Shown here: positions 1 through 64,000 of the stretch, in pieces
Layout of the letters: every line of letters starts with the position of its first letter
Position numbering within the stretch: position 1 is the first letter of the stretch
Virus record (IMG/VR): IMGVR_UViG_3300042558_004400
Coordinates: 1-64,000 of that record
DNA: 64,000 nucleotides
Strand: one strand, 5' to 3'
DNA from: a virus
The notes under the pieces: generated by a model
Database searches by the model: none
Seen by the model: only the letters and a program-made list of their open reading frames with translations
Told to the model about the DNA's origin: nothing
Position numbers and translations under genes: made by a program

Positions 1-1
1 G

Positions 2-772
2 TCTACAGCGCAGGCTACAACGCAGGCACAGACTCTACCGCAGGCCTTTACTCCTCTTGGTATTCGTAACGGAGATTCTCGACTTCAAGAGTATCCAGAC
101 CCTAAGGACGATGAACCTTATCTTGTTATTGGTGAAGTAGATTCTGCTGGATCTGAATGCCCATCATGTCAAGCTGAAGTTCTTGCTTATGTCCCTAAGA
201 GTTTTTATTGCGACACTTGCGATTTATGCTTTGCCCTTATGTCAGACTCTTATGGTGAGATAATTGACAACGCTAAAAAGTATTTAACTGACAGAAAATT
301 TGATTCTAATATAACTTATTATCTTTGGACTAAAGATGCTCAAGATCAAGATTTGCTTATGCGAATTAAAGAAGTAGATTATAACGATGATGATAGCTCA
401 TTGCATACATCATTGCTGACTACTAATTCTGGTCCAACTTTAGAAGTTCTTGATGGTTACTTCTATGAAGGATTTGACGAAACAAGAACAGTTTGTTGTG
501 ATGTTCATTTGTACACAGTTGAAAAATGCACTTGTGAAAAAACTGTCTATTACGATGATGTAATTGAATTCGATCAAAGTCATCCATACAATGTGTATGA
601 TAATAAAGCTGCTTGTGTTGATTGCGAATTTTATTATTCTCGCAACTGCAAACCTTATTTAAATTCAATTGTTAATTTTGCAAAAAACAAACAAAAGATT
701 GAAACCCCTATTGGTGAATGTAAAGATTTTACTCTTTATGAACTCAGCAATACTATGTCTAGTTACGATTAA
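2..772 (+). CDS. Cys-rich protein, 5' end outside window
   Basis: The reading frame is open from base 2, so the ATG at 239 is probably internal and the true start lies before the window. The visible part has about 256 residues. A CPSC...CDTC pair near visible residues 57-76 looks like a zinc ribbon. Further cysteines follow (CC at about 165, CTC at about 175, and CVDC towards the C terminus). The middle is acidic and polar. The gene sits 10 bases upstream of the E1-like gene and is probably cotranscribed with it, so it may belong to the same cassette. I see no JAB (H-x-H) or E2 signature, and I do not recognise the family. Confidence 0.75.
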   Translation, partial: STAQATTQAQTLPQAFTPLGIRNGDSRLQEYPDPKDDEPYLVIGEVDSAGSECPSCQAEVLAYVPKSFYCDTCDLCFALMSDSYGEIIDNAKKYLTDRKFDSNITYYLWTKDAQDQDLLMRIKEVDYNDDDSSLHTSLLTTNSGPTLEVLDGYFYEGFDETRTVCCDVHLYTVEKCTCEKTVYYDDVIEFDQSHPYNVYDNKAACVDCEFYYSRNCKPYLNSIVNFAKNKQKIETPIGECKDFTLYELSNTMSSYD

Positions 773-782
773 GGAATAATTT

Positions 783-1532
783 ATGGAACCTAAAAGAGTA
801 GTTTTAGTTGGTGCCGGTGGCATTGGCACCTGGTTAGCAGAAGGAGTTGTTAGACTTCTTGAATGGAAATATCCTGGATCTGCTTTGATAATCGTTGATG
901 GTGACAGCTATGAGCAAAGAAACTTAGAGCGTCAATCATTCACTCAAGTCGGCAACAAAGCTTCAGTTAAAGCTCTTGAGCTGACTAAGCAATTTAATCA
1001 GACTCTTGTTATACCTATTCCTAAATGGGTTGTTTCTGATGAACATCCTGAAACAGATGAAGAGTCTAGCAAGATTAGAGCAACTAAGTTGCTCGCTGAA
1101 GGCGATATCGTTCTTGCTGTTGTTGATAACTTTTCTGCTCGTAAAATTTTATTTGACGCAGCTTCAAAACTTAACAACGTAGATGTTTTTACTGGTGGAA
1201 ACGATGATAACCTTTTTGGTAGCATCTATCATTATCGTCGTCGTGATGGCGTAGACGTTACTGCTCATCCAGTAGAAACACACCCAGAATACCAAAATCC
1301 ACCTGATCGCAATCCAGGTGAAATGTCTTGTCAAGAACGAGCCGAAGTAGAAGGTGGCACCCAAATACTTGCCACCAATATGGCTGTTGCTGCAATGATT
1401 CTTGGTCGTATTCAATATACTATTGTTTCCGAACAAAATCCAGAACAGTCAGAGATCTACTTTGATCTAGGTCTTGGCATGTCCCAACCATATAATCGTA
1501 TGGTCAATCAACAGCAACCCGCTTACCTATAA
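783..1532 (+). CDS. ThiF/E1-like adenylyltransferase (PRTRC-ThiF type)
   Basis: This 249-residue protein has the E1/ThiF Rossmann fold. The nucleotide loop GAGGIG is at residues 10-15, the acidic strand end VDGD at 38-41, NLERQ at 47-51 and VVDN at 113-116. Family members adenylate the C-terminal glycine of a ubiquitin-like protein. Cys183 in EMSCQERAE is the best candidate for the thioester cysteine, because PRTRC ThiF proteins carry a cysteine in a similar late position followed by an Ala-rich helix. The start has AAGGA 9 bases upstream. The ubiquitin-like gene follows 21 bases later, which supports an E1 role over thiamin or molybdopterin synthesis; no such pathway genes are nearby. Confidence 0.85.
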   Translation: MEPKRVVLVGAGGIGTWLAEGVVRLLEWKYPGSALIIVDGDSYEQRNLERQSFTQVGNKASVKALELTKQFNQTLVIPIPKWVVSDEHPETDEESSKIRATKLLAEGDIVLAVVDNFSARKILFDAASKLNNVDVFTGGNDDNLFGSIYHYRRRDGVDVTAHPVETHPEYQNPPDRNPGEMSCQERAEVEGGTQILATNMAVAAMILGRIQYTIVSEQNPEQSEIYFDLGLGMSQPYNRMVNQQQPAYL

Positions 1533-1553
1533 TTAATAAACGGAGATAATAAC

Positions 1554-1805
1554 ATGGAAATGAATTCCAACCAAACAAACACCAGCACAGGCGAAGGCGT
1601 AGCCAACGTTCGTTACGGTGTATACAACCAACCAGCACCAGTCTCAGGAAAGACTGTTGGACAGGTCCGTGAGCAGTTCAGCAAGCTCTGGGGCATTAGC
1701 TCAGATGCTATTGCTTACAAGGGCAAAGACAAGCTTGACGAGAACTATGTCATTCAGTCAAACGACAACGTTGAGTTCCATCGCCGTGCAGGCGAAAAGG
1801 GCTAA
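1554..1805 (+). CDS. Ubiquitin-like beta-grasp protein (PRTRC protein C-like)
   Basis: The 83-residue protein has a polar N-terminal tail of about 18 residues. A compact domain follows with alternating beta and helix pattern (VRYGVYN, then TVGQVREQFSKLWG, then IQSNDNVEFHRR) and ends in RRAGEKG. PRTRC protein C family members, as I recall them, end in a very similar FRRAxGTKG, and a C-terminal glycine is what an E1 activates. The gene follows the E1-like gene and is preceded by a strong CGGAGAT ribosome site. Codons are much richer in C than in the neighbours, and a 13-bp terminator follows, which suggests high separate expression. Conjugation itself is inferred. Confidence 0.75.
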   Translation: MEMNSNQTNTSTGEGVANVRYGVYNQPAPVSGKTVGQVREQFSKLWGISSDAIAYKGKDKLDENYVIQSNDNVEFHRRAGEKG

Positions 1806-1824
1806 CACCTTTCCTAACATGATC

Positions 1825-1896
1825 GTGGGGGGGACTATTAAACTACTTGATAGTTTATTAGACTCTTAACAGAGTAGTCCCCCCCACTATTTTTTA
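1825..1896 (+). terminator. Rho-independent terminator after the ubiquitin-like gene
   Basis: A perfect 13-bp inverted repeat pairs 1825-1837 (seven Gs then ACTA) with 1875-1887. Its loop contains a second small AAACT/AGTTT hairpin, and a T-rich tract follows at 1890-1895. It would insulate the ubiquitin-like gene from the ATPase downstream. Confidence 0.85.
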
Positions 1897-1935
1897 TAAA
1901 GCCATTAGATTATTATTTTGATACCTGGAGTACAT

Positions 1936-3534
1936 ATGCTCTTTCAGCAAATCCAATTGGGAATTCCCGCTATTTGGATTAAAACAACCGACCCTTACAG
2001 ACTCGAAGAAAATATTACATCCTTTGATAAGCGTACATACTTTACAATTTCAAAAGATGGATTTTCTCAAAACATAAACTTCCAATGGAAACCAGTTCTT
2101 GTTTCTATACCTGCTCCTGAAGACGGTGCTCCACCAATAATCAAGACAACTACTGATTTGTCATTGTCTTTTGACTACATGCTTAATTCTTCTGCTGTTA
2201 AAGATCTTCCTAAATCTTTTATTTACAATTTAATTGGAGATCCTAAAGCATTTGCTAATGAATTTTCAGGCTTAGTCTCTTCCCTGCATTCTGATTACAG
2301 AAAATCTTTTAAATCTGATGACATTTCTTTAATGCCACTTCAGCTCATAGTCTTGAGCGCTTCTGATGTTCCAGAAGAAATTGCGCATTTATTTTATGTT
2401 CATGAAGATATGTACCCCACTCTTCAAGAGCTAAACGAAATTCTCAACCACATACATACTTCTACTAATGGCGAAGTATTAGATGCTGCTAAAGCCAAAG
2501 AAATTTCCAATGCTGGACTTGGTCTTACAGAATCTAAATTTATCAATCTCTGTCTTATGTCAGTACTTGAACATGGAACAATTAGTTCTTCTTACATCTA
2601 TGAAGCTAAAATGGCTAATGTTAAGAAAAACGGAATCCTTGAAATAATAAAACCTAAGATTACTTTTGATCAAATTGGTGGCCTTGATAATATTAAAGAT
2701 GTTATTATGCGCAATCTTTACTTCTGGAATAATCCTGAAGAAGCTGAGAAGTTTGGCATTCAGCCTATTCGTCGCATGCTAACTGTTGGCATTCCCGGCA
2801 CTGGTAAGTCTGCTATATGTGAGGCAACTGCTAGTGCTCTTGGTCTTGACCTTGCCCGAACTGGTGTAAGTCAAGTCATGAATTCTTTTATCGGTCAATC
2901 AGAACAAAACATGCGTACAGTCTTTCAGCAAATTAAAGTCATGGCTCCGCTTTGCGTATGGATTGACGAGTTTGGTCGAGATATGTCTGGTGGTCAAAGC
3001 TCGTCTCAAGTAGACGGTGGCACTACCGATCGTGTTCATGGTGAATTTCTTACTGGACTTCAAGAACTTCCTAACGATGTTTTCTTAATGTGTGCTGCTA
3101 ACCAGCTAAACCATCTTAAACCAGAAATGCTTCGTGCAGAACGCTTCGATAAGATCTTCTTTGTTGGCTTGCCATCATTTGAAGAACGAATTGAAATTAT
3201 TAAGATCTATCTTCCTGAAGACACTTATGATTACTCTGCTATAGCTCAAGCAACCAAGTACTTTACTGGTGCAGAAATTAAATCATTAGTTAAAGAAACA
3301 AAATTCAATGTTGTTTCTGCTGAACACCGCATGCTCAATACTGCTGATGTAGTAAAAGCTGCTCCATTTATGCGTAATATTCTTTGGAATAAAGAACGCG
3401 AAATGATTAGAGACTTATATCGTTATGCTTATGACAACTGGGACTGGGCTTCTAGCTTCCAGTATAATGACATAGATGATATACTTGGTAAACAAAAATC
3501 TTCTCAAGCCCCTTCTTGGGACTTGAAAGTCTAA
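1936..3534 (+). CDS. AAA+ ATPase, Ycf46/CDC48-like
   Basis: I chose the ATG at 1936, with GGAG 8 bases upstream, over the TTG at 1918. The product is 532 residues. The N-terminal 200 residues resemble the non-catalytic part of Ycf46-type proteins, beginning with a hydrophobic strand and a DPYRLEE segment. The AAA module has Walker A GIPGTGKS (about 285-292), Walker B CVWIDEFGRD (about 340-349), sensor 1 CAAN (about 386) and RAERFDKIFF near 400, where the arginine finger lies. Such ATPases remodel or unfold proteins. Its place between the ubiquitin-like and E2-like genes makes it the natural unfoldase of the cassette; this role is inferred. Confidence 0.85.
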   Translation: MLFQQIQLGIPAIWIKTTDPYRLEENITSFDKRTYFTISKDGFSQNINFQWKPVLVSIPAPEDGAPPIIKTTTDLSLSFDYMLNSSAVKDLPKSFIYNLIGDPKAFANEFSGLVSSLHSDYRKSFKSDDISLMPLQLIVLSASDVPEEIAHLFYVHEDMYPTLQELNEILNHIHTSTNGEVLDAAKAKEISNAGLGLTESKFINLCLMSVLEHGTISSSYIYEAKMANVKKNGILEIIKPKITFDQIGGLDNIKDVIMRNLYFWNNPEEAEKFGIQPIRRMLTVGIPGTGKSAICEATASALGLDLARTGVSQVMNSFIGQSEQNMRTVFQQIKVMAPLCVWIDEFGRDMSGGQSSSQVDGGTTDRVHGEFLTGLQELPNDVFLMCAANQLNHLKPEMLRAERFDKIFFVGLPSFEERIEIIKIYLPEDTYDYSAIAQATKYFTGAEIKSLVKETKFNVVSAEHRMLNTADVVKAAPFMRNILWNKEREMIRDLYRYAYDNWDWASSFQYNDIDDILGKQKSSQAPSWDLKV

Positions 3535-3556
3535 CAATCTTAAACAAAAGGTAATT

Positions 3557-4174
3557 ATGTCAATTGAAGAAAATGTAGAAGAGTTCTTAGAATCACTAGA
3601 TTCTGATAACCAAGATGATAAACCAAAATACACTAATACACTTTATAAGAAATGGTTTAAATCTAAATCCCAAAGTGGTTTTATTTCCATTCGACCTTGG
3701 TTTCAGGGTATGAAATTTTCCATTGACATTGGTAAGACCAATGCTTCTGGAAAGCTTGAAAGTAATACTAACTGTTTTGTTGATGCTATTGACTTTGCAG
3801 CTTACCTTAAAGCTATAACCAATGGAACTGCTGCTCTTAACTTTCCTGCTAATGAAAGACTTGGCCTTGCTACACCTGAAGCATATGTTTCTTATGGTGG
3901 AACTATGACTGCTGCTGGTCAATCAATCAGTAGAATCTTTAAATGTCAGTATTGGCAGTCTGGAGACAACGTAGATACTAATGCGTTCATCTGGAAAGCT
4001 GGTCATTTTAAAGCTCGCAAGTCTGACAGTGGTGCATTTATTCCTGATATGAAATCACCTCTGTCTGTTGACTCTATTAAAGTAAGTCGTCAAGATATCG
4101 TAAGCATTTCTTATTTGCTTGATCTTTCTTTAGCTTCCCATGTCACTAACAACACAGAATGGTACGACGCATAA
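3557..4174 (+). CDS. Hypothetical protein in ubiquitin-like cassette
   Basis: The product has 205 residues and I do not recognise it. The first 30 residues are acidic with a predicted helix. The rest looks like a folded beta-rich domain (SGFISIRPWFQGMKFSIDIG, then a Gly/Ala-rich centre and IVSISYLLDLSLASHV). There is no signal peptide or membrane span. AAAAGG lies 8 bases upstream of the ATG. The stop overlaps the next start (TAATG), so it is translated with its neighbour, which points to a shared function. Confidence 0.75.
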   Translation: MSIEENVEEFLESLDSDNQDDKPKYTNTLYKKWFKSKSQSGFISIRPWFQGMKFSIDIGKTNASGKLESNTNCFVDAIDFAAYLKAITNGTAALNFPANERLGLATPEAYVSYGGTMTAAGQSISRIFKCQYWQSGDNVDTNAFIWKAGHFKARKSDSGAFIPDMKSPLSVDSIKVSRQDIVSISYLLDLSLASHVTNNTEWYDA

Positions 4175-4563
4175 TGTCAGATGATTCATTATTCGAAGGC
4201 ATAAGCGATATAGACCTTCTCAGAGAACAAACTCAGCAACTTATTATATCTATGTCTAATAAAATAGACGAAAGATTTAAAGAGTTTGATGAGTCTATTG
4301 AGAATCTAGAGAAGCAGATTGCTACTTTAATTCTTGGTTTTGGCGAGCAAGCAGTAAACATGGAAGGCCTTATAGCCCAAATTAAATTTGCTACTCCTGA
4401 ATCCCAAAAAATATTTATGGACACTATAGCTCACAGCAGAAAACAAATGCTTGAAGCCATGAAAGAAGGAGCCGGTGGTCTATTGGCTGCAGAAAGTCCA
4501 GGAGTTGCCTCAGCCATTGAGAGCCTGGCTGACGAAAAGTTATTTGACGGAACCGATCAATAA
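4174..4563 (+). CDS. Coiled-coil hypothetical protein
   Basis: I use the ATG at 4174, which overlaps the upstream TAA, over the in-frame ATG at 4159. The 129-residue product is almost wholly helical. A heptad-rich segment at about 5-50 (LREQTQQLIISMSNKIDERF) is followed by a second amphipathic region and a Gly/Ala-rich tail ending FDGTDQ. It may be an oligomerising partner of the adjacent ATPase. No family is recognised. Confidence 0.65.
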   Translation: MSDDSLFEGISDIDLLREQTQQLIISMSNKIDERFKEFDESIENLEKQIATLILGFGEQAVNMEGLIAQIKFATPESQKIFMDTIAHSRKQMLEAMKEGAGGLLAAESPGVASAIESLADEKLFDGTDQ

Positions 4564-4753
4564 CGTTTCTGTTCTATTTGTAGAATCTGAAAATTTTAAT
4601 ATATTAAATAATTTCTATTTTTTACATAAAATATATCCAATTGCAAAACAAGTGCATGACGAAATACATTCGTTGCATTTGTCATCTTTGCCATTTCTTG
4701 ATTCATTACAAAATAAAACATTGTCCTTTGAATCTATACTTACGGAGACTTAA
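4544..4753 (+). CDS. Small hypothetical protein with uncertain start
   Basis: The frame is open from an ATG at 4475, but that start would overlap the previous gene by 89 bases. A TTG at 4544 gives 69 residues. No clear ribosome site is seen for either. The body (NVSVLFVESENF onwards) is a mixed alpha/beta stretch without known motifs. It could instead be the C-terminal end of the preceding gene: removing one A from the AAAA at 4535-4538 joins the two frames. Its stop overlaps the next ATG. Confidence 0.4.
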   Translation: MTEPINNVSVLFVESENFNILNNFYFLHKIYPIAKQVHDEIHSLHLSSLPFLDSLQNKTLSFESILTET

Positions 4754-5397
4754 TGCTACCTATATATCAAATACCTACAACTGGATTCACCAATGAGCAT
4801 TTAGATGATATTCTTGATTCTATTGATGATCATCTTTATCCAGTTAATACTTTTATAGCTTATCATCTTTTAAATAAGAATTATTCTTATCTTAAAACTT
4901 TACCTAAAAGTTCTGAGATAACTGTAGAACGGTATGCTCAACTAACTTCAGAGCTAACTCTAAGTCAAACAGTTGTTGCACGCGCTTTTGCTGATGATAT
5001 TTTTAATACATCTCACACAACTTATGCTTTCATCGGATCTAAAAAACTTTTTAAAACAATAGCTTTTGATTCCTTTCTACCAAGTGACTATGAGAATATC
5101 ATATCTCAATTAACTGCAAACAATTATCTTAAGATATCTGGTCAAGGATCTGGATCTGTTGTTCTTCTTAATACACACAAGTTAGATCAACCTTTTACCG
5201 TACACAGTTTTAGTAATTCTGATAATTTTCAATCTTCTATATCTTCTTTTATCGATTCTTTTAATTTAACTAAAATTGATAATCAATACCTTTTAAATCT
5301 TTTATCTGAAAAAGATATATATATAAATTCTCTTCTTGAGCAAATTCAAAACCTTAAGACTGAGAACTATCAAGTTTCTCAAATGACTTGGAGATAA
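4753..5397 (+). CDS. Hypothetical protein in ubiquitin-like cassette
   Basis: The product has 214 residues, starts at an ATG overlapping the upstream stop, and follows an ACGGAG ribosome site. It is soluble and helix-rich, with an aspartate-rich start (DDILDSIDDH) and a C-terminal leucine-rich helix that may form a coiled coil (INSLLEQIQNLKTE). No catalytic motif is seen. It lies in the run of genes between the AAA+ ATPase and the E2-like pair. Confidence 0.7.
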   Translation: MLPIYQIPTTGFTNEHLDDILDSIDDHLYPVNTFIAYHLLNKNYSYLKTLPKSSEITVERYAQLTSELTLSQTVVARAFADDIFNTSHTTYAFIGSKKLFKTIAFDSFLPSDYENIISQLTANNYLKISGQGSGSVVLLNTHKLDQPFTVHSFSNSDNFQSSISSFIDSFNLTKIDNQYLLNLLSEKDIYINSLLEQIQNLKTENYQVSQMTWR

Positions 5398-5403
5398 TTA
5401 ATA

Positions 5404-5985
5404 ATGTCAACATCAACAATAAGAAATCTTTTGGATTCTATAACGGATCCTAAAAGTGATGATTATGAACTTGCCAAAGAGATTTCTAAAAATACTTTAA
5501 CATCTTGTCAGCATCACAGTTCTCCTTCTAATCTTAATGCATCTTCTTCTTATGCTTACGCTAATAATCCCGGCATATATTCTTGTTCAGCTCCTACTCG
5601 CAAGTCTAACGATGGCCAACCTATCTCTTGTGTCTATGCAATGGAACAGTCTAATTGCCCGTTGTATAAGCCAGACTTTTCTGTTATGAATAAGGTAAGA
5701 GCTAATAATGACATTGATTATTATCTTTCAAGATTTCGTTCTTATGACGGAACATATCTTTATAGAATTTATGATAATAACTTAAATGTTTATTCTCAAT
5801 TTAAATACACTCAAATAGAAATGGAAAACGACAACTTAAATTTAGAAGCAATTTCTTTATTTAATAAGTTTTTAATTGATTTGTCTATACAGTTTGTTCA
5901 ACAAGATGTAGCTGAAGATGCTATGTTGATCCCCAAACAAAAAGAAACAAATTCTTATTTGAAGACTTTAGTTTCTAAGGAGTAA
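5404..5985 (+). CDS. Hypothetical protein with N-terminal cysteines
   Basis: The product has 193 residues. Cysteines and histidines cluster in the first half (CQHH near residue 34, then single cysteines near 58, 75 and 84), which could bind metal. The second half is helical and acidic. It starts 6 bases after the previous stop and ends 4 bases before the first E2-like gene, so it is part of the same operon. No family is recognised. Confidence 0.7.
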   Translation: MSTSTIRNLLDSITDPKSDDYELAKEISKNTLTSCQHHSSPSNLNASSSYAYANNPGIYSCSAPTRKSNDGQPISCVYAMEQSNCPLYKPDFSVMNKVRANNDIDYYLSRFRSYDGTYLYRIYDNNLNVYSQFKYTQIEMENDNLNLEAISLFNKFLIDLSIQFVQQDVAEDAMLIPKQKETNSYLKTLVSKE

Positions 5986-5989
5986 TATT

Positions 5990-7129
5990 ATGGATCCTGA
6001 ATATTATGACTATAATTATTCTTTGTATACCCCACAGAATATATTTAATCTTACCCATCAAGCAACTCCCAGAGTTGTTGACAATGATCTTTGGATTAAT
6101 TACCAGGTTAGTTTTTTAGATACTAATAAAGTAATAGAAGATCGTTCTAAATCTGCTTTTACTAGAGATTATTCCCTATTGCCTTTGGCCGTTAGGTATT
6201 CATCTCCTGACGGCAAGACTCATATTATAGAGCGCCCTCCTTTTGAGATAGAAATAGACTTTTCTACTGCAACTTCTTATCGCCCTAGGACTACTCCTAA
6301 ATATTTACAATCAGTTAAGATGTGGATTCCATGGACCGTTTCAGTTATATCTACTGAGTATCAATCAGGTTCTTTTAGTAGTTCTTTTGTTTTTCATTTA
6401 TACTTTAACGATGGTCCCCTTCAATCTTTTGATGATAAGTTAGTTCCTTGCTATCTTCCTAATTCTAGTTCTGGCAATATTTGTATGGGACAAGATTCTT
6501 TACCAACTAGCCAGATGATTGAAAATGGTTCTTCTATAACTGATATTTATAATCATACTTTTAATTCTTATTTTGGTGGATGGAATTGCGATCTTTCTTG
6601 TGCTATGCAAAACCTAGAATATTTTGCTCCTATAGTTGAAAAAATATCACAAAATAAAAAGAGTGCTGCTATTATTTCTAACTATTACAAAAGACATAAC
6701 ACTGCAAAGTATTACAAGAGTCTTTTGTATCTTTTGTCTAATATTTCTTTACAAGAGCACATTGGCTACATCACTTACACTAAAGAAAAAACTTCTTACC
6801 ATCCAACACTAAGACATCATTTTAATAAATCTAATTTAGATTCTTTTATTTTAATATCTCAATCTCACCAAAATGCAACTGCTCCCTGGCATAGAATAGC
6901 AAGAATCTTGACTCATAACTATGGACAATATCCTTCAGTTGTAAACGAAACAAGTTTTAAAGTGGTTATAAAAAATTATCAAAGTTCTCTTATTCTTGAT
7001 TATATTTCTAACCCTTATATTGTTGCTTCAATATACAAGGCTATGTTGAATTTTGACCCTGACAATTTACAAAACGAGTTTGATCATTCTGAGATCGCTC
7101 CTTATATTAAACAATCGGAGAATATTTAA
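5990..7129 (+). CDS. E2-like protein, first paralogue (PRTRC-B/Prok-E2 type)
   Basis: The protein has 379 residues. Three landmarks align with the next gene at nearly constant spacing: ERPP at 81-84, WIPW at 112-115 and the cysteine of SSGNICMG at 165. Prokaryotic E2-like proteins of PRTRC-type loci show a similar sequence, with a proline-rich stretch, then an N-x-x-x-x-G-x-x-C motif and a following Trp/Phe-rich segment (here FNSYFGGWN at about 188). The family match is from memory. If correct, Cys165 would carry the ubiquitin-like protein as a thioester. The C-terminal 170 residues are helical and unassigned. Ribosome site AAGGAG precedes the ATG. Confidence 0.55.
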   Translation: MDPEYYDYNYSLYTPQNIFNLTHQATPRVVDNDLWINYQVSFLDTNKVIEDRSKSAFTRDYSLLPLAVRYSSPDGKTHIIERPPFEIEIDFSTATSYRPRTTPKYLQSVKMWIPWTVSVISTEYQSGSFSSSFVFHLYFNDGPLQSFDDKLVPCYLPNSSSGNICMGQDSLPTSQMIENGSSITDIYNHTFNSYFGGWNCDLSCAMQNLEYFAPIVEKISQNKKSAAIISNYYKRHNTAKYYKSLLYLLSNISLQEHIGYITYTKEKTSYHPTLRHHFNKSNLDSFILISQSHQNATAPWHRIARILTHNYGQYPSVVNETSFKVVIKNYQSSLILDYISNPYIVASIYKAMLNFDPDNLQNEFDHSEIAPYIKQSENI

Positions 7130-7132
7130 ATC

Positions 7133-8374
7133 ATGTTAACACCTGCCGATTTTATATATAATGAACAATCTTCTTCGGAGTATATTGAATTCAACTATAG
7201 TCCTTTAGCTCTTGCTGGTCGTTATTCTTCTTATTCTGTCTCTGATTATTTCTTAAAGATATCTGATCAGTCTTCTACTGTTTCTCGGGAAATGAAAATT
7301 CAAAATCTTGAGTCTTTTCAAAGCTTTAATATAACTGTTGCAGAAAATGCAATGAAAGAACTTAAATCTGCTATTTCTCATCGTTCTTTTTCTGAAGATG
7401 AATCTCTTTTATTCCCAGGAGTTAGACATTTGTCACCTGGAATTATACTATTTGAACGTCCTCCGTGTCATAAAGTGGTATCAACTTACAATGATTACAG
7501 AGATCAAATAAGTAGTCAAACTGGTACATCGGAATACTACCTGCCTATTCCCTGGCAAGTCTATATTGCTATGTACAATCCAGAAGACATGAGATTAGTT
7601 TCTGTTAAGATGTTTTTTACATCTAACTCTTTAGCTTCATTGGACCAACCTATTTACTCTCCTCCTTTGTACAACTTTTATTCTAATGGCACTTTGTGCA
7701 GACCTTTCTTTAGTAACATGGAAGACATTGAGAAATACCCTAAAGATCTTTCTGGGGTAATTGCTTCTGCTTACGACTGGATCTGGAACAGTGGTTTTAA
7801 TTTCGATATTACTGAAAGTATATCTTTCTTTTTGCATTGTAAAAAGTATGAACAGTTTGAAAAATATTTAAATCCTCAAACTATGCCTAATATGAATTGG
7901 TTGCGAGATCATAATTTATATAGTCTTCCTTCTAACTTGCCTTCTCAATGGCACAGTCCTTTCTTCAAATGCTGGGAACAAGTTCCTCTTTCTGAAATTT
8001 CTAAATTATCTTGGAATACTTTCACTGAAACTGAGTTCTATTACCAGCATATAAACAACCTCAGAGATAACTTAATTCATGAATTTTGTGATTCTCATGA
8101 TTATGTTATTCACGAAACTGATTCTGATGAGGATGATTGCCACAGTGATTATTGCTCCGACAATTGTGTTCATCTTCACGAATTTTCTGAACTAGAAGCT
8201 TATCAAAAATTTATTGCTAAGCGCTTCTTATCTGAAAACCGTACTTTAACTCAAGCTTTAGATGATTCTGTTAAATTCTTGAATTCTCATAGAATCAATA
8301 TTAAACCATCTTCTTACATTCAGTGTAGACAGATGTTCTCTAATATTATTCAGAATTCTGTTCTTCCGTCTTGA
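7133..8374 (+). CDS. E2-like protein, second paralogue
   Basis: The protein has 413 residues and is a diverged duplicate of the preceding gene: FERPP at 107-111, PIPW at 138-141, then PPLYNFYSNGTLC with the cysteine at 189 and IWNSGFN after it. The segment before the cysteine is closer to the PRTRC-B consensus than that of the first copy. A later acidic, Cys/His-rich patch (about residues 320-345, CHSDYCSDNC) is absent from the first copy and may bind metal. The gene begins 3 bases after its paralogue and ends the operon; a promoter overlaps its stop codon. Confidence 0.55.
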   Translation: MLTPADFIYNEQSSSEYIEFNYSPLALAGRYSSYSVSDYFLKISDQSSTVSREMKIQNLESFQSFNITVAENAMKELKSAISHRSFSEDESLLFPGVRHLSPGIILFERPPCHKVVSTYNDYRDQISSQTGTSEYYLPIPWQVYIAMYNPEDMRLVSVKMFFTSNSLASLDQPIYSPPLYNFYSNGTLCRPFFSNMEDIEKYPKDLSGVIASAYDWIWNSGFNFDITESISFFLHCKKYEQFEKYLNPQTMPNMNWLRDHNLYSLPSNLPSQWHSPFFKCWEQVPLSEISKLSWNTFTETEFYYQHINNLRDNLIHEFCDSHDYVIHETDSDEDDCHSDYCSDNCVHLHEFSELEAYQKFIAKRFLSENRTLTQALDDSVKFLNSHRINIKPSSYIQCRQMFSNIIQNSVLPS

Positions 8375-8399
8375 CTTTTATATACCTTTTTGTTATTAT
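8371..8399 (+). promoter_or_regulatory. Sigma70-type promoter
   Basis: TTGACT at 8371-8376 and TATTAT at 8394-8399 are separated by 17 bases. It overlaps the stop codon of the second E2-like gene and points to the HTH gene at 8430. A TATAAT at 8401 is an alternative -10 but is too far from the -35. Confidence 0.6.
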
Positions 8400-8429
8400 A
8401 TATAATCTAAGCTTGAAAAGGTAATACGA

Positions 8430-8744
8430 ATGACCAAAAACAAATCATCTCAGCCTTCTTTTAACAGATCTGAAGTAGCTAAAATTCTCAATGTTTCTAC
8501 ATTGACTATCGCTAATCGAGAAAAAAATAATAAGTACCCTAACCCTAGAAGAGATTTAAATAATTACAGAATTTATACTATAAATGATGTTTTAAATCTT
8601 CAACTTATAACATATAATCATGTTGATCCAAAACCTGTTATATCTGTTTTGTACGACAAAGGTTATAAGGATACTAAATATCTTGGCCAAATAATTGACG
8701 AAGCTTTATCGAATAGGGTGAATACAAATGTCAACAGAAGATAA
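8430..8744 (+). CDS. MerR-like HTH DNA-binding protein
   Basis: The product has 104 residues. A winged-helix start (FNRSEVAKILNVSTLTIANR at about 11-30) is followed by an arginine-containing wing and YTINDVLNLQ, the usual layout of MerR/excisionase-type domains. The remainder is short and helical, with no effector domain. It follows a good promoter and heads a unit that includes SSB, so it may regulate early transcription. AAAAGG ribosome site 7 bases upstream. Confidence 0.7.
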   Translation: MTKNKSSQPSFNRSEVAKILNVSTLTIANREKNNKYPNPRRDLNNYRIYTINDVLNLQLITYNHVDPKPVISVLYDKGYKDTKYLGQIIDEALSNRVNTNVNRR

Positions 8745-8970
8745 TCAAAAAGAACAGGAGTATGCTGAAGGATTTAAACTTCTTGAAGACATTCCTGAAG
8801 GCACTACCACAGATGTGGTTACAGATCTCAAGATGGGTATATATAATTTATACCTTAATCTTTTGAACTACCTTATGGTAGAATATGGTTCAGCAGAAGC
8901 AGTTAGAATTTCTACTGAATTTTTAGATCAAATATCTAATACATTTAAAGATACATTAAACAAAGAATAA
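8728..8970 (+). CDS. Small acidic helical protein
   Basis: An 80-residue product that overlaps the HTH gene by 17 bases. It is acidic at the N terminus, then shows amphipathic helices (IYNLYLNLLNYLMVEYG). No family is recognised. Its position directly before the SSB gene suggests a replication or recombination accessory role, which is only inferred. Confidence 0.65.
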   Translation: MSTEDNQKEQEYAEGFKLLEDIPEGTTTDVVTDLKMGIYNLYLNLLNYLMVEYGSAEAVRISTEFLDQISNTFKDTLNKE

Positions 8971-8985
8971 TTGGAGACAATAGAA

Positions 8986-9420
8986 ATGATAGATCCACGT
9001 AACAACGTAATATTAACAGCAGGCATCGTGTCTGATCCAGAAGTGATTGCTAATGGCAACATTGCTAAATTCAGAATTGCAGTTGACTTTGCAGGCAGCG
9101 AAAAAGGTGCAGGCGTAACTTCAGGATACTTTGATGTTACCTATTACCTTAAAGATGGAACAGACTTTGCTACTAAGAATGCTTCGTTTGTTTCTAAGCA
9201 AATCAGCGAAGGCAAAATGAAAAAGGGTTCACAAGTTCAGCTTGTTGGACGCTTGGTTCAAGAGCGTTGGCAGCAAGAAGGATCAGCTCGTTCGAAGATT
9301 GTTATTGTTGCAGAAGCCCTAACTTATGTTGGCTCTTCCTTCCAGAAGTCCGACACAGCAGCAACTAACGATCAGACTAAGCAAGCTGGATCAGCTAACT
9401 CTGTTCCGGATGAGTTCTAA
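8986..9420 (+). CDS. ssb: Single-stranded DNA-binding protein
   Basis: I use ATG 8986, since GGAG at 8973-8976 is its ribosome site; the in-frame TTG at 8971 lies before that site. The 144-residue product has the SSB OB-fold pattern (VILTAGIVSDPE near the start, then AKFRIAVDF, SGYFDVTYYLKDG, KGSQVQLVGRLVQERW). A Gln/Ser/Ala linker follows, and the acidic tip ends PDEF, like the DDxPF tail that recruits partner proteins. Codons are richer in C and G than in the neighbours, consistent with high expression. Confidence 0.9.
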   Translation: MIDPRNNVILTAGIVSDPEVIANGNIAKFRIAVDFAGSEKGAGVTSGYFDVTYYLKDGTDFATKNASFVSKQISEGKMKKGSQVQLVGRLVQERWQQEGSARSKIVIVAEALTYVGSSFQKSDTAATNDQTKQAGSANSVPDEF

Positions 9421-10168
9421 TTCATTTGACGCTTCCTTAGTAGAAGAAATTATAAACGAAGCTTTATCTGAATCTCCATCAGTTGAGAGATCTTATGGTC
9501 AACTCGGCTTTATGGAGACAGATATAGTTTCTAATATATTCTCAGCAATTGATAAGAAGTTGCCAAATGCAGATGTTGCTAACATCATTAAAGAGGCAAG
9601 AGTTTCTTCTAATTCTTTAAAAACTTCTTTAAAGATTACAGACCTGCATACAGTTACTCACAATTGTAGGAAGTGTCAATTTTCTTCTAGTCCAGTTTTA
9701 CCTAAATGGAATGTTAATAACCCTGACGTTTTATTTATATTTGAGACTTCCTATTTAGATCAAGCTTCTTCTGATTTCTTCATATCTTCTTTGAAAGAAG
9801 TAGGATTCTCTTCAGAAAAAGCCTGTGTAACATATCTACTGAGATGTCCTACCAGGGATGTAGATCAAAAATATATAGACAACTGTTTGCCATATCTTCA
9901 TAACGAAATTCATATTATGAATCCTAAGATTATATGTCCAATAGGAAACACTGTTCTATCTAATCTTTTTGGCACAGACCTTAAAATAAAAGACTACAAA
10001 CAAAAATTAAACTGGCTAGGTAGTTGGCCAATATATCCACTCTATTCTTTAAACTATGTTTTAAAATCTGGAGAACCTGCTCAAGCTTCCTTCAAGGAAG
10101 ATATCTTACAAGTGTACCAATTTATATATAAGAAAGGCAATAAAAATGGAGCTCACATACCTGAATGA
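9410..10168 (+). CDS. Uracil-DNA glycosylase superfamily protein
   Basis: The ATG at 9410 overlaps the SSB gene, giving 252 residues. The C-terminal two thirds resemble the Fe-S family 4/5 glycosylases: CRKC in the start, PDVLFIFE strand, ACVTYLLRCPTR, CLPYLHNEI and PKIICPIGNTVLSNLFG. The four cysteines fit the iron-sulfur ligand pattern. The usual GEAPG catalytic loop is replaced by FETSYLD and no motif near the end matches the DNA-intercalation loop, so it may bind DNA or act differently. The N-terminal 80 residues are an extra helical region. Cotranslation with SSB suggests a role in replication or repair. Confidence 0.65.
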   Translation: MSSNSFDASLVEEIINEALSESPSVERSYGQLGFMETDIVSNIFSAIDKKLPNADVANIIKEARVSSNSLKTSLKITDLHTVTHNCRKCQFSSSPVLPKWNVNNPDVLFIFETSYLDQASSDFFISSLKEVGFSSEKACVTYLLRCPTRDVDQKYIDNCLPYLHNEIHIMNPKIICPIGNTVLSNLFGTDLKIKDYKQKLNWLGSWPIYPLYSLNYVLKSGEPAQASFKEDILQVYQFIYKKGNKNGAHIPE

Positions 10169-10526
10169 TAAAGCTATAGCTTCTATCTCAGACTACGAGA
10201 TGTCCAAGTTTCAAAAAGTCGTTGCCCTCGACATTAAGTCTTCTGAAACATCTGATGAAGTTAGAACATATCTTCACTCTCATCTTGAACTTTGGCATTA
10301 CAGTCTTCAATTAGTTAGAAGAGAAATTGAACTTCAACTATCTTGCCAGAAAAGTAAAGTTGAAATGCATAAAAATAATTTAAGAAAAAACAGTTCTCAG
10401 TATTCTGAGTCTCAAGTTCTAGATTATGTTAACAAACAAAACAACTGGAGAATGACAGCTGTCAAGTTTCTTTCTAATATTGAAAGAAGAACTCTCTACG
10501 TAAAGCTACTGTTAAAGAACAAGTGA
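10146..10526 (+). CDS. Helical hypothetical protein
   Basis: 126 residues, overlapping the previous gene by 23 bases, with AAAGG upstream. The centre is a long charged helix (LWHYSLQLVRREIELQLSC) and the C terminus is basic. No known family; possibly a small replication accessory protein judging only by its neighbours. Confidence 0.65.
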   Translation: MELTYLNDKAIASISDYEMSKFQKVVALDIKSSETSDEVRTYLHSHLELWHYSLQLVRREIELQLSCQKSKVEMHKNNLRKNSSQYSESQVLDYVNKQNNWRMTAVKFLSNIERRTLYVKLLLKNK

Positions 10527-10527
10527 T

Positions 10528-10953
10528 ATGAACATTTCTATAGAGTCAATACAATCTTTAGACTCTTCTTTTTTTGAAGAGGACTCTTATGAATTTTTAA
10601 TATTTTATCAGTCTTACAAAGACTGGAAAGTATATGATTCTACAGAAATATCTAATCAAGTTGCTCTGTCTCTTGCTAATAATTTTATGAATTTTCACGG
10701 AAAGATTCCTTTTCCTGAAGATATTCTTAATGACCTATACTGGAGTGCTGTACCATTAAACACTTTCAGATATAAGTTATTACAAAATCTAGAATGTGGA
10801 CTAGTAGATCCTACTGACACTCAACCTGGGTATATTGTTGAAGGTGTATGTTGGACTAACGGATTTGTCTATGTCGTTAGAGACAAAAAAAATATTATTC
10901 AAATCAAATTATTTATAGACTCAGAAACTTATACCAATTATGGATACCCTTAG
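10528..10953 (+). CDS. Hypothetical protein
   Basis: 141 residues beginning one base after the previous stop. The start is Ser/Glu-rich and the end has a beta-rich segment (PGYIVEGVCWTNGFVYVVRD). I see no catalytic motif or membrane segment. It ends 20 bases before the tRNA-Arg gene. Confidence 0.6.
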   Translation: MNISIESIQSLDSSFFEEDSYEFLIFYQSYKDWKVYDSTEISNQVALSLANNFMNFHGKIPFPEDILNDLYWSAVPLNTFRYKLLQNLECGLVDPTDTQPGYIVEGVCWTNGFVYVVRDKKNIIQIKLFIDSETYTNYGYP

Positions 10954-10973
10954 TGGTGATATAATTGTTTATT

Positions 10974-11045
10974 GCCTCTGTAGTTAAATGGATATAACAT
11001 GGGACTTCTAATCCCCCGTTCTAGGTTCGATTCCTAGTGGAGGCG
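10974..11045 (+). tRNA. tRNA-Arg (UCU)
   Basis: A full cloverleaf can be folded: acceptor GCCTCTG with TGGAGGC, D stem GTTA/TAAC, anticodon loop CTTCTAA with TCT at 11007-11009, and T arm CTAGG TTCGATT CCTAG. CCA is not encoded. The anticodon stem has one mismatch at its outer pair. The tRNA reads AGA, a codon heavily used in this AT-rich genome. Confidence 0.9.
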
Positions 11046-11118
11046 CAAAGGGTAGCTATTGCTCAGGTCCATCGAAATACTAGAATAATAGCTGCTCTTT
11101 ATAATCGAAAGTAAAAAT

Positions 11119-11364
11119 ATGGAAACATTTAAATTACACAACTTTAAAGAGAGTAGCGTTTTACATGCTGCCTCTTGGAATAATGAGACAAGAGATCTTA
11201 TTATCATTTTTCGTTCAAGAGCAGTTTGGCTTTATCGCCAAGTTCCTGAAACTATCTACGAAAATTTTATTGCAGCTACCTCTTCAGGTCAGTTCTTTAA
11301 TGTTAACATAAGAGACACTTATCTTTCTCAGTGCTTGTACAAACAAGGGGAAACAGTTGTCTAA
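11119..11364 (+). CDS. KTSC-domain protein
   Basis: The 81-residue product matches the KTSC pattern: ESSVLHAASWN, a strand with IIIFRSRAVWLYRQVPE and the SGQFFNVNIRDTY ending. KTSC domains are found alone or fused to nucleic-acid enzymes and are thought to bind nucleic acid; the exact role is unknown. An AT-rich gap of 73 bases separates it from the tRNA. Confidence 0.75.
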   Translation: METFKLHNFKESSVLHAASWNNETRDLIIIFRSRAVWLYRQVPETIYENFIAATSSGQFFNVNIRDTYLSQCLYKQGETVV

Positions 11365-11506
11365 ACGTAAAAAGAACAAAAATACATACAAACAGAAATC
11401 TCATAATTACTATACCCATCAAACTAAAGACCCTAGGCAAATTAAAGAAATTGCTTTAAAAGTCTTTGGTTCTTTATATTATAATCCTAATCAAGAATCT
11501 ATTTAA
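11357..11506 (+). CDS. Small basic protein, TTG start
   Basis: A TTG at 11357, preceded by AAGGGGAAA, opens a 49-residue frame that overlaps the KTSC stop. The first 15 residues are mostly Lys/Arg/Asn and the end is hydrophobic (IKEIALKVFGSLYYN). The ribosome site and overlap support translation, but no homologue is known to me. Confidence 0.5.
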   Translation: MSKRKKNKNTYKQKSHNYYTHQTKDPRQIKEIALKVFGSLYYNPNQESI

Positions 11507-11507
11507 A

Positions 11508-11536
11508 TTGTTTTTGTCCAGGATATGTAGTATAAT
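11508..11536 (+). promoter_or_regulatory. Sigma70-type promoter for the proteasome-like gene
   Basis: TTGTTT at 11508-11513 and a perfect TATAAT at 11531-11536 are separated by 17 bases. The next ATG is 11569, so the proteasome-like gene has its own promoter and a short leader carrying GAGGA. Confidence 0.65.
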
Positions 11537-11568
11537 CCTTTTGCCGATATTTATAAACGAGGATTTAC

Positions 11569-12180
11569 ATGACTACAATAATTGGAGTTCAAGGTGATGG
11601 TTTCAGTATTATTTGTACAGATTCCAGAATATCTTCTATGGACGATGGTGGTTTCGCCTCTCAAATAACAACTTTAGGAAAAAACTCTTCTAAGGTAGCA
11701 GTTAATGGTAGATACCTTTTAGGTGCTGCTGGAGATGTTAGAGCTATAAATATCCTGCATCACGTCTTTCAGCCACCTGTACCACCACCAGGCACAACAG
11801 ATTCTAAGTTGGACCAGTTCTTTACTAGTAAGTTTATACCATCTTTAAGAGCTACATTTGAAGTTCAAGGTTATGCTGCTCCTGAAAGAGATGAGTCAAG
11901 CCACATAGCTGAGCAGGGCTCTACTGTCATCTGTTCCATTAATGGCTCCATCTATGTTGTGGATGGAGACTACTCTTGGACATCTGACGTCAGTGGCCTC
12001 TACGCGCTCGGTACAGGCGCTTCCTACGCTCTAGGTGCTATGTCTATCCTCTTTCCTAAAAAGGGCATTCCTAACATCGCTCAGGCTAAAACTTTCTGCC
12101 TTAAAGCTATTGCGGTTTCTGCAAAATTTGACCCCTATACTGGTCCCCCTTACTATTGTTATGTACAGGAAGAGTCATAG
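11569..12180 (+). CDS. Proteasome beta/HslV-like Ntn hydrolase
   Basis: The 203-residue protein begins MTTIIGV. Removing Met, as expected before Thr, exposes Thr1-Thr2 without any propeptide, as in HslV. Counting from Thr1, CTDSR places Asp17 and Arg19 exactly as in proteasome beta subunits. The lysine of NSSKVAV (about position 41) fits Lys33 if an eight-residue insertion is allowed. GAAGD and GTGASYALGAM in the second half fit the conserved glycine-rich strands. It would form a threonine peptidase, possibly a ring. Codons are richer in C in its second half than in the neighbours. The partner ATPase at 1936 is a candidate, by inference. Confidence 0.75.
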   Translation: MTTIIGVQGDGFSIICTDSRISSMDDGGFASQITTLGKNSSKVAVNGRYLLGAAGDVRAINILHHVFQPPVPPPGTTDSKLDQFFTSKFIPSLRATFEVQGYAAPERDESSHIAEQGSTVICSINGSIYVVDGDYSWTSDVSGLYALGTGASYALGAMSILFPKKGIPNIAQAKTFCLKAIAVSAKFDPYTGPPYYCYVQEES

Positions 12181-12192
12181 AACGGAATAATA

Positions 12193-12504
12193 ATGGATTT
12201 TGATAAACTTACATGCAGCTCTTGCAGCATTGAATGGAACCGTCAGAAAACTAGAGGAAGAAAACCAAAGGTTTGTCCAGATTGTACCATTAAACCAATA
12301 GACGAAGTAGAAGAAGAAGATCCTACGGAAGACATTCCTTTGTCTCCGGAACCTCGTCGTGCAAAAACTAAGTATCCACCTAATACAAAATGGTTATGCC
12401 ATTCTTGTCAAGCCACCGTTAAAATCGGTATTGGTATTAACGAGGAGCCAACACACAAATGTCAGAAAAGACTTAAAAAAGTCTTTCCTTTAGAAAGAGT
12501 TTAA
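12193..12504 (+). CDS. Double zinc-ribbon protein
   Basis: 103 residues with two cysteine sets: CSSC with CPDC in the first 30 residues, and CHSC with a later HKC in the last 35. A basic GRKPK precedes the second pair of the first set, and an acidic linker joins the two halves. It likely binds zinc, and perhaps nucleic acid or protein. It is 12 bases downstream of the proteasome-like gene and probably cotranscribed. Confidence 0.65.
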   Translation: MDFDKLTCSSCSIEWNRQKTRGRKPKVCPDCTIKPIDEVEEEDPTEDIPLSPEPRRAKTKYPPNTKWLCHSCQATVKIGIGINEEPTHKCQKRLKKVFPLERV

Positions 12505-12511
12505 TATCTTA

Positions 12512-12865
12512 ATGATTAGTTCCAATTGGCCTATGCCACAAAATTCAAAGGTATCAAAAAATGAAAACTCTAATTCTATCAAGAGTACTGAATCTAATAA
12601 AAATTCTTCTCTCTTTAACAACACTGATATTAAAAATTTCATTGCCTCAAAACAAGAGTTTATTACTAACAGTAGTTTAAACCCTAAACTAAAAAGCGAA
12701 TTAAAATCTGCTCTTGATGATTTAGCTAAATTTATTAATCACAATCAATTAAAAGGTAAGCACTTTCAAATAGGTTTTGCTGTAGATGATATGAGTGAAT
12801 TAGCTGTTATCCAACAAGGATTTCAAGAACAGTTTATTGATCAATCAGACAACGATCCATTTTAA
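12512..12865 (+). CDS. Hypothetical protein
   Basis: 117 residues. The N-terminal 35 residues are Ser/Asn/Lys-rich and probably disordered. The rest is helical and ends in an acidic DQSDNDPF tip. The tail resembles the acidic C-terminal tip of SSB proteins, but no OB-fold pattern is visible. No family recognised. Confidence 0.6.
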   Translation: MISSNWPMPQNSKVSKNENSNSIKSTESNKNSSLFNNTDIKNFIASKQEFITNSSLNPKLKSELKSALDDLAKFINHNQLKGKHFQIGFAVDDMSELAVIQQGFQEQFIDQSDNDPF

Positions 12866-12869
12866 TATT

Positions 12870-13100
12870 ATGAATTTTGACGAGTGGATTAAAATAGGTT
12901 TAGATAACAATTGGTGTGGACCAGCTGTATGCTATACTCATGACGGTCTTCCTATGAGTGAAGAAGAAGATGATGAGTTTGCAGACGGATCAGATCCTTG
13001 CATGCACATTATCCGTCTTTATGAAGACGATGAACATAAAATTAAAATTGAGAGTGTACACTCTCCTTCTATCTGGAGAAAACCTTATGAACCAAAGTAA
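12870..13100 (+). CDS. Small conserved phage protein (WCGPxVCYTHDG type)
   Basis: I use ATG 12870; the in-frame ATG at 12837 lies inside the previous gene. The 76-residue product has NNWCGPAVCYTHDGLP, an acidic run and DPCMHIIRLYED, a pattern I associate with small actinophage proteins of unknown function. Three cysteines and two histidines could hold a metal. Confidence 0.65.
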   Translation: MNFDEWIKIGLDNNWCGPAVCYTHDGLPMSEEEDDEFADGSDPCMHIIRLYEDDEHKIKIESVHSPSIWRKPYEPK

Positions 13101-13257
13101 AGAAGAACTTTTGGAGTGGGTTACTAAATGCCCAGAATGTGCTGTTGCCAAAATCGAGATTCTTCAAATGGATCTTGATGAATGGAAATCGATTGCTCAG
13201 TATCGTGAGCAAGAAATGCACAGATTAGAAAACGCGTTAGCTCGTGGTTACACCTAA
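13087..13257 (+). CDS. Small protein with CPEC motif
   Basis: ATG 13087 overlaps the previous gene by 14 bases. The 56-residue product has one CPEC motif at about 13-16 and a C-terminal helix with heptad-like spacing. An upstream ATG at 12958 is in frame but would overlap the previous gene heavily. Function unknown. Confidence 0.55.
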   Translation: MNQSKEELLEWVTKCPECAVAKIEILQMDLDEWKSIAQYREQEMHRLENALARGYT

Positions 13258-13276
13258 TTAATTTAATGGAGAAAAT

Positions 13277-13732
13277 ATGAAATCTTTAATTCAAGCTATT
13301 AACAATCTAACCAATGCTATAGTTAGATTGGCTACAACTGATAAAACTGTTACCCCAAAACCTGTTTCTCAAATAACTACTTCTAATCCTTACACTGGAA
13401 CTAGTTCAGTTAATGTAACTCCATCTTATGCTTCTACGGGTACAGAAGGTTGGTTTTCTTTAGATGCTTCTGAAAAAGAACAACTTTATTATATCTATAA
13501 AGCTATTAAGACTAAAGCTACAGATTCTAGCTATATTCCCAATTATACTAATTCTGACATTGCTTTTACAAAAATGATGGATAACCTTCATGCTAATTGG
13601 CCTTCTTTCCATGCCCCAGTTCAAAACCTTATTCTTTTAAAAAGAAAATCTATTCAAGATAAATATAATAAAAGAATAAATCCTTCTTCTAAAGAAGTAT
13701 GGAATTTTCCTCATCAACACGAAAATCCTTAA
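13277..13732 (+). CDS. Hypothetical protein
   Basis: 151 residues, with TGGAGAAA before the ATG. An N-terminal amphipathic helix (IQAINNLTNAIVRLA) is followed by a Thr/Ser/Pro-rich linker and a helical domain with basic C terminus. No family recognised. Confidence 0.6.
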   Translation: MKSLIQAINNLTNAIVRLATTDKTVTPKPVSQITTSNPYTGTSSVNVTPSYASTGTEGWFSLDASEKEQLYYIYKAIKTKATDSSYIPNYTNSDIAFTKMMDNLHANWPSFHAPVQNLILLKRKSIQDKYNKRINPSSKEVWNFPHQHENP

Positions 13733-13733
13733 A

Positions 13734-13931
13734 GTGAAAAGAGATATATCTTTTGAAGCTAAGGATAGATTGATTAGAACCTGGGGTCCTGAAGTTGTAT
13801 TACAATGTTCTTGTGGTCAAGTACCATCACACTCTATGTGGGGACAATACTCAAATCCACGTTGTCCTGTTTGCAAGCAGGTGTGTCACGTAATAAGTCA
13901 AGAGTGGGGATTTACTTCTGATGGATCATAA
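13734..13931 (+). CDS. Small zinc-finger protein, GTG start
   Basis: The GTG at 13734 lies 2 bases after the previous stop. The 65-residue product has CSCG and CPVC separated by about 20 residues, plus histidines, and fits a zinc ribbon. The stop overlaps the next start by 11 bases, indicating translational coupling. Confidence 0.55.
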   Translation: MKRDISFEAKDRLIRTWGPEVVLQCSCGQVPSHSMWGQYSNPRCPVCKQVCHVISQEWGFTSDGS

Positions 13932-14124
13932 AGAAATGCGAGATGCTATGACTAGAGCACTAAACCAGATACATAATGACTTTTGCAATAACTGCAAGAA
14001 TCCTTTTGATGAAAATCAAGGCGGATACACAGATCTTATAACAGTTGATAAAATGTATAAGCTATGGTATTGTGACGACTGTTTTGAAGTGGTTGAAGAT
14101 GAAGATGATTATTTCAAAGATTAA
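13921..14124 (+). CDS. Small zinc-binding protein
   Basis: 67 residues. CNNC and CDDC lie about 30 residues apart and would form one zinc site. The C-terminal dozen residues are almost all acidic. Together with the preceding small gene it belongs to a string of tiny zinc proteins of unknown role. Confidence 0.6.
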   Translation: MDHKEMRDAMTRALNQIHNDFCNNCKNPFDENQGGYTDLITVDKMYKLWYCDDCFEVVEDEDDYFKD

Positions 14125-14305
14125 AAACCGTAGAAAGCATAAAGTTATTTTTAGGCTTCAATCAACCGGTAAAAAGATTTGCACCGTTAAATTTACGGAT
14201 AGAGAATTTTTGAGAATAACTCTTGCAGCTATGTCTGCAAATATTACTCTTGAAGATTTTTTTATTGACATAATAAGAAACGCAGGAAAAAATGACACAC
14301 CATAA
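14105..14305 (+). CDS. Small basic hypothetical protein
   Basis: The likely start is ATG 14105 or 14099, within the end of the previous gene. The 66-residue product is basic at first (KIKNRRKHK), then has a TDREFLRITLAAMSANITLE segment like a ribbon-helix-helix or helix-turn-helix protein. The DNA-binding idea is weak. Confidence 0.5.
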   Translation: MIISKIKNRRKHKVIFRLQSTGKKICTVKFTDREFLRITLAAMSANITLEDFFIDIIRNAGKNDTP

Positions 14306-14516
14306 TCCTATTGCAGAGGCAATAAAGAAATTAAAGCGTCATCCTAATAATTCTGATCAACCTGATCTTACCCAAAGTGAAACAATAACTAATCAGAGAC
14401 AACTTATTAAATTCTGGGTAGATCACGCTAAAAGATTAGAACTAGAAAACCAAGATCTCAAACTTCAAATATCTACTCTACGTGAAGAGTACAACTATAC
14501 GCAAATCCCTGAATAA
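14292..14516 (+). CDS. Small coiled-coil protein
   Basis: 74 residues with AGGA 5 bases before the ATG. The last 40 residues form a leucine/charged heptad pattern (LELENQDLKLQISTLREE), probably a dimeric coiled coil. Function unknown. Confidence 0.55.
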   Translation: MTHHNPIAEAIKKLKRHPNNSDQPDLTQSETITNQRQLIKFWVDHAKRLELENQDLKLQISTLREEYNYTQIPE

Positions 14517-14541
14517 TTTTTAATACAATAAAGGAGATGTT

Positions 14542-15039
14542 ATGACAAAACCTACAATGAGTAACTCTGAATACCTTGAATTATGCAAAGAGCAAAAAAT
14601 TAATCATCCCGATGTAATGGGATTTTATTTTCCTAAACCAATTCCTAATTTTGAACCACCTATGATTACCGATAGTGGCACTTTAAGAGAACCATCATTT
14701 CCTATGGTATCAAAGTGTTGTTGGGACTGTGCATACTTGTATTATTTTGAAAGAACAATAGAAGAAGTAAAAGAAATTTATGGCTATGGCAATAATAAAA
14801 AAGATAGAAGCTATTATCTTAATGGAGAACTCATAGAAAGAATTCTTACTTCAGAACAGATTGAAGCTAAGAATCTTGCAGATGAATTGCATATTCAAAA
14901 AAATTTAGGATATTACTTTTGTACTTTTCCCAAAGAAGATCTTAATTCAGGAATTTTGATTATTGAAAATGAAGAAAACATTGAAAAATTTGATTATGAA
15001 TGGGCTTGTGACATTTGTGAAATGAGTGGTTGTTACTAA
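14542..15039 (+). CDS. Hypothetical Cys-containing protein
   Basis: 165 residues with AAAGGAGATG upstream. KCCWDCAY near residue 57 and CDICEMSGC at the C terminus suggest one metal site made from both ends, with a helical insert between. It is the last gene of the leading plus-strand block; 173 bases of AT-rich DNA without a clear hairpin separate it from the converging genes. Confidence 0.65.
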   Translation: MTKPTMSNSEYLELCKEQKINHPDVMGFYFPKPIPNFEPPMITDSGTLREPSFPMVSKCCWDCAYLYYFERTIEEVKEIYGYGNNKKDRSYYLNGELIERILTSEQIEAKNLADELHIQKNLGYYFCTFPKEDLNSGILIIENEENIEKFDYEWACDICEMSGCY

Positions 15040-15212
15040 CTATTTTGTTTTTAAAATTGCTATATAGGGTAAAATTTAGAAAAAAATTTGTAGGCCCAAT
15101 TCCTTTTTAAATTTTTCCTAGCACCTGGGAATTTAAATCTTTTTTTTCTAGTACAAAATAGAATTATTATAAGTAATATTTTTTCAACTCTAGGCCCTTA
15201 AACTGCCGAAAA

Positions 15213-16187
15213 TTATCTCATTACTTTAGCTGCAGTTTCCCCTGCTTCAATTACTTTTGCCAATGTTCCTCTACTCATGACGCCAATCCTTCTAGCAACT
15301 CTTTGTACTGGGCCTGCACTTTCAGCTATGTCATCTGTAGCAGACGATACTTTTGCACCTAGGGTACCAAGAGCCCTTCTTGCTGTTACAATCGGCTGCC
15401 TAACAAATTCATCAAAAATAGTAGGATTCATTACCGGAGTCATATCGACTGCACCAGAATATCTAACCGAAGAACCTACCGCAGTTCTTGGTATTGAAAC
15501 AGAAATGTTACCTATATCTTCTACAGCGTTTCTATAAGGATGTACTCGGCCACGAAGTGCAACCTTTTTTCCTGTAGCTATTGTACCTTTCAACTCAATT
15601 CCGGATTCGGGAGGGAATGGATTAAGATTAATATCCTCTACCTCAACACTTCTAGTTATTGCTTCGGTATATATCTGTTCTGCATCAGCGCCTTGCTTAG
15701 AAAGTTTGGGGAGCATGCTATCGTCATGGATTGCCGTTTCCATGACACTTGTATCCACCTCATATGCGTGCAAGAAAACATCACTGCCATCTCTAGCTTC
15801 TCGTCCCATTCTATCACGAGCAGAAGATAAAGTTCCGGCATGGAAGACTGAAGCAGCGTCCTGACTCTCTCCTGATAAGAAGCCAACAATTCCATCTAGG
15901 TTATCTTGGTTTGCTTCTTTAAAGGGTCCGTCTTTAACTCTTTCACTAATAATCTTTAAAAGTGTTTCCGGATTTTTTGCAGCTTCTATTTCCTCTGCTT
16001 TGATAATTCCTTGATCAAATAAAATATCTATAGTGTCTTGGACGTTTGGATGAACGTCCATCAAGTGCGGTGCTATTGGAGATGAAGAGGCGTGATAAAA
16101 GAATACCTTTTTACCTCTTTGTAATGGGTGTAAAGCTTCAGCTTCAGAAAACTGATCTGGGTTTGATATTCTACCAATGTCTTGCAA
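15213..16187 (-). CDS. Virion-like protein, C-terminal part (split frame)
   Basis: This 324-residue frame has only a TTG near its beginning, and it stays open upstream to about 16307. It is best read as the continuation of the short frame at 16267-16425, joined by loss of one base within 16267-16310. Residues about 28-35 (FFYHASSS) and 112-150 (VFHAGTLSSARDR, then VFLHAYEVD) resemble the first strands of ADP-ribosyltransferase-like folds, but the match is weak. The C-terminal third is Ala/Arg-rich and helical. Its neighbour upstream is a Gly/Ala-rich protein, so a structural or injected protein is likely. Confidence 0.55.
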   Translation of the reverse strand: MQDIGRISNPDQFSEAEALHPLQRGKKVFFYHASSSPIAPHLMDVHPNVQDTIDILFDQGIIKAEEIEAAKNPETLLKIISERVKDGPFKEANQDNLDGIVGFLSGESQDAASVFHAGTLSSARDRMGREARDGSDVFLHAYEVDTSVMETAIHDDSMLPKLSKQGADAEQIYTEAITRSVEVEDINLNPFPPESGIELKGTIATGKKVALRGRVHPYRNAVEDIGNISVSIPRTAVGSSVRYSGAVDMTPVMNPTIFDEFVRQPIVTARRALGTLGAKVSSATDDIAESAGPVQRVARRIGVMSRGTLAKVIEAGETAAKVMR

Positions 16188-16266
16188 GAATTTGTCTATA
16201 GGTTTTGTGTCTACAGCTGTAATTATAGGTCTAGTTACAGGAGGATTTAAATTGGGATAGATAATA

Positions 16267-16425
16267 TCATTTGTAAACGTTTGAGATACACCGGCTAGAT
16301 GCAGACTCTACAGCAGTTTGCGAACTTTGGATTTCGGCATGTATAGACTCCAACATCCCCGACAGCCCAGATGGACCAAGATCGCCTACACCTAGACCTT
16401 TCTTGAGCTTATCAAAAAAACCCAT
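16267..16425 (-). CDS. N-terminal part of the same virion-like protein
   Basis: ATG 16425 follows directly after the stop of the upstream gene. It codes 52 residues starting MGFFDKLKKGLGVGDLG before a TGA at 16267. The sequence has the look of a real N terminus. Removing one A from the TCAAACG run (16280-16282 on the plus strand) would fuse it to the long frame at 15213-16187. Confidence 0.5.
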   Translation of the reverse strand: MGFFDKLKKGLGVGDLGPSGLSGMLESIHAEIQSSQTAVESASSRCISNVYK

Positions 16426-17346
16426 CTAGAATAATCCCATGCTATGACCCATTATTGCTGCTGATCCAAGACCAAAAGCTGCAACACCAAGTGCACCGTA
16501 GCCAGCCTTACTCTTTCTCAGTAGGGTAACGCTTTCAGATAGGGCTTTGTCTGATCTTCTTGCAGCTCCAGATGCTTTACGCATAGTGCCTAGGCTTGTT
16601 GTTCCAAATTTTTCTGCGCTTCTAGCTATCCCAGCAGCTCCTTTTTCTAGTTTCATTGAAGACTTTCTTGCTGCGTTTGACTTAGCCATATTCCTAGAAA
16701 CGCCACTCCTACCAACAGCAGTTATGCCACCGCCTATCGCCATGATTCCAGCTCCGGCAACAGTCGCACCCATGGAACCGGTTTGCATTCCCCCTACCAT
16801 GGTCATAGCGCCAGCTGCCATTGTTCCGTATCCAAAGTTTCTTGGACTTCTAAAAGCATCTGCTCTATTTGAAAGTTTCTTCGATGCTTCCATAGCTACA
16901 TCTGCAGCGTCTAGGCTTTCACGAATAGCACCAGAGACCTTGTTGCCCTTAGACATGGCTCCAAGCATCCCTGAAGCCCCTGCAATGCCCACCGCTGATA
17001 CTCCTGCTCCTATTGCAGCTTGACCATAATCACCTTGTTGAAATTGTTGTGCACTGTAGGCTGCTCCACCTACGCCCATTGCTGCAAGACCAATGCCACC
17101 TTTTTTAAATCTGCCACTAGTTTTTTCTATAGCACTGGCTCCACGCCTTGCATAGTCAGCATTGGATAAAGATTTTCCACCACCACGAGCAATCTTGTAA
17201 GCTCCAACACCAAGGCCAGCACCAATAGTGCCTGCCCCGACTGCATCCATATATCTACCTTGGCTATTCTTGTTGTAGCCATAACCCATAGCTCCTACGC
17301 TACTACCGGCTAGTATGCTTGCGGAAATTCCTCTTACACTAGCCAT
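16426..17346 (-). CDS. Gly/Ala-rich hydrophobic protein, probably virion or injected
   Basis: 306 residues made largely of Gly, Ala, Ser and Met, with repeated glycine-zipper stretches (GAGTIGAGLGVGAYK, MAAGAMTMVGG, GALGVAAFGLGSAAIMG) separated by basic Lys/Arg/Ser segments. Several stretches could insert in a membrane. Such proteins are seen among phage internal or tail proteins that act at the host envelope; I do not recognise a family. It overlaps the following gene's start by adjacency and is the first gene of a minus-strand pair. Confidence 0.6.
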   Translation of the reverse strand: MASVRGISASILAGSSVGAMGYGYNKNSQGRYMDAVGAGTIGAGLGVGAYKIARGGGKSLSNADYARRGASAIEKTSGRFKKGGIGLAAMGVGGAAYSAQQFQQGDYGQAAIGAGVSAVGIAGASGMLGAMSKGNKVSGAIRESLDAADVAMEASKKLSNRADAFRSPRNFGYGTMAAGAMTMVGGMQTGSMGATVAGAGIMAIGGGITAVGRSGVSRNMAKSNAARKSSMKLEKGAAGIARSAEKFGTTSLGTMRKASGAARRSDKALSESVTLLRKSKAGYGALGVAAFGLGSAAIMGHSMGLF

Positions 17347-17467
17347 AGCTTCTCCCTTTGGGTTATTATTTAATAATAGTACTCATATTTTTATGTTTTT
17401 CTATGATACAATTTGATTGCTTTATGTTCGCTGGCTAGTGACCTAGTCCTTAAATTACAGGAAAATT

Positions 17468-17869
17468 ATGGGAATGTTTGATTACTTTAAGATAGATTAC
17501 CCACTGCCAATTGAAAGCTACGTACCCAGAAAGTATGTCCCTCATATATTGGCTGCTTTTAGTCAAGATGAGTTTCAAACAAAAGATATGGATTGCGTCT
17601 TGGATCGATATTATATTGACAACGCTGGCAGAATATATGTTTCTAATCTTATTGACTTTGAGGAAGATATAAGATCAACTTATGAAAAAATATATTATCA
17701 TGGACACATTCAAGTTCACATGGGGATATACTTGGACCCTGATGCTTTTGGTACTAAAGTCAATACATACGACCTGTGGTTAAATTATGACCTTAAATTT
17801 ACAGATAGTCTCTTGGTTAGTGCAACCATGCTATCTCCAACGAAAGAAGAAATAGATGACTTACACTGA
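17468..17869 (+). CDS. Conserved phage protein (MGMFDYFK type)
   Basis: 133 residues. The start MGMFDYFKIDYPLP and the FQTKDMDCVLDRYYI segment are typical of a small family widespread in large phages, of unknown function. It follows a 121-base divergent intergenic region and an ACAGGAAAA ribosome site. Confidence 0.7.
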   Translation: MGMFDYFKIDYPLPIESYVPRKYVPHILAAFSQDEFQTKDMDCVLDRYYIDNAGRIYVSNLIDFEEDIRSTYEKIYYHGHIQVHMGIYLDPDAFGTKVNTYDLWLNYDLKFTDSLLVSATMLSPTKEEIDDLH

Positions 17870-18083
17870 AAACTACAGACAGATTTATGCGGAGATTTCC
17901 AAAGCAGGTATGCCACATGAAAAAACTCACAAAGCTGCCCTTCGTATAACAGACGCATTAAATGACATCTTTGTTTATACTAAGGTAGAATTTCCATCTA
18001 TGATGAATCAGATCATGGGCATAGTAGAAGAGTTTACTGCTACAGTAAAACTAGGTGGTTACGATCTAGATGATAGGGATTAG
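17856..18083 (+). CDS. Small hypothetical protein
   Basis: 75 residues, overlapping the previous gene by 14 bases. It is helical with one buried stretch (FPSMMNQIMGIVEEF) and an acidic end. No family recognised. Confidence 0.6.
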   Translation: MTYTENYRQIYAEISKAGMPHEKTHKAALRITDALNDIFVYTKVEFPSMMNQIMGIVEEFTATVKLGGYDLDDRD

Positions 18084-18169
18084 TTTTGCGGGGTTAGTTA
18101 ATAGAGTCCAATAGACTCTCCACCTTTGCATTAATCCTATCAAAAAGAAAATCATATTGAGTATATCCA

Positions 18170-18178
18170 TGGTATACT
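18170..18178 (+). promoter_or_regulatory. Extended -10 promoter for tRNA-Gly
   Basis: TGG followed by TATACT forms an extended -10 element 12 bases before the tRNA gene. No matching -35 is seen at 17 bases. Confidence 0.4.
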
Positions 18179-18190
18179 AGTAACACATAT

Positions 18191-18266
<76 letters not shown>

Positions 18267-18286
18267 ATCTTAAACACGGAGTAAAA

Positions 18287-18898
18287 ATGAATCATGATCC
18301 TAGTAGAAAACCCCCTCTGTATAAGGGTGATAGTGTACAAGAAGCTTTTGTTTTAAATCTACTAAATGAAAAAAGAAATGGTTATTACGTTGAGTTAGGC
18401 GCTTTTGATTCTAACTTAGGGAGTAACACATATCATCTTGAGAATGATTACGAATGGAATGGTGTTTCCTTTGAAATACTAGATGACAGACGCAATCAAT
18501 TTATATCGAATAGAAAAAATCCTTGTTACGGAGATGCTTTAAAGTTTAATTATATTAATTACTTTGAAGAGAATAATTTCCCTAAACAAATAGATTATCT
18601 TCAAGTAGATATAGACGCTGGTTACCAAGAAGATGGTAGACCGTTCGGCAACCATTACCTTACTTTACTGGGGCTTATATCTTTACCGTTGACTCAGTAT
18701 AGATTCTCTGTCATAACTTTTGAGCATGATTCAAATATGTACTTTAGAAATACTGGTATGCGTGACGCACAAAGAGAAATCCTAGATTCTTTAGGGTATA
18801 CTCTTGTAGTAAGAGAAATTCACGAAGACTGGTGGGTTGACCCGAACGTATTGCCAATTGATAAATACAGAAAATACTTAAGATGGGAGACACTATAA
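18287..18898 (+). CDS. FkbM-like methyltransferase
   Basis: 203 residues. YYVELGAFDSNLGSNTYHLE at about 33-52 is the SAM-binding motif I of FkbM-type proteins, followed by GVSFEI for the acidic second strand. YLQVDID at about 103 is the motif IV equivalent. Such enzymes usually methylate sugar hydroxyls. The neighbours are oxygenases and a nucleotide-sugar enzyme, so a role in modifying surface glycan or a virion protein is likely. AACACGGAG precedes the ATG. Confidence 0.7.
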   Translation: MNHDPSRKPPLYKGDSVQEAFVLNLLNEKRNGYYVELGAFDSNLGSNTYHLENDYEWNGVSFEILDDRRNQFISNRKNPCYGDALKFNYINYFEENNFPKQIDYLQVDIDAGYQEDGRPFGNHYLTLLGLISLPLTQYRFSVITFEHDSNMYFRNTGMRDAQREILDSLGYTLVVREIHEDWWVDPNVLPIDKYRKYLRWETL

Positions 18899-19443
18899 TG
18901 ACATACTCTACTTTAATAGTAGAAGACTTTATTGATGATAAAGATCTAGATTTACTAATAGAATCTTTTGCTGATGCACCTTTTGATTCCGCGCCAAATA
19001 ACCCAAATTTATTTAGCTATCAAATACCTAAAGACTATATTCATGCATCAATAACTGACATGATTAATACTAAGCTGACTAGTACACTAGAGGAACACTA
19101 CAAGGTAAAGATATCTCAATACACAAGTGGATCAGTCACTCGCTATACAGAAGGACAATACATAGGACTACATGCAGACTGGGCCCCGGAAGATGTGTAC
19201 GTTCAAACTCTTGATAAAAAGAGAGTAGACATTAGTTCTGTCACGTATCTTAATGAGGATTTTACTGGTGGAGAATTGATATTTTGTGAAGTGAGTAAAG
19301 ATTTATTGATAAACAAATTAATGACTCTAGTTCCAAGAAGAGGAATGGTTATCTTCTTTGATGCCCTTAAGTCACACTATACTAATCCTATAATTAAAGG
19401 CGCTAAGTATTCTTATACCAACTTCTACTCACTAGAAGATTAA
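18898..19443 (+). CDS. 2OG-Fe(II) dioxygenase (prolyl hydroxylase-like)
   Basis: I use ATG 18898, which overlaps the upstream TAA and has GGGAG at good spacing, giving 181 residues. The iron site fits HADW (His-x-Asp) near residue 89 and the distal His of KSHYTNPI near 160. VTYLNEDFTGGEL is the conserved strand between them, and a basic residue for 2-oxoglutarate follows. It probably hydroxylates a peptide or sugar substrate. Confidence 0.8.
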   Translation: MTYSTLIVEDFIDDKDLDLLIESFADAPFDSAPNNPNLFSYQIPKDYIHASITDMINTKLTSTLEEHYKVKISQYTSGSVTRYTEGQYIGLHADWAPEDVYVQTLDKKRVDISSVTYLNEDFTGGELIFCEVSKDLLINKLMTLVPRRGMVIFFDALKSHYTNPIIKGAKYSYTNFYSLED

Positions 19444-19451
19444 GTTTTTGT

Positions 19452-20360
19452 ATGCAAAGTCTAGATCTAACATACAAAGAAATTTATCCTAAAATTTTTG
19501 TATATACTAATTTATTTCCGGACCATAAAAGCCTTCACACTATAATGAAAAAATCAGAAAATGAATCGCAGGGCAAGGGTGTTTATTCTAAATGGACTGA
19601 TTGGTTTGTGTTTGGAAAATATTGTAGTTCAAGATATTACAAATTTATAATACAAGATATTAAAGAATCTTTTGATAATGGTATTAGTTATGATTTTGAT
19701 TTATATGAACAAGAGTTATTATTACATATTAGACTTAATGAAGCAGTAACAGCTGCAATTAGTAATTATGTAGCCATTAATGATGTGACCTTGCCAGAAA
19801 ACTCTTATATATCAGATCAAAATATAGGTAGATATAATCCAGGAGTAGATACTGGCGAAGGCAAGACTATGCAGTACCACACTGACTATGGGATTGGGGA
19901 ATGGTATTGGCCGGGGGAAAAATTCTTATTAACTGCTACAACATATATGAATGATGATTATGAGGGTGGGGAGATAATGTTTTCTATAGGTGATGAAATA
20001 ATTAAGTATAAACCACAAGCTGGAGAGATAATTGTATTCCCTTCTGGCTCACCCTTATACCCAGGTGGCGAACCTTACTTTCATGCGGTTGATGGAATAA
20101 AAAAGAGTAGTAAATTTTTAGTTAGAATGTATTTGAAACATTCAACTAAAGGTGAAAAAAAATGGTATGATGGTGAAGAAAAATATGGCAAAGAAGAGTG
20201 GTACGAAATAGCCAAGAAGAGAGCCGAAGGGCACAACTCTATTGGCGTTTTTGGCTACAAGCCGAGATTATGTTCTGCTCTTGTTACCAAACTTTATGGC
20301 ATTCCGATAGAAAGTTATGAAGTAAAGGAAGATATTTTTTATGATGAAGATGAAATTTAA
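19452..20360 (+). CDS. 2OG-Fe(II) dioxygenase
   Basis: 302 residues. YHTDYG at about 140, TTYMNDDYEGGEIMF at about 164-178 and FHAVDG at about 214 with KFLVRMYL give the facial triad and 2OG-binding pattern. It is longer than the previous oxygenase, with a helical N-terminal domain and a Lys/Glu-rich C-terminal region. The two are not close copies. It stands between the first oxygenase and the sugar dehydratase. Confidence 0.75.
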   Translation: MQSLDLTYKEIYPKIFVYTNLFPDHKSLHTIMKKSENESQGKGVYSKWTDWFVFGKYCSSRYYKFIIQDIKESFDNGISYDFDLYEQELLLHIRLNEAVTAAISNYVAINDVTLPENSYISDQNIGRYNPGVDTGEGKTMQYHTDYGIGEWYWPGEKFLLTATTYMNDDYEGGEIMFSIGDEIIKYKPQAGEIIVFPSGSPLYPGGEPYFHAVDGIKKSSKFLVRMYLKHSTKGEKKWYDGEEKYGKEEWYEIAKKRAEGHNSIGVFGYKPRLCSALVTKLYGIPIESYEVKEDIFYDEDEI

Positions 20361-20373
20361 AAAGGAAAATAAA

Positions 20374-21384
20374 ATGAGCAAAAGAGTATTACTAACAGGT
20401 GCTGGTGGTTTTGTAGGACATCACACATTAGAACATATTTTTAAAACAACAGATTGGGATGTCGTCATTAGCGATTCATTCCGTCACCGTGGAGTGACAG
20501 ATAGAATTACTTCTATCAAATCATGGGAAGAAAATAAGCATCGAGTAAAACTAATCACTCATGATCTTACTGTTCCATTCTCTGACGTAATGATTAAAGA
20601 CATGGGTCATATTGATTATATTATTTCTATGGCTTCTGATTCACATGTAGATAGATCAATTACAGATCCAGCTCCATTCATAACTAATAACGTAGCACTT
20701 ATAGTTAACATGCTAGAGCTTGCACGTAAGATCAAACCAGAAGTATTCTTGCAGGTCTCTACAGATGAGGTATATGGTCCGGCTCCAAAGGGATATGCTC
20801 ACAAAGAATGGGATACCATCCTTCCATCTAACCCATACTCTGGATCTAAAGCTGCACAAGAAGCTGCATGCATATCTTACTGGCGTACCTTTGGTGTTCC
20901 AGTAGTGATTACTAACACTATGAATATTATTGGTGAGCGTCAGGATCCTGAGAAGTTTATTCCAAAGATTATGTATTGTCTTGAGAAAGATATACCAATG
21001 ACAATACACGGCACTCCTGAAAACATTGGATCAAGATTCTACTTGCACGCAAGAAACCAGGCTGATGCTTTAGTGTTCATCTTGAAGAATCTACCAGCTA
21101 CATCTTATCCAGATGCGGATAGACCAGATAAGTATCATATCGTTGGCGAAAAAGAGATTGATAATCTTGAGATGGCTCAGCTTGTAGCTATGTACTGGGG
21201 CAAGGAATTGAGTTTTACATTTGAGGACTTCCACACAACAAGACCAGGACATGATCTTCGTTATGCACTAGATGGAACAAAGCTTGCAGATGCTGGATGG
21301 GTAGCTCCTATGGCTCTTGAGAGATCTTTAGAGTTAACAGTCGAGTGGACTAAAGCTCATCCTGAATGGCTCTGGAGAGTTTAA
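20374..21384 (+). CDS. NAD-dependent nucleotide-sugar dehydratase/epimerase (RmlB-like)
   Basis: ATG 20374 with AAAGGAAAA upstream is preferred to 20341, giving 336 residues. GAGGFVG at about 8-14 binds NAD, STDEVYG carries the Thr-Asp-Glu of 4,6-dehydratases, and YSGSK is the catalytic Tyr-x3-Lys. GERQDPEKFIPK matches the substrate region of dTDP-glucose 4,6-dehydratases. It would supply a deoxysugar for surface glycosylation. Codons are richer in C and G than in neighbouring genes. Confidence 0.85.
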   Translation: MSKRVLLTGAGGFVGHHTLEHIFKTTDWDVVISDSFRHRGVTDRITSIKSWEENKHRVKLITHDLTVPFSDVMIKDMGHIDYIISMASDSHVDRSITDPAPFITNNVALIVNMLELARKIKPEVFLQVSTDEVYGPAPKGYAHKEWDTILPSNPYSGSKAAQEAACISYWRTFGVPVVITNTMNIIGERQDPEKFIPKIMYCLEKDIPMTIHGTPENIGSRFYLHARNQADALVFILKNLPATSYPDADRPDKYHIVGEKEIDNLEMAQLVAMYWGKELSFTFEDFHTTRPGHDLRYALDGTKLADAGWVAPMALERSLELTVEWTKAHPEWLWRV

Positions 21385-21408
21385 TTCTTTAAATTAAACT
21401 ACCTTCAT

Positions 21409-21441
21409 ATATTGGTTACTATTTAGATGTTAAACCAATAT
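21409..21441 (+). promoter_or_regulatory. Inverted repeat before ribosome site
   Basis: ATATTGGTT at 21409-21417 pairs with AACCAATAT at 21433-21441, and GGAGG of the next gene starts 2 bases later. A second 9-bp repeat, AGTTTAATT/AATTAAACT, spans 21378-21400 around the previous stop. They could be a weak terminator plus an operator or a translation-controlling hairpin. Confidence 0.4.
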
Positions 21442-21454
21442 GTGGAGGTATGTT

Positions 21455-21673
21455 ATGGCAGCAAAGAAGCCAGCTAAAAGAAATATTACAACTGTTAAAG
21501 AAGTTAAAAAAGATTTACCAGGAAAAGCTGTAATGTATTATGGTGTTCCAGAAAGACCATTTGTTTGTCCTTCTTGTAAAAAAAGTTTAGTTAAAGGAAT
21601 AGTCTACGAAGACAACAGCTCTATGTATTGCTGCAGGGGATGCATTCCAGCTAAAGAAACCGCATCAATATAA
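21455..21673 (+). CDS. Small zinc-finger protein
   Basis: ATG 21455 has GGAGG 6 bases upstream, giving 72 residues. After a basic start (AAKKPAKRN) come CPSC and CCRGC about 25 residues apart. It likely binds zinc. It opens a plus-strand group of probable virion genes. Confidence 0.65.
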   Translation: MAAKKPAKRNITTVKEVKKDLPGKAVMYYGVPERPFVCPSCKKSLVKGIVYEDNSSMYCCRGCIPAKETASI

Positions 21674-21695
21674 TCTTTACCAAAGGTATTAAAAT

Positions 21696-22298
21696 ATGGC
21701 AGATGACAATGTAACTGCAGCCGGTCGTAATAGGACAATGGTTCCAGCTAATTATGACAATATGAGCGATGATCAGTTGCTGTCTTTTTACCAAGGCGTT
21801 AAAACTAACTATGAAAAGCAGTTAATCATAGATCCTGACGGGAAAGCTTTTTTGCCTACATCTGAAGGTAGTCTACGCGCCACTGAAAAACAATTAAGGG
21901 CTAGAGGAATTCATCCTGATGATCCTGCGCCGAGTTCTGTTCCAGCAATGGAGGTTAAAGATAAAGGGGATGTTCTAGCTGCAGAGGTAGCAAGTAATAA
22001 GGGTGAAGCTCTTGCGCAACCAACTACTGAAGACCAACAAGAAATTGTTCAAGGGGATTTAGAAGCGTCTGCTGGAGAAGCAGGTCCTGAATCTATTCAA
22101 GATGCTCTTCAAGAAAAGGCTCAAGAAAAAGCAGAAGAAATTGCTAAAGAAAAAGCAGAAGGAGCAATTGGCCCAAAAACTAGTAATGATGGTCAGGTAA
22201 AAGGGACTCCAAAGAATGGAGTAAGAGTACGGAAAGCCAGCACCACACGTTTCTATCACTCCAACTGCTTCAACTTCTTCCGTTGGTGCAGCTGTTAA
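21696..22298 (+). CDS. Ala/Glu-rich virion-like protein, N-terminal part (split frame)
   Basis: 200 residues. The first 80 are a mixed domain (DDQLLSFYQGVKTNYEKQL, then LRATEKQLRARGIHPDD). A long Glu/Ala/Lys helix follows. The last 20 residues (after VRVRK) are rich in Cys, Phe and Asn, unlike the rest, and read as a wrong frame. The natural continuation, a Pro/Ala-rich linker, is in the next frame from 22237. Removing one A of 22233-22235 joins them. Confidence 0.55.
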   Translation: MADDNVTAAGRNRTMVPANYDNMSDDQLLSFYQGVKTNYEKQLIIDPDGKAFLPTSEGSLRATEKQLRARGIHPDDPAPSSVPAMEVKDKGDVLAAEVASNKGEALAQPTTEDQQEIVQGDLEASAGEAGPESIQDALQEKAQEKAEEIAKEKAEGAIGPKTSNDGQVKGTPKNGVRVRKASTTRFYHSNCFNFFRWCSC

Positions 22299-22659
22299 TC
22301 AGGCTGTTCAACAAGCTGCTCCCCCTCTTCCTCTTCCCCCTACTCCGAATGCTTCAGCTGTTGCACAGCAAGCTCTTAAGGGGGCTGGACATGGTATGCC
22401 ACCGGCTGGAGCACACACTGCTACTAAGGTTACAAAATCCATGAATGTTATGGATGAGTTAATGAGTTATGGTAAACAGCTAGCAGGCAATGTAGCGAAG
22501 GGGACTAAAGGATCTAAGAATGTTAGAGTAGCTGGACTTGCTGCTTTGGCTGCTGGTGCCGGTTGGGCTGCAGAAAGATTAAAGGGCAATCAACAGAAGG
22601 TTGATGCAGACTATAATAGAGAACGACAAATGAGGGAACAATTAATGTCAGATGGATAA
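22237..22659 (+). CDS. C-terminal part of the Ala/Glu-rich protein
   Basis: This frame is open from 22225 and its first ATG is at 22396. From 22237 it reads a Pro/Ala/Thr linker (PAPHVSITPTAS, AAPPLPLPPTP) and then a helical end with a short hydrophobic stretch (VAGLAALAAGAGWAAE). There is no ribosome site before 22396, which supports the view that it is not a separate gene. Confidence 0.5.
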   Translation, partial: PAPHVSITPTASTSSVGAAVNQAVQQAAPPLPLPPTPNASAVAQQALKGAGHGMPPAGAHTATKVTKSMNVMDELMSYGKQLAGNVAKGTKGSKNVRVAGLAALAAGAGWAAERLKGNQQKVDADYNRERQMREQLMSDG

Positions 22660-22692
22660 TCTCCTTACTGAAATTTTAAGAACGGAAAACAA

Positions 22693-23043
22693 ATGAAAAA
22701 TTATTGGCTTACTGAAATGGTAAAAAATACAAATTACAAGATGGCTCCAGCTGAACAAGAGTTTGTTAATGCTTTAAGATCTATTGCTAAAAAATATGGC
22801 AAGCTTTCTAATAGCGACGGCAATGGTATTTGGGTTGGATATGTTGAAGCATCCGAGAACGACAACGCTAGCATTGGAGTTATGTGCAGTAACTGTTCTC
22901 AGTATGAGGGCTCTGGAGTCTGTAAGATCGTTAAGCAAAAGGTACAAGATGGCGGTTACTGCCGCCTTGCTGCTATTCCAGATGGCGTAGTCAACGGTAG
23001 TAAAAAAGACGACGACGACGACGATGACGAAGAAGAAGACTAG
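22693..23043 (+). CDS. Cys-containing protein with poly-Asp tail
   Basis: 116 residues. CSNC, a CKIV cysteine and CRLA with GGY before it form a four-cysteine set over about 30 residues, similar in spacing to small iron-sulfur or zinc modules of phage capsid-associated proteins. The last 15 residues are Asp and Glu, encoded by GAC repeats. Its stop shares a CTAG with the stop of the converging gene. Confidence 0.6.
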   Translation: MKNYWLTEMVKNTNYKMAPAEQEFVNALRSIAKKYGKLSNSDGNGIWVGYVEASENDNASIGVMCSNCSQYEGSGVCKIVKQKVQDGGYCRLAAIPDGVVNGSKKDDDDDDDEEED

Positions 23044-23297
23044 GGCTTTACTCCCCACTTACCTATAGGGCAAGTAGCGTGTAGTAATTTAGTCTTTGCG
23101 GGCATAAAGCAACCGCATCTTGTACATGTTTTAGCTACCGTTAGATGGGGGCAATCCTGACAAACAGAGTATCTATACTCTTGTTCATCATCAGTTACAT
23201 ATTCTGTATCTGGATTAGCAAAATCCCATGGACGTACAACGCCAGTCTCCTGACGTTCTGCGTTTTTCTTTTTCCATTCTTGCCAAGGTGTAGTCAT
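23040..23297 (-). CDS. Small zinc protein (CxxC...CTRCGCFM...CPIGKW type)
   Basis: 85 residues. CQDCPH, CTRCGCFMPAK and HATCPIGKW form a zinc-knuckle pattern I have met in many phage small proteins, often at the end of fibre operons. Function unknown. Confidence 0.7.
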   Translation of the reverse strand: MTTPWQEWKKKNAERQETGVVRPWDFANPDTEYVTDDEQEYRYSVCQDCPHLTVAKTCTRCGCFMPAKTKLLHATCPIGKWGVKP

Positions 23298-23301
23298 AGT
23301 A

Positions 23302-23514
23302 CTATTCTACAGGAGGATTAAAGTTTTGTCCATCCCAAACATAGCCCTCTGGAATCAAGCTATCCGTAGCTATTACACTGGGATTACTACTCAAAATTGC
23401 ATACAACTTTTCAGCAAACGCGTTTTCGTCTTTTTGCTGGTAAATACCTCGATTAGGAAGCTCCCCAACTACTTCATTGTCTAGTATTAGCATAAAATAT
23501 TTCATAAAATCCAT
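23302..23514 (-). CDS. Small hypothetical protein of the fibre operon
   Basis: 70 residues. The start MDFMKYFMLILDNEVVGELP and end IPEGYVWDGQNFNPP resemble small proteins encoded next to tail fibres in other phages. A diverged copy of its first codons lies just upstream (see repeat at 23476-23572). Confidence 0.6.
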   Translation of the reverse strand: MDFMKYFMLILDNEVVGELPNRGIYQQKDENAFAEKLYAILSSNPSVIATDSLIPEGYVWDGQNFNPPVE

Positions 23515-23572
23515 TTTACCATGTTCCTTTTTTATTGTCTAGTATAAGCATAAAGTATTTAATAAAATCCAT
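23476..23572 (-). repeat. Duplicated gene start, 39-bp direct repeat
   Basis: Bases 23476-23514 and 23534-23572 are identical at 36 of 39 positions. The upstream copy starts a frame MDFIKYFMLILDNKKGTW that stops after 18 codons at 23516. It is a remnant of a duplicated gene start. Confidence 0.75.
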
Positions 23573-23580
23573 TTCGTTGT

Positions 23581-24997
23581 TTAGAAGTCGGGATATCTGC
23601 AAACATCGCCACCGACAGCACGATATCCACCAAGATTACATTTCTCTACATCGACTGGCCCCATCCACGAGTCATAACACGCTAATCCGGGGGCAACTCC
23701 TTCATACACTAGGTTCCCAGCTGAATCACAGTATACCCACCCGGTCGGGTTGAAAACACTATATGTAGCATAAGGGTAGCTTCCTCCAGAAATTGCAAGA
23801 ACACCTCCATCGGCTGTTGATGCCCATGAACCCGAGCATCCGCCCAAACTGCCACAAGTTGCACCAGCAGTAGCAGTACAACTTCCACCGGCAGTAGAGG
23901 AGCAAGTTCCACCGCCACCGGTACAGGCTCCACCGCTACTGGTACAGGCTCCACCGCTACTGGTACAGGCTCCACCGCTACTGGTACAGGCTCCACCGCT
24001 ACTGACGCAGCCTGCAAAGCTACCACAAGCTCCATAAGAACCACAATCATAACCTAAGTCTTCTGTTGCCCCTCTAGTCCACTTGTAGCAAGTTCTTGTT
24101 TTAGTTCCGGTATTAGTTCCAGCCGTAGTTCCAGCCGTAGTTCCAGCCGTAGTTCCAGCCGTAGTTCCAGCCTTAGTTCCTGGTTGAGTTCCTGCTTTAC
24201 TTCCAGTTTTAGTTCCACAAGACGCACAACCACTTGAATCAGTACAACTTACAGTACAAGCCACACTACAATCAGCTGTGCAGCTAGCTGTGCAGCTGGC
24301 TGTGCAAGCAGCTGTGCAGGCAGCTGTGCAATCAACGCTACAGGCAGCATCATTCGCATAAGAACTGTATCCCCAACCTGTTGCTGTAGACGAAGCCGTA
24401 CTGTAAGATCCAGCTCCATTTGCATTATTGGCCCTAACTTTAGCGTTGTAAGCAGCGGTGCTATGGTAATGATCAACATTATAGGGGGAAGTTACATTAG
24501 TATATGTATTTACTAGCGTAACTCCATTGTATACCTGTATATCATAAGAAGTTACTTGGGCTAAAGTAGTTTTATTAGAACTTGAAGAATTTGCACTATT
24601 GCCAGCTGCGTTAACGGCATATAACATAATAGTGTATGTAGTAGATGCTGCAAGAGCTGCTGAAGATGAGCTAACTGTAGTCACCGTAATTGGAGAGGTC
24701 GTAGTTCCTGCAGATTTGAATGTAGAACCATTGTCTGTAGAATAATAATAATTTGTTATAGGAAGACCGTTGTTATTCCCAGCGGTAAAAGGAATACTTA
24801 GCGACACCCCAGTTGCTCCCGGAGATGACCAAGAAAATGTTGCATTGTTATTATCTTGAGTTAACGATGGAGTAGAAACTGTAGCTGGCGAATTTATTGA
24901 AGTTGTTATTGTTCCAATTGTTGGTGCGACTGGTTTAGCCCCAAGACCAAATAGCCTTCCGCCCTTTGCTGGCTGCCATAGAAGAAATAAAAGGCAT
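23581..24997 (-). CDS. Cys/Gly/Thr-rich tail fibre or adhesin with frameshift near start
   Basis: The long frame runs from 24807 (GTG) and stays open upstream to about 24990. The credible start is ATG 24997 (MPFISSMAASKG, with AAGGA upstream), which meets TAA at 24935 unless one A of the AAA at 24965-24967 is removed. The joined protein has about 470 residues. An Fn3-like region with PTIGTITTS and YTIMLYAVNAAG precedes a Cys-rich region with CTAACTAACTASC repeats, a GTTAGTTAGTTAG run, CTSSGGA repeats, and a C-terminal knob with several cysteines. It looks like a receptor-binding fibre. Repeats make copy-number change likely. Confidence 0.65.
23920..24003 (-). repeat. 21-bp tandem repeat, 4 copies
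   Basis: Four exact units (GGTACAGGCTCCACCGCTAC plus T) lie head to tail and code for the repeated Cys-Thr-Ser-Ser-Gly-Gly-Ala heptad of the fibre. Confidence 0.9.
24115..24174 (-). repeat. 12-bp tandem repeat, 5 copies
   Basis: Units of GTTCCAGCCGTA, the last one altered, code for a Gly-Thr-Thr-Ala repeat in the fibre. Confidence 0.9.
24275..24334 (-). repeat. 12-bp degenerate tandem repeat, 5 copies
   Basis: Units beginning GCTGTGCA code for the Cys-Thr-Ala-Ser/Ala repeat of the fibre, with a cysteine every fourth residue. Confidence 0.85.
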
Positions 24998-25006
24998 TAT
25001 TTTTCC

Positions 25007-25750
25007 TTAGTAGTTTAAACTATAGCTACCGAGTATAACCCAAGCACTGGCTACTCTATGAAGTGTAAATGTAAATATATCTATCTTCGTTGAAGCAGAA
25101 GCAGTTGGAGCAGCGTTTGCATTAGCCCATTTATGTGTCACAGTAGAACCATCGGCTTTGATGACAGTAGGAATGCCTTGTGTTGCACCTTGTTTCACTA
25201 TAAGCGTAACAGAAACTGCATAATTATTATCTGTGGGTAGGTTTGTTATATCTACAGTAAATGTAGTTGCCCCAACTCCAGCATCAACGTAAAATATACC
25301 ACCAGTATTATAATTACAGGTGAGTGTGCCTGATGATATTGTTATATTATTTACAACTTCTCGAATCTGCTGTATGTCTGTCCTGCCGCTGATTATGGTT
25401 GGACCAGTAAAGCTTGCTGTAGCAGCACTTAGGGTAGACAGAGTGCCAACTGAAGTCAGTGAAGAACCTGTAATGGAAGAGCCAAGAGTGGTAGCAGATA
25501 AAACATCTGTTCCATCTACTTTATATGTTTTACCTGAAGCTATGTCAAAGCTATCATCTGTTTTTAAAACATTAGCAGCTGATCTATAAAGAGTCGTATC
25601 AGCAGTAGCTGATCCAGAACTCCATCTTAGTTTGCCACCTGCATCTATAGAGAAGTTTGGTGTAGCACTTCCATATGGGGCTATCTCCAAAGCTGTGTCT
25701 GCTGTGGTGTTAAATTTACGTGCACGTAAAAGATTGTAAAAATTGGGCAT
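25007..25750 (-). CDS. Tail fibre/receptor-binding protein
   Basis: ATG 25750, with GAGG just upstream, is preferred to TTG 25759, giving 247 residues. The first part (ALEIAPYGSATPNFSIDAGG, LRWSSG) is typical of fibre shaft segments that attach to the virion. A Ser/Thr/Leu repeat (LGSSITGSSLTSVGTLSTL) and a beta-rich C-terminal domain follow. It lies just upstream of the Cys-rich fibre gene. Confidence 0.7.
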   Translation of the reverse strand: MPNFYNLLRARKFNTTADTALEIAPYGSATPNFSIDAGGKLRWSSGSATADTTLYRSAANVLKTDDSFDIASGKTYKVDGTDVLSATTLGSSITGSSLTSVGTLSTLSAATASFTGPTIISGRTDIQQIREVVNNITISSGTLTCNYNTGGIFYVDAGVGATTFTVDITNLPTDNNYAVSVTLIVKQGATQGIPTVIKADGSTVTHKWANANAAPTASASTKIDIFTFTLHRVASAWVILGSYSLNY

Positions 25751-25806
25751 TGGCCTCAACCAAACCTTTCTAAATTAAAAGCCCTCGAGCTTATCTAATA
25801 TAGTAA

Positions 25807-26049
25807 TTAGCTTTGTGCTTTTTTGTCTACTTTAGTAAAAACTTGATTGATTTCTGTGGTAGTTAACTTGCCGTCATCCAAAAATGCTCTAGACAAACCT
25901 TCTACTACTGTAGCGACTCCAGCCATACCGGCCATGAAACAAGCCTTCCATATAGGAACGCCAGCAATTGCACCAGCACCGATGACACCAAGGCCAGATG
26001 CTGCAAAGGTAGCTACTATTCTTAGGATTATATTATATGTGGTCTTCAT
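25807..26049 (-). CDS. Holin-like membrane protein
   Basis: 80 residues. Two hydrophobic segments (about 6-30 and 33-50, GLGVIGAGAIAGVPIW and CFMAGMAGVATVVEGL) are followed by a charged C-terminal tail (KVDKKAQS). This is the layout of actinophage holins. It is close to the endolysin gene and one base from the gene upstream, so it belongs to the lysis region. Confidence 0.7.
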   Translation of the reverse strand: MKTTYNIILRIVATFAASGLGVIGAGAIAGVPIWKACFMAGMAGVATVVEGLSRAFLDDGKLTTTEINQVFTKVDKKAQS

Positions 26050-26247
26050 TTAATCCTCATCATTCTTAATCATCGCATGGACATAGTGAACCAAGAAGGC
26101 ACAACCTGTAGCTATGATCGTAATCTTTCTAGTTTCCCCAGACAGAGTTGCAAACACTACGACGCTACCTGATATGGTAAAAGCTAGTGCTGAAGTCTCC
26201 CTTGAGAATTTTTTAATAAAGCCCCATGGACTAAATTTCCTTTTCAT
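26050..26247 (-). CDS. Possible internal-start small membrane protein (holin-like)
   Basis: ATG 26247 lies in frame inside the large gene, with GAGGAGG 5 bases upstream. It would give 65 residues: a basic start (KRKFSPWGFIKKFSR), two hydrophobic helices and an acidic end, as in class II holins. The preceding residues RNSIFKYEEET look like translated leader. It may be a separate lysis gene next to the 80-residue holin. Confidence 0.4.
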   Translation of the reverse strand: MKRKFSPWGFIKKFSRETSALAFTISGSVVVFATLSGETRKITIIATGCAFLVHYVHAMIKNDED

Positions 26248-29130
26248 TGTTTCCTCCTCGTATTTAAATATACTGTTTCTTGTGAAGTGGTTATCTTCTT
26301 GATCTTCGGGACCCTCTATTTCAGTGTCCTCTTCTTCGCCGTCTGGATTCTCATCTTCCTTGCGACCGTTAGTATTGCTGCCATCGCCAGGACCCCCTCC
26401 AGAGCCTCCTGAACCCCCACCAGAGCCTCCTGAACCCCCACCAGAGCCTCCTGAACCGCCTGATGGACCAGATGACCCAGTTCCTGCTCCCACGCCAACC
26501 GTAGCTGCTGATAGAGCTGCTGTAGCAGCCAAGAGAGTTCTACGAGATCCCACGTCTACCTGGGATCCAGTTGGCACATAGTCGTCAAGACCTTCTCCGT
26601 AAACGTCAATTTGAGTTTCAAATTCATCTTTAATTTCATCTGGGGCATCAGAAACTGCAGCTACCAAGGCTGCTTCCTCTGCTACAGATAGGTCACCAAC
26701 TGGGATAGCATCAAAGATTTCAGCTGCCTGATCTGTGTCAATGCTCTCCAAGACTTTCTCACTGGTGGCAAGGTCGGTAGCTTGGTCTTCTGTAACGCCG
26801 TTTTCAATAACCGAATCAACTGCATCAGAGACCTGGTCTTCTGTAATGGTGTCCGACTCCAAGACTCCAACCAGTTCCTCAAACTGTTCATCAGAAAGTG
26901 GCTCGTCTAAAACAGCGTCGATGATTGAGCTAAACTTTTCATCAGTAATTGGCTCATCAAAGACGGCATCAAGAGCAGCACTGAATTGTTCAGTTGTTAG
27001 TGGCTCCTCAAAGACTGCTTGTACTGCAGCATCAAACTGCTCATCGCTCAGAGTTTTAACATCTTCAAATATTGCAACGGCTGCGTCTTCAAACTGGGCA
27101 TCAGACAATGGACCATCAAAGACTGCTGTAACAGCATCTTCAAACTGAGTATCTGATAGTTTAGTTGGGTCTTCAAAGACCGTATTTACAGCAGCAGCGA
27201 AGTTGTCATCAGACATGGGTCCATCAAACACTGAATCAATGACGGTCGCAAACTGAGTATCTGAAAGTTCTTGATCCAGAAGAGAGCCAACTATTGCTGT
27301 TATTTCTTCTGGTGTACCGGCATCTGCAACTAAATCGCCAACAGCATCTGCAATTCCTGCGTTAGACATGGGTCCATCAAATATGTCTTCTACTGCAGTG
27401 TCTGCAGCGTCTTGTGTATCTTGAGGAACTATTATTTCTGGAGTTGGATCTTCAGGTATAACAATTGGTGTTGTTTCTTCTGGAATTGCAGGAATAACTT
27501 CAGGCGTATCTACTGGTTCAAATATTGTTTCAATAATGGTTGTTACAGGTGGCGAAACTGGCGTAGTCGTTATTGTTTCTGGTTCTGGCGTTGAAACTGG
27601 AGTTAGATCTAGGTCTGGAATTGAAACAGTAGTGTTTTCTGTTGGAAGAGTTTCGACAGGGGGAGGGACAACCTCTGGTGCAGTTGTTGTAGTTGTGCCT
27701 GTTGGCACTTGTGGGACTGTGGTTGTGGTGGTTGTAGCCGGATCTGATGTTGTTGCATCAGCAACTTCCTGAGGACCATACAAACAGTTCCCTATTCCCT
27801 CGCCCACACATGGGGCGGTACCTGCTTGAATTTTAAATCGTACAGAACCATAGCCAGTTTGACCTGAAGTATCAATCACATAAGTAGTATTTGCAGCATA
27901 TGTCCAAACACCCCAACCCCCAGATTCTATGTTGTTATCTAAATTATAAAAAAGAATACTGTACATATACGGCTGCGTATTACTTGCATCTGGTGCATCC
28001 CAACTCAAGGTCACACTTCCATCGTCATTTGCTATGGCTGTTAAATTTTGGATTGAATTAAAGTAAGGTGCAGTAGTTGTGGTCGTTGTATCTGGTACTG
28101 TTGTGGTTGTAGTCGTAGTTGTTGTTGTTGTAGTAGACGTTGTTGTAGTGGTTGGTGGCAGAGTTGGGGCTGTTTCGTTGTTTGGCTCAACTCCACCAAA
28201 GACCGCACATGAACCACCAGATTGATTGCAAGACAGTGTTGTTCCTATTTGGTCATCAACCATCAGTACCGGTGGCAAGCCTTGGTCATCCAAGTTGAAC
28301 GATGTAAAGCCTAATTTATAAGTTCCAGTAACAGATACTTTATATGTTGATACTTGCCAACCAGTAGCACCGTAGGAGTTTGTCGAGTAGTCACCTGTGC
28401 CAGGGTTAGAAAATCCTAACAGTGCGTACGACTGATTAAAGTTATTAACTGTGATTGCTGGAGTCGACGCAACGGTGACAGGAACAAGAGACGTAATAGA
28501 TCCATCATTAAATGGAACATAGTCAGTTGCCATATAGTTCCAAGACATTGTGTATGTAATACCAGCAGTTAATTGAACTTCACGAGTAATCCATGCTGCA
28601 TCAGTTGGATTGCCACTGCCAAAGCCAGATGCCTGTGCTTGTGATGACAACATAGTTGCTATCTGAGATGTTTGAGTTCCAGAAAGCCCAAGTGCAGCCG
28701 TAGCTTGAGTAAATGTTTGCTCACCTTTTGGTTGCAGAGCAACAGCGTATGTTCCACCCTTTGGGGAAAATGTCCAACTGCCTGCAGCAACTGCTGGAGC
28801 GTAGTAAGGGTTGTCAACTACTTCGTATTGCTGCGGGACAGTGTTCGGGATTGGTTTATTAATCGTTGGACTGCCCATTGCTCCATTTGCGCCATGAGTA
28901 AATGTTCTAGAGCCATTGAATATTGTTACACCAGTTCCGCCACCGTTGATTGAAGTGCCAAGTGTCCCAGTTTGTGATCCTCTAGACCATCCAGTTAGCG
29001 TGCCGTCTTCAAACCCAGCATTTGATATAGAAACAGAACTGCTGGTAGCAGTTGCTGTCATTGGAAAAACCCAAGCTATTATAAATAATAATACAAGGAT
29101 CCATGATCCACGACGTGGTTTTAGTCTCAT
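26050..29130 (-). CDS. Large secreted repeat protein with Thr-rich linkers and C-terminal membrane anchor
   Basis: 1026 residues. A signal peptide (basic start, then WILVLLFIIAWVF, cleavage near ATATS) precedes a beta-rich lectin-like region containing FEDGTLTGW. A poly-Thr linker, an Fn3-like domain (NLTAIANDDGSVTLSWDAP) and a second Thr/Pro linker follow. About ten imperfect 23-26-residue acidic repeats of the type LSDTQFEDAVTAVFDGP come next. A Gly/Ser-rich stretch leads to two hydrophobic segments at the C terminus. It resembles surface or virion adhesins. GGAGGG lies 7 bases before the ATG. An internal start at 26247 has a better ribosome site. Confidence 0.7.
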   Translation of the reverse strand: MRLKPRRGSWILVLLFIIAWVFPMTATATSSSVSISNAGFEDGTLTGWSRGSQTGTLGTSINGGGTGVTIFNGSRTFTHGANGAMGSPTINKPIPNTVPQQYEVVDNPYYAPAVAAGSWTFSPKGGTYAVALQPKGEQTFTQATAALGLSGTQTSQIATMLSSQAQASGFGSGNPTDAAWITREVQLTAGITYTMSWNYMATDYVPFNDGSITSLVPVTVASTPAITVNNFNQSYALLGFSNPGTGDYSTNSYGATGWQVSTYKVSVTGTYKLGFTSFNLDDQGLPPVLMVDDQIGTTLSCNQSGGSCAVFGGVEPNNETAPTLPPTTTTTSTTTTTTTTTTTTVPDTTTTTTAPYFNSIQNLTAIANDDGSVTLSWDAPDASNTQPYMYSILFYNLDNNIESGGWGVWTYAANTTYVIDTSGQTGYGSVRFKIQAGTAPCVGEGIGNCLYGPQEVADATTSDPATTTTTTVPQVPTGTTTTTAPEVVPPPVETLPTENTTVSIPDLDLTPVSTPEPETITTTPVSPPVTTIIETIFEPVDTPEVIPAIPEETTPIVIPEDPTPEIIVPQDTQDAADTAVEDIFDGPMSNAGIADAVGDLVADAGTPEEITAIVGSLLDQELSDTQFATVIDSVFDGPMSDDNFAAAVNTVFEDPTKLSDTQFEDAVTAVFDGPLSDAQFEDAAVAIFEDVKTLSDEQFDAAVQAVFEEPLTTEQFSAALDAVFDEPITDEKFSSIIDAVLDEPLSDEQFEELVGVLESDTITEDQVSDAVDSVIENGVTEDQATDLATSEKVLESIDTDQAAEIFDAIPVGDLSVAEEAALVAAVSDAPDEIKDEFETQIDVYGEGLDDYVPTGSQVDVGSRRTLLAATAALSAATVGVGAGTGSSGPSGGSGGSGGGSGGSGGGSGGSGGGPGDGSNTNGRKEDENPDGEEEDTEIEGPEDQEDNHFTRNSIFKYEEETMKRKFSPWGFIKKFSRETSALAFTISGSVVVFATLSGETRKITIIATGCAFLVHYVHAMIKNDED
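26401..26460 (-). repeat. 21-bp tandem repeat coding Gly/Ser linker
   Basis: About three units of AGAGCCTCCTGAACCCCCAC plus C encode the repeated Ser-Gly-Gly stretch near the C terminus of the large protein. Confidence 0.85.
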
Positions 29131-29190
29131 CAGTCAGCCCTCCGATGTTCAATACTAATAGTAAGGGCTGATTAATATTTTTGCGGCGGC

Positions 29191-29233
29191 CAAAAGGGAA
29201 AAGCCCCAGCAGAAATTAATCTACTGGGGCTTT
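29191..29233 (-). terminator. Rho-independent terminator
   Basis: AAAGCCCCAG (29200-29209) pairs with CTGGGGCTTT (29224-29233). Read on the minus strand it is followed by TTTTCCCTTTT. A second hairpin, GCCTCC/GGAGGC, lies just upstream at about 29240-29260. It ends the lysis and membrane operon before the large gene. Confidence 0.75.
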
Positions 29234-29270
29234 GCACCGGCCTCCGTTGCAAGGAGGCTAGTATATCACA

Positions 29271-29390
29271 CTAATCTATATCAAAATCTGTTTCTGATTT
29301 TTTTATTGTGTCTAGAATTATTGCTATAAGAGCTGCAGGCATTGCAAGCATCCACGCAAGTATAATCAAAATAATTATACCTTTAATCAT
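29271..29390 (-). CDS. Small single-span membrane protein
   Basis: A 39-residue frame whose ATG overlaps the TAA of the upstream gene. About 22 hydrophobic residues (IIILIILAWMLAMPAALIAI) are followed by a charged tail. It may be a spanin- or antiholin-like accessory; function unproven. Confidence 0.55.
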   Translation of the reverse strand: MIKGIIILIILAWMLAMPAALIAIILDTIKKSETDFDID

Positions 29391-30013
29391 TAGGAGAATA
29401 TTGTTGGAACACTCAATAAAAAACTAAGGCCAATTAACCACAGGGCTATTGAAAATAACACTAGATAGGCAACAAGTTTTTTTATCTTCATGACAGTGGT
29501 AATACCTAAAAGAAACAAAGCAACAGCAAACATTCCTGTAAGCATTTGAAGTGTGTTACTGTTTCTTCCCTCATTTTTGGCTTCATTTAACCAGTAGTCA
29601 CTATCGGCAAATCTTTTTTGGTACGGATCGTATAGTTCGTCCATGTAAGGTTTGCAGCTTGGTAGTTGCCCTTTCGGGTTCTCAATAAAACAAGGCATCG
29701 CAAACTCGTACAACTCGGCAGAGCCATTGAATGTCTTTATGTCCTCATAGATATCATCGGTACTAACACCGTCTACGAGTACACGGACTTGCTTGTCTTT
29801 CCATACGGTTAAGTCGTCTCTATACTTGACTTCTGCGGTTATCCACATATTATTTGCGTCAGCTAAAACAACAGCGTATTCAGAACTGGCATCTCCCGCT
29901 CTGCCCCCATGAAGAGAAGATTGAATTGCTGCCCAAGCTGTAGTAGTTGACACCAGGCCAAGCATGATGACAATTAGTAGTTCACTTGAAAACTTTTCTA
30001 TTACCTTATGCAT
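29390..30013 (-). CDS. Membrane protein of the lysis region
   Basis: 207 residues. An N-terminal hydrophobic helix (about 10-30) exports a domain of about 120 residues with two cysteines (CFIENPKGQLPSC) that could form a disulfide. Two more hydrophobic helices end the protein. No family recognised. Its place 3 bases after the endolysin suggests a lysis or envelope role. Confidence 0.65.
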   Translation of the reverse strand: MHKVIEKFSSELLIVIMLGLVSTTTAWAAIQSSLHGGRAGDASSEYAVVLADANNMWITAEVKYRDDLTVWKDKQVRVLVDGVSTDDIYEDIKTFNGSAELYEFAMPCFIENPKGQLPSCKPYMDELYDPYQKRFADSDYWLNEAKNEGRNSNTLQMLTGMFAVALFLLGITTVMKIKKLVAYLVLFSIALWLIGLSFLLSVPTIFS

Positions 30014-30016
30014 TTA

Positions 30017-30547
30017 TTATGCACCTGGCTTAGGTAATGCTCTCCATGCAGCCTCAAACTTAGCAGCATCTTTAGCCATCTCTGGTGAAAGTTCTATGTG
30101 CAACCACTTACCGCCAAAACTTCCAGCGTTATCGGTAGCAGTAAAAATTTTTACGCCCTTTGCACCTTCTCCACGGCTGCAGCGATAGCCTCTTCCATAG
30201 CCAGGTTTTTTATCTGTTGCATTTGCGTCAAAAGCATAGTCGTGAATCTCCTCGATACCAAGAGCTTCCGTATTGGCTAGGAACCAGTCCCACATAGCTA
30301 CGCCAACCTTGCGGTCTGAATAACCAAGGTCTACGGCTGCTCCAGTGGCGTGAACACTCATATATTTTTCCATTCCTGGGTCACCAATTTTCTTGCCTTC
30401 AGTATGAGAGTTGCGCATCAATCTAGCGACATAGATGCCCATATTGGTGGCTTTCCATCTTTTACCACAAAGCTCTGCTAGTTTTTTAGTTCCTGGCTGT
30501 GCGCCTTTTCCGTCAAAACTTGGATAGTACGAATACTTTCTTGCCAT
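30017..30547 (-). CDS. Endolysin, M15-type peptidase
   Basis: ATG 30547 with AGGAGA upstream gives 176 residues. SVHATGAAVDLG at about 71-82 is the S-x-H-x2-G-x-A-x-D zinc motif of D-Ala-D-Ala peptidases, and GGKWLHIEL at about 150 supplies the second histidine and the catalytic glutamate. It probably cleaves the peptidoglycan peptide. No separate cell-wall-binding domain is visible. Confidence 0.85.
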   Translation of the reverse strand: MARKYSYYPSFDGKGAQPGTKKLAELCGKRWKATNMGIYVARLMRNSHTEGKKIGDPGMEKYMSVHATGAAVDLGYSDRKVGVAMWDWFLANTEALGIEEIHDYAFDANATDKKPGYGRGYRCSRGEGAKGVKIFTATDNAGSFGGKWLHIELSPEMAKDAAKFEAAWRALPKPGA

Positions 30548-30590
30548 TTTATTTCTCCTTTTAATCTTAAGTATACTATTATAGTAACGA

Positions 30591-31226
30591 CTAAATATAC
30601 TCACCAAATCTTTTGATTTCCCTGCCAGGAACTCCAACTACAGTAGCGTCGTCACCTATGTGATCTATAACAACCGTTCCTGCTCCTAGCGTGCAATTTT
30701 TCCCTACATTTTTAAAGTTAACAATAACACTACCAGCCCCTATAGATGTAGCTTCTCCGATGTTAACATCTCCACAGATTCTAGCCCCAGGACTAACAGT
30801 ACAGTAGTCCCCTATCGTGCTCGACTGGTTGATGGAGGCAGCAGTATTAATGTGTACATGTGCTCCAACATTTACCCTAGTGGTTAAGACAGAATATGGA
30901 CCCATTGTTAGTCCATTTTGATAATGACATTGTGTTCCTATTACAGCTGTTTCATGTATCAGGCTTGCAGCACGATCGAGTTTCCCTATGCTTGACTCTA
31001 TACGTCTTCTTATTGCAGAAGAGTTAATGGCTATGGTGTATTTTAGGTTGGGATATTTATCTAAAAGAAAATGTACAAACGATACATCGCCAAGTAGGTT
31101 GCCATTATTCACAAACGGATCATCGTCCAGGTGTCCTATGACATTCCAATATTCATACTTGTCAGAAGAAGCTAAGTATTCTAGATCTTTAGAATGTCCA
31201 CCAGCTCCAATAATAACTAAGTCCAT
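30591..31226 (-). CDS. NeuD-like sugar O-acyltransferase
   Basis: ATG 31226 (MDLVIIGAGGHSKDLEY) gives 211 residues. The N-terminal GAGGHSK nucleotide-type loop and the C-terminal left-handed beta-helix hexapeptides (IGDYCTVSPGARICG, IGEATSIGAGSVIV) match the NeuD/PglD family, which acetylates or acylates an amino-sugar. The gene follows the FkbM-like gene by 4 bases and ends the glycan operon. Confidence 0.8.
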   Translation of the reverse strand: MDLVIIGAGGHSKDLEYLASSDKYEYWNVIGHLDDDPFVNNGNLLGDVSFVHFLLDKYPNLKYTIAINSSAIRRRIESSIGKLDRAASLIHETAVIGTQCHYQNGLTMGPYSVLTTRVNVGAHVHINTAASINQSSTIGDYCTVSPGARICGDVNIGEATSIGAGSVIVNFKNVGKNCTLGAGTVVIDHIGDDATVVGVPGREIKRFGEYI

Positions 31227-31230
31227 ACAA

Positions 31231-31941
31231 CTACCAGATAAAGAGATATGATCCAAAACTATTACTTATAGTTTCCTTATTAATTTCTTCACCATCTTCG
31301 TTTAAGACTGACTTCACACTGGACATGTCATTAAGAAGATCTTTCATCAGTGTTTCACCATTGCCAAAAAATGGCGCGTGTACAGATAACAAAAGTGGTA
31401 TCTTACATTCGTTTAATACATCTATATATTCTTTAATTAAACTGAATTCATGTCCTTCAATATCAATTTTAATTAAAGAAAAATCTCCCATAGAAATCAA
31501 TGTATCTAAACCTATTGTTTCAATAGCATTAGATCCTGCATTTCTTTCTGAAACTCTAGTCATTGAGTCGCCAAAAAAATGACTAGACTCCAAAAAAGCG
31601 TGCTCTAATTTTGAAGCAGCTTTGTTTATTACCTCTATGTTTTGAATTGAATTAAGATCTATATTTTTTTGCAAAATCTTATGTGCTACAGGATCTGGCT
31701 CAACAGCAATTACTTTTCTAGAAATAATAGATCCATATATAGCAGTTGGTCCAACCCAGGCTCCTATGTCTAGATAATCTTTATCTTTTGATAAATAAGT
31801 ATCTAAAACTTTAAATGTTCCTGGCTCCCAAGAAGAATATTTTTCTGACCAAAAATTATAATCTTTATCTTGATGTAATTCTTCACTATCTTCTACAATG
31901 AAAGATAGATTATTTTTATTTACGACTATATTGCTTGTCAT
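31231..31941 (-). CDS. FkbM-family methyltransferase
   Basis: ATG 31941 overlaps the upstream stop (TAATG), giving 236 residues. DYLDIGAWVGPTAIYGS is motif I, VIAVEPDPVAH motif II, and LIKIDIEGHEF the FkbM signature near residue 155. Likely sugar O-methyltransferase. Confidence 0.85.
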   Translation of the reverse strand: MTSNIVVNKNNLSFIVEDSEELHQDKDYNFWSEKYSSWEPGTFKVLDTYLSKDKDYLDIGAWVGPTAIYGSIISRKVIAVEPDPVAHKILQKNIDLNSIQNIEVINKAASKLEHAFLESSHFFGDSMTRVSERNAGSNAIETIGLDTLISMGDFSLIKIDIEGHEFSLIKEYIDVLNECKIPLLLSVHAPFFGNGETLMKDLLNDMSSVKSVLNEDGEEINKETISNSFGSYLFIW

Positions 31942-32597
31942 TACAGGAACCAACCTTCACTTCTTCTTCCGCCTATGTGAGTAACCAATGGTTCATCATA
32001 GATGTTTCCATAAAAACCAAATCTATGATTGTTATCTATAGAATGTACCTTTGTTGTAAACTCAGATTCTCCGCCGTGATCTGGCCAACCCATTTTAATT
32101 GTTGAGACTGGATACAAACACGGATTCAAGGTAAAAAGTCTACCATGTTCAAAGTAATCTTCTTTCTGAAAATAATCGGCGAGGTGTTGAAATACAAATC
32201 CACCTACTTCTTCTTCAGGAGGATTAACTGATGCACGTACTAAGGCCATTTGAACAAGGTGTGGATTCTGTCTTAACAAAAATGCCATGTGTGCTATGTT
32301 TATTGATTTGTTGAATATAAAATCATCTTCTAAATGAAAAACATAATCAACTTCAGGATTAACAGAACTCCAAGCTGATTGAACTGCTCCAGCTAATCCT
32401 CTTCTTTGCTCATGTGATACTACTTTAAAATCTGGAAATCTATTAAGTAAAAAACTATGGTATCTTGGATCTCCAGAATCGTTAATTATTAACTTTTCAA
32501 AAAAATCATAATTAATGACCTCGTTGAATCTATCTATAGTCTGCTCAATGCAAGCTTGTCTTCCGTCAGTAATTACTACCAATGATATTTTATTCAT
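31941..32597 (-). CDS. Glycosyltransferase family 2-like
   Basis: 218 residues. SLVVITDGR and LIINDSGD are the nucleotide-binding strands of a GT-A fold, and FHLEDDF at about 90 holds the metal-binding acidic motif. Shorter than typical GT2 enzymes. Translationally coupled to both neighbours. Confidence 0.75.
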   Translation of the reverse strand: MNKISLVVITDGRQACIEQTIDRFNEVINYDFFEKLIINDSGDPRYHSFLLNRFPDFKVVSHEQRRGLAGAVQSAWSSVNPEVDYVFHLEDDFIFNKSINIAHMAFLLRQNPHLVQMALVRASVNPPEEEVGGFVFQHLADYFQKEDYFEHGRLFTLNPCLYPVSTIKMGWPDHGGESEFTTKVHSIDNNHRFGFYGNIYDEPLVTHIGGRRSEGWFL

Positions 32598-33478
32598 AAT
32601 GGCAACTCCTTTATGGGTGCCGGATCATTAATCATCGATCCCGTGTCACCTGTTACTAATACATTTTTTTGAAAGAACTTAACTAAACCATCCAACCCTT
32701 CAGATTCATATATAATAAAATGTTCTGCCCAAGCAGCTCCGTTATATAAGTCTGCTCCAGGACCTAGAGCCTTGCATGACTCATAAGCATTTAATATTTT
32801 TTTGATGAAATGATCTAACGATCTCCATTGAAAATGTCTAATTTCTAAAAGCTGAGGTCCAAAAATAATCTTATCGTGACCATAATCATCCAATACGGTT
32901 TTTACATTTGCCCCAATGTCCCAGCCGTTGTGCTGCACTAAATGATTTCCATTCGAAATTCTTACAAAGCTATCGCCATCTCTGAACTTAAAACAACTCT
33001 TATGATTTGTTGGCAGATTCCACTTCCATTGCATTGAGTGAAAAGGAGAAGTTCCAGGTTGATCAAATTCTGTGATTGAATGATTTGTATATAATGCCTT
33101 GTAAACGTCTACTCCATCTTGGTCCAATAGTTCAAAAGCTTCTTGCAGAGTCTTGCCATGTGCGTGCCATATCTCATCGATGTCAAAAGGAATAACCCAT
33201 TGGGCACCATTATCCTTTGCCATAGAAGCAAGATTTGTCATCTTATCGGATTGAGTGTAGGCAACAACGTTGTCTTCTACAATAATTACCCTAATGTCTG
33301 GATTATACTTTGCTATATTAGCTTTAGCTTCTTCCATTTTTTCTCTAGTATTATCTTTAGAAAGATTGTCAGCAACTATTATCCCAGCTGCACCGTTCGC
33401 AGCAAAATGATACATAGTGTGATCGATTATATCAGCTTCATCTTTAGCCATTCCTATGGCCCAAAAATTAGTTGGCAT
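32594..33478 (-). CDS. Glycosyltransferase family 2/92-like
   Basis: 294 residues. GMAKDEADIIDHTMYHF at the start and FDIDEIW near residue 97 follow the pattern of GT2_4/GT92 proteins, which keep an Asp-x-Asp for the nucleotide-sugar metal. HNGWDIG and the RHFQWRS segment are acceptor-side features. Overlaps both neighbours by a few bases. Confidence 0.8.
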   Translation of the reverse strand: MPTNFWAIGMAKDEADIIDHTMYHFAANGAAGIIVADNLSKDNTREKMEEAKANIAKYNPDIRVIIVEDNVVAYTQSDKMTNLASMAKDNGAQWVIPFDIDEIWHAHGKTLQEAFELLDQDGVDVYKALYTNHSITEFDQPGTSPFHSMQWKWNLPTNHKSCFKFRDGDSFVRISNGNHLVQHNGWDIGANVKTVLDDYGHDKIIFGPQLLEIRHFQWRSLDHFIKKILNAYESCKALGPGADLYNGAAWAEHFIIYESEGLDGLVKFFQKNVLVTGDTGSMINDPAPIKELPL

Positions 33479-34199
33479 TTAAAACTTCTTCTCCTACTGG
33501 ACTTAAACCATTTGTCATATTCCATTGAACGGAATTCTCTCTGTACATCTTAGCTTGAAGTGGTTCATTAGTATCTATTGGATAGAATACATAGCCAGCA
33601 TTTTCTAGTCTTTCATAGAAGACAGCATCTGCTCCGGACCAACACCACGCTTCGTCATTCCATCCGTTTACTGCGTCGTATGCTACTCGGCTTGTCATGA
33701 CTTGATTATGATCTAGTTTATCTGCACCTCGTAATAGTGGTTCATTAAAGAATCTAACGCCTCTACCATCAATTCCGCCACCATCTATATTGTCATCAAT
33801 ATCTTTTACGTGTTGTGCGCAAAAAACAACATCGTGATTAGTTTTGTCCACATAAGACATCATTTTTTCTAGCATTGTGGGATAGAAGTAGTCATCATCT
33901 GCTAGGTACATGAGATAATCTCCGGTGCAAAAATGTGTTACCCCTGTATTTATTTGAGTAGCATATCTAGCTGTTTTTAATCTATCTTCTTCTTTAATGT
34001 TTGAGTTAAAAGCCGTAACATTATCTAGCAAAACGTATTTCTCTATAATACTAACTACTTCTTTGTCGGAAGAAGCATCGTCGGCTATAATTAGCTCAAA
34101 ATTATTATATGTTTGATTGAGGACTGATTCTATAGCTCTAGCTAAATACTTTGGATTATTATAACTTGTTAATACAATTGATACTTTTTTATTATGCAT
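33468..34199 (-). CDS. Glycosyltransferase family 2
   Basis: ATG 34199 gives 243 residues, beginning MHNKKVSIVLTSYNNPKYLA, a classic GT2 start. IADDASSD and LADDDYFYP hold the acidic motifs for the nucleotide sugar and metal. First glycosyltransferase of the minus-strand glycan operon. Confidence 0.85.
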   Translation of the reverse strand: MHNKKVSIVLTSYNNPKYLARAIESVLNQTYNNFELIIADDASSDKEVVSIIEKYVLLDNVTAFNSNIKEEDRLKTARYATQINTGVTHFCTGDYLMYLADDDYFYPTMLEKMMSYVDKTNHDVVFCAQHVKDIDDNIDGGGIDGRGVRFFNEPLLRGADKLDHNQVMTSRVAYDAVNGWNDEAWCWSGADAVFYERLENAGYVFYPIDTNEPLQAKMYRENSVQWNMTNGLSPVGEEVLNAN

Positions 34200-34425
34200 T
34201 TTCTTTTTTCCACTTCCACATATTTCTCCAGTGTACCCATTGCCACAACATCCACATAGCAATAAACCCAGGCTTATTGAATATAATTGCGTAGATAAAC
34301 CAGGGGAAAGAATGAAGGGCAACTATTAAGTGCCCTTGCCATTTCTTGTTTCCAACCATATAACTGCCAGAAATACCTATTAATTCCATGGCAAATAAAA
34401 ACCATGTCCATGTTTGTTCACTCAT
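34192..34425 (-). CDS. Small multi-span membrane protein
   Basis: 77 residues with three hydrophobic segments (WTWFLFAMELIGI, LIVALHSFPWFIYAII, FIAMWMLWQWVHW) and a basic C terminus. Aromatic-rich, like small PnuC-type or lipid-associated proteins; no family is certain. Confidence 0.55.
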   Translation of the reverse strand: MSEQTWTWFLFAMELIGISGSYMVGNKKWQGHLIVALHSFPWFIYAIIFNKPGFIAMWMLWQWVHWRNMWKWKKENA

Positions 34426-34442
34426 GTATATATTGTATCAGA

Positions 34443-34508
34443 TTATATTTTCCAAAGAAAGGATAAATACATCATAATTAGTCCTATTAGCATGTATAAT
34501 TTCATCAT
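34443..34508 (-). CDS. Very small hydrophobic ORF
   Basis: A 21-residue frame (MMKLYMLIGLIMMYLSFLWK) overlapping the previous stop. It could be a single-span micropeptide, but such a short frame may be chance. Confidence 0.25.
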   Translation of the reverse strand: MMKLYMLIGLIMMYLSFLWKI

Positions 34509-34717
34509 TGATTTACTACTTTCACTATAAGAAAGAATAACCTCATTAGATCAGTTGTGTCTATGCTAAAAATAAATTCAACACCTTCTCTAGTGGTTAT
34601 CTTTACACTATGAGCTTTAATTAACTCTCCTTCAGTGTTCATCATAGTAATAGACGGGGTCAAATTAAACCCATCTATCATTGGCATGAAGCCATCAAAT
34701 GAACTTTCTTCTGACAT
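34505..34717 (-). CDS. Small hypothetical protein
   Basis: 70 residues with a beta-rich body (EGELIKAHSVKITTREGVEF) and a hydrophobic C-terminal helix. No known family. First gene of the minus-strand block; the divergent plus-strand gene starts at 34812. Confidence 0.5.
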   Translation of the reverse strand: MSEESSFDGFMPMIDGFNLTPSITMMNTEGELIKAHSVKITTREGVEFIFSIDTTDLMRLFFLIVKVVNQ

Positions 34718-34811
34718 AACACACCTTGCTATAATATGAAGTCTATTATAGCATAAAACTACGATCGCCTATGGTATCATTGAATATCTATAACTCAAGG
34801 AAGTAGTATCA

Positions 34812-34922
34812 ATGAAATATTTTCTCCATAAAAAATCTATATTATTTAAATCAATATTTTTAAATCTAAAATCAAAAATACCATTTTTAAATAAAAAAAA
34901 CAAACAACCTTTTATCTATTAG
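34812..34922 (+). CDS. Small basic ORF
   Basis: 36 residues rich in Lys, Phe and Leu, with GGAAG 11 bases upstream. It lies 3 bases before the SGNH-like gene and may act as a leader. Low information content makes it uncertain. Confidence 0.3.
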   Translation: MKYFLHKKSILFKSIFLNLKSKIPFLNKKNKQPFIY

Positions 34923-34925
34923 TCT

Positions 34926-35072
34926 ATGAACTTTAATAAAGATCTTTTAAATATTTCATCAAAATTAAATTCTACAAAATTTAAATCACTAGAAGATCAT
35001 TCTTTAATCCATATTCAGGATGAAATGAATGAAGATTATCATTATACAGAGCGGAGGTTGGGGCAAACCTGA
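34926..35072 (+). CDS. N-terminal part of the SGNH-like protein (split frame)
   Basis: 48 residues (MNFNKDLLNISSKLN to about TERRLG) before a TGA. The next frame, which opens after a TGA at 35026, carries the rest. Removing one G from GGGG at 35060-35063 gives a continuous protein. Confidence 0.45.
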   Translation: MNFNKDLLNISSKLNSTKFKSLEDHSLIHIQDEMNEDYHYTERRLGQT

Positions 35073-35859
35073 CCCAAGAATGATATACAGGGTCAATAGA
35101 CATGGCCATCATGGTTCTAATTTTGTCCACAATCCAGATATCCTAGCTTTAGGTTGCTCAGTCACTGCTGGCTGTGGTATTCCATATGACTTAACTTGGC
35201 CACATTTGATAGCAAGGGAGCTGAACCAAACAGTAAATGTTATATCACATCCTGGTGCGTCGGTTCAGAGAATATTTAACAATTTTATATGTCATATAAA
35301 AGAATTTGGATTACCTAAAAAAATTTTATTCTTAACACCAGATTTAAAAAGACTTTGGTTTCCTGAAATAAAGGAAGAAAATTTAATTTCATCTTTTGAT
35401 TGGAGCTATTCTCATAATAACTTTATGTTTAGCGAAAATAAGAAACAAAAACCTTTAATATATAAAGATTATTTTAATATCAATAGAAGCCTTCCTTTAG
35501 AGGCAGCTGTTTTTAGTGCACTTACCTCACTTAGCTATTTAGAGTTTTTTTATAATTTGGGAATAGAGTATAATTTTTTTTCTTGGGATGGAGAAACTAA
35601 TTATATCTACAATAAAATGGACAATAACTTCTACATCAGTAGTGGGGATGAAGAAGATAATTTACATTACCTAACAGAGCACGAGCGTTGTCTAACCCAT
35701 CGTTCTCTAAATGAAGAACAATCTTTTTTCTGGGATGCTGCAAATGATTACGGATATCATCCAGGAATGCATTCGCATGTTCATTACGCTGAAAGATTTT
35801 TAGGAAAACCTCTTTCTAAAAAAACAATAGAAAATTCTAAGGTGACTAAAAGACCGTGA
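35029..35859 (+). CDS. SGNH/GDSL hydrolase-like protein (split frame)
   Basis: 276 residues in this frame. RMIYRVNRHGHHGSNF leads into PDILALGCSVTAGCGI, the block I Gly-x-Ser of SGNH hydrolases, and HPGASVQR follows as block II. The C terminus has H-x-H pairs (MHSHVHYAERF) where the catalytic His is expected. Such proteins act as acetyl-esterases on sugars. It is coupled to the carbamoyltransferase downstream (GTG within its stop). Confidence 0.65.
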   Translation: MKIIIIQSGGWGKPDPRMIYRVNRHGHHGSNFVHNPDILALGCSVTAGCGIPYDLTWPHLIARELNQTVNVISHPGASVQRIFNNFICHIKEFGLPKKILFLTPDLKRLWFPEIKEENLISSFDWSYSHNNFMFSENKKQKPLIYKDYFNINRSLPLEAAVFSALTSLSYLEFFYNLGIEYNFFSWDGETNYIYNKMDNNFYISSGDEEDNLHYLTEHERCLTHRSLNEEQSFFWDAANDYGYHPGMHSHVHYAERFLGKPLSKKTIENSKVTKRP

Positions 35860-37295
35860 TAATATATGGGATTAATGATTCTAGCCACGACGCTGCCCTA
35901 TCTGTTTTAATAGATGGGGAAATAGTTTTTGCAGCTCATGCGGAGAGATACTCGAAAGTTAAAAATGATTGGGGTTTAAATCCAGAAATTTTTAGTGAAG
36001 CCTCTCAATTTGGTAGACCAGATATTATAGCTTATTATGAAAAAAGAAAATTAAAATCTTTAAGAAAATCTATTTACGGTGGAAGTAATGGAAAGTATAA
36101 AAATTTATACAAGAATATTATAGATCTTAACGCAAAAGAAATTCAAGTTAGTCACCATTATTCGCATGCAGCTGCTGGTTATTATACTAGTAATTTTGAT
36201 GAAGCTGCCATAGTAGTTATTGATGCTATTGGCGAATTTGATACAGCTAGCATTTGGGTAGGTGAAGGCAGTAAAATAACATCAAAGTACAAGATGAAGT
36301 ATCCTAATAGTTTTGGTTTATTTTATAGCGCTTTTGCAAACCTTTTGGGGTTATTGCCTGGAACTGAGGAATACATATTAATGGGCATGGCTTCTTATGG
36401 TAAGTTGACTCCTGTATTCAATTATGTTAACAATGTCTTTAGCTCGTATGATCAACAACTTTACAATTTTCATAGGGGTATAAAAAATTTTCCATTTGAA
36501 ATTAAGAATGATCAAGATAAATTTGACATAGCATACGCCGTACAAAAGGTATATGAATTAAGGTTAATTGAATTCATGAACCACGCTAAAAAAATAACAG
36601 GTAAAAGAAACTTAGTCTTCATGGGAGGATGTGCCCTCAATTGTTCAGCCAATACGGAATTGTTAAATACATGGGATGACGTATGGATAATGCCCAACCC
36701 AGGTGATGCCGGAAGTAGCTTAGGGGCTGCTCTCGCGGTCAACGGCAAGCATGCTAGGTGGACAGGGCCGTACTTAGGTACCAATATACCTGGAGCTTAT
36801 CCTGTTGAAGAACTGTTCAATTCATTAAAGAATAAAAAAATATCAGCAGTTGCTTCTGGGAGAGCAGAATTTGGACCAAGAGCCTTAGGCAACAGATCTA
36901 TACTAGCTGATCCAAGAGATCCAAATATAAAATATGAAGTAAACAAAATAAAAAACAGAGAACCTTTTAGGCCTTTTGCCCCAATAGTTTTAGAGGAGTT
37001 TGCAGATGAGTGGTTTGAAATTAATGGTCAATCACCATATATGCAATACGCCGTAAAATGTAGGAAGCCAGATTTAATTCCATCTGTTGTTCATGTTGAT
37101 GGGACTTCTAGGGTACAAACTGTAAACCAAGATCAGCATAAAGGGCTTTACGATTTGTTAGTAAAGTGGAACGATTATACAGGTGTCCCAGTATTGCTCA
37201 ATACTAGTTTAAACATTAAAAATCAACCACTTGTTAATGACATAATCGACAAGGAAGAATGGCGAATTAACAACCCAAATTTTGATATACATTAA
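35856..37295 (+). CDS. Carbamoyltransferase (NodU/TobZ/CmcH type)
   Basis: 479 residues from GTG 35856. IIYGINDSSHDAALSVL is the N-terminal motif. HHYSHAAAGYYTS has the metal-binding histidines, and VFMGGCALNCSAN, PGDAGSSLGAALA and EFGPRALGNRSILADPR are signature motifs of the Kae1-like and C-terminal domains. It transfers a carbamoyl group to a sugar hydroxyl. Shorter than TobZ (about 570 residues) but with all the blocks. Fits the glycan decoration set. Confidence 0.9.
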   Translation: MIIYGINDSSHDAALSVLIDGEIVFAAHAERYSKVKNDWGLNPEIFSEASQFGRPDIIAYYEKRKLKSLRKSIYGGSNGKYKNLYKNIIDLNAKEIQVSHHYSHAAAGYYTSNFDEAAIVVIDAIGEFDTASIWVGEGSKITSKYKMKYPNSFGLFYSAFANLLGLLPGTEEYILMGMASYGKLTPVFNYVNNVFSSYDQQLYNFHRGIKNFPFEIKNDQDKFDIAYAVQKVYELRLIEFMNHAKKITGKRNLVFMGGCALNCSANTELLNTWDDVWIMPNPGDAGSSLGAALAVNGKHARWTGPYLGTNIPGAYPVEELFNSLKNKKISAVASGRAEFGPRALGNRSILADPRDPNIKYEVNKIKNREPFRPFAPIVLEEFADEWFEINGQSPYMQYAVKCRKPDLIPSVVHVDGTSRVQTVNQDQHKGLYDLLVKWNDYTGVPVLLNTSLNIKNQPLVNDIIDKEEWRINNPNFDIH

Positions 37296-37303
37296 AAAGT
37301 ATA

Positions 37304-37591
37304 TTATTTTTTCTTCTTGGGACCCTTAGTAAGAGTAGAAACATTTTTGGGAGGTTGTCCTTTAACACCTTTTTCTGGTGTTCCAGACTTTCTCTTTCTA
37401 GTAACTGCACTTTTCTTTTGAGCAGGCGACATAGCCCCTGCTTTAGCAGCTGGCACACATTTAGCATAGCCTGACCCACCAGCACCTGATGTGCCACATG
37501 GTTGATACTTGCCTCCTTTTTTGGGAGCACCAATATTGACCCATTTTTGATCAAACCATTTAGTTAATCCAACACCTTTAGGGCCAGCCAT
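37304..37591 (-). CDS. Small basic protein (DUF5872-like)
   Basis: 95 residues. KWFDQKWVNIGAPKKGG, then PCG...GYAKCVPAAKAGAMSP and a Lys/Arg-rich tail match a family of small viral basic proteins, as I recall it, of unknown function. Two cysteines may bind metal. Last gene of the run of small basic proteins. Confidence 0.65.
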   Translation of the reverse strand: MAGPKGVGLTKWFDQKWVNIGAPKKGGKYQPCGTSGAGGSGYAKCVPAAKAGAMSPAQKKSAVTRKRKSGTPEKGVKGQPPKNVSTLTKGPKKKK

Positions 37592-37592
37592 C

Positions 37593-37706
37593 TTACTTTT
37601 TCTTTCTTAAATTTTTCTTATATTCGTCTTTATATAAAGAGCCTTTATTTTTTAAATCTTTTTCTATTTCTTTTTTTCTTTCAGAAGATTTTTTTTGTGC
37701 GGTCAT
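37593..37706 (-). CDS. Tiny Lys/Glu-rich protein
   Basis: 37 residues, mainly Lys and Glu, starting MTAQKKSSERKK. It ends one base before the next gene. Low complexity, but the tight packing supports it. Confidence 0.4.
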   Translation of the reverse strand: MTAQKKSSERKKEIEKDLKNKGSLYKDEYKKNLRKKK

Positions 37707-37709
37707 AAA

Positions 37710-37889
37710 TTATTTCTTCTTTGCTGCTTTTTTGGTCGAGACAGTCTTCCATGTTCCACCCATAGACTTATACTTTTTTGCAGCCCATGCATTAGCATAG
37801 GCTGAAGGGTACACGTCAAACTTAGATTTAGCTTGTGATTTTGCCGAAGACCATAAAGCTGCCTTTGTTGGTTTATTTACTTTAGCCAT
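37710..37889 (-). CDS. Small basic protein
   Basis: 59 residues (MAKVNKPTKAALWSSAKS, then YANAWAAKKYKSMGGTW and a Lys/Ala tail). The WAAKKYKSMGGTW core appears in other small viral basic proteins. Probably nucleic-acid-binding. Confidence 0.55.
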   Translation of the reverse strand: MAKVNKPTKAALWSSAKSQAKSKFDVYPSAYANAWAAKKYKSMGGTWKTVSTKKAAKKK

Positions 37890-37890
37890 G

Positions 37891-38157
37891 TTATTTACAA
37901 TCCCATTTTCTTAATGCCAATGTTTTACGAGTTGGTTTACCATTAGGTTTTTTTGCAGGGCCTGGCATGCCGCTCATCCTTGCACAGAACGACTTACGTC
38001 GTGCTGCTGCCTTAGGACTAGAGGCTGCTTGCTTTGCTGACACTGGTGGCTTAAGGTTTCCACCTGTGGCCTTATTGTAAGATGCTCGCCCCTTTGCATT
38101 CAATCCACCCTTAGGATTCTTTCCTGCTTTAGTTTGCCACGTTGGAGACTTAGCCAT
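37891..38157 (-). CDS. Small basic protein (DUF6321-like)
   Basis: ATG 38157 gives 88 residues: WQTKAGKNPKGGLNAKGR, SYNKATGGNLKPPVS, then KSFCARMSGMPGP and TRKTLALRKWDC. This pattern is shared by small proteins of large phages and giant viruses. The two cysteines and many Lys/Arg suggest DNA binding or packaging with the genome. Confidence 0.65.
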   Translation of the reverse strand: MAKSPTWQTKAGKNPKGGLNAKGRASYNKATGGNLKPPVSAKQAASSPKAAARRKSFCARMSGMPGPAKKPNGKPTRKTLALRKWDCK

Positions 38158-38170
38158 GTTAAACCAAGTA

Positions 38171-38323
38171 CTATTTTTTCTTTGCTGCTTTTTTAGCTGC
38201 AATAGCTTTTTGGATAAAAGGAGGAAGCTGCTTTTGTGCTGCAGTCATGCCACCTGTTTTAGCAGCTGGCTTAGCAGCTGGCTTGGTCATCATTTTTTTT
38301 GCGGAAGCTTTTTTCATTGCCAT
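38171..38323 (-). CDS. Small Lys/Ala-rich protein
   Basis: 50 residues with AKPAA repeats and a TAAQKQLPPFIQKAIAAKKA end, resembling linker-histone-like tails. Too short for a firm family. Confidence 0.45.
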   Translation of the reverse strand: MAMKKASAKKMMTKPAAKPAAKTGGMTAAQKQLPPFIQKAIAAKKAAKKK

Positions 38324-38332
38324 AATATTATC

Positions 38333-38503
38333 CTACTTTTTCTTTTTGTTTGTTGTTTTAATTTTTGAGCTGAACGTCTTAGCATCTGATGCCTCACGCC
38401 CATACTTCTTTACCTTTGGAGCAACCTTTGATCCATCGATTTCATCTTTTAAAACTTTGTTAGCATTATTGTATACAGATGATTTTGGTTTCTTTGCAGC
38501 CAT
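38333..38503 (-). CDS. Small basic protein
   Basis: 56 residues starting MAAKKPKSSVYNNANK. Acidic and basic residues alternate, with a Lys-rich end. The same MAAKK start occurs in several genes of this run. Confidence 0.45.
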   Translation of the reverse strand: MAAKKPKSSVYNNANKVLKDEIDGSKVAPKVKKYGREASDAKTFSSKIKTTNKKKK

Positions 38504-38504
38504 T

Positions 38505-38711
38505 TTATTTTCCTTTATTTATTTTTCTAAGTGTCTTAGCAAGGTTTGCTTGCTTGACAGTTCTTGGACTATATTTGCTTGGGTTCTTGGTAACAGCTGC
38601 TGCCATTCCTGCAACTGATTTTCCAGCTTTTTTAGCTTTAGCAGTAAAAGCGCCGGGTCTCTTAATCGCTCCAGCTATCCAGTTTTTGTCTGAACTTTTT
38701 TTAGCTGCCAT
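38505..38711 (-). CDS. Small basic protein (KNWIAGAIKRPGAF type)
   Basis: 68 residues. KNWIAGAIKRPGAFTAKAKK and SKYSPRTVKQANLAKTLRKI are motifs of small basic proteins common in viral and plasmid genomes, function unknown, sometimes thought to coat DNA. Confidence 0.6.
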   Translation of the reverse strand: MAAKKSSDKNWIAGAIKRPGAFTAKAKKAGKSVAGMAAAVTKNPSKYSPRTVKQANLAKTLRKINKGK

Positions 38712-38794
38712 GAATAGTCCTTTAATAAGTTAATGGGAGTGATACATATATAGTACCACCCCCATTATCAAATGTCATCTCAAAAAGAGAGTTA

Positions 38795-39025
38795 TCAGCC
38801 GATAACTTTTCCTTTAGAGTCCTTGATTGGACGCTTAGCCATCTTCATTTGGCCAGTACTTACTGATGGCTTAGGAGCCGAAGTACCTTTTTTCTCGATG
38901 TTCTTGCCTTTAGTGTCTTTAATTGGACGAACGCCCTGCTTTGCCTGACCGGTGCTTACGCTTGGATCTGGAGCAGAAAGGTTTCCGCCTTTTGACATTT
39001 TACCTGTGGCTTTTTTTGCTGCCAT
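38795..39025 (-). CDS. Small protein with two internal repeats
   Basis: 76 residues with a duplicated unit: SAPDPSVSTGQAKQGVRPIK and SAPKPSVSTGQMKMAKRPIK, each followed by D-x-KGK. A tandem duplication within the gene. Basic, no known fold. Confidence 0.5.
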   Translation of the reverse strand: MAAKKATGKMSKGGNLSAPDPSVSTGQAKQGVRPIKDTKGKNIEKKGTSAPKPSVSTGQMKMAKRPIKDSKGKVIG

Positions 39026-39055
39026 TTTATTTTCTCCTTGATTTAATACTAGTAT

Positions 39056-39289
39056 TTATTTTCCACGATGAGATTTAAGATGTACATCAATCTTATCGTC
39101 GACCTTATCAACTTGTTCATCTAAGTGATCAAGTTTATGATGCAAATGTATGATATCATCCTTTACATTTACAAGCAAGTTAGCCACCACATTGTGGTCA
39201 TCCTTGTTTTCTTTTCTGCCTCTTTGCACCAAGGAAGCTAGGATAGCACCTAAGGCAGCGATTAAGGCAACAGTTATAGTTGGTTCCAT
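39056..39289 (-). CDS. Single-span membrane protein with coiled coil
   Basis: 77 residues. Hydrophobic helix at about 5-21 (ITVALIAALGAILASLV), then a charged heptad region (HKLDHLDEQVDKVDDKID). The arrangement resembles holin or Rz-like accessories. Confidence 0.55.
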   Translation of the reverse strand: MEPTITVALIAALGAILASLVQRGRKENKDDHNVVANLLVNVKDDIIHLHHKLDHLDEQVDKVDDKIDVHLKSHRGK

Positions 39290-39302
39290 CTTGTTGTCTT
39301 AA

Positions 39303-39437
39303 TCAGGGTTTACTTTTTTTGCTTTTGCCAGCAGCTGGGGGAGTTGAGGCGTTAGACATTGTCCCATAAATAAAGCCTGGAGTTAGCTTTGAAGCTGCTC
39401 CACCTTTTGGCGTAGAACTACTTTTTGCTTTTGCCAT
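39303..39437 (-). CDS. Small Lys/Ser-rich protein
   Basis: 44 residues (MAKAKSSSTPKGGAASK, then TPGFIYGTMSNAS). It overlaps the end of the previous gene by 20 bases and could be its C-terminal part if one A is removed from the long A runs near 39460-39475. Confidence 0.4.
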   Translation of the reverse strand: MAKAKSSSTPKGGAASKLTPGFIYGTMSNASTPPAAGKSKKSKP

Positions 39438-39603
39438 TTTTGGTTCTGCCTTTCGTTTTTGTTTTTTGTTTTTTAGAAACTTTTGCTAGTTTTTTTTCTC
39501 CGTACGCATTGAGAAACAAACCAGTGGACACATTACTTGTGCCCATTTTTGGTTTAGTTACATAATTGAAACCACTTATCTTAATCACTTTTTGTATCGC
39601 CAT
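39418..39603 (-). CDS. Small basic protein
   Basis: 61 residues. A compact start (IQKVIKISGFNYVTKPKMG) with STGLFLNAYGEKKLAK is followed by a Lys/Thr tail. Encoded partly by A6 and A5 runs, which makes the reading frame uncertain there. Confidence 0.5.
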   Translation of the reverse strand: MAIQKVIKISGFNYVTKPKMGTSNVSTGLFLNAYGEKKLAKVSKKQKTKTKGRTKNGKSKK

Positions 39604-39620
39604 TACTTCTTCTTCTTGAC

Positions 39621-39758
39621 TTAACCGGTCACTAGATCTTCTTCTGCTGGGACAAAACTGCTTTCTTCTTGCTGATACTCAACAGCGTCTTCCCCTTTTT
39701 GCTGATCACGATTAGACCAATTGCCTTTAATTATCCTTCTGAATTGAGCTTTAGACAT
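39621..39758 (-). CDS. Small acidic protein
   Basis: 45 residues (MSKAQFRRIIKGNWSNRDQQ, then an acidic tail). The only acidic member of this run of small genes. Confidence 0.4.
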   Translation of the reverse strand: MSKAQFRRIIKGNWSNRDQQKGEDAVEYQQEESSFVPAEEDLVTG

Positions 39759-39773
39759 AAGTAGTATAGTAAC

Positions 39774-39816
39774 AAAAAAAAGACCCCCTTAAACTTTTAA
39801 ATCTAAGGGGGTCTTT
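39774..39816 (-). terminator. Bidirectional-looking terminator
   Basis: AGACCCCCTT (39781-39790) pairs with AAGGGGGTCT (39805-39814), and on the minus strand at least seven Ts follow. It ends the histone-like transcript. Confidence 0.85.
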
Positions 39817-39829
39817 AATAAGATTGAGA

Positions 39830-40123
39830 TTAAGCGCTCTTCTTTGGTTTAGCCTTAGGCTTTACTGTCTCAGAAGCAGGCTTGGCTTTAGTAGTTGACT
39901 TTGGAACCTTGGTCTCAACAGCCTTTGCTACTTTCTTGCCTTCTTCGGTTGCTGTTTTAGCGACCTTGGAAACAGCCTCATCAGCTACTTTTGCGACATC
40001 TGAAATGTCTTTTGTAGCTCTATCAATGATAGAATTGATGACTTTATCTTGAGCAGATTTAGGACTCTTTTTCTTAAAAGAAAGAAGAAGAGAGCTTAAT
40101 TTGTTAGCTAACTTTTTGATCAT
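39830..40123 (-). CDS. Lys/Ala-rich histone H1-like protein
   Basis: 97 residues. The first half is a charged helix (INSIIDRATKDISDVAKVAD), and the second half is Lys/Ala/Pro/Thr repeats (KVPKSTTKAKPAS, VKPKAKPKK), as in bacterial histone H1-like tails. It has its own promoter with a palindrome and its own terminator, so it is probably made in quantity. It may compact phage DNA. Confidence 0.65.
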   Translation of the reverse strand: MIKKLANKLSSLLLSFKKKSPKSAQDKVINSIIDRATKDISDVAKVADEAVSKVAKTATEEGKKVAKAVETKVPKSTTKAKPASETVKPKAKPKKSA

Positions 40124-40142
40124 TTTTTACCTCTTGTTATAA

Positions 40143-40158
40143 GTTGAATTAATTCAAC
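40143..40158 (-). promoter_or_regulatory. Perfect 16-bp palindrome, likely operator
   Basis: GTTGAATTAATTCAAC is a perfect palindrome located just downstream of the -10 of the histone-like gene promoter, where a repressor would block transcription start. Confidence 0.55.
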
Positions 40159-40162
40159 CTTT

Positions 40163-40191
40163 ATAATACACCCTTTTTTTATCAAAAGCAA
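40163..40191 (-). promoter_or_regulatory. Sigma70-type promoter for the histone-like gene
   Basis: On the minus strand, TTGCTT (40191-40186) and TATTAT (40168-40163) are separated by 17 bases. The transcript would start near the palindrome at 40143-40158. Confidence 0.55.
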
Positions 40192-40204
40192 GTATTAGAC
40201 AATA

Positions 40205-40525
40205 TTATTTACCCTGCTGAGATTCCTTGATTAGAGTGTATCGCTCACCCGTTTCTCTAGAGACCAAAGCAAAGCCGTCTGCAGCAGCTTCTTTAATTGC
40301 CTCGGACAAAGCTTCCTTGTCTGAGGGGTCTATGTTCACCAAGGGTATTGTTACCCCTGCATATACATCTATGTTTTCAAAATTGCCGATATTAATTTTG
40401 CGGTTTACGCCACATATAAATACTGGATTTGTTGATATTGTTACTTCTTGAGCCATTAAGTTTACCACCTGGTTTATTGGAGAGTCTATTGATTGTTCGT
40501 GTGCGTTTTGACTTACCTTAGGCAT
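40205..40525 (-). CDS. Hypothetical protein
   Basis: 106 residues. A strand-rich centre (ISTNPVFICGVNRKINIGNF, IDVYAGVTIPL) is followed by a helix and strand (EALSEAIKEAAADGFALV). Similar small proteins occur in large phages near recombination genes, function unknown. Its start overlaps the kinase gene by 8 bases. Confidence 0.6.
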   Translation of the reverse strand: MPKVSQNAHEQSIDSPINQVVNLMAQEVTISTNPVFICGVNRKINIGNFENIDVYAGVTIPLVNIDPSDKEALSEAIKEAAADGFALVSRETGERYTLIKESQQGK

Positions 40526-41303
40526 TTTGTTCCTTTAGTAAACCAATAGCTTTAAGGGTTTCTAGTGCCTGTTCTTGTACAGTCATATTACTTGTGTGTA
40601 TAGTGTGAGTAGCCACTCTTTGTATCATTTCCATTTCTTGTTCTGACTTATGATTTCTTTGTTCATCGCTCATAAGTCTTCCATCTCTTTTCAAAATTCT
40701 TTCATCTAGAGTTTGTTGATCGGCATCAAAGCATATCACAATTCCGTTTGGTTGATCCAATATTTTCTCTGCCTCATTCAAGAATCTTACATCAGAAATA
40801 ATAACTGCAAAGGGGAGTTCTTCTTCATCTTCTGGTACAGACTTATGATAAGACTTATATAGTTTAAGAGATTTAGATATGCCCCACTTGGCAAAACAAT
40901 CTTCAAAGCCATCTCTACATATATCTCCAGCTTTTTGCAGGAATGATCTAGGCTTATAGCCTTCAGGTTCTATGTTGAGGGAGTAGATCTGCTTTGTTCT
41001 AACAACGATGTCTTCGTACCCTGGCATGTTTCCTAGTGGAGAACCACCGTATAGACTGAATAGCACATCATGTATGGCATACAGCTGTCTGTTATTTTGA
41101 TTTATCCCCATTATAGATCTTTTGATGGATGATAATTCATACAACGGTAGAGCGTAGAATATGTGATCCCACTTCATTCCGTGCATTGATGTTTCCATAG
41201 AACCCTTGGGCACAAGGTGCTCAGCCACGGAAGTCTTACCGCTACCCGCTTTACCCGCTAGTCCTATTATAATTGGTTGTTGTTTTCTAAAATCTTGTAA
41301 CAT
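40518..41303 (-). CDS. Deoxynucleoside monophosphate kinase-like P-loop protein
   Basis: 261 residues. GLAGKAGSGKTS at about 14-25 is the P-loop. ISDVRFLNEAEKI matches the conserved Asp-Val-Arg of phage dNMP kinases, and the C-terminal lid region has DERILKRDGR. It would phosphorylate dNMPs for phage DNA synthesis, which fits with ThyX, dCMP deaminase and RNR downstream. The middle insertion (about 70-120) is longer than in the T4 enzyme. Confidence 0.75.
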   Translation of the reverse strand: MLQDFRKQQPIIIGLAGKAGSGKTSVAEHLVPKGSMETSMHGMKWDHIFYALPLYELSSIKRSIMGINQNNRQLYAIHDVLFSLYGGSPLGNMPGYEDIVVRTKQIYSLNIEPEGYKPRSFLQKAGDICRDGFEDCFAKWGISKSLKLYKSYHKSVPEDEEELPFAVIISDVRFLNEAEKILDQPNGIVICFDADQQTLDERILKRDGRLMSDEQRNHKSEQEMEMIQRVATHTIHTSNMTVQEQALETLKAIGLLKEQNA

Positions 41304-41313
41304 AATATCAATA

Positions 41314-41757
41314 TTATAGCACTTGCTTATCGGTGTTTTGTGCTTTTCGTTCTTTTAGTTGATCCAAAAATTCATTGGCTAACATATCTGCTTCCCAGAC
41401 AAAAGCCCTAGGAACCTGAAGAACTCTAAATGGATACTCTTGTCTGATGTCTTCAACCGTCATAAGCAATGGGAGAAGTGAGGCGTTTTTACATCTCCAT
41501 TGACCAGAAATGTGATTTGCCACAACAGCTGAGTCAGTATAAATTATTGGATCTTTTAAATCTGACATAGAGCACATAAGCAATCCTGCTATAACTGCCT
41601 CGTACTCTGCTTCGTTATTGGACCTAGGTCCTAAACCTCTAGCAAACTGTGCAACCTTTTTTCTATTCTTATAGATCACAGCTGCACATGAAGCTTCACC
41701 AACTTTTTTCTGACCCTGTCCCCTAGATGCTCCATCGCAAAAAACTTCAATGCTCAT
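41314..41757 (-). CDS. rnhA: Ribonuclease HI
   Basis: 147 residues. EVFCDGASRGQG (first Asp), NNEAEYEAVIAGL (Glu) and IIYTDSAVVANHI (second Asp) are the catalytic blocks, with a later Asp near 133 in VWEADMLANEF. It removes RNA primers or hybrids during replication. Confidence 0.9.
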   Translation of the reverse strand: MSIEVFCDGASRGQGQKKVGEASCAAVIYKNRKKVAQFARGLGPRSNNEAEYEAVIAGLLMCSMSDLKDPIIYTDSAVVANHISGQWRCKNASLLPLLMTVEDIRQEYPFRVLQVPRAFVWEADMLANEFLDQLKERKAQNTDKQVL

Positions 41758-41764
41758 ACAAAAC

Positions 41765-41974
41765 CTAGTCTACCTTGATATTAGTTGGTATGCCCAACTC
41801 TTTTGCTCTAGCAATAATTCTTTTCTCCATAGAATTAGAAGGAACTGAATAAGTTACCTGCAGTAAGTATCGAGATTTGTTGTACTCTGCCTGAGTTGGA
41901 AAATCTAAATTTTCTCTAATCGAAGAATAAAATTCTTCACTAGAGTTAACGGACTTATAGTGTCCTATATACAT
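41765..41974 (-). CDS. Small hypothetical protein
   Basis: 69 residues, between RNase HI and a helical protein. Mixed charge, with RYLLQVTYSVPSNSMEKRI as the central strand-helix. No family recognised. Confidence 0.55.
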   Translation of the reverse strand: MYIGHYKSVNSSEEFYSSIRENLDFPTQAEYNKSRYLLQVTYSVPSNSMEKRIIARAKELGIPTNIKVD

Positions 41975-41982
41975 AGTGTCTC

Positions 41983-42492
41983 CTAAAATGTACTAAAATC
42001 TTTATCAGACAAAAACCCTTTGTCTTCTCTAGCTGTTGCTATTTGCATGTTCTGGACTTTGTCTATCAGCTTTCTTGAAGACTCAGAAGATATTCTTGCA
42101 GCAGCCTCCATTGATTCAGCTAATTGAACTACTGCTTCAACAGCTGTTAAGGCCATGTATTCTTTTTCTGCAGCAGCTATAGCGGCTGCTTCTCGCTCAG
42201 CTTCGTTCTTACCAACTCTATTGGTCTTGTAGACTGTCTTGTATCTAGCTTCTAGTAGCTTGTACTGAGCTCTCGCAATTCCTGCAAACCTAGCAGCTCT
42301 TCCGTAGACGTTAGACGATCTAGCAACCAGAGAAGCTAAATCATTGATAGTTAGGTCTACATAATTTGCGTCTGGTATTTCTATAAAATACTTATCTAAA
42401 TCTTCCGACTTAGAGAATGCATTGACTATCTCCTGTAGCTGAGGATTTAAAAAATTAAATAGACCATTTAATAGATCGTCGTTGGTATCCAA
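41983..42492 (-). CDS. Helical hypothetical protein
   Basis: 169 residues, almost wholly helical, with an Ala/Glu-rich long helix (KNEAEREAAAIAAAEKEYMA). It overlaps the sigma factor gene by 25 bases. The fold recalls small recombination mediators, but no motif proves it. Confidence 0.6.
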   Translation of the reverse strand: MDTNDDLLNGLFNFLNPQLQEIVNAFSKSEDLDKYFIEIPDANYVDLTINDLASLVARSSNVYGRAARFAGIARAQYKLLEARYKTVYKTNRVGKNEAEREAAAIAAAEKEYMALTAVEAVVQLAESMEAAARISSESSRKLIDKVQNMQIATAREDKGFLSDKDFSTF

Positions 42493-43058
42493 TTCATTCT
42501 CTTTCTATGTTTGTAATCAAAAGGAACTCTTCCATTCCGTTCTGAAAATAATATTTCTTTTATTTTTAGTTTGATTTTACTGATATGTTCTCTAACAGTA
42601 TTTGGATGCTCTGTTATCTTAGCAGCTATTTCAGAAGATTTCTTTCCATCTACATACTTCCATTTTATTAGTTGCCTTTCCTGAACAGTTAGGTAGCAGA
42701 ATGGTGGCTGAGTATCTTCTCCTAGAATCCAAAACTCATCTACGTTGTCAGAAAAGATTAAATCTGTAACAGCATAATCTATCTGATCGATATTAACGCC
42801 TTGTATGGGAGCAGAGTTTCCATCTTCATCGTTGTAATCACTACCATTATACAATGGAAAACTTTTTCTTCCTAATTGGTCAATCAAGAATGTATCCACG
42901 TTCTTCTTAAGAAGGTAGAAGAAGTAGCTGTAAAGAAATGCACTAAAAGGAATTGGTCCTTTTTCTGAATCCTTTTTTTCATACCTGCTGATGCACTGAA
43001 AGAATGTCATTTGAACTGTCTGCCTGACATCTTCATCCGTGCAGTATCTTTTTGTCAT
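42468..43058 (-). CDS. Sigma-70-like factor, C-terminal part (split frame)
   Basis: 196 residues. CTDEDVRQTVQMTFFQCISRYE and FSAFLYSYFFYLLKKN are sigma region 2. LTVQERQLIKWKYVDGKKSSEIAAKI with HPNTVREHISKIK is a region 4 helix-turn-helix. The frame is preceded by 43033-43359, which holds the region 1.2/2.1-like start. Removing one A from AAAAA at 43049-43053 joins them into one protein of about 295 residues. It probably directs host polymerase to phage promoters. Confidence 0.7.
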   Translation of the reverse strand: MTKRYCTDEDVRQTVQMTFFQCISRYEKKDSEKGPIPFSAFLYSYFFYLLKKNVDTFLIDQLGRKSFPLYNGSDYNDEDGNSAPIQGVNIDQIDYAVTDLIFSDNVDEFWILGEDTQPPFCYLTVQERQLIKWKYVDGKKSSEIAAKITEHPNTVREHISKIKLKIKEILFSERNGRVPFDYKHRKRMNWIPTTIY

Positions 43059-43359
43059 ATAGTTTATTCCGTCGCATACATTCGTTTACATGTTTGTATC
43101 CGGCCTGATTCAATTTGTTCTTCATTAAATTAAATCTTATAAAGTTATCCTTCACAAAAAGAGACATGAATCTTCTTATGTCATAGTCGTTAAAGTTGTA
43201 TTTTCCATGATACAACATGGTTACGTACTTAGTTAAAAAGTTATTAAAAACTTTTAACAGCTCCTGCTGTGATTTTTCTGAACCCTTTTTTGCCTTAGCT
43301 ATCAGCTCTTGCATTTCGTTCTCTTCTAAATTGTAGTATTGCTCCTTATAATTGGACAT
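43033..43359 (-). CDS. Sigma-70-like factor, N-terminal part
   Basis: ATG 43359 overlaps the upstream TAA and has AAGG 8 bases upstream. The 108 residues (LIAKAKKGSEKSQQELLKVF, then a helix ending VNECMRRNKLYDKK) run directly into region 2 of the next frame. The tail KILHG is out of frame. Confidence 0.6.
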   Translation of the reverse strand: MSNYKEQYYNLEENEMQELIAKAKKGSEKSQQELLKVFNNFLTKYVTMLYHGKYNFNDYDIRRFMSLFVKDNFIRFNLMKNKLNQAGYKHVNECMRRNKLYDKKILHG

Positions 43360-43670
43360 TACTTGCCTTCCCAATATGGAATCTTGTCCATATAAAATTT
43401 TTTTATGTCTTCATAGAAGACTACTTGAGGTATTTGAATCTCTTGAGCAAAGTTTTTTGCTGCACTAGAATACTTGCTACAAATAAAAGTAAGCTTATTG
43501 AACTCATCTGGATAATACCTTTTGAATCTTTTAAGCTTTATCTTACTCTTGTCGTCGAGATAACCTTTTACTTCCATCCACTCATCAACCTTTGGCAAAT
43601 AGAAATCTGGAGTGTATCCTTTTGTTCCGTCTTTTGATTGGAAAAGTAAAAACCTTTGGTTCAAATTCAA
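43359..43670 (-). CDS. PD-(D/E)XK endonuclease, C-terminal part (split frame)
   Basis: From DGTKGYTPDFYLPKVDEWMEV the frame carries the catalytic core: Asp of TPDFYLP, then Glu-x-Lys of EVKGY. The first dozen residues (before SKDG) are out-of-frame sequence. The upstream frame 43585-43917 supplies the N-terminal half. Removing one A from AAAA (43632-43635) restores one protein of about 190 residues. Confidence 0.65.
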   Translation of the reverse strand: MNLNQRFLLFQSKDGTKGYTPDFYLPKVDEWMEVKGYLDDKSKIKLKRFKRYYPDEFNKLTFICSKYSSAAKNFAQEIQIPQVVFYEDIKKFYMDKIPYWEGK

Positions 43671-43917
43671 ATTCTATTTTATATGCGTTATATATCCTGG
43701 CTATATTAGCTTCCCAATTAGACCTCATAGAGATGCCAAGATCTTCTCTTAGTCCACTCTTGGTGTTCCTGTAAGCGTTTCCCCTTTGGTTCTTGTTCTC
43801 TTCCTTCAAAACTTCCATGTCAATAGCGTTACTAACTAGCTTCTTAAAGTCTGGATGTGATTTCATTTTTGTCCTGCAAAAAAAATATTGCTCAGGAGTG
43901 GAAATCTCTGTTGTCAT
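43585..43917 (-). CDS. PD-(D/E)XK endonuclease, N-terminal part
   Basis: 110 residues. SNWEANIARIYN carries the helix and Glu that precede the core in this family, and FEFEPKVFTFPIK is the strand leading to it. The last 17 residues (basic, RRNKRIHSR) are out of frame. Phage nucleases of this kind resolve recombination or replication intermediates. Confidence 0.6.
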   Translation of the reverse strand: MTTEISTPEQYFFCRTKMKSHPDFKKLVSNAIDMEVLKEENKNQRGNAYRNTKSGLREDLGISMRSNWEANIARIYNAYKIEFEFEPKVFTFPIKRRNKRIHSRFLFAKG

Positions 43918-44032
43918 GGTGCTATCCTTATCTCTGTCAAGCGTATAACTATTATACTTTATAATTTAAATAAATACAAACAATAACCACAAAAACTTGC
44001 TAATAAGGCAGAAAGGTGATAGAGTATCTATC

Positions 44033-44203
44033 ATGAACACATTAAACACAATTATCAATAGCATGAGCCAGTCAATCAACGAGTCAGTTATCGAGGACCT
44101 TACAGTTCTTGGCTTCGACCACAACGAGGCAGTAAAGATCGTCGTTGAGTCAGACTTCGACCTCATTACCTCATCACAGCTAGACCCTGTGGATCAATTT
44201 TAA
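44033..44203 (+). CDS. UBA-like small protein
   Basis: ATG 44033 gives 56 residues. ESVIEDLTVLGFDHNEAVKI with VVESDFDLITSSQL matches the three-helix UBA pattern: a leucine-glycine-phenylalanine loop between helix 1 and 2 and EA-x3 in helix 2. UBA domains bind ubiquitin. The gene is the only plus-strand one in a 27-kb minus-strand block, is rich in C-ending codons like the ubiquitin-like gene, and has a strong terminator. It may be the receptor or adaptor of the cassette at 783-8374; inference only. Confidence 0.6.
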   Translation: MNTLNTIINSMSQSINESVIEDLTVLGFDHNEAVKIVVESDFDLITSSQLDPVDQF

Positions 44204-44220
44204 TTAATAGTATATAAAGG

Positions 44221-44256
44221 AAAAACCCCCGTACAGAAATGTACGGGGGTTTTTTT
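44221..44256 (+). terminator. Strong terminator
   Basis: AAAACCCCCGTACA pairs with TGTACGGGGGTTTT around a GAAA tetraloop, followed by Ts. The A-rich 5' arm makes it work in both directions, so it may also end the minus-strand nuclease gene. Confidence 0.9.
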
Positions 44257-45055
44257 ATGTGTATCTTCTGAACTTCTTTAATCTTAAAGCTCCTACCCCA
44301 CAGGCCCCACTCTGGGAGTGGTCGCAGAAGGAGCATACTCTTTCGTTTGTAGTAGGCAAGAAATTGTTGTCCTGCACTATAACGTTTATTCTCTCTACGA
44401 GGGTCTTCTTGATCTCTAGCAGATCTTCATCAGAATAGGTATGAGACTTCAGCTTGTTGGTTCTGAGGTAGTGTAGGGATGCTGTGATTTCTTTACCAGG
44501 GAACATGACTGATGCAGCCAGGGCATAGATCCCCATCTGCAAATTGGTAGACACATTTTTAAGGGCTACTTCTCTCTTGCCAGTCTTATAATCCACTATG
44601 TGCACAGAGTCTCCAAGTACGTCTATTCTATCTATGAAGCCTATTATAGAATAGTTTCCTATAATAAAATTAAAACCTATTTCTTTTCCATATACATTGA
44701 ATACTCTATCTTGGTTTTGGTCGTAGAATTCCTCCAACAACAGGTCCCCAACATCTATTAGATCCTTAGATATAATGTTAGTTGGATCATAATAAACTTT
44801 ATGCTCTTCATATTTCATCTTCATTTCGTCTAATGAAAGTGGTGCTTCTGAAGAAACTGTATTCTCTAATACAGAATGTATTATATTTCCAAGAACAGCA
44901 GGAGAATTAAATTGTCTTGGCTCTTTTTTAATATAAGAATAGAAATACTTAGAAGGACACATCTCATATGTGTCGATCCTTGAATAGCTAAATTCAGAAA
45001 GAGTTAATTTTTGAAAAGAATCTAAGTCACTTATTTTTTTAATTGTTAGATTCAC
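44255..45055 (-). CDS. RecB/Cas4-like PD-(D/E)XK exonuclease with Fe-S cysteines
   Basis: 266 residues from GTG 45055. SEFSYSRIDTYEMCPSKYFY is the N-terminal motif with the first cysteine. LGNIIHSVLE holds the conserved His. GFIDRIDVLG and VHIVDYKTGK supply the active-site Asp and Asp-x-Lys. VCSFCDHSQSGAC completes a four-cysteine iron-sulfur site. Likely a DNA end-processing exonuclease for replication or recombination. Confidence 0.85.
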   Translation of the reverse strand: MNLTIKKISDLDSFQKLTLSEFSYSRIDTYEMCPSKYFYSYIKKEPRQFNSPAVLGNIIHSVLENTVSSEAPLSLDEMKMKYEEHKVYYDPTNIISKDLIDVGDLLLEEFYDQNQDRVFNVYGKEIGFNFIIGNYSIIGFIDRIDVLGDSVHIVDYKTGKREVALKNVSTNLQMGIYALAASVMFPGKEITASLHYLRTNKLKSHTYSDEDLLEIKKTLVERINVIVQDNNFLPTTNERVCSFCDHSQSGACGVGALRLKKFRRYT

Positions 45056-45057
45056 TT

Positions 45058-45225
45058 TTATCTTTCGTCTTCTGGATAGGTTATTATGTTGCCATTCTTG
45101 TCATACTCTATTCCGGTTTCATCTATTGTGTGCCCAGTTTTAATGTTTCTAAATAAGCCTTCACCAATCGATACCCAACCGGAGTCACCTATCTCCATAA
45201 AGTCATCCTCAATGTATGGCCACAT
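45058..45225 (-). CDS. Small acidic hypothetical protein
   Basis: 55 residues (MWPYIEDDFMEIGDSGWVSI, then a beta pattern and an acidic end). It overlaps the upstream gene by 17 bases. No family. Confidence 0.5.
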   Translation of the reverse strand: MWPYIEDDFMEIGDSGWVSIGEGLFRNIKTGHTIDETGIEYDKNGNIITYPEDER

Positions 45226-45436
45226 CTTGATCTCCTACTTTTACTTCGCACTCAGCAAATTTCTCTATATTTAAATAGTAATTCAAAATAAGATATAAGT
45301 CTTCAAGTTCTTTTTTGCTTGCAAAAATACCGGCTACACCACATTTGATAAAGAATTTATCCTCATACTGATGAATTCCTTCACCGTATTCAGATATGCT
45401 TACGTTGTTTCTAGTAATTCTTCCTGTAGTTTCCAT
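45209..45436 (-). CDS. Small hypothetical protein
   Basis: 75 residues with a beta start (RITRNNVSISEYG) and a helix (KKELEDLYLILNYYLN). No recognised motif. Confidence 0.55.
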   Translation of the reverse strand: METTGRITRNNVSISEYGEGIHQYEDKFFIKCGVAGIFASKKELEDLYLILNYYLNIEKFAECEVKVGDQDVAIH

Positions 45437-45438
45437 AA

Positions 45439-45807
45439 TTAATCCTCATCTACTATTGTTATAGGGTTCCAACTTGGATCTCCCATTTTTTCTCTCATAT
45501 CTTTTACGTAAGAGTCCCAGTCTCTTTCGTCTTCAGACTTCTTTTCATAGGTGACCTTCCCTTTAAAGGGGTTTGTTTTAAACCTAGTCATTATAAGTCT
45601 GCCCTGCTTAGTTTTCCATCTTAAATTTCCATTTTTGCAGTCGCAAAAATCGTCAGGATCAGGATCAGTTGTGCCGTCTGGGTCATATCTACCTGAGCAT
45701 GATCTACACTTTGTGTATCTACCCTTGTCCTGACATCTATTGCAAGAGGAGCAGAATGTCCAGCATAGATTTTCTGTTGGATTCTTATAAGTTCCCTTTA
45801 TAGTCAC
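45439..45807 (-). CDS. Zinc-finger protein with DnaJ-like cysteine pattern
   Basis: 122 residues. CSSCNRC, CRSCSGR and FCDC form a CxxC-rich module like the central zinc domain of DnaJ but shorter. The acidic C-terminal half is unassigned. Overlaps the DnaE gene by 4 bases, which suggests a replication-associated role. Confidence 0.6.
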   Translation of the reverse strand: MTIKGTYKNPTENLCWTFCSSCNRCQDKGRYTKCRSCSGRYDPDGTTDPDPDDFCDCKNGNLRWKTKQGRLIMTRFKTNPFKGKVTYEKKSEDERDWDSYVKDMREKMGDPSWNPITIVDED

Positions 45808-48800
45808 ATAATCTCCTTTAGTATCTCTTCTAATTTTTCTTTTTGTTTTATAGAAGTAGTTTTATTAAACTTTAAGTTAATAGTTTTATTATCTTCTTTA
45901 CATTGGAGAAATACATATGATCCTCCATTTGACTCATTAATTATATCATATAATTTATTTATATCTGATTGCTTAAGACCACCATTTATTTTGAGATAGA
46001 TTGGTTTTCCACCAGCAAAATTTGAAAGATCTAGTTTGTCACATGAATTTAAAACTATTTTACTGACTGCGTTTTCTTCGTCTCCATCTTTATTGATGGA
46101 ACCTATTATGTTAATAACTTCTCCATCGCTAAAGTATTCATCAGAATAATTTTTAGATTCTCTTGGGAATACCAGCACTTCTATATCAGAGGAGATGTCT
46201 TGTATATTAAACTTGTACATCTTCGCACCCTTTTTTGTCACAAGCTTTTTATAACCAGAAATTATTCCAGCTATAGAAACTCTAGAGGACGCAGGCAGTT
46301 CTGTTATCTCAATAATTTCATGTGAAATATTTTCAGAAAGAAGATCCCAAATTCCATCTACCGGATTCTTAGATATGTATAATCCAAGTTCATCTTTTTC
46401 TTTTTCAAGAATAGATAGTTCAGTTCTTCTTCCGAAGTCATCATCTAAAACGCTATCTATCAGCTCATCAAAGGCTCCAGCCTTAGTGAGGTGCTCAAGT
46501 GTCCCCTTCTTTAATACCGCTGGATTAGTTCTTCTAAAAAAGTCATGCATTGAATCATAAGGTTTATCTTCGTTCCTATTGGATAAAATAGCTTCTGAAA
46601 CTGCATAGCCTATGCCATTAATGGCTGCCAAACCAAAGATAATAGTATGTTCATCTATGACTCCAAACTCTTCTGTAGATCTATTTATAGAAGGTGGAAG
46701 AACCTTTATGTTTCTTTTTCTACAATCTGCCAGATATAAGGACTGCTTTTCTTTATTTCCAACTACAGAGCTCATTAAAGCAGCCATGTATTCTACCGTA
46801 TAATTTGTCTTTAAGTAAGCTGTAATATAGGAGATCATCGCATAACTAGCAGCATGTGCTCTGTTAAATCCATATCCACCAAAGTATTCAATGTCCGAAT
46901 ATATTTTATTAGCCTTGTCTTCTGGTAGAGAAGACACAGCTACACATCCTTCAACAAACTTTCTTCTAAATAAAGAGATCTTATCCATTTGTTTTTTACC
47001 AATAGCTTTACGCAAATCATCTGCTTCTGCAGAGCTAAAGCCAGCTAGCTCTCTAGCCACACCAAGAACATCTTCCTGATACAGCATGATACCCAATGAT
47101 GGTCCTAGTACTTTTTCTAATTTTTCGTGATCGTATTGAACCTTAGATCTATTATGCTTTCTATCTATAAAAAGCTTGTCCATCCCAGATCCCATTGGCC
47201 CAGGTCTGTATAGTGATATGAGTGCCATTATGTCTTCTATGTTTTGTGGCTGCAGTTGAACCATCAACTCTCTCATACCAGATGATTCAAGCTGAAACAC
47301 ACCTATGGCGTTGCCCTTGCCAAGTTCTTCGTATGTCTTCTTATCGTCTAGGGGTATGGACTCTATGTCTATATTTACGCCCCTACTCTTTTTAACTATC
47401 TTTACACATTGGTCTATAACTCCAAGGTTTCTCAATCCCAAGAAGTCAATCTTTAGTAGTCCACACTGCTCAACTCTGCCCATGTCCCACTGTGTGACAA
47501 CTGGGCTATCCACTCCCTTTTTCATTATGGGAAGATAGTCTGTTAATGCACCTTTTGATATAACTACTCCTGCAGCATGTATCCCAGTTTGTCTGACTAA
47601 ACCCTCTAGTCCAAATGCTGTTTCGACTATAGTCTTTGATTCTTCATTGCTAGAGTATTCTTTTTTAAACTCTGCAACTTCCATACACTCTGATAAAGAT
47701 TTTGATACACCAAGCACTGGTGGCGGAACAAGCTTTGCTACTCTATCTCCAACAATGAATTCATGACCTAAAGCTCTCGCAGCATCTCTGATGGATTGTC
47801 TTGCTCCAGTCCTATTAAATGTACAGATATGTGCAACATGATCTTCTCCATATTTATTTCTTGCGTATTCAATAACTCTATCTCTGTGTCTGTCATCAAA
47901 GTCGAGGTCGATGTCCGGCATGGACTTTCTTCCTTCTACTAAAAATCTTTCAAACATCAAACCAAATCTAATCGGATCAAGATTGGTAATATCAAAAGCG
48001 TAAGACAGAACGCTTCCTGCAGCAGAACCTCTACCCCAACCTACTCTGATATCATTCTCCTTAGCCCACCTAACTAGATCAGATACAACTAAAAAGTATT
48101 CAGGAAAGCCCATCTCCTTAACGACTCGTAGCTCATGATTAGCTCTATCTAATATATGATTAGGCAGCGGATCTCCATACTTCTTCTTTAGGCCTTCCCA
48201 GGCAAGTCTTTCAAAGTATGTCGTTGAATCTTCCATTGTTGGTATCGGGAAATTTGGAAAATGCATTTCTCCAAATTCTAAATTAACTTCAATCATGTCG
48301 TTTACATGCATGGTATTCTTAAGAAGTTCATCAGAAAAAATAGAGGCCATTTCATCGTATGACTGTAAATAAAACTGGTCGCCAGAAAAAGAAAACCTAT
48401 TAGGCGTATGTATATTTGAGTTAGTTGCTACACAAAGCATTATGTCATGGGCGTTTGCATCGTGCTGATGAACGTAGTGACAGTCCCCTGATGGAACAAC
48501 CTTTGCTCCAATGTGATTAGCTAATTTAATTAGATCAGGTATGATAGTGAGCTGTTCTTGAATACCATGATTTTGAATCTCTATAAAGTAATTCTCTGCA
48601 CCTACGATTTCTTGCATTGAGGTAGCGTGCTTTAAGGCTGTGCTGTAGTCTTTTCTTAATAGGGCTTGAGACACTTCTCCATTAAGACATCCTGATAGGA
48701 CTATTATCCCATCTGAATGTTGTGATATTAGATCGTGATCTATTCTAGGTTTAACATAATAGCCTTCAGTAAACGCTCTGGATGACATCTTAATAATATT

Positions 48801-49130
48801 GTGATACCCAATATTATTTTTAGCTAATATAGTTATATGATACGGACCTCTTTGTTCCCACTCATTTTTTGAGGGGCCTGATCTTTCCTCTTCGTCTCTA
48901 TCAAATCTACTTTTTCTAGCCTGATAAAATTCTGAACCAAGAATTGGTTTTACTCCTGCAGCCTTTCCAGCATCGTAAAAGTCTAACCACGAATGTATAT
49001 TCCCGTGATCAGTAGTAGCTAATCCAGTCATTCCCAATGACTTAGCTCTTTCTAGATATTGTTCTACACTACCGTGCCCATCCAGCATAGAGAACACAGT
49101 ATGGTTGTGTAAGTTGGTCCAGTTTTTCAA
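45804..49130 (-). CDS. dnaE: DNA polymerase III alpha subunit (family C)
   Basis: 1108 residues, the normal DnaE length. The PHP domain starts with NLHNHTVFSMLDGHG. GWGRGSAAGSVLSYAFDI and MPDIDLDFDDRHRDRVIEY hold the catalytic aspartates. LVRQTGIHAAGVVIS, QLESSGMRELM, YRPGPM and a finger region follow. Near residues 970-1030 there is an OB-like strand set. It is the phage replicative polymerase. No separate proofreading subunit is seen in the window. Confidence 0.95.
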   Translation of the reverse strand: MKNWTNLHNHTVFSMLDGHGSVEQYLERAKSLGMTGLATTDHGNIHSWLDFYDAGKAAGVKPILGSEFYQARKSRFDRDEEERSGPSKNEWEQRGPYHITILAKNNIGYHNIIKMSSRAFTEGYYVKPRIDHDLISQHSDGIIVLSGCLNGEVSQALLRKDYSTALKHATSMQEIVGAENYFIEIQNHGIQEQLTIIPDLIKLANHIGAKVVPSGDCHYVHQHDANAHDIMLCVATNSNIHTPNRFSFSGDQFYLQSYDEMASIFSDELLKNTMHVNDMIEVNLEFGEMHFPNFPIPTMEDSTTYFERLAWEGLKKKYGDPLPNHILDRANHELRVVKEMGFPEYFLVVSDLVRWAKENDIRVGWGRGSAAGSVLSYAFDITNLDPIRFGLMFERFLVEGRKSMPDIDLDFDDRHRDRVIEYARNKYGEDHVAHICTFNRTGARQSIRDAARALGHEFIVGDRVAKLVPPPVLGVSKSLSECMEVAEFKKEYSSNEESKTIVETAFGLEGLVRQTGIHAAGVVISKGALTDYLPIMKKGVDSPVVTQWDMGRVEQCGLLKIDFLGLRNLGVIDQCVKIVKKSRGVNIDIESIPLDDKKTYEELGKGNAIGVFQLESSGMRELMVQLQPQNIEDIMALISLYRPGPMGSGMDKLFIDRKHNRSKVQYDHEKLEKVLGPSLGIMLYQEDVLGVARELAGFSSAEADDLRKAIGKKQMDKISLFRRKFVEGCVAVSSLPEDKANKIYSDIEYFGGYGFNRAHAASYAMISYITAYLKTNYTVEYMAALMSSVVGNKEKQSLYLADCRKRNIKVLPPSINRSTEEFGVIDEHTIIFGLAAINGIGYAVSEAILSNRNEDKPYDSMHDFFRRTNPAVLKKGTLEHLTKAGAFDELIDSVLDDDFGRRTELSILEKEKDELGLYISKNPVDGIWDLLSENISHEIIEITELPASSRVSIAGIISGYKKLVTKKGAKMYKFNIQDISSDIEVLVFPRESKNYSDEYFSDGEVINIIGSINKDGDEENAVSKIVLNSCDKLDLSNFAGGKPIYLKINGGLKQSDINKLYDIINESNGGSYVFLQCKEDNKTINLKFNKTTSIKQKEKLEEILKEIM

Positions 49131-49327
49131 CCTAATCCTCTTCTTCTTTTAATGGCTTTTAATACATTTTGTACTTCACTTCTATAACATACTGTTACTG
49201 TTCCGCCACAGTATTTACAAACAGCTGAGTGGCCCTCTTGGGCAAAGACGCTATTGTACATATACTTATCAGGCTGCTGATTACCACATTCTGTACAAAC
49301 GCCTACTGCATCATCTTCGTTACTCAT
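49127..49327 (-). CDS. Small zinc-ribbon protein
   Basis: ATG 49327, with GGAGG upstream, gives 66 residues. CTEC and CKYC are about 25 residues apart, followed by a basic end (KRRRG). Coupled to DnaE by a 4-base overlap. Confidence 0.6.
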   Translation of the reverse strand: MSNEDDAVGVCTECGNQQPDKYMYNSVFAQEGHSAVCKYCGGTVTVCYRSEVQNVLKAIKRRRGLG

Positions 49328-50534
49328 GTTCCTCCTTTCTTGGTGCAGGACTATACGCAAATCTAATTGGTGATGGCGAAGATTTTTCTTGAGTTTCTAT
49401 AAATCTTCCATTCACTTTTACATACTTATTTCTTTGTTCTAAGGAGCACTCCCCGCATCCAACACCAACTGAGTTTGCTCTTTCGCAAGTGTATGGTCTA
49501 CCACCGATTGACATTTGTCTTCTCTTTATCCAGTCATTAATGTGAGAGGATGATTTAGAGAAATTATAATCTCTGCACTGTGAAAGTATCTCGTGCAAAT
49601 ACTTGATAGAATCTTCCGTATAGGTAAGTATTGAACACAAAAATAGTCTTGCTTCATGCTCCAGGTAGCCATCATCAATTGCCTGTTGATGGAGTCTTTT
49701 TACTGCAGAGCATTTATTCAACAAGTTATCTTTATTAAATATCTTAGGAGTTTCCTTAAGATCTTTAAACGCTTTTGCCCCATACTTATTAAAGTATTCT
49801 AATGGGTCGTCTTTTCTTTTTTCATGTTCTTCTATATCATAAGTGTATTGCCTATACCACTCATTAGCTTTATAATTAAATTCTTGTTTAGATACTTCTA
49901 AGGAGGAAGGACTAGAACTATATTCTTTAATCACTTCTATTCCCTTTGTGAATATATTTTCTCTTCCATTTGGATTCAAAAGAGTTTTATAATACCCAGT
50001 ACTCTGATGCTTTGAGCCAGCCAGTCTCCACATTCTTCTAGCATCATATACGCTAAAGTCTAAAGTGTTTAAATTTAGCTTAGACTTTAGATCGTTGGCA
50101 ATAAATCTATATATCTTAGGAAGGCTATTGGATGGATTTATGCCTAGACAAATGGGTTCACACTCTATGTGAAATCCTTTTTTACCAGTAAAATAAACTA
50201 ACACAGAACTCTCTGGTATGTACTGAGTTAAATGATTATATAATTTAATACAATCTTCGTAGGCATCTGCTATAGAATCGCTATCTATGTCAAAGTAAAG
50301 CGGACCAAGCCTTATCGCTTCACTTATGTCTTGATTATTGTAAGCAAAGACTGATGTATATATGCCGGTATTATCATTGCTGCTAGCATATGGCAGTATC
50401 TCTTCCGCCGTAAGTATAACTGGTTGGCCGTTCTTCTTATCTCTAATCACCCTATTTAAAGATGGAACAAATCTAGCTACTTCGTAATATTTCCATTGTG
50501 AAAGAAACTTATTTTCTTCAACTTCTATTTTCAT
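49320..50534 (-). CDS. Archaeo-eukaryotic primase-like protein
   Basis: 404 residues. YFDIDSD near residue 79 is the catalytic Asp-x-Asp. FTGKKGFHIECEP is the helix with the conserved His. DFSVYDARRMWRLAGSKHQ is the third motif. CGECSL near the C terminus, with an earlier Cys and Arg in TCERAN, suggests the iron-sulfur or zinc C-terminal module of PriL-type fusions. It probably primes phage DNA synthesis with the adjacent polymerase and helicase. Confidence 0.8.
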   Translation of the reverse strand: MKIEVEENKFLSQWKYYEVARFVPSLNRVIRDKKNGQPVILTAEEILPYASSNDNTGIYTSVFAYNNQDISEAIRLGPLYFDIDSDSIADAYEDCIKLYNHLTQYIPESSVLVYFTGKKGFHIECEPICLGINPSNSLPKIYRFIANDLKSKLNLNTLDFSVYDARRMWRLAGSKHQSTGYYKTLLNPNGRENIFTKGIEVIKEYSSSPSSLEVSKQEFNYKANEWYRQYTYDIEEHEKRKDDPLEYFNKYGAKAFKDLKETPKIFNKDNLLNKCSAVKRLHQQAIDDGYLEHEARLFLCSILTYTEDSIKYLHEILSQCRDYNFSKSSSHINDWIKRRQMSIGGRPYTCERANSVGVGCGECSLEQRNKYVKVNGRFIETQEKSSPSPIRFAYSPAPRKEEHE

Positions 50535-50700
50535 ATAGTGGTATTTTACCAGATTCTTGCTTTGAATTCCATAGAATGATCTTATTATTTTCTATCATTT
50601 CTTCTGAATGAGTTCTATAATATACAGATTCTTCTATGAAATACTCCATTTTTTTTATTGCAGTAAATCTTTTTAATAAACGATCATCAGTTTCGTTCAT
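50518..50700 (-). CDS. Small hypothetical protein
   Basis: 60 residues between primase and HD genes, overlapping both by a few bases. Charged and helical; no motif. Confidence 0.55.
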   Translation of the reverse strand: MNETDDRLLKRFTAIKKMEYFIEESVYYRTHSEEMIENNKIILWNSKQESGKIPLYENRS

Positions 50701-51373
50701 CTTTTTCCGTCTTCCATCTGTCTAGCTTTATGTTTTCTCCATCAACGATGTAATGAACCTTTGATGCAACGTTGTCTGCTAGGTGAACTATCATATCCAT
50801 GTATGTAATAGGAATAGTTTCTGGCACGGGAGACCATGGCCCAAGGTGACATCTCACTAGTCTTAGAATTGATTGTACTATATCTTCAGATATAAAAAGA
50901 GTTGAAGACTGAGATTCAGAAGCATAGTTCTTATCGTCTTCTTGACATTTTTGGACTAGTCTTGCAACAGTGTACGGATGCATTGGATCGTAGTGGAAGG
51001 AGTCTTCCCCCTCAAGCTTAATGCCCTTAGTAACATCATGCAATATGCAAGCTGCAAAAACTATATCAGTGTCCTCCCTAGATAGGGAGTATGATTCACA
51101 CATTATCTTAGCTGCTCTAACAACTCTTTTTGTATGAAGGACATTGCCACCATAGTTGTGCTCGTCAGCTGGATGGTATTTTCCAGAAAAGCTTGATGTT
51201 ATAGACCAAAAGCTAGAAGCTCTTAGAAGAATTGCTCTTACAAAAGATTTTATAGACTCATCAAATATATAATTAATTTCTTCTAAAATTGGCTCAAGTA
51301 TTTTGTCTTCATCTTTTCTTGGTACTACGCTATTATTCTCTGATAGAATTTCATCAAGTATATTATTTGACAT
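50687..51373 (-). CDS. HD-domain phosphohydrolase
   Basis: 228 residues. NVLHTKRVVRAA gives the first His, ACILHDVTKG the His-Asp, and HPYTVARLV and CHLGPW later histidines; VHLADNVAS is the C-terminal Asp. Such proteins hydrolyse nucleotides or cyclic nucleotides. Substrate unknown; its place suggests nucleotide pool or signal control. Confidence 0.75.
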   Translation of the reverse strand: MSNNILDEILSENNSVVPRKDEDKILEPILEEINYIFDESIKSFVRAILLRASSFWSITSSFSGKYHPADEHNYGGNVLHTKRVVRAAKIMCESYSLSREDTDIVFAACILHDVTKGIKLEGEDSFHYDPMHPYTVARLVQKCQEDDKNYASESQSSTLFISEDIVQSILRLVRCHLGPWSPVPETIPITYMDMIVHLADNVASKVHYIVDGENIKLDRWKTEKDERN

Positions 51374-52166
51374 TTATCTGTCCATCTTTTTTTGTGCTGA
51401 TATTCCATTTAGAACAGACTGCATCGTGCGGGCATGAAGTGCAGTATGAAATCATACCTCTTCTAGGTAGGAATAATTTGTCTTCATGCAACGTAGTGCA
51501 CCATGCATCTACTGTTTCAAGATCTTCTTTCTTACTTTCAAACTTAGTAAAGTTTGGTTTAGGATTTAATAAGTCATAGTAACCAAACTCTGTTATATCT
51601 ATTTTATTGCCGTACTTACTAAAGTAACTCATATTCATCACAGCAAAGTCTGTTGAGTACAAGTATTGCTTCTTAAATTTAATATTGAAAACCCATTTAA
51701 CTACATACACCTTTTTATTATGATGGTATATTAAATCAAATTTGTCGGTCACAGCAACCTTATTATTGACCGGTACTATGAACTCTTCATCTATTGCTAT
51801 GGGTATAATTCCACTGTCTGAAAAGTTTTCCGAGATAGCCAACAAGGCTGAAGCTGCTCTACTGGTGAGGCTTGCATTGTTGCCATAAAAACTTTCATGT
51901 TGCTCGTGCGTTATATCATATGCCGTAGTACCTTTGGGGTACCATATCTTTTCCCATCTGTTTAATAGGGAAGCATACGACGGAACTGAACCTGATTGTT
52001 TCTTGTAAAAAAAGAAATTAACAATACTCTTTAAGGCATTTTCATATCTTATGTACGTAAGATCTCTTCCACCTATCTTCTCGGTGAGCTTGTCTACGTG
52101 TCTGTAGTCATATAGTCTTCCACATAGCTGATAATCTTTTAATTCTTTAACTGTTAGTTTTAACAT
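51363..52166 (-). CDS. Degenerate RecB/Cas4-like protein with Fe-S cysteines
   Basis: 267 residues. The overall layout is that of the exonuclease at 44255: a CGRLYDYR first cysteine, a middle nuclease-like core and CTSCPHDAVC at the end. The core has AVTDKFDLIYH and VYVVKWVFN, where the second catalytic Asp of D-x-K is Val. It probably lost nuclease activity and may act as a structural partner of the helicase. Confidence 0.6.
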   Translation of the reverse strand: MLKLTVKELKDYQLCGRLYDYRHVDKLTEKIGGRDLTYIRYENALKSIVNFFFYKKQSGSVPSYASLLNRWEKIWYPKGTTAYDITHEQHESFYGNNASLTSRAASALLAISENFSDSGIIPIAIDEEFIVPVNNKVAVTDKFDLIYHHNKKVYVVKWVFNIKFKKQYLYSTDFAVMNMSYFSKYGNKIDITEFGYYDLLNPKPNFTKFESKKEDLETVDAWCTTLHEDKLFLPRRGMISYCTSCPHDAVCSKWNISTKKDGQINVK

Positions 52167-52172
52167 AATTTC

Positions 52173-53642
52173 CTAAATCACTCTCATTGAATCAGCTAAA
52201 TCGCTGACATCAAAATCTGAATCTTGCTTGTAGTTCTCTTGAGTAATTGCTTCATACTCTTCATATGTTTTTCTTTCATCCACATATCTCACTAAAGGAG
52301 AATCGTAAACAAAAGTAGATCCTGTAATTCTATTTTTTGGTATCTGAAGTTGCATGATATTTTCATCTTCAGAGTCATCACCACTAGCTAGCTTTTTATC
52401 TGTAATGAATATTGTTACTGCACACTTTTGCTGTATAGCTAAAGAACCACCAGTGTCAGACTGTTGAACAACTTCTCTTTTTTCTTTCATTCTATTTGAG
52501 TTTTCCTGAGCAGTGATAATAAGCACGCAGTTCATATCTCTGGCCAGCTTCTCTAAGCGAACCATCATCTCTTCAAACTCGCCCCATCGAGGTTTACCTT
52601 TTCCACCTCTTGTAAACATAGATTGGATTGTATCTATAACGATAACATCTGGAACACGATCGTCACTTCCCATGATATCTCTAAGCCATCTCTCTAAATC
52701 TTCAAAATAAGGAGTCTCAGGGTCGTGTCTAACCATGAACCTATCCCCCCATTCATTAAGCTTATCTCTAAAGATTCCAAGATACTTACTTTTTTGTTCT
52801 TCGTTCCAAGTTGCTGACTCTTTGTAAACATTCTTTCCAATTATTTGAGTCATTAAAACTCTTTCCCAGTGAGCAATTGCTTCTTCAAAGTTTACATACA
52901 ACACCTTGTAGCCTGAATCAGCCCAGTGATTAATCAGACATTTTGCGAATGTACTCTTGCCCTTTCCTGATCCTGCAATTATTGCATGCACAGCGCCTTT
53001 GAAGAATCCACCTTCATCAGTATAGCCCATAGCTCTATTTAAAGCTTTGTATTGAGTTGGCAAAAAGTTTGGTATCTCTAATAAGTCTTCTGCTCTTTTC
53101 GATATGTCATTAGCGGTAGTTACACTATCTAGAGGGTTGTAATTCAATTCGTTTTCAAGATCTTTAATATCAGAAGTAATCTGCGCTATTCTTGATATGT
53201 CTTTTTCATTCTTTTCTCCCTTTTGAGTTATTAAGATCTGAAGTTCTTGTAGAGAATCTAATTGTTTTCTCTTATTGGCCTTGTGTTTAACCAACTTAGT
53301 AATAGACTCCGGTGTAGACAGCTCCATGGACATTAGAATATCCATCATTGCGTCAACCCCAGATGTTCCACCTAGAGCAGAGTAAATGTCTGTCTCTGAG
53401 TCTAACCACACTTTAAAAGCTATAGGGTTTACTTCGTCTAGTTTTGTCGTATGATGATATGCCAGTAGTGCTTTATAAAACTCATTTATCCCAGTCTGAC
53501 CATGTATGGTGCCTACTATGTCTTCTGGTAAAAAAGCATCGAAGAAAACTATTGCATCTTTTTCTCTAAGCGAAAGAGCAAATATCTGATACTCGACTGG
53601 GAATTCTTTTTCTTTTTGTTCCGTGTCTAGTTCAGTTTCCAT
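52173..53642 (-). CDS. dnaB: DnaB-like replicative helicase
   Basis: 489 residues. The helicase core starts with FLPTQYKALNRAMG. The Walker A is GSGKGKST (about 230). VIVIDTIQSMF is Walker B, VLIITAQENS motif H3, and SDTGGSLAIQQKC the arginine-finger region. The N-terminal 180 residues are a helical collar-type domain. It would load on the phage fork with the primase above. Confidence 0.85.
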   Translation of the reverse strand: METELDTEQKEKEFPVEYQIFALSLREKDAIVFFDAFLPEDIVGTIHGQTGINEFYKALLAYHHTTKLDEVNPIAFKVWLDSETDIYSALGGTSGVDAMMDILMSMELSTPESITKLVKHKANKRKQLDSLQELQILITQKGEKNEKDISRIAQITSDIKDLENELNYNPLDSVTTANDISKRAEDLLEIPNFLPTQYKALNRAMGYTDEGGFFKGAVHAIIAGSGKGKSTFAKCLINHWADSGYKVLYVNFEEAIAHWERVLMTQIIGKNVYKESATWNEEQKSKYLGIFRDKLNEWGDRFMVRHDPETPYFEDLERWLRDIMGSDDRVPDVIVIDTIQSMFTRGGKGKPRWGEFEEMMVRLEKLARDMNCVLIITAQENSNRMKEKREVVQQSDTGGSLAIQQKCAVTIFITDKKLASGDDSEDENIMQLQIPKNRITGSTFVYDSPLVRYVDERKTYEEYEAITQENYKQDSDFDVSDLADSMRVI

Positions 53643-54300
53643 CTTGTTTTCTTTTTTCTTTCATTGTTTTATAATAAGCTTTTCTACTTTCAGAGTTCTT
53701 CTTCTTAGCCTCTAAGTAAAATTGATTATTTTTTAATGTTCTTTTCTGAACACGTACTGGCACATTGGGTGCACTCTTTATGGCCTGTAACATTCTATCA
53801 TAAACAGACTCTTCTGATAGGTTGTCATTGTACCTAAATACGATAAGAGCTATCCCTAACTCTTTGCACATCTGCATCTTTTTTTCATCTCTTTTTTGTG
53901 CTTCTTCAAATTCATACTTTGTATCAAAGAATCTTTGAGTATAAAAAAAATGCTGCCTACCATGATACTCTGCAGCTAGGTTGTACTTTGGGCAATAAAC
54001 ATCTAGTCTTAGCTTATCGCCTAGGTGATGCTCGTTAACGATTTCTTCTCCTGGTAAAAGTTTTTTCATAACTAGAGTCAGGGCAGTTTGGCCTCTTGAC
54101 ATCTTTTTATTTTTATCTTTTATCCAAGAAAGACCTAATTGTTTTATTCTTTTATTTAGGTCAGGAACTGAATATGATAGTTCTGCTGCTATTTGAGTTG
54201 TAGATAAATTGCTTTCAAACAAAAGATCTTTGAGAAACTCATCATCGTCTTGTTGTTCTTCCCATTTTTTCTTCAAGTGCACCCTCTTTATTTCTATCAA
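53632..54300 (-). CDS. VSR/PD-(D/E)XK-like endonuclease with HTH start
   Basis: 222 residues from ATG 54300, but this overlaps the upstream gene by 59 bases; TTG 54276 may be used. An N-terminal HTH-like part (STTQIAAELSYSVPDLNKRI) precedes the nuclease core: LRLDVYCPKYNLAAEYHGRQH gives Asp, Glu and the His. Later ALIVFRYND matches the last strand. A mobile or repair endonuclease; target unknown. Confidence 0.65.
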   Translation of the reverse strand: MIEIKRVHLKKKWEEQQDDDEFLKDLLFESNLSTTQIAAELSYSVPDLNKRIKQLGLSWIKDKNKKMSRGQTALTLVMKKLLPGEEIVNEHHLGDKLRLDVYCPKYNLAAEYHGRQHFFYTQRFFDTKYEFEEAQKRDEKKMQMCKELGIALIVFRYNDNLSEESVYDRMLQAIKSAPNVPVRVQKRTLKNNQFYLEAKKKNSESRKAYYKTMKEKRKQDGN

Positions 54301-54919
54301 ATGCTCGTGCTACAGTTAGTGTTTTTCCAAAGTCTAAGATTGACATCTTTGTTTTTTCCCAAAGCTTAGGAGCTATAGCAGAAGCAAACATAGGGCAATC
54401 AAGAATGCACATTTGATATTCACCATCGAACTCAGACACTTGAGCTAATATTGAATCTACCTTATCATAAAAATCATTGTATGGGACTTGTATGAAAGCA
54501 GAGTCTTTAGAAAAAAACTTTCCAATATTTGATTTATGCTGGAAAGAGATTACCAATACCTTGTTATGCTTGAAGTAGTACTGCATGAATGTTTTAAATA
54601 TGTCATAGTCTTCATTGATATAATTCTCAAGGAAGCATGAATCATAAAATACTTTATCCTTTAGGCCAACCTTGCTAAGCTTATCCTGTTGTGAATAGAT
54701 GAAGTCAGGCTGTATTCCTGCAATATACTGAGGGTCATTAGAGGTGATGCTAGTTAGTATTGATTGAACAAAATTCTTTGGTGGTTTTTTATCGCCCTTA
54801 ATATCGCCAATAATAGAAAAAAATGAAGATCTCGTATATGATACAAAGGCAAATCTTTTTTTCTTTTCTATAAGATCTGTTACTTTTATTATTGTTTCTT
54901 TAGTATTATATGTTTTCAT
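54242..54919 (-). CDS. GT-D type glycosyltransferase (DUF1792-like)
   Basis: ATG 54919 overlaps the upstream stop (ATGA), giving 225 residues. KRFAFVSYTRSSFFSIIG, KVLVISFQHKSN, then MCILDCPMFASAIAPKL and SILDFGKTL follow the strand order of DUF1792/GT-D enzymes. It would add a sugar to a surface glycan. Confidence 0.6.
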   Translation of the reverse strand: MKTYNTKETIIKVTDLIEKKKRFAFVSYTRSSFFSIIGDIKGDKKPPKNFVQSILTSITSNDPQYIAGIQPDFIYSQQDKLSKVGLKDKVFYDSCFLENYINEDYDIFKTFMQYYFKHNKVLVISFQHKSNIGKFFSKDSAFIQVPYNDFYDKVDSILAQVSEFDGEYQMCILDCPMFASAIAPKLWEKTKMSILDFGKTLTVARAFDRNKEGALEEKMGRTTRR

Positions 54920-55602
54920 TTTAAGTTCCAATTTACTAGTACAGGATTAGGGTCTATTATAGACTCGATATGTTGAATGTTATGAAACTCACCTTTGTCT
55001 ATGGACATATATCTCTTATGCTTAATGATCTTATCTTCATCTCTGATGTAACCAAGGTGCTGCATTGCTAGACCTGAGTGAACCCAATAGTTCTTTTGTC
55101 TCAACCAATCAGACACATATGTTGGCTCAGAACCACAGGCTAGTTTTTTATCTAGGAATGTGCCACCATTTGTGTATCTAAAAATTCTAGAACTATTATT
55201 TGGAGCCCATAATTTGTCAACCCTATACTGTGTTTCGTTCCACATATGATAGAACCTAACATTGACCACATCATAAGGGCTTGACTGCAAAACCTTTTTG
55301 AGCTCTATGCCATCTTCGTGAAACAACATTTCATCGCAATCGATTGCTATAACCCAATCACCCTCTTTGGCTACTGTTTCTAGATTCTTCCAGGCATTAA
55401 GTCTAAGGTGACCTTCATGCTTCTCGAACATTGTTTCACTGTTGCTGAACACCTCTGCGTACTTAGACGCAATTTCTATTGTATTATCTTCTGAGCAGTC
55501 ATCTGTAAAGACTATCTTATCTACTTGAGTGGAGAGTCTTTCAAGTACTTTATGTAAGAATCTTCCTGATTCATTTTTTCCCACCATTTGTGCTATTAAC
55601 AT
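54916..55602 (-). CDS. Glycosyltransferase family 2
   Basis: 228 residues. MVGKNESGRFLHKVLERL and FTDDCSEDNTIEIA are the N-terminal GT2 blocks, and WVIAIDCDEML holds the Asp-x-Asp near residue 93. Part of the second glycan island with the adjacent GT-D enzyme. Confidence 0.85.
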   Translation of the reverse strand: MLIAQMVGKNESGRFLHKVLERLSTQVDKIVFTDDCSEDNTIEIASKYAEVFSNSETMFEKHEGHLRLNAWKNLETVAKEGDWVIAIDCDEMLFHEDGIELKKVLQSSPYDVVNVRFYHMWNETQYRVDKLWAPNNSSRIFRYTNGGTFLDKKLACGSEPTYVSDWLRQKNYWVHSGLAMQHLGYIRDEDKIIKHKRYMSIDKGEFHNIQHIESIIDPNPVLVNWNLK

Positions 55603-55620
55603 TTTTCCTCTTCATAAGTA

Positions 55621-55654
55621 AAGTGGAGGATTAGGAAAACCCAACCCTCCACTT
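55621..55654 (-). terminator. Hairpin terminator
   Basis: AAGTGGAGG (55621-55629) pairs with CCTCCACTT (55646-55654), with part of the loop also able to pair. On the minus strand it follows the gene at 55668. Only short T runs follow. Confidence 0.6.
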
Positions 55655-55667
55655 AAGATGCTGAATA

Positions 55668-55859
55668 TCAGGCCGTGAATTCTTCTAATTGCTCACGTGC
55701 TTCTACTGACGAAATGCGCTCAATTTCTGTTGACTTAAACAGAAGCTCTCCATCTGATCCACGGCGACCCATGGCTACTTTTTGTGCTTCTGCTTTATTG
55801 TTGGCTTTGACCAAGCTGGTTGTTGTAACAGCAAAATATTTGAACTTATTGTCTGACAT
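55668..55859 (-). CDS. Small hypothetical protein
   Basis: 63 residues, GC-richer codons than the flanks. A beta-helix-beta pattern (YFAVTTTSLVKANNKAEAQK, then ERISSVEAREQLEEF). It is an isolated unit with its own terminator; probably well expressed, function unknown. Confidence 0.6.
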   Translation of the reverse strand: MSDNKFKYFAVTTTSLVKANNKAEAQKVAMGRRGSDGELLFKSTEIERISSVEAREQLEEFTA

Positions 55860-55961
55860 TTTGTTTTCCTTTTATTGATGGCTTTCGCCTGTTAATGTAA
55901 CGTCTGTAATTATATCATCGAGCACTTGCGATATCAACTTATGAGCAGTATTATTTTTAGA

Positions 55962-56705
55962 CTATAATTTAGATCTAATAGCTGTAGCAGATATAGCTTG
56001 AAGTTCAGGAGAAAGATCAACTTTTTCTATTTTGTATCCAACATCTCTACCATAAATTATATTGGTAATGTTTGGAAATTGAAGAACAAAAGGATTTTTT
56101 TCTTTTGATTCAATAAACTGTTTAACTTCAGAATAAGTAAAGGGATCTTTTTCTGAGGTATTATAAGTAGATCTAACTCCAACTACAACTTGATTAGTTC
56201 TTTTGTGGGCTTCTATCTTGAGTGCAGAGTGTCCATCATGCCAAGGCTGATAACGGCCAAGCAACAAAGTAGTTGGCTTAGTCCAGTCTACGAGCTTAAA
56301 TCGATCAATAACAAAGTCAACTTCTTGTTCAATAGTAAGATGTGGCTTTATTCTAATGTCATAATTTATTGGATCTTGCCATATAGCGTTAGTATCTTTA
56401 TATTGACTTTCATCTATTCTATCTACCCATATAATTTTATCGGCCTGACCAAAAGATTCTCTTGTAGCCTCTGTAGGACATATGAAGTCAACTACGACAT
56501 CTCTATCTTGATCAGAAATAAGTCTGGCAATAGCCCCAACTCTTCTCGCTTGTTCTATACGGTCCTCTATAGAGAAGCCGAGATCAGAGCTAAGATCAGC
56601 TCTTACTGCATCAGCATTAATATGAATTGCGTTAGTCTTAGCTGCCAATTGAGTAGCTAGCGCTGTTTTGCCAGCTCCCGGCAAACCTATAATTAATATT
56701 ATCAT
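55962..56705 (-). CDS. Fused APS-kinase-like P-loop and nucleotidyltransferase
   Basis: 247 residues. The N-terminal half has P-loop GLPGAGKT (7-14) and INADAVRADLSSD, like adenylylsulfate kinases, with DVVVDFICPTEATR. The C-terminal half is a nucleotidyltransferase: LGRYQPWHDGHSALK with H-x-G-H, GVRSTYNTSEKDPFT, and ISATAIRSKL near the end. The pair could make PAPS (sulfurylase plus kinase) or serve NAD synthesis. Because a sulfotransferase-like gene overlaps it by 4 bases, PAPS supply is more likely. Confidence 0.75.
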   Translation of the reverse strand: MIILIIGLPGAGKTALATQLAAKTNAIHINADAVRADLSSDLGFSIEDRIEQARRVGAIARLISDQDRDVVVDFICPTEATRESFGQADKIIWVDRIDESQYKDTNAIWQDPINYDIRIKPHLTIEQEVDFVIDRFKLVDWTKPTTLLLGRYQPWHDGHSALKIEAHKRTNQVVVGVRSTYNTSEKDPFTYSEVKQFIESKEKNPFVLQFPNITNIIYGRDVGYKIEKVDLSPELQAISATAIRSKL

Positions 56706-57412
56706 AAGATAAACCTATCTTTTTTAGTAGTAGACAATCCTATAACTCTATCATAGGAGTTATAAGCTAGTTGCATTATATCATCAAACCTAGAGGTCAT
56801 AAGATATTCTTGCATTTTGATATCACGGCTAGAATGAGGCTCTACTTCATGAGGATCTACATATTCTGTAGCAGGTAATAACTTAGCAATGGACTTTGTT
56901 AAAGAATTATTGTTATCGCCGGCAATAGAATCAAACGGAACAACAAAGATATCATCAATATTATTGTATATAAAATCTGTCATTCTAATATAGAATAAAA
57001 AACATTTTTCTATATAAAGATAATCATCTTCAGTATAGATATAATCCTTTAAAGGATTTAAAATTCCGTTTACATTATTGTGATGGATAAATTCAGATAT
57101 ATAAGAACTGACTGATTTTAAAGGATCTCTAAAAGTAGAAAAAACAAAATGATTATCACTAATTGCCTCTTTAAAAGCAACTTCCTTATGACACAAGGGA
57201 AATGGCATAGCTGCTTGGGAAAAAGCTAAAAGGATCTTTCTTCTAAGATATCTATTGCCTTGTCTTGGAAAACCGTCAACAGTAACTTTAAAAAAACCTT
57301 CTTTTCTAACTTGAAAATCTATGTTATCTATATAGAGATCATCAGTGGTCTCAACCCATGCTCTATTAATTTTAGACCATCCACCGGAATCAGGAGCTAA
57401 ATATTTTTTCAT
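56702..57412 (-). CDS. Sulfotransferase-like protein
   Basis: 236 residues. VDGFPRQGNRYLRRK (about 45-59) fits the 5'-phosphosulfate loop, and STFRDPLKSVSSYISEF (about 92-108) the 3'-phosphate-binding motif of sulfotransferases. FVVPFDSIA is the third conserved strand. It would sulfate a glycan or protein with PAPS. Coupled to the fused kinase gene. Confidence 0.7.
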   Translation of the reverse strand: MKKYLAPDSGGWSKINRAWVETTDDLYIDNIDFQVRKEGFFKVTVDGFPRQGNRYLRRKILLAFSQAAMPFPLCHKEVAFKEAISDNHFVFSTFRDPLKSVSSYISEFIHHNNVNGILNPLKDYIYTEDDYLYIEKCFLFYIRMTDFIYNNIDDIFVVPFDSIAGDNNNSLTKSIAKLLPATEYVDPHEVEPHSSRDIKMQEYLMTSRFDDIMQLAYNSYDRVIGLSTTKKDRFIL

Positions 57413-57421
57413 ATTTGTACC

Positions 57422-57826
57422 CTAATTAATTGGATAATGAATAGTTATATATTCTATGGCATCTTCTATGTTTTCTAAAATTTTAGTTGACATATACTTC
57501 ATGTATGGGCGATCTTTATTTTGATTAGAACACATTACTATCGTTGGCTGATCATGCATTTTAGCCCAGGCCATTTCGTAGTCAGTTCCTATGTACGCAC
57601 GATCTTCTAACATATACTCAACCAAAAGTATATCAGACTTCTTCTGCATGAAAAGATTTTTTTGCACGATTTCTTCCGGACACATGTTGTTGGCTTCAGG
57701 TATGGAGGTTGGATCCAGCACTTTGTACCCACGCTGAGACAACATAAAGGTCGCTTCTTTTCTCCACCCTTTTGCATAATCGCCAACATAATCCATGGCA
57801 CCTGCCAAATACACTGTAATACTCAT
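57422..57826 (-). CDS. Nucleoside 2-deoxyribosyltransferase-like protein
   Basis: ATG 57826 overlaps the previous stop, giving 134 residues. TVYLAGAMDYVGDYAKGWR at the start and IGTDYEMAWAKMHDQPTIV near 83-101 match the family, with the catalytic Glu in YEMA. It exchanges bases between deoxynucleosides or hydrolyses dNMPs; a nucleotide-salvage role fits nearby genes. Confidence 0.75.
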   Translation of the reverse strand: MSITVYLAGAMDYVGDYAKGWRKEATFMLSQRGYKVLDPTSIPEANNMCPEEIVQKNLFMQKKSDILLVEYMLEDRAYIGTDYEMAWAKMHDQPTIVMCSNQNKDRPYMKYMSTKILENIEDAIEYITIHYPIN

Positions 57827-58227
57827 ACTGGCCAATGGTACTCTAGGTTTGATGGCTCGTCAAAATATTCAGAGTAATATTCATAATCTTTTCTAAGAAG
57901 ATTAGATCTATGAGATCTATGAAATACATCTTCGCCAAACCAAGAAGGGTATATTATTGAAGAATGATCTACGTCTTCAAACTTCATATTATTTTTATAA
58001 CCTCTATCTATCCATTCAAGAATAGTATAGTTTTGATACAACTTTAAAGCTTCTTCATATCCAGTCCACATTCTTGTAACTGGATGATTGCGCCAACCCT
58101 TAGTGGGAGTTCTTTCCATCAATATGTTAAGGACCTGGAATGTTTCTACTCTTTGTTTGCCCAACCGACGGTAGTCTAAAACCTTTACTGATTGCACAAA
58201 ATCAGGATATGGTAAAAATGTTTGCAT
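57823..58227 (-). CDS. MSMEG_6728-type pyrimidine-dimer DNA glycosylase-like protein
   Basis: 134 residues. MQTFLPYPDFVQSVKVLDYR, LGKQRVETFQVLN, GWRNHPVTRMW and the SWFGEDVFHRSHRSNLLRKD end are diagnostic of this family, which is related to T4 endonuclease V. Probable DNA repair function; frequent in actinobacteria and their phages. Confidence 0.85.
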   Translation of the reverse strand: MQTFLPYPDFVQSVKVLDYRRLGKQRVETFQVLNILMERTPTKGWRNHPVTRMWTGYEEALKLYQNYTILEWIDRGYKNNMKFEDVDHSSIIYPSWFGEDVFHRSHRSNLLRKDYEYYSEYFDEPSNLEYHWPV

Positions 58228-58628
58228 TATTTTTCTTTCTTGAATTCCTGGAATGTCTTGTCGCCTACACCAAAGTATTCTCTAGCTAAGCCAGCAGAAA
58301 CTATGTCTGTATTTAGACAAGCTCCTGCTTCATTCCATACTTTAGCAAGTATTCTTCCGTATTTCTCATTTTTATCAAGAATTGTTTCTATTTTAATTTT
58401 GCTACCTGCAGCTGTGATCCATTGATCAGTAAACTCTTTAGCAGCCAGCCCCATTTTCTTTTCTTCAATATTTTTAGTACGGCTTTCCGGAGTATTAACA
58501 CCATAAAGTCTTACTCTACCTTTTCTAAAGGTATCAAATCCTAAGTCAATAAGGATATCAAATGTATCCCCATCAACTATTTTTTTAACTTCTGCATTAT
58601 AGATCCACGGGTTTAATTTTTCATTCAT
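58227..58628 (-). CDS. Staphylococcal-nuclease-like thermonuclease
   Basis: ATG 58628 gives 133 residues. KKIVDGDTFDILIDLG, VRLYGVNTPESR and EKYGRILAKVW have the Asp, Arg and Glu of SNase active sites. No signal peptide, so it acts in the cell. Adjacent to a DNA glycosylase. Confidence 0.85.
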   Translation of the reverse strand: MNEKLNPWIYNAEVKKIVDGDTFDILIDLGFDTFRKGRVRLYGVNTPESRTKNIEEKKMGLAAKEFTDQWITAAGSKIKIETILDKNEKYGRILAKVWNEAGACLNTDIVSAGLAREYFGVGDKTFQEFKKEK

Positions 58629-58644
58629 TTTATTTTCTTTCTTT

Positions 58645-59190
58645 TTATTGCGGAGAAAAGTTTGCACTTATAACAATTCTTTCTTCCTTATTTAAGTGCA
58701 AGCTAGTCATGTGAGGAATAGCTGAATTAAAAATTAACAACATTCCTTCTTCTGGCTTTATTTTAACTTGATATTCAAATGTATTAAAAGCTGTTACAAT
58801 GAATATTAACTCTGCACTATTATCTGGCACATTAGTATACAATGTTATGGATAAAAAATCATTTAAATTTTTCATATTAGGTCTTTTATGACTATGATAC
58901 ATAGTTGATTGACCGTAGCTAAGTACAATCGCCCAAATAGCATCGCACTTCATTATTTTGCCAGATACTTCAGAGACTTTGTCAGTAATAAATGACTTTA
59001 GTAAATTACCTTGTTCAGTTTCAGGGAAAATACTATCTTGATATCTATTGTCTGTTATGTCTGAGGATCTACGTGTATTGCTAATTTCTTTTATTTGATT
59101 ATTTATTATTTCAAAATTAAAATCTTTTATCATATACTTCTTTACGTCAAGATTAATTAACTCTATTGGATCGCAAACTTCTGTTTCCAC
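58645..59190 (-). CDS. 2OG-Fe(II) oxygenase-like protein, GTG start
   Basis: 181 residues. YHSHKRPN near residue 97 gives His-x-His, SITLYTNVPDNSAELIF is the core strand, and PEEGMLLIFNSAIPHMTS the distal His. The usual second ligand Asp is His here. Clearly of the cupin/2OG fold; substrate unknown. It belongs to the second glycan island. Confidence 0.65.
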   Translation of the reverse strand: METEVCDPIELINLDVKKYMIKDFNFEIINNQIKEISNTRRSSDITDNRYQDSIFPETEQGNLLKSFITDKVSEVSGKIMKCDAIWAIVLSYGQSTMYHSHKRPNMKNLNDFLSITLYTNVPDNSAELIFIVTAFNTFEYQVKIKPEEGMLLIFNSAIPHMTSLHLNKEERIVISANFSPQ

Positions 59191-59191
59191 A

Positions 59192-60007
59192 TTAATCTCT
59201 TTCTATTCCTATGTGATCGCATGCTTTTCTAAATATTTCTCTACTTATAGGGAAGTACTTGTCTGCGTGACTGATGCCTTCTCCTGGCTTTGGCGTTGAT
59301 GCATGCCAGCTATGACCAATCGATATTGATCCATCATATACTACGTTGTAGCCTAAGTATCTTGCAAAGTAGGAGCACCAAGTTTCTTCATAGTAGTGTG
59401 GCGTTGGCAAAAAAGCTCCTATTGCATCAGGGTATAGTTCTCGATACTTTTTATTATTAGTCATATCATCCCATACATCTCTTCTTACAAAATAAGCAGA
59501 TCCTGATACTGTAACGCAATCAATCTGATCCTTATAAAGAGAGTCTTGCGGATCATGCTCTCGCCATCCTCTATGCTTAGGTTGCGTATTGGTACCGATT
59601 ATTCCTGCATGAGTTATATAACCATGCTCATCTCTTTGCTTTGGCCCAAGTATGTGAATGTTTGGATTATTAGCAAATGCTTTTTCTATATTTAAACAGT
59701 CTTCGCTGGTCATCCAAACGTCACCGTTTAATACTCCAACTATTTCTGAGCTACTGTTGGAAGCCATGTAGTTGATTGCAGAAGAGTACCCTATGTTCTC
59801 TCTTAGGAATGTTCTATCAATTAGATAGCGTTCCTCATTTTTTCTAAGCCAAGGAACAAAGTCATCTGTAGAATCATTGTCCATGATATAAAGGTTCCAG
59901 TTTTTTACGAGCGCACCATTTGGATTATAAACATCTGAGTGCAAAGTATCCAAAAATCTCTGCAACAGTCTTCTTGTATTATAATTTACAACACATAAAT
60001 CAATCAT
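59192..60007 (-). CDS. Glycosyltransferase family 2
   Basis: 271 residues. DLCVVNYNTRRLLQRFL, IMDNDSTDD and ENIGYSSAINYMAS with VLNGDVWM are the GT-A blocks; VSGSAYFVRRDVWD is the acceptor-side motif of rhamnosyltransferase-like enzymes. Likely adds a surface sugar. Confidence 0.85.
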   Translation of the reverse strand: MIDLCVVNYNTRRLLQRFLDTLHSDVYNPNGALVKNWNLYIMDNDSTDDFVPWLRKNEERYLIDRTFLRENIGYSSAINYMASNSSSEIVGVLNGDVWMTSEDCLNIEKAFANNPNIHILGPKQRDEHGYITHAGIIGTNTQPKHRGWREHDPQDSLYKDQIDCVTVSGSAYFVRRDVWDDMTNNKKYRELYPDAIGAFLPTPHYYEETWCSYFARYLGYNVVYDGSISIGHSWHASTPKPGEGISHADKYFPISREIFRKACDHIGIERD

Positions 60008-60278
60008 GGGTTTCTCCTAATACCATTTCTCTATGAGCTTTAGAAATAAGCGTTAAGTTAAATGCTTCTTCATAGTTTAGCCCAGAATTTATTAAGCAGA
60101 TAAACTCCTGTTTAGCACCCTCTAGATCGTACAGGCAAAATTCCTGCAACCTATTGAGGTACTGCATCCAGTTAACTTCATCTTTTTGTAAAGACTTTTT
60201 TCTAAATGATACGTTAGCTAATAAAGTTCCTATCAAAAAAGAAACTATAACTGTCTTTGTATGCTTACCATTTTTCAT
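60000..60278 (-). CDS. Small protein with N-terminal hydrophobic segment
   Basis: ATG 60278 is preferred, giving 92 residues. TVIVSFLIGTLLANV could span a membrane or be a buried helix. The rest is helical with one Cys pair. No family recognised. Confidence 0.5.
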   Translation of the reverse strand: MKNGKHTKTVIVSFLIGTLLANVSFRKKSLQKDEVNWMQYLNRLQEFCLYDLEGAKQEFICLINSGLNYEEAFNLTLISKAHREMVLGETHD

Positions 60279-60504
60279 CTGCATAATCTTCTTCTGGACT
60301 AAAATATGTTTCTCTAACGTATAATCTAATTTCATCTGCTATCTGAAGCAAGGATCTTTTCTCTTCTTTGTCCACAGAATCTTTAGCCATAGAATCATAC
60401 ATGGAAATTATATGATCAAATCTATCCATGTCAGCAACATATACTGCTTGCCCTGGAAGTACTTTTACATTAATTTTTTTCTTTGTATTTAATTTCTTAC
60501 TCAT
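60265..60504 (-). CDS. Small hypothetical protein
   Basis: 79 residues, Lys-rich start, a strand (INVKVLPGQAVYVADMD) and an acidic helical end. It is coupled by overlap to both neighbours. Confidence 0.55.
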   Translation of the reverse strand: MSKKLNTKKKINVKVLPGQAVYVADMDRFDHIISMYDSMAKDSVDKEEKRSLLQIADEIRLYVRETYFSPEEDYADEKW

Positions 60505-60733
60505 CGCTTTGTTTCTTACTCTTGATCTCTGCGCCCATTACATCTTCTTCTGGCACTTGATAAACGCAAAGGTTATTTTTGTCTGGCTCAAATGTAATGA
60601 ATAAAACTTTCTTTTGCTTTAATGAATACCCTTCCGGCGGTGGTGATTCTAGTGCAATCTTCTTTGAGGCGCAACCAAAGACTTGGCTTAGTCCCTCATA
60701 TGTAACAATGTAATTTAATTTTCCAGCTGCCAT
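60497..60733 (-). CDS. Small hypothetical protein
   Basis: ATG 60733 gives 78 residues, with the beta segments LNYIVTYEGLSQVFG and KKVLFITFEPDK. No motif. It overlaps the deaminase gene by 19 bases. Confidence 0.55.
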   Translation of the reverse strand: MAAGKLNYIVTYEGLSQVFGCASKKIALESPPPEGYSLKQKKVLFITFEPDKNNLCVYQVPEEDVMGAEIKSKKQSDE

Positions 60734-61197
60734 TTTTCTATTCCAGTTAAAGATACTCCACATTTTTGGAGAAAATTATAAACGTTATCCCAATCCTTAT
60801 ATTCAGAGTTTACCAAGTAGTATACTTCTTCTATCGTACTATTGGCTATCATTTTAGCACAAGTAAAGCATGGTGGTCCATTAACAAACATCTTTTTTGG
60901 ACTTAAACTATAATCACAATGAAGTAGGGCGTTCTGTTCTGCGTGAATTGCTATGCAGTTATCATAATTAGATCCAGCTTGTGAATTTTCATGTAGTCTT
61001 GGACATCCACCATCGTTACAGTGCTGAAGTCCACTTGGCCCACCATTATATCCTACGCTAACGATGCGATTATTATCATCTATTAAAACCGCTGCGTACT
61101 GTTTTTTTGCGCACGTAGAAAAAATCTTAGCTGTTTCAATACACAATTGCATGTACTTCTTTTCTTTTGTCCTATATAATATCTTAGGTAACGTCAT
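60715..61197 (-). CDS. dCMP deaminase-like zinc deaminase
   Basis: ATG 61197 gives 160 residues. IHAEQNALLHC supplies His-Ala-Glu and GPPCFTCAKM the Cys-x2-Cys, together the zinc and proton-shuttle site. SVGYNGGPSG is the typical preceding loop. dCMP to dUMP conversion would feed ThyX downstream. Confidence 0.85.
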   Translation of the reverse strand: MTLPKILYRTKEKKYMQLCIETAKIFSTCAKKQYAAVLIDDNNRIVSVGYNGGPSGLQHCNDGGCPRLHENSQAGSNYDNCIAIHAEQNALLHCDYSLSPKKMFVNGPPCFTCAKMIANSTIEEVYYLVNSEYKDWDNVYNFLQKCGVSLTGIEKWQLEN

Positions 61198-61810
61198 AAT
61201 GGTATCTATTATCATCAGATGTTTTCCACTTATTTGCATCTTCAACATCCCATTTTCTAGTGTTGACAAACCTATCAATTAGATTTCCTTCCTTAGTCGT
61301 AAAGGATGGATCGAATAATCTGACTCTATTATTTGGCTGTATTGCGTAGTTGCCATCATCTCTGAGCATGACGTGACCACACTTGTGCTGACCAGGGTTT
61401 GTGCTAAATCCAAGGTTTATAGTATTGTCATCTGGAGCATGCCAATCAAGAGTGAATAGATACTTTGTGTCAACAAACTCTCCAGATCTACTTACGTATT
61501 TCATTCTCATATTTCTCATAGCTTGAAATTCAGTAACAGCTATGTGAGGACTAAAAGAGTTCCATAGAACAAGTTCGTGAATATCAACTTCAGGAACTCC
61601 TGGTCTTTCGCAGAAAGCATTTATAGGCATGCGCCACCAAATCCCTCCATCCTCCATTAGGAAATGAAATAGTGGGCTTCTCCCTTGAATGCTTGTTACT
61701 CCAAAAATCATGCAAGGAAAATATTTACCATGAGAGTCTAACTGATCTCTCAAGAAGTTCCCTCTAACATAGCACTCGATCATCGGTACATTAGCGTTAA
61801 GTTCTGGCAT
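61184..61810 (-). CDS. Conserved phage hypothetical protein
   Basis: 208 residues, beta-rich: FPCMIFGVTSIQGRSPLFHF, GGIWWRMPINAFC, TEFQAMRNMRMKYVSR and GHVMLRDDGNYAIQPNNRV. No known catalytic motif. It sits between ThyX and the deaminase, which may hint at nucleotide metabolism. Confidence 0.6.
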   Translation of the reverse strand: MPELNANVPMIECYVRGNFLRDQLDSHGKYFPCMIFGVTSIQGRSPLFHFLMEDGGIWWRMPINAFCERPGVPEVDIHELVLWNSFSPHIAVTEFQAMRNMRMKYVSRSGEFVDTKYLFTLDWHAPDDNTINLGFSTNPGQHKCGHVMLRDDGNYAIQPNNRVRLFDPSFTTKEGNLIDRFVNTRKWDVEDANKWKTSDDNRYHYDVT

Positions 61811-61840
61811 TGTGTCTATGAAACTTTCTTATTAGTACAA

Positions 61841-62008
61841 TCAGACTATGGATAATATCAGGCCACATGCAAAAGATAATACAATTGATGCGCTTAACAT
61901 TATGATTCTTGTTCTATTGTTTTTTTCAATGTGAGATGCAAACTGTAAGCCGTTTGACCAATTGATCAGTATAGCAAACAGTAGCGAAATAATTATGTTT
62001 GTTACCAT
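61841..62008 (-). CDS. Small membrane protein
   Basis: 55 residues with two hydrophobic segments (IIISLLFAILINW and IMLSASIVLSFACGLIL) joined by a charged loop. Function unknown. Confidence 0.5.
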   Translation of the reverse strand: MVTNIIISLLFAILINWSNGLQFASHIEKNNRTRIIMLSASIVLSFACGLILSIV

Positions 62009-62013
62009 TTGAG

Positions 62014-62715
62014 TTAATGTCCTGTCAACAAAGATTTAAAGCTTATCGGGAATAGTGGCTCTACAATTTCTTTTATGGCTTTAGCGTATTCTTGTATCTC
62101 AAACTGAGACTCTTCTGCAAGTCTCTGAGACAAGAACAGCACAACAGACTGCAAGGAGCATGACCATCTATAGACTACATACATAGAATATGCTGGCAAG
62201 AATAATCTAGCCTGCTCTGGGGCTATCCCATTGTCCATAGCCATGTTGTACAAGGCCTCACCCTGCTCTGCGTGTCTAGCTAGGGTGTCTGTCAGCAGAG
62301 AGCCCACAAAGGGGTCTGCCAGGCCGTGTGAGCCTTGTTTCTTATCCTCTGGAGCTAGTCTCCACTCTTCAACTTTTGGTATGTAGAACTCAGGGTCCAT
62401 CGTTATATATCTTCTTGAAGATTCATTCCAAGAATCCATAGTATGATCTGATCCAACGACGTACTTCCAGTGCTGACGAGCCACCATCAATGGAGCTTTA
62501 AACTCCAGGGTAACAAATGCATGACGAAATGGAGACATGTGGTTTTCTCTAGCCAAGAAGTCTATAAGTCTTGCATCGCTTTTAGACATCTCATGTGATT
62601 CCTTAGCAAAAGATGCTCTAGCAGCATTCACTACGGATAAGTCGCTACCCATTTTATCTACAAGTCTTACGTAACCTTTGTCTAGTACATCAATGGTCTT
62701 ATTCTCAATAGACAT
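62014..62715 (-). CDS. thyX: Flavin-dependent thymidylate synthase
   Basis: 233 residues. NAARASFAKES, MSPFRHAFVTLEFKAPLMVARQ and SWNESSRRYI are ThyX blocks, and QARLFLPAYSMYVVYRW follows as the C-terminal one. The usual RHR before S-x-N-E is replaced by a longer KYVVGSDHTMD stretch. It methylates dUMP with folate and FAD. Confidence 0.85.
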   Translation of the reverse strand: MSIENKTIDVLDKGYVRLVDKMGSDLSVVNAARASFAKESHEMSKSDARLIDFLARENHMSPFRHAFVTLEFKAPLMVARQHWKYVVGSDHTMDSWNESSRRYITMDPEFYIPKVEEWRLAPEDKKQGSHGLADPFVGSLLTDTLARHAEQGEALYNMAMDNGIAPEQARLFLPAYSMYVVYRWSCSLQSVVLFLSQRLAEESQFEIQEYAKAIKEIVEPLFPISFKSLLTGH

Positions 62716-63075
62716 TTAGTTTTCGCCTTCTTCTTCTTCATCATAATCTTCGTCTTCATTCAACAGATCTAAATCCATATCATCTAGTATAGCATCTGAC
62801 TTAGAAACATGTATGAATAAATCCTCAGAAGCCTGATAGAGATCTGCCATATATTTTTCTGTATCTTCTGCAACAGTATAATCTTTTTCTGTATACAATC
62901 TATAGATCATAGAGTTAATGCAGATTAAAGCATCCATTAAAGATTCTTGAACTAATAGAAGGTTCTTAATATCGATAACTTCTTGGTCTTTAGAGTCGTT
63001 CAAACCTTCTATTGAATTAGAAGACATAATTTCTGAAAACATTTTATTAATGTCGTCTTCTTCATACTTAGACAT
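62716..63075 (-). CDS. Acidic helical hypothetical protein
   Basis: ATG 63075, with AGGA upstream, gives 119 residues. Helical throughout and strongly acidic at the C terminus (DLLNEDEDYDEEEE). Situated between ThyX and RNR, so it may regulate nucleotide synthesis, but there is no motif. Confidence 0.6.
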   Translation of the reverse strand: MSKYEEDDINKMFSEIMSSNSIEGLNDSKDQEVIDIKNLLLVQESLMDALICINSMIYRLYTEKDYTVAEDTEKYMADLYQASEDLFIHVSKSDAILDDMDLDLLNEDEDYDEEEEGEN

Positions 63076-63085
63076 TTTTATCCTA

Positions 63086-64000
63086 TCAACTATTATCCTT
63101 GATGAATTTAACTTCACAAGCGTCGGTTGTACAATATGATTCTCCTATTGCGTCAGCTGCCATGCCAGCGTAGACTCCTGTTAGATCAATTGGAAATAGC
63201 TTCATTAGCCCTTCTTCATTATACTCTTCTTCTGATATCTGAGTGTATGGCATCTGCAGGTATGTATCATTGCCTGTAGGCAAGAATGACACTGTCTTTA
63301 ATTGACCATCATACATGTGCAGTACTGTTCCGACATGCTGCTTTTCTGTCTCTGCATTAAAAGATACCGTAACAGATACTGAGTTGTCTGACCAATATCT
63401 TTGAGCTGCTGCTGCAAGTGCTATTTTTTCAAATATTGTTACATCTTTTTCGCTGCGAACTGCATTAGATTTAATTGGGAAATAAACAACACTAGTTGTA
63501 TCTGGTGACTCTGCTGCTGGCTCTACTCTATAGTTAGCCATTTTAAATAATGGAAGCATTGGATCGTCGTTAGAGAATCTAATAGTTCTATTGAAGTACT
63601 TACCTCCTGGTGTCCAGTGAACTCCAGGAGACTCTCCAGCAAGTATAGACACTGTGCCTGATGGCTTAACAGTTGTCATCTTAATTGACTCACGTACGCC
63701 TAGCCATTCAGAATAAACATTATCGTATCTCTGAATGGTCTTATAGCCTTGATCCATCCAGTCACGCAGAATGGGCATACCGTTTGTATCAGCAAAGTCA
63801 GCAACGCCAGACATAGAAGTACCTATTCTACGATTGCGTTGCATGATTGCATTGGTCTCTTCCCAATGTGTTGGCAGTAGTGTCACTGTTTTTGCGTATA
63901 GGTAAGCGAACTTTAAAGTTCTCTTATAGTCTTCTAGTGAATCATGTCTACCTAGGTAGGTCTCTACAAGTGTGCAACATTCATATGACTCAAGTGACTG
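63086..64000 (-). CDS. Ribonucleotide reductase, adenosylcobalamin-type, C-terminal part
   Basis: The frame is open to the window end, so about 304 C-terminal residues are visible. LESYECCTLVET carries the conserved second-half cysteines; NRRIGTSMSGVADF, TVKPSGTVSILAGESPGVHW and YFNRTIRFS are RNR barrel motifs in the order seen in B12-dependent RTPR. The C-terminal YCTTDACEVK fits the redox cysteine pair. It makes deoxynucleotides; heads the nucleotide block. Confidence 0.85.
   Translation of the reverse strand, partial: QSLESYECCTLVETYLGRHDSLEDYKRTLKFAYLYAKTVTLLPTHWEETNAIMQRNRRIGTSMSGVADFADTNGMPILRDWMDQGYKTIQRYDNVYSEWLGVRESIKMTTVKPSGTVSILAGESPGVHWTPGGKYFNRTIRFSNDDPMLPLFKMANYRVEPAAESPDTTSVVYFPIKSNAVRSEKDVTIFEKIALAAAAQRYWSDNSVSVTVSFNAETEKQHVGTVLHMYDGQLKTVSFLPTGNDTYLQMPYTQISEEEYNEEGLMKLFPIDLTGVYAGMAADAIGESYCTTDACEVKFIKDNS

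What the first reader, a model, noticed from the sequence alone, without database searches (positions are those of the whole stretch)
783..8374. Phage-encoded ubiquitin-like conjugation cassette
An E1/ThiF-like gene, a ubiquitin-like gene ending RRAGEKG, a Ycf46-like AAA+ ATPase and two E2-like genes sit in one cluster in a phage. The organisation resembles the bacterial PRTRC systems but adds an ATPase and lacks a visible JAB peptidase. Its targets and function in infection are unknown.
Basis: partly seen in the sequence, partly recalled or inferred. Interest (0 to 1): 0.9.

Follow-up and report, generated by a model that had tools for sequence, protein, structure and literature searches.

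The report
Phage ubiquitin-like tagging operon with unfoldase
A family of very large freshwater phages carries its own ubiquitin-like protein-tagging kit (activating enzyme, tag, several conjugating enzymes, a tag-removing peptidase and an unfolding motor), so the virus probably tags and remodels proteins in the cell it infects, something hardly studied in phages.

Summary
Window 783-8374 encodes an E1/ThiF enzyme, a ubiquitin-like protein, a Ycf46-type AAA+ ATPase and two E2-like proteins, on a ~103 kb fragment of a tailed phage whose relatives assemble to ~202-216 kb. The 'missing' JAB peptidase is present: it is the gene directly upstream, and the contig (and window) begins 293 bases after its HSHP motif. 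Full copies in relatives carry an invariant JAMM motif and pass Pfam's Prok-JAB cut-off. Upstream of it, relatives carry a third E2-like domain fused to a zinc-finger-like array. The cassette, in constant order, was found in about 40 viral contigs, with catalytic residues conserved and catalytic cores under strong purifying selection. Profile comparison links E1, JAB and both E2s to the PRTRC proteins of plasmids. The Ubl model matches ubiquitin in the PDB. The E2 assignment rests on sequence only; the predicted E2b fold gave no significant PDB match. Strict PRTRC membership fails (no ParB; scores far below curated cut-offs). Best reading: a phage Ubl conjugation/deconjugation system coupled to an unfoldase. 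An HslV/proteasome-like peptidase lies 3 kb downstream in most relatives, not all, so a degradation branch is possible, not shown.

The parts
2..772 (+). 3' part of a JAB/JAMM peptidase gene (complete ~550 aa in relatives); the window holds only the zinc-ribbon-like C-terminal half
   Evidence: Twin contig L063: gene 8338-9990, HSHP at 8926, window begins at 9219. Prok-JAB 27.7 bits vs cut-off 25; PRTRC_A E=6e-4 to 3e-3; E143/H197/H199/S207/D210 invariant
783..1532 (+). E1-like adenylating enzyme (ThiF), candidate catalytic Cys183
   Evidence: Pfam ThiF 6e-13, PRTRC_ThiF 1.1e-10, hhalign to PRTRC ThiF E=1.5e-20 over 225 columns with the cysteine aligned
1554..1805 (+). Ubiquitin-like modifier, C-terminal ...EFHRRAGEKG
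   Evidence: AF2 pLDDT 79, beta-beta-alpha-beta-beta-beta order; Foldseek top hits ubiquitin variants E=1e-4, prob 1.0; GxKG tail in all relatives, four with two extra residues
1936..3534 (+). Ycf46-like AAA+ ATPase (open frame from TTG 1918)
   Evidence: AAA 1e-22, phrog_8638 3e-67, hhalign 4e-60 over 482 columns to phage AAA proteins of which one sits beside DUF1257/DUF2997; Walker A/B and aromatic pore loop in all 42
3557..4174 (+). Conserved cassette protein, 205 aa, unknown fold
   Evidence: 59-98% identical in relatives, dN/dS 0.03; no family match
4159..4563 (+). Conserved cassette protein, 134 aa
   Evidence: Synteny in all loci that reach it
4475..4753 (+). Small conserved gene, 92 aa, overlapping the previous gene
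   Evidence: tblastn in 41 loci; AAGGAG before GTG start
4753..5397 (+). Conserved cassette protein, 214 aa
5404..5985 (+). Conserved cassette protein, 193 aa, with an invariant cysteine pattern (possible metal-binding)
   Evidence: Alignment; no family match
5990..7129 (+). E2-like protein A, candidate catalytic Cys165 in PNSSSGNICMG
   Evidence: hhalign to PRTRC_B E=1.9e-4; phage HMM picks out PRTRC_B/Prok-E2_D proteins among 1231 plasmid and gut-phage frames; P-N...C or N...C in all relatives
7133..8374 (+). E2-like protein B, candidate catalytic Cys189 in NFYSNGTLCRPF
   Evidence: hhalign to PRTRC_B E=1.2e-5, to E2A 2.4e-14; Prok-E2_D E=0.037; no significant PDB fold match
8430..8744 (+). 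MerR-like regulator, next gene downstream, nearly always present next to the cassette
   Evidence: Pfam MerR 5e-4; synteny
11569..12180 (+). HslV/proteasome-beta-like Ntn peptidase; possible partner, not proven part of the system
   Evidence: phrog_1040 (peptidase HslV family) 1.3e-18; Thr1, Asp17, Lys conserved; present in 28 of 38 records, absent from some long ones

Best explanation
The cassette is a phage-encoded ubiquitin-like conjugation and deconjugation system coupled to an AAA+ unfoldase. The E1 adenylates the C-terminal Gly of the small modifier (tail AGEKG) and carries it as a thioester on Cys183. The modifier passes to the cysteine of one of up to three E2-like proteins, whose fast-evolving flanks and zinc-finger-like arrays choose the targets. 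It is then joined to lysines on target proteins. The JAB peptidase trims the modifier precursor where the tail is longer and removes it from targets. The Ycf46-like AAA+ ring pulls tagged proteins apart, remodelling complexes or, where the HslV-like peptidase is present, possibly feeding it. Targets are probably host proteins blocked or dismantled during takeover, though phage proteins are possible. Shown here: gene content, order, conservation, homology, motifs and purifying selection. Inferred: every chemical step, the target choice and the role in infection.
For: E1, JAB, E2A and E2B each match only their PRTRC counterpart in an all-against-all profile comparison (E 1.5e-20, 2.6e-5, 1.9e-4, 1.2e-5 against off-diagonal values of about 0.04-0.9). 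JAMM residues, the E1 Cys, the Ubl GxKG motif and the E2 Cys are conserved across the relatives. The Ubl model matches ubiquitin. A divergent E2 copy in L101 passes Pfam Prok-E2_D's cut-off (35.7 vs 25 bits). Constant gene order in about 40 contigs. Catalytic cores have dN/dS of about 0.03-0.08 (E2A core 0.22) against 0.21-0.73 in most E2 flanks and zinc-rich tails. The AAA+ pore loop is conserved.
Against: No experiment. The E2 fold was not found by Foldseek against the PDB (model pLDDT 70). The downstream histidine reported for type-6d E2s is not kept; an invariant W-N-x-G-x-N-x-D stretch stands near its place in E2B. The Ubl to PRTRC_C sequence link is weak (E 0.026). No E3 is identified.
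Confidence: 0.7

Rival explanations
1. A sulfur-carrier system: the E1 and Ubl make a thiocarboxylate (as ThiS/MoaD do) for modifying tRNA, DNA or a metabolite, and JAB releases the carrier; no protein conjugation.
For: ThiF-type E1 hits include MoeB/ThiF models; JAB occurs in some sulfur-carrier operons (PMC1779556).
Against: No rhodanese, sulfurtransferase or cofactor enzyme among the cassette proteins; two to three E2-like proteins with an invariant cysteine; E1 and JAB closest to PRTRC, not to ThiS operons.
Confidence: 0.1
2. An anti-phage or superinfection-exclusion device carried by the phage, working like Bil or CBASS Cap2/Cap3 by tagging parts of competing phages or defence sensors.
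For: E1 has weak local matches to PADLOC E1-E2 models (best 2.8e-6); a related bacterial conjugation system acts in anti-phage defence (PMC10097602).
Against: The cassette is a fixed core feature of one phage lineage rather than a patchy accessory; E2s, Ubl and JAB do not match PADLOC models.
Confidence: 0.15
3. A genome maintenance or replication module, as the ParB link suggests for PRTRC plasmids: reversible tagging regulates phage replication or segregation proteins, not host takeover.
For: Neighbouring genes are SSB and UDG in every relative examined; PRTRC sits with ParB on plasmids.
Against: No PRTRC ParB in six records searched.
Confidence: 0.2

Closest known systems
PRTRC cassette (ThiF, protein A/JAB, protein B/E2, protein C/Ub, with ParB), equal in content to operon type 6d of Iyer et al. 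2006 (PMC1779556)
   Same: E1 as a separate protein, separate JAB, small Ubl with C-terminal Gly (PRTRC tails such as AGAKG and RRAVGTKG), E2 of family D with an N-x(n)-C motif
   Different: No ParB; JAB more than twice as long, with a zinc-like C-terminal half; two to three E2s instead of one; AAA+ ATPase added; downstream His of the E2 not kept; gene order JAB-E1-Ubl-AAA-...-E2-E2; E1 forms its own clade
Ycf46-like AAA+ / DUF1257 / DUF2997 module of other phages (e.g. Rhizobium phage RHph_I4; DUF2997 also in Agrobacterium phage JP1)
   Same: The AAA+ is homologous along 482 columns, N-terminal half included
   Different: DUF1257 and DUF2997 not found in the cassette; here the AAA+ sits with a full E1-E2-Ubl-JAB set
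JAB + ThiF + E2_D genes in Bacillus phage vB_BauM_KLEB27-3 (217 kb); PRTRC_A + ThiF annotated in Acinetobacter phage ME3
   Same: PRTRC-like parts in large phages; KLEB27-3 gp196 is E2_D-like (21.1 bits, cut-off 25) with a candidate active-site cysteine
   Different: No AAA+ or HslV annotated in the short stretch examined; E1 only 26-29% identical
Bil, Bub and CBASS Cap2/Cap3 bacterial conjugation systems
   Same: Bacterial E1/E2/JAB logic
   Different: Known as bacterial defence or candidate immune operons; only weak local E1 matches here
HslUV / 20S proteasome
   Same: Downstream gene is an HslV/proteasome-beta-like Ntn hydrolase with conserved Thr1 and Asp17
   Different: AAA+ lacks an HbYX tail; peptidase absent in some long records and present in other phages in which the E1 search found nothing

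Membership tests
PRTRC | ThiF of the PRTRC type | tested here: inconclusive
   TIGR03736 best NCBIfam hit, 41 bits vs cut-off 145; hhalign 1.5e-20; separate clade in tree
PRTRC | JAB peptidase (protein A) | tested here: inconclusive
   JAMM complete and Prok-JAB above cut-off; TIGR03735 17-19 bits vs 102
PRTRC | E2 family D (protein B) | tested here: inconclusive
   Profile link 1e-5 to 2e-4, HMM selects PRTRC_B among 1231 frames; window copies below curated cut-off, one L101 copy above the Prok-E2_D cut-off
PRTRC | Ub-like protein C | tested here: inconclusive
   Similar tail pattern GxKG; hhalign only E=0.026
PRTRC | ParB-related protein | tested here: not met
   TIGR03734 not found in six records incl. 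four of 202-210 kb
Ubiquitin-like beta-grasp protein | beta-grasp fold with C-terminal Gly | tested here: met
   Predicted structure and PDB comparison, invariant GEKG
E2 (UBC) enzyme | catalytic Cys in N-x(n)-C loop | tested here: met
   All relatives of E2A and E2B in which the gene is complete
E2 (UBC) enzyme | UBC fold | tested here: inconclusive
   AF2 model of E2B has strands, then Cys loop, then helices, but no significant PDB match
Ycf46/DUF1257/DUF2997 module | DUF1257 and DUF2997 next to the AAA+ | tested here: not met
   No Pfam match in cassette proteins; present beside the homologous AAA+ in RHph_I4
Proteasome/HslUV | AAA+ docks on a proteasome core through a C-terminal HbYX tail | tested here: not met
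   C-termini vary and lack HbYX
Ubl conjugation system | covalent Ubl-protein conjugates | not testable with these tools
   Needs biochemistry or mass spectrometry

The most novel reading that the evidence does not exclude
A complete viral counterpart of the ubiquitin-proteasome route: E1, up to three E2s (one with a zinc-finger-like array that may serve as E3), a Ubl, a JAB deconjugase, an AAA+ unfoldase and an HslV-like peptidase together tag, unfold and degrade host proteins during phage infection.
Probability: 0.22. Interest if true: 0.92.

Novelty: new variant of a known kind. Interest (0 to 1): 0.74.

Why it matters
Bacterial relatives of ubiquitination are known mainly as defences against phages. 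Here the phages own a full set, kept intact by selection and joined to an unfoldase. That makes 'do phages use ubiquitin-like tagging as a weapon or a regulator?' directly testable, and adds a new combination (E1-E2-Ubl-JAB with a Ycf46-type AAA+) that also hints at what the poorly understood Ycf46/DUF1257/DUF2997 modules do. No report of such a full phage set was found in the papers searched; that library is incomplete.

Tried and rejected
JAB missing: rejected. The 205-aa gene as a homologue of the gene after the AAA+ in Rhizobium/Rhodobacter phages: no similarity. Window genes as direct Pfam E2_D/Prok_Ub members: below cut-offs. HslV as an obligate part: rejected, absent from 10 of 38 records incl. 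long ones of 193, 194, 180 and 159 kb, and present in phages without a detected cassette. A UBC fold by Foldseek: no significant PDB match; the viral library gave uncharacterised phage proteins. Host from bacterial genomes: only one binned contig, in an Ectothiorhodospiraceae MAG, which I take as likely viral; the host stays unknown. Zinc arrays as RING: only weak matches (IBR 0.02, RING 0.03) in one relative. Rfam found only tRNAs. Alignment used a placeholder and is not used. Two key papers on Bub systems were not held.
Full report
What was claimed.

Genes present. All named genes are there on the + strand at the stated coordinates. ThiF matches Pfam ThiF at 6e-13 and, best in NCBIfam, PRTRC_ThiF at 1.1e-10. 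The AAA+ matches Pfam AAA at 1e-22 and phrog_8638 at 3e-67. The E2-like genes give only hints on their own (PRTRC_B 0.11; Prok-E2_D 0.037). The Ubl matches no convincing family.

The genome. The window is the first 64,000 bases of a 102,799-base virus record. It has tailed-phage genes: baseplate proteins, a DnaE-type polymerase, a DnaB-like helicase, ribonucleotide reductase and thymidylate synthase. Several relatives with the cassette are contigs of 202-216 kb, so the full phage is probably about 200 kb or more; completeness was not tested.

The JAB peptidase. The open frame that runs into the window from its first bases is the end of a ~550-aa protein in relatives. Complete copies contain 'HGTESIV...VGSVHSHPxMxAYASGTDHxDQADFDG', i.e. 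the JAMM pattern E...HxHx7SxxD, and Prok-JAB scores 27.7 bits (cut-off 25). In the twin contig, identical to the window over its first 11,318 bases, the window begins 293 bases downstream of the HSHP codons. The peptidase is cut off by the contig end, not lacking.

A third E2-like protein. Directly upstream of JAB, many relatives encode a 518-658 aa protein whose N-terminal half resembles E2B (E about 1e-12 to 4e-19) and holds an invariant cysteine in 'LPNxNC...VGWxCLY'; its C-terminal half has invariant CxxC pairs, suggesting zinc binding. It lies outside the window.

Breadth. One scan found 16 loci and a profile scan 43 (about 40 distinct contigs). In nearly all complete loci the order is JAB, E1, Ubl, AAA+, 205-aa, 134-aa, 92-aa, 214-aa, 193-aa, E2A, E2B, MerR. 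JAMM, E1, AAA+ and Ubl motifs are kept in all but truncated copies; four Ubls carry two residues after GEKG, as some PRTRC_C proteins carry residues after their Gly, which suggests trimming. E2A keeps P-N-x(n)-C in nearly all distinct copies and N-x(n)-C in all, e.g. 'LPNIFADGRICLG', close to the eukaryotic UBC signature as I know it; E2B keeps N-x(n)-L-C with small variations. The deepest relative, L101 (52% E1 identity), has three E2-like genes at the E2A/E2B position.

Homology tests. Profile-profile comparison against PRTRC proteins fetched from environmental plasmids gave matches on the diagonal only: ThiF 1.5e-20, JAB-A 2.6e-5, E2B-B 1.2e-5, E2A-B 1.9e-4; Ubl-C is weak at 0.026; other pairs, including unrelated cassette proteins, stay at about 0.04-0.9. 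The E1 cysteine (SCQER) lies at the PRTRC SCS cysteine and HSHP at the PRTRC HSH. Phage E2 HMMs pick out PRTRC_B/Prok-E2_D proteins among 1,231 plasmid and gut-phage frames, and an L101 E2 passes Prok-E2_D's cut-off.

Structures. The Ubl model (pLDDT 79) has beta-grasp order and its top PDB matches are ubiquitin variants, NEDD8 and a bacterial ubiquitin. The E2B model (pLDDT 70) shows strands, a cysteine loop and helices, but nothing significant in the PDB; so the UBC fold is not shown.

The AAA+ link. The AAA+ is homologous along 482 columns to AAA+ proteins of other phages, among them one beside DUF1257 and DUF2997. It has Walker motifs and an aromatic pore loop, as protein unfoldases do, but no proteasome-docking HbYX tail.

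Selection. Between the window's twin and L064, dN/dS is 0.03-0.05 for E1, AAA+, the 205-aa protein, the JAB domain and the E2B core, and 0.08 for the third E2's core, but 0.73 for the E2B N-terminal part, 0.41 for the E2A C-terminal part and 0.25-0.26 for zinc-rich tails; the E2A core is intermediate at 0.22. Enzyme cores are mostly constrained while the outer parts vary, which fits target-recognition surfaces; this last step is inference.

A possible degradation branch. Gene 11569-12180 is an HslV-family Ntn peptidase (phrog_1040, 1.3e-18) with Thr1 and Asp17 conserved. It is in 28 of 38 records, about 11 kb after E1 where the position was checked, but missing from several long records, and it occurs in phages without a detected cassette.

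Comparison with known systems. Content equals operon type 6d of Iyer et al. 2006 (PMC1779556), the PRTRC core. It fails PRTRC membership: no ParB, scores far below curated cut-offs, an E2 without the downstream histidine, and an E1 in its own clade. PRTRC-like parts also occur in cultured large phages: Bacillus phage KLEB27-3 has JAB, ThiF and an E2_D-like protein side by side, and Acinetobacter phage ME3 has PRTRC_A and ThiF annotated. So the class is not unheard of in phages; the extended cassette is the new variant.

Verdict. Real and conserved. Works like: Ubl conjugation with deconjugation and unfolding, about 0.7. Full tag-unfold-degrade route with HslV: about 0.2. Host-directed role: plausible, unshown.

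Noticed in passing
window 11569-12180: HslV/proteasome-beta-like Ntn peptidase; best isolate relative (45% identity) is in Actinomycetia phage DSL-LC01 from a lake.
   Followed up: partly
L071 and L094: Both lie on one 267,766-base IMG/VR contig that carries two different copies of the cassette and two HslV genes; a joined assembly of two phages or a true second copy.
   Followed up: no
L024 8386-11708 (Rhizobium phage RHph_I4): Phage module AAA+ / unknown / DUF1257 / DUF2997, whose AAA+ is homologous to the window's; a similar layout is visible in JP1, RcTiptonus, HJ05 and SM1.
   Followed up: partly
L124 1672-4720 (Bacillus phage KLEB27-3): Cultured phage with E2_D-like, JAB and ThiF genes in a row; a practical experimental model.
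   Followed up: partly
L021 7-1682 and 6445-7140: Human gut phage contig with JAB, ThiF and Prok-E2_D genes.
   Followed up: partly
window 14542-15039: 165-aa ORF with a 'CCWDCAYLYYFE' stretch that resembles the CVDCEFYYSRNC motif of the JAB C-terminal region.
   Followed up: no
window 10974-11046 and 18191-18266: tRNA-Arg (tct) and tRNA-Gly (tcc).
   Followed up: no
window 37304-39289: Cluster of small lysine- and proline-rich proteins on the - strand with repeat-like motifs (e.g. 'RPIKD').
   Followed up: no

What the first reader, a model, noticed from the sequence alone, without database searches (positions are those of the whole stretch)
11569..12180. Proteasome-beta-like threonine peptidase in the same phage
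The mature N terminus would be Thr-Thr with Asp17 and Arg19 in exact register. With the AAA+ ATPase and a ubiquitin-like tag nearby, the phage may carry a full tag-unfold-degrade route, independent of host Pup-proteasome. It might also be a decoy subunit.
Basis: partly seen in the sequence, partly recalled or inferred. Interest (0 to 1): 0.85.

Follow-up and report, generated by a model that had tools for sequence, protein, structure and literature searches.

The report
Phage proteasome-like threonine peptidase, accessory cargo
This freshwater phage carries an intact gene for a proteasome-like protein-cutting enzyme of a kind already reported in phages; it comes and goes independently of the ubiquitin-like and ATPase genes nearby, so it is unlikely to be the shredder of a dedicated phage tag-and-destroy system.

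Summary
Window 11569-12180 (+) encodes a 203-aa proteasome-fold Ntn hydrolase. In 169 distinct homologs Thr1 is T in 168 and S in 1, and Asp17 and Lys33 are invariant. The AlphaFold2 model (pLDDT 91) matches BPH, proteasome beta and HslV over the whole chain, with Thr2 on their Thr1. dN/dS is about 0.04. An active peptidase is far more likely than a decoy.

The interpretation, one phage tag-unfold-degrade route, is not supported. An E1-like enzyme, a ubiquitin-like protein and an AAA+ ATPase do lie 8-11 kb away, but the modules separate both ways. Eight related E1-Ubl-AAA contigs lack the peptidase; in the four where I read the slot, another small ORF fills it between conserved neighbours. At least 21 other records carry the peptidase without any E1, including eight named phage genome records.

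A head-maturation role was also tested (the gene adjoins the portal gene in two other lineages); close relatives lacking it keep that module, so this is rejected as a general role.

Best reading: an accessory phage gene for a BPH/HslV-like self-compartmentalising threonine peptidase, probably working without that ATPase. Ring form, activity and substrate are unproven. Phage proteasome homologs are published (Fuchs 2021): a new member of a known kind.

The parts
11569..12180 (+). CDS of the proteasome-like (BPH/HslV-type) threonine peptidase, 203 aa
11559..11563 (+). ribosome-binding site GAGGA, 5 bases before the ATG
   Evidence: read directly
11572..11574 (+). codon of Thr2 = catalytic Thr1 after removal of Met1 (no propeptide)
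   Evidence: 168 T and 1 S of 169 homologs; aligned on chain residue 1 of BPH
11620..11622 (+). codon of Asp18 = Asp17
   Evidence: 169/169
11692..11694 (+). codon of Lys42 = Lys33
   Evidence: 169/169; placed on Lys33 by profile alignment with HslV
11866..11922 (+). inner pore loop (residues 100-118 QGYAAPERDESSHIAEQGS), long and acidic as in BPH
   Evidence: BPH comparison from PMC5777263
12010..12018 (+). codons of G148-T149-G150 = the G-S-G motif around Ser129 (Thr here)
   Evidence: GxG 169/169; middle residue S 105, T 62, C 2
12130..12141 (+). codons D188-P-Y-T191 = Asp166 and Ser169 positions
   Evidence: position 188 D 128, N 35; position 191 T 162 of 169
11119..11364 (+). left neighbour of the cargo slot (81 aa, unknown), kept in relatives without the peptidase
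12193..12504 (+). right neighbour of the cargo slot (103 aa, Cys-rich zinc-finger-like), kept in relatives without the peptidase
783..1532 (+). E1-like (ThiF/PRTRC_ThiF-like) enzyme, part of a SEPARATE module, not of the peptidase system
1554..1805 (+). ubiquitin-like protein with invariant C-terminal GEKG, part of the separate module
1918..3534 (+). AAA+ ATPase, part of the separate module (TTG start uncertain; homologs match from about residue 2-7)

Best explanation
The gene is an accessory (cargo) phage gene encoding a self-compartmentalising threonine peptidase of the BPH/HslV side of the proteasome family. Host methionine aminopeptidase would remove Met1 and expose Thr1; Thr1, Lys33 and Asp17 form the catalytic set and Gly47 (G52) the oxyanion hole. 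As in BPH, identical subunits probably form a double ring with the active sites inside and a long acidic pore loop at the entrance, and the S1 pocket is hydrophobic. It probably cleaves unfolded proteins or peptides in the infected cell without a phage partner ATPase, giving a host-dependent benefit such as clearing or reusing host protein or removing a host factor. SHOWN: sequence family, predicted fold, conserved catalytic residues, purifying selection, and separability from E1-Ubl-AAA. INFERRED: ring assembly, activity, ATP independence, substrate, benefit.
For: Family and fold. Catalytic conservation in 169 distinct homologs. Selection. Pore loop 19 aa, mean net charge about -2.8 in this family, aligned on the acidic BPH loop: with PMC5777263. 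Residue 50 (S1 position 45) is L/I/V in 167/169. Independence. Presence/absence in precise slots in two phage lineages, and absence from relatives of a third. No long H3/H4 insertion (helices 151-161 and 170-187) and no C-terminal extension, so compatible with a double ring by the criteria of PMC8665760.
Against: No activity or assembly data exist. BPH itself showed no activity on the model substrates tested although inhibitors bind it, so catalytic residues do not guarantee a general protease; connectase shows that the fold can be a ligase. In the window's own lineage the gene is kept beside E1-Ubl-AAA in 30 of 38 contigs where it could be seen, so coupling there is not excluded.
Confidence: 0.68

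Rival explanations
1. One reading: the Ubl is attached by the E1, the AAA+ unfolds the tagged protein and feeds it into the peptidase ring, all phage-encoded.
For: All parts lie within 11.4 kb on one strand; the AAA+ has a conserved aromatic-hydrophobic-Gly pore loop and its best curated models include proteasome-activating nucleotidases; the E1 has an invariant Cys and the Ubl an invariant Gly tail; all 7 further AAA+ records tested also had the peptidase.
Against: Eight E1-Ubl-AAA contigs without the peptidase, four with the slot read; at least 21 peptidase records without E1; Hum25 has no PF00004 match; no HbYX tail, and AAA+ tails do not differ in an obvious way between peptidase-plus and -minus phages; SSB, UDG and other unrelated genes share the same block, so co-occurrence is lineage synteny.
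Confidence: 0.12
2. Head (prohead) maturation protease or scaffold-degrading protease: in two other lineages the gene sits between terminase and portal or directly after the portal.
For: Group B: terminase - phosphoesterase - peptidase - 94 aa - portal - 266 aa (possible scaffold) - major capsid; group C: terminase - portal - peptidase.
Against: Group B relatives with portals at least 82% identical: 10 of 59 lack the peptidase; the six printed carry a 98-aa ORF in the same slot. Streptomyces phages GiJojo and Abafar keep the head genes with no protease annotated there. In G002, 97% identical to the window phage, the peptidase lies about 80 kb from the major capsid gene.
Confidence: 0.06
3. It works with a HOST ATPase (Mpa/ARC, ClpX/ClpC or HslU) or mixes into host proteasome rings.
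For: Many relatives are in phages of Actinomycetota (Microbacterium, Arthrobacter; WhiB in group C; Streptomyces-phage head genes in B and C), many of which have Pup-proteasomes (own knowledge).
Against: Homologs also occur in phages of Vibrio, Psychrobacter, Tenacibaculum and Moorella, outside the Pup-proteasome world; no alpha subunit or second homolog was seen in these phages except the double contig G005. The host of the window phage was not established.
Confidence: 0.08
4. A decoy or inactive subunit, or a non-peptidase Ntn enzyme (ligase-like, as connectase).
For: The fold allows other chemistry; no activity data.
Against: Thr1 168/169 plus 1 Ser, Asp17 and Lys33 169/169, G47 mostly kept; a decoy would be free to lose them. 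No S3/S4 two-helix insertion of the connectase type in the model.
Confidence: 0.06

Closest known systems
PHROG 1040 'peptidase HslV family' / UniProt A0A6J7XBU4 'HslV' of an uncultured Caudovirales phage
   Same: Same phage family: HMM E=1.3e-18; BFVD model TM 0.90, 36% identity
   Different: The name is inherited from HslV; no HslU partner has been shown. Several named-phage homologs are shorter (174-198 aa).
BPH (Thiobacillus denitrificans 5ovs/5ovt)
   Same: Best solved structure: VIA Z 19.5, rmsd 2.7 over 175 aa (tied with some proteasome beta chains); long acidic pore loop; no known unfoldase
   Different: About 20% identity; cellular; the 14-mer is shown for BPH only
HslV (ClpQ)
   Same: Profile E=6.5e-17, same Thr1/Asp17/Lys33, compact subunit
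   Different: Far below the NCBIfam equivalog cut-offs (13-16 versus 137-158 bits); long pore loop instead of a short linker
PPH and AAH, proteasome homologs reported in phages (Fuchs, Alva and Lupas 2021, PMC8665760)
   Same: Phage-borne group I proteasome-like homologs, no AAA+ partner found
   Different: PPH is about 140 aa and lacks helix H2; this protein has H1 and H2. AAH sequences were not at hand, so the subfamily is open. The paper found no Actinobacteria-specific phages with AAH, whereas homologs of this protein occur in Microbacterium and Arthrobacter phages.

Membership tests
Proteasome-like superfamily (PF00227; Thr/Ser1, Asp17, Lys33, Ntn fold) | N-terminal nucleophile directly after Met or propeptide | tested here: met
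   MTTI start; Thr1 168/169, Ser 1/169; aligned to chain Thr1
Proteasome-like superfamily (PF00227; Thr/Ser1, Asp17, Lys33, Ntn fold) | Asp17 and Lys33 | tested here: met
   169/169 each, register from profile alignment
Proteasome-like superfamily (PF00227; Thr/Ser1, Asp17, Lys33, Ntn fold) | proteasome-type Ntn fold | tested here: met
   model pLDDT 91.3; all 1000 chains compared at Z 8 or more
Proteasome-like superfamily (PF00227; Thr/Ser1, Asp17, Lys33, Ntn fold) | Pfam gathering score for the single sequence | tested here: not met
   16.6 bits against 22.4; a divergent member, shown by profiles and fold instead
HslV (TIGR03692 equivalog) | equivalog score cut-off | tested here: not met
   13.1 against 157.75 bits
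HslV (TIGR03692 equivalog) | partner HslU (AAA+) | tested here: inconclusive
   AAA+ genes exist in many records, but the nearby one hits PAN/CDC48/FtsH-like models, no HslU model was listed, and Hum25 has no PF00004 match
BPH | long acidic pore loop between H2 and S7 | tested here: met
   19 aa, mean net about -2.8
BPH | tetradecameric double ring | not testable with these tools
   no multimer prediction was available
PPH (Fuchs 2021) | about 140 residues, helix H2 missing | tested here: not met
   203 aa with helices 57-65 and 78-99
AAH (Fuchs 2021) | sequence clustering with AAH | not tested
   AAH sequences not in the collections at hand
Phage tag-unfold-degrade (ubiquitin-proteasome-like) system | peptidase and E1/Ubl/AAA+ co-occur | tested here: not met
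   separable both ways
Phage tag-unfold-degrade (ubiquitin-proteasome-like) system | HbYX docking tail on the AAA+ | tested here: not met
   HslU-type docking would not need it
Prohead maturation protease | kept whenever the head module is kept | tested here: not met

The most novel reading that the evidence does not exclude
In the window's lineage only, a formerly independent phage threonine peptidase has been recruited by the neighbouring E1-Ubl-AAA module, giving a complete phage-encoded tag-unfold-degrade machine that some sister phages have lost again.
Probability: 0.1. Interest if true: 0.88.

Novelty: new member of a known kind. Interest (0 to 1): 0.36.

Why it matters
Proteasome homologs in phages have been catalogued, but no function is known for them. 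This family is abundant in public phage contigs (577 relatives among the 600 pattern matches read, with more beyond the limit), is catalytically intact, and is gained and lost in defined slots. That gives natural present/absent pairs and points to an accessory function that does not depend on a phage AAA+ module.

Tried and rejected
(1) Tag-unfold-degrade module: tested in both directions and rejected as an obligate system. (2) My own lead that it is a prohead protease, from its place beside the portal in groups B and C: rejected as general, since close relatives with the same head module lack it. (3) Decoy: rejected on catalytic conservation. (4) Exchange between lineages A and B: the peptidase tree mixes them (about 5 changes, bootstrap 3-6) but well-supported branches force only one, so undecided. 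(5) Recoded stop codons in the 39-kb phages, suspected because L201 seemed to lack ORFs downstream: wrong, a 1711-aa ORF ran past the fetched end. (6) genome contigs gave one hit only, in a MAG labelled Gammaproteobacteria, possibly a viral contig. (7) Promoter and repeat scans around the gene gave nothing decisive. (8) No paper on phage proteasome homologs beyond Fuchs 2021 was found in the held library. (9) Host of the window phage: not established. (10) Peptidase S78 (PF04586) not found in the window record, but the record is a 102.8-kb piece. (11) No Anbu chain was among the rows shown in the structure comparisons; this does not exclude kinship.

Full report
OBSERVATION. The ORF at 11569-12180 (+) encodes a 203-aa protein beginning MTTIIGVQGDGFSIICTDSRIS. 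With Met1 removed, Thr1, Asp17, Ser18 and Arg19 are in proteasome register. The single sequence scores below the Pfam Proteasome cut-off (16.6 against 22.4 bits) but hits PHROG 1040 'peptidase HslV family' at 1.3e-18 over its whole length. A profile of phage homologs finds solved HslV at 6.5e-17, BPH at 2.4e-12 and proteasome beta at 5.5e-8; a profile weighted to closer homologs puts BPH first (6.6e-11, aligned over residues 2-196). The alignments place K42 on Lys33.

CONSERVATION. Scans of IMG/VR and the phage collection gave 268 loci with 169 distinct proteins. Position 1 is Thr in 168 and Ser in 1; Asp17, Lys33 and GxG(128-130) are invariant; the Ser129 position is S or T in all but two; the Asp166 position is D or N in all but six. 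Against its closest homolog dN/dS is 0.037 at dS 0.52. It is neither decaying nor likely to be a decoy.

STRUCTURE. AlphaFold2 with 51 sequences gives pLDDT 91.3, pTM 0.87 and an Ntn fold with H1, H2, H3 and H4. Foldseek against the PDB: T. denitrificans BPH first (3e-12), then HslV and proteasome beta. VIA-align: BPH 5ovt Z 19.5, rmsd 2.7, 175 aligned; rows within 1 are tied, so BPH, archaeal and yeast beta are not separated. BFVD: phage 'HslV' A0A6J7XBU4, TM 0.90. The pore loop (residues 100-118) is 19 aa with mean net charge about -2.8 in the close family and aligns with the acidic BPH loop. In HslV this is a short linker; BPH has no known unfoldase (PMC5777263). The S1 position is L/I/V in 167/169. 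There is no long H3/H4 insertion that would block a double ring by the criteria of PMC8665760. Ring formation itself was not tested.

At 783-1532 lies a ThiF/E1-like protein (Pfam 6e-13; best curated family PRTRC_ThiF 1e-10), at 1918-3534 an AAA+ ATPase (PF00004 1e-22; PAN, CDC48 and FtsH models). The 83-aa protein at 1554-1805 has a predicted ubiquitin-like beta-grasp fold (pLDDT 78; ubiquitin and TtuB at Z 8-9, close to the range where a match may mean only a common arrangement). Its tail FHR[RK][AS]GEKG is invariant; three sequences end in two further residues. The E1 has an invariant Cys in PGE[ML]SCQ. The AAA+ has an aromatic-hydrophobic-Gly pore loop but no HbYX tail.

DO THEY BELONG TOGETHER? 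In the window's lineage they do co-occur: all 7 further AAA+ records tested have the peptidase. But SSB, UDG and unknown genes of the same block co-occur just as well, so this is lineage synteny. Scanning 44 E1 records with the peptidase profile: 30 have it. Of the 14 without it, six do not count: G044 and G045 are short pieces, G050 ends near the E1, and G064-G066 have only partial or distant E1 matches. The other eight, G046, G047, G048, G054, G055, G060, G061 and G063 (59-194 kb), carry E1, Ubl and AAA+ without it. These records are not independent (some are near-copies) and none is certified complete. In G046, G048 and G054 the slot between the homologs of 11119-11364 and 12193-12504 holds an unrelated 121-127 aa ORF; G060 has 107- and 73-aa ORFs there. 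Conversely 21 of the peptidase records searched with PF00899 show no E1: nine contigs of 75-107 kb, four of 35-39 kb, and eight named phage genome records. A 22nd, G019, is cut off just upstream of the place and does not count. Hum25 has no PF00004 match. So neither module needs the other.

A SECOND IDEA, TESTED. In group B (contigs near 97 kb) and group C (39-kb ct2KA10-like) the gene sits in the head module: terminase - phosphoesterase - peptidase - 94 aa - portal - 266 aa - major capsid in B, terminase - portal - peptidase in C. This is the usual place of a prohead protease. Among group B portals at least 82% identical, 49 loci have the peptidase and 10 with enough upstream sequence do not; the six printed show a 98-aa ORF in the slot. 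Streptomyces phage GiJojo (capsid 58.6%) has annotated terminase, portal, scaffold and capsid genes but none annotated as a protease between them, and Abafar (portal 44.6%) has only small hypothetical genes after the portal. In G002, 97% identical to the window phage, peptidase (71.5-72.1 kb) and capsid gene (152 kb) are far apart. The idea is rejected as a general role.

MECHANISM. Most likely: a cargo gene for a homo-oligomeric, BPH-like threonine peptidase, Thr1 freed by methionine aminopeptidase, active sites inside, entry controlled by the acidic pore loop, working without the neighbouring AAA+. What it cleaves is unknown. BPH showed no activity with model substrates although proteasome inhibitors bind its Thr1, so a narrow substrate range is plausible. 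Ring, activity, ATP independence and benefit are inferences.

NOVELTY. Fuchs, Alva and Lupas 2021 (PMC8665760) described PPH and AAH in phages, found no AAA+ partner and no telling gene context. This protein is a further group-I-like member; it fails the PPH definition (size, H2), and AAH membership could not be tested. Additions here: catalytic conservation in 169 homologs, occurrence in Microbacterium and Arthrobacter phages and in a WhiB-bearing phage group, and presence/absence in fixed slots. Interest 0.36: a sound, somewhat surprising phage gene, of a known kind.

Noticed in passing
window 783-3534; L314-L355: A conserved phage operon E1-like / ubiquitin-like (invariant ...GEKG tail) / AAA+ / two unknown proteins (3557-4174, 4159-4563) in about 40 large phage contigs, independent of the peptidase. 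No JAB or E2 was identified by the scans made. It deserves its own study.
   Followed up: partly
L345, L338, L343 (Ubl genes): Three ubiquitin-like proteins carry two extra residues (SL or NI) after the invariant GEKG, as if they needed trimming before activation.
   Followed up: no
G005 (267,766 bases): about 19-33 kb and 235-252 kb: Two different copies each of E1, AAA+ and peptidase on one contig; may be a chimera of two phages.
   Followed up: no
window 239-772: In the near-identical contig G001 the gene upstream of E1 is about 550 aa, whereas the window shows only a 177-aa ORF; probably an end effect of the contig.
   Followed up: no
L310:9997-11529 (G002 149997-151532): 511-aa protein with KPIILNHDLNSEPIGRV next to the capsid gene; no Pfam or PHROG match, possibly the real prohead protease of this lineage.
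   Followed up: partly
L359, L360, L362 and L396-L414 slots: Unrelated small ORFs (121-127 aa in one lineage, 98 aa in another) replace the peptidase in the same slots; they could be functional alternatives.
   Followed up: no
window 10974-11046: tRNA-Arg (TCT) 0.5 kb upstream of the peptidase gene.
   Followed up: no
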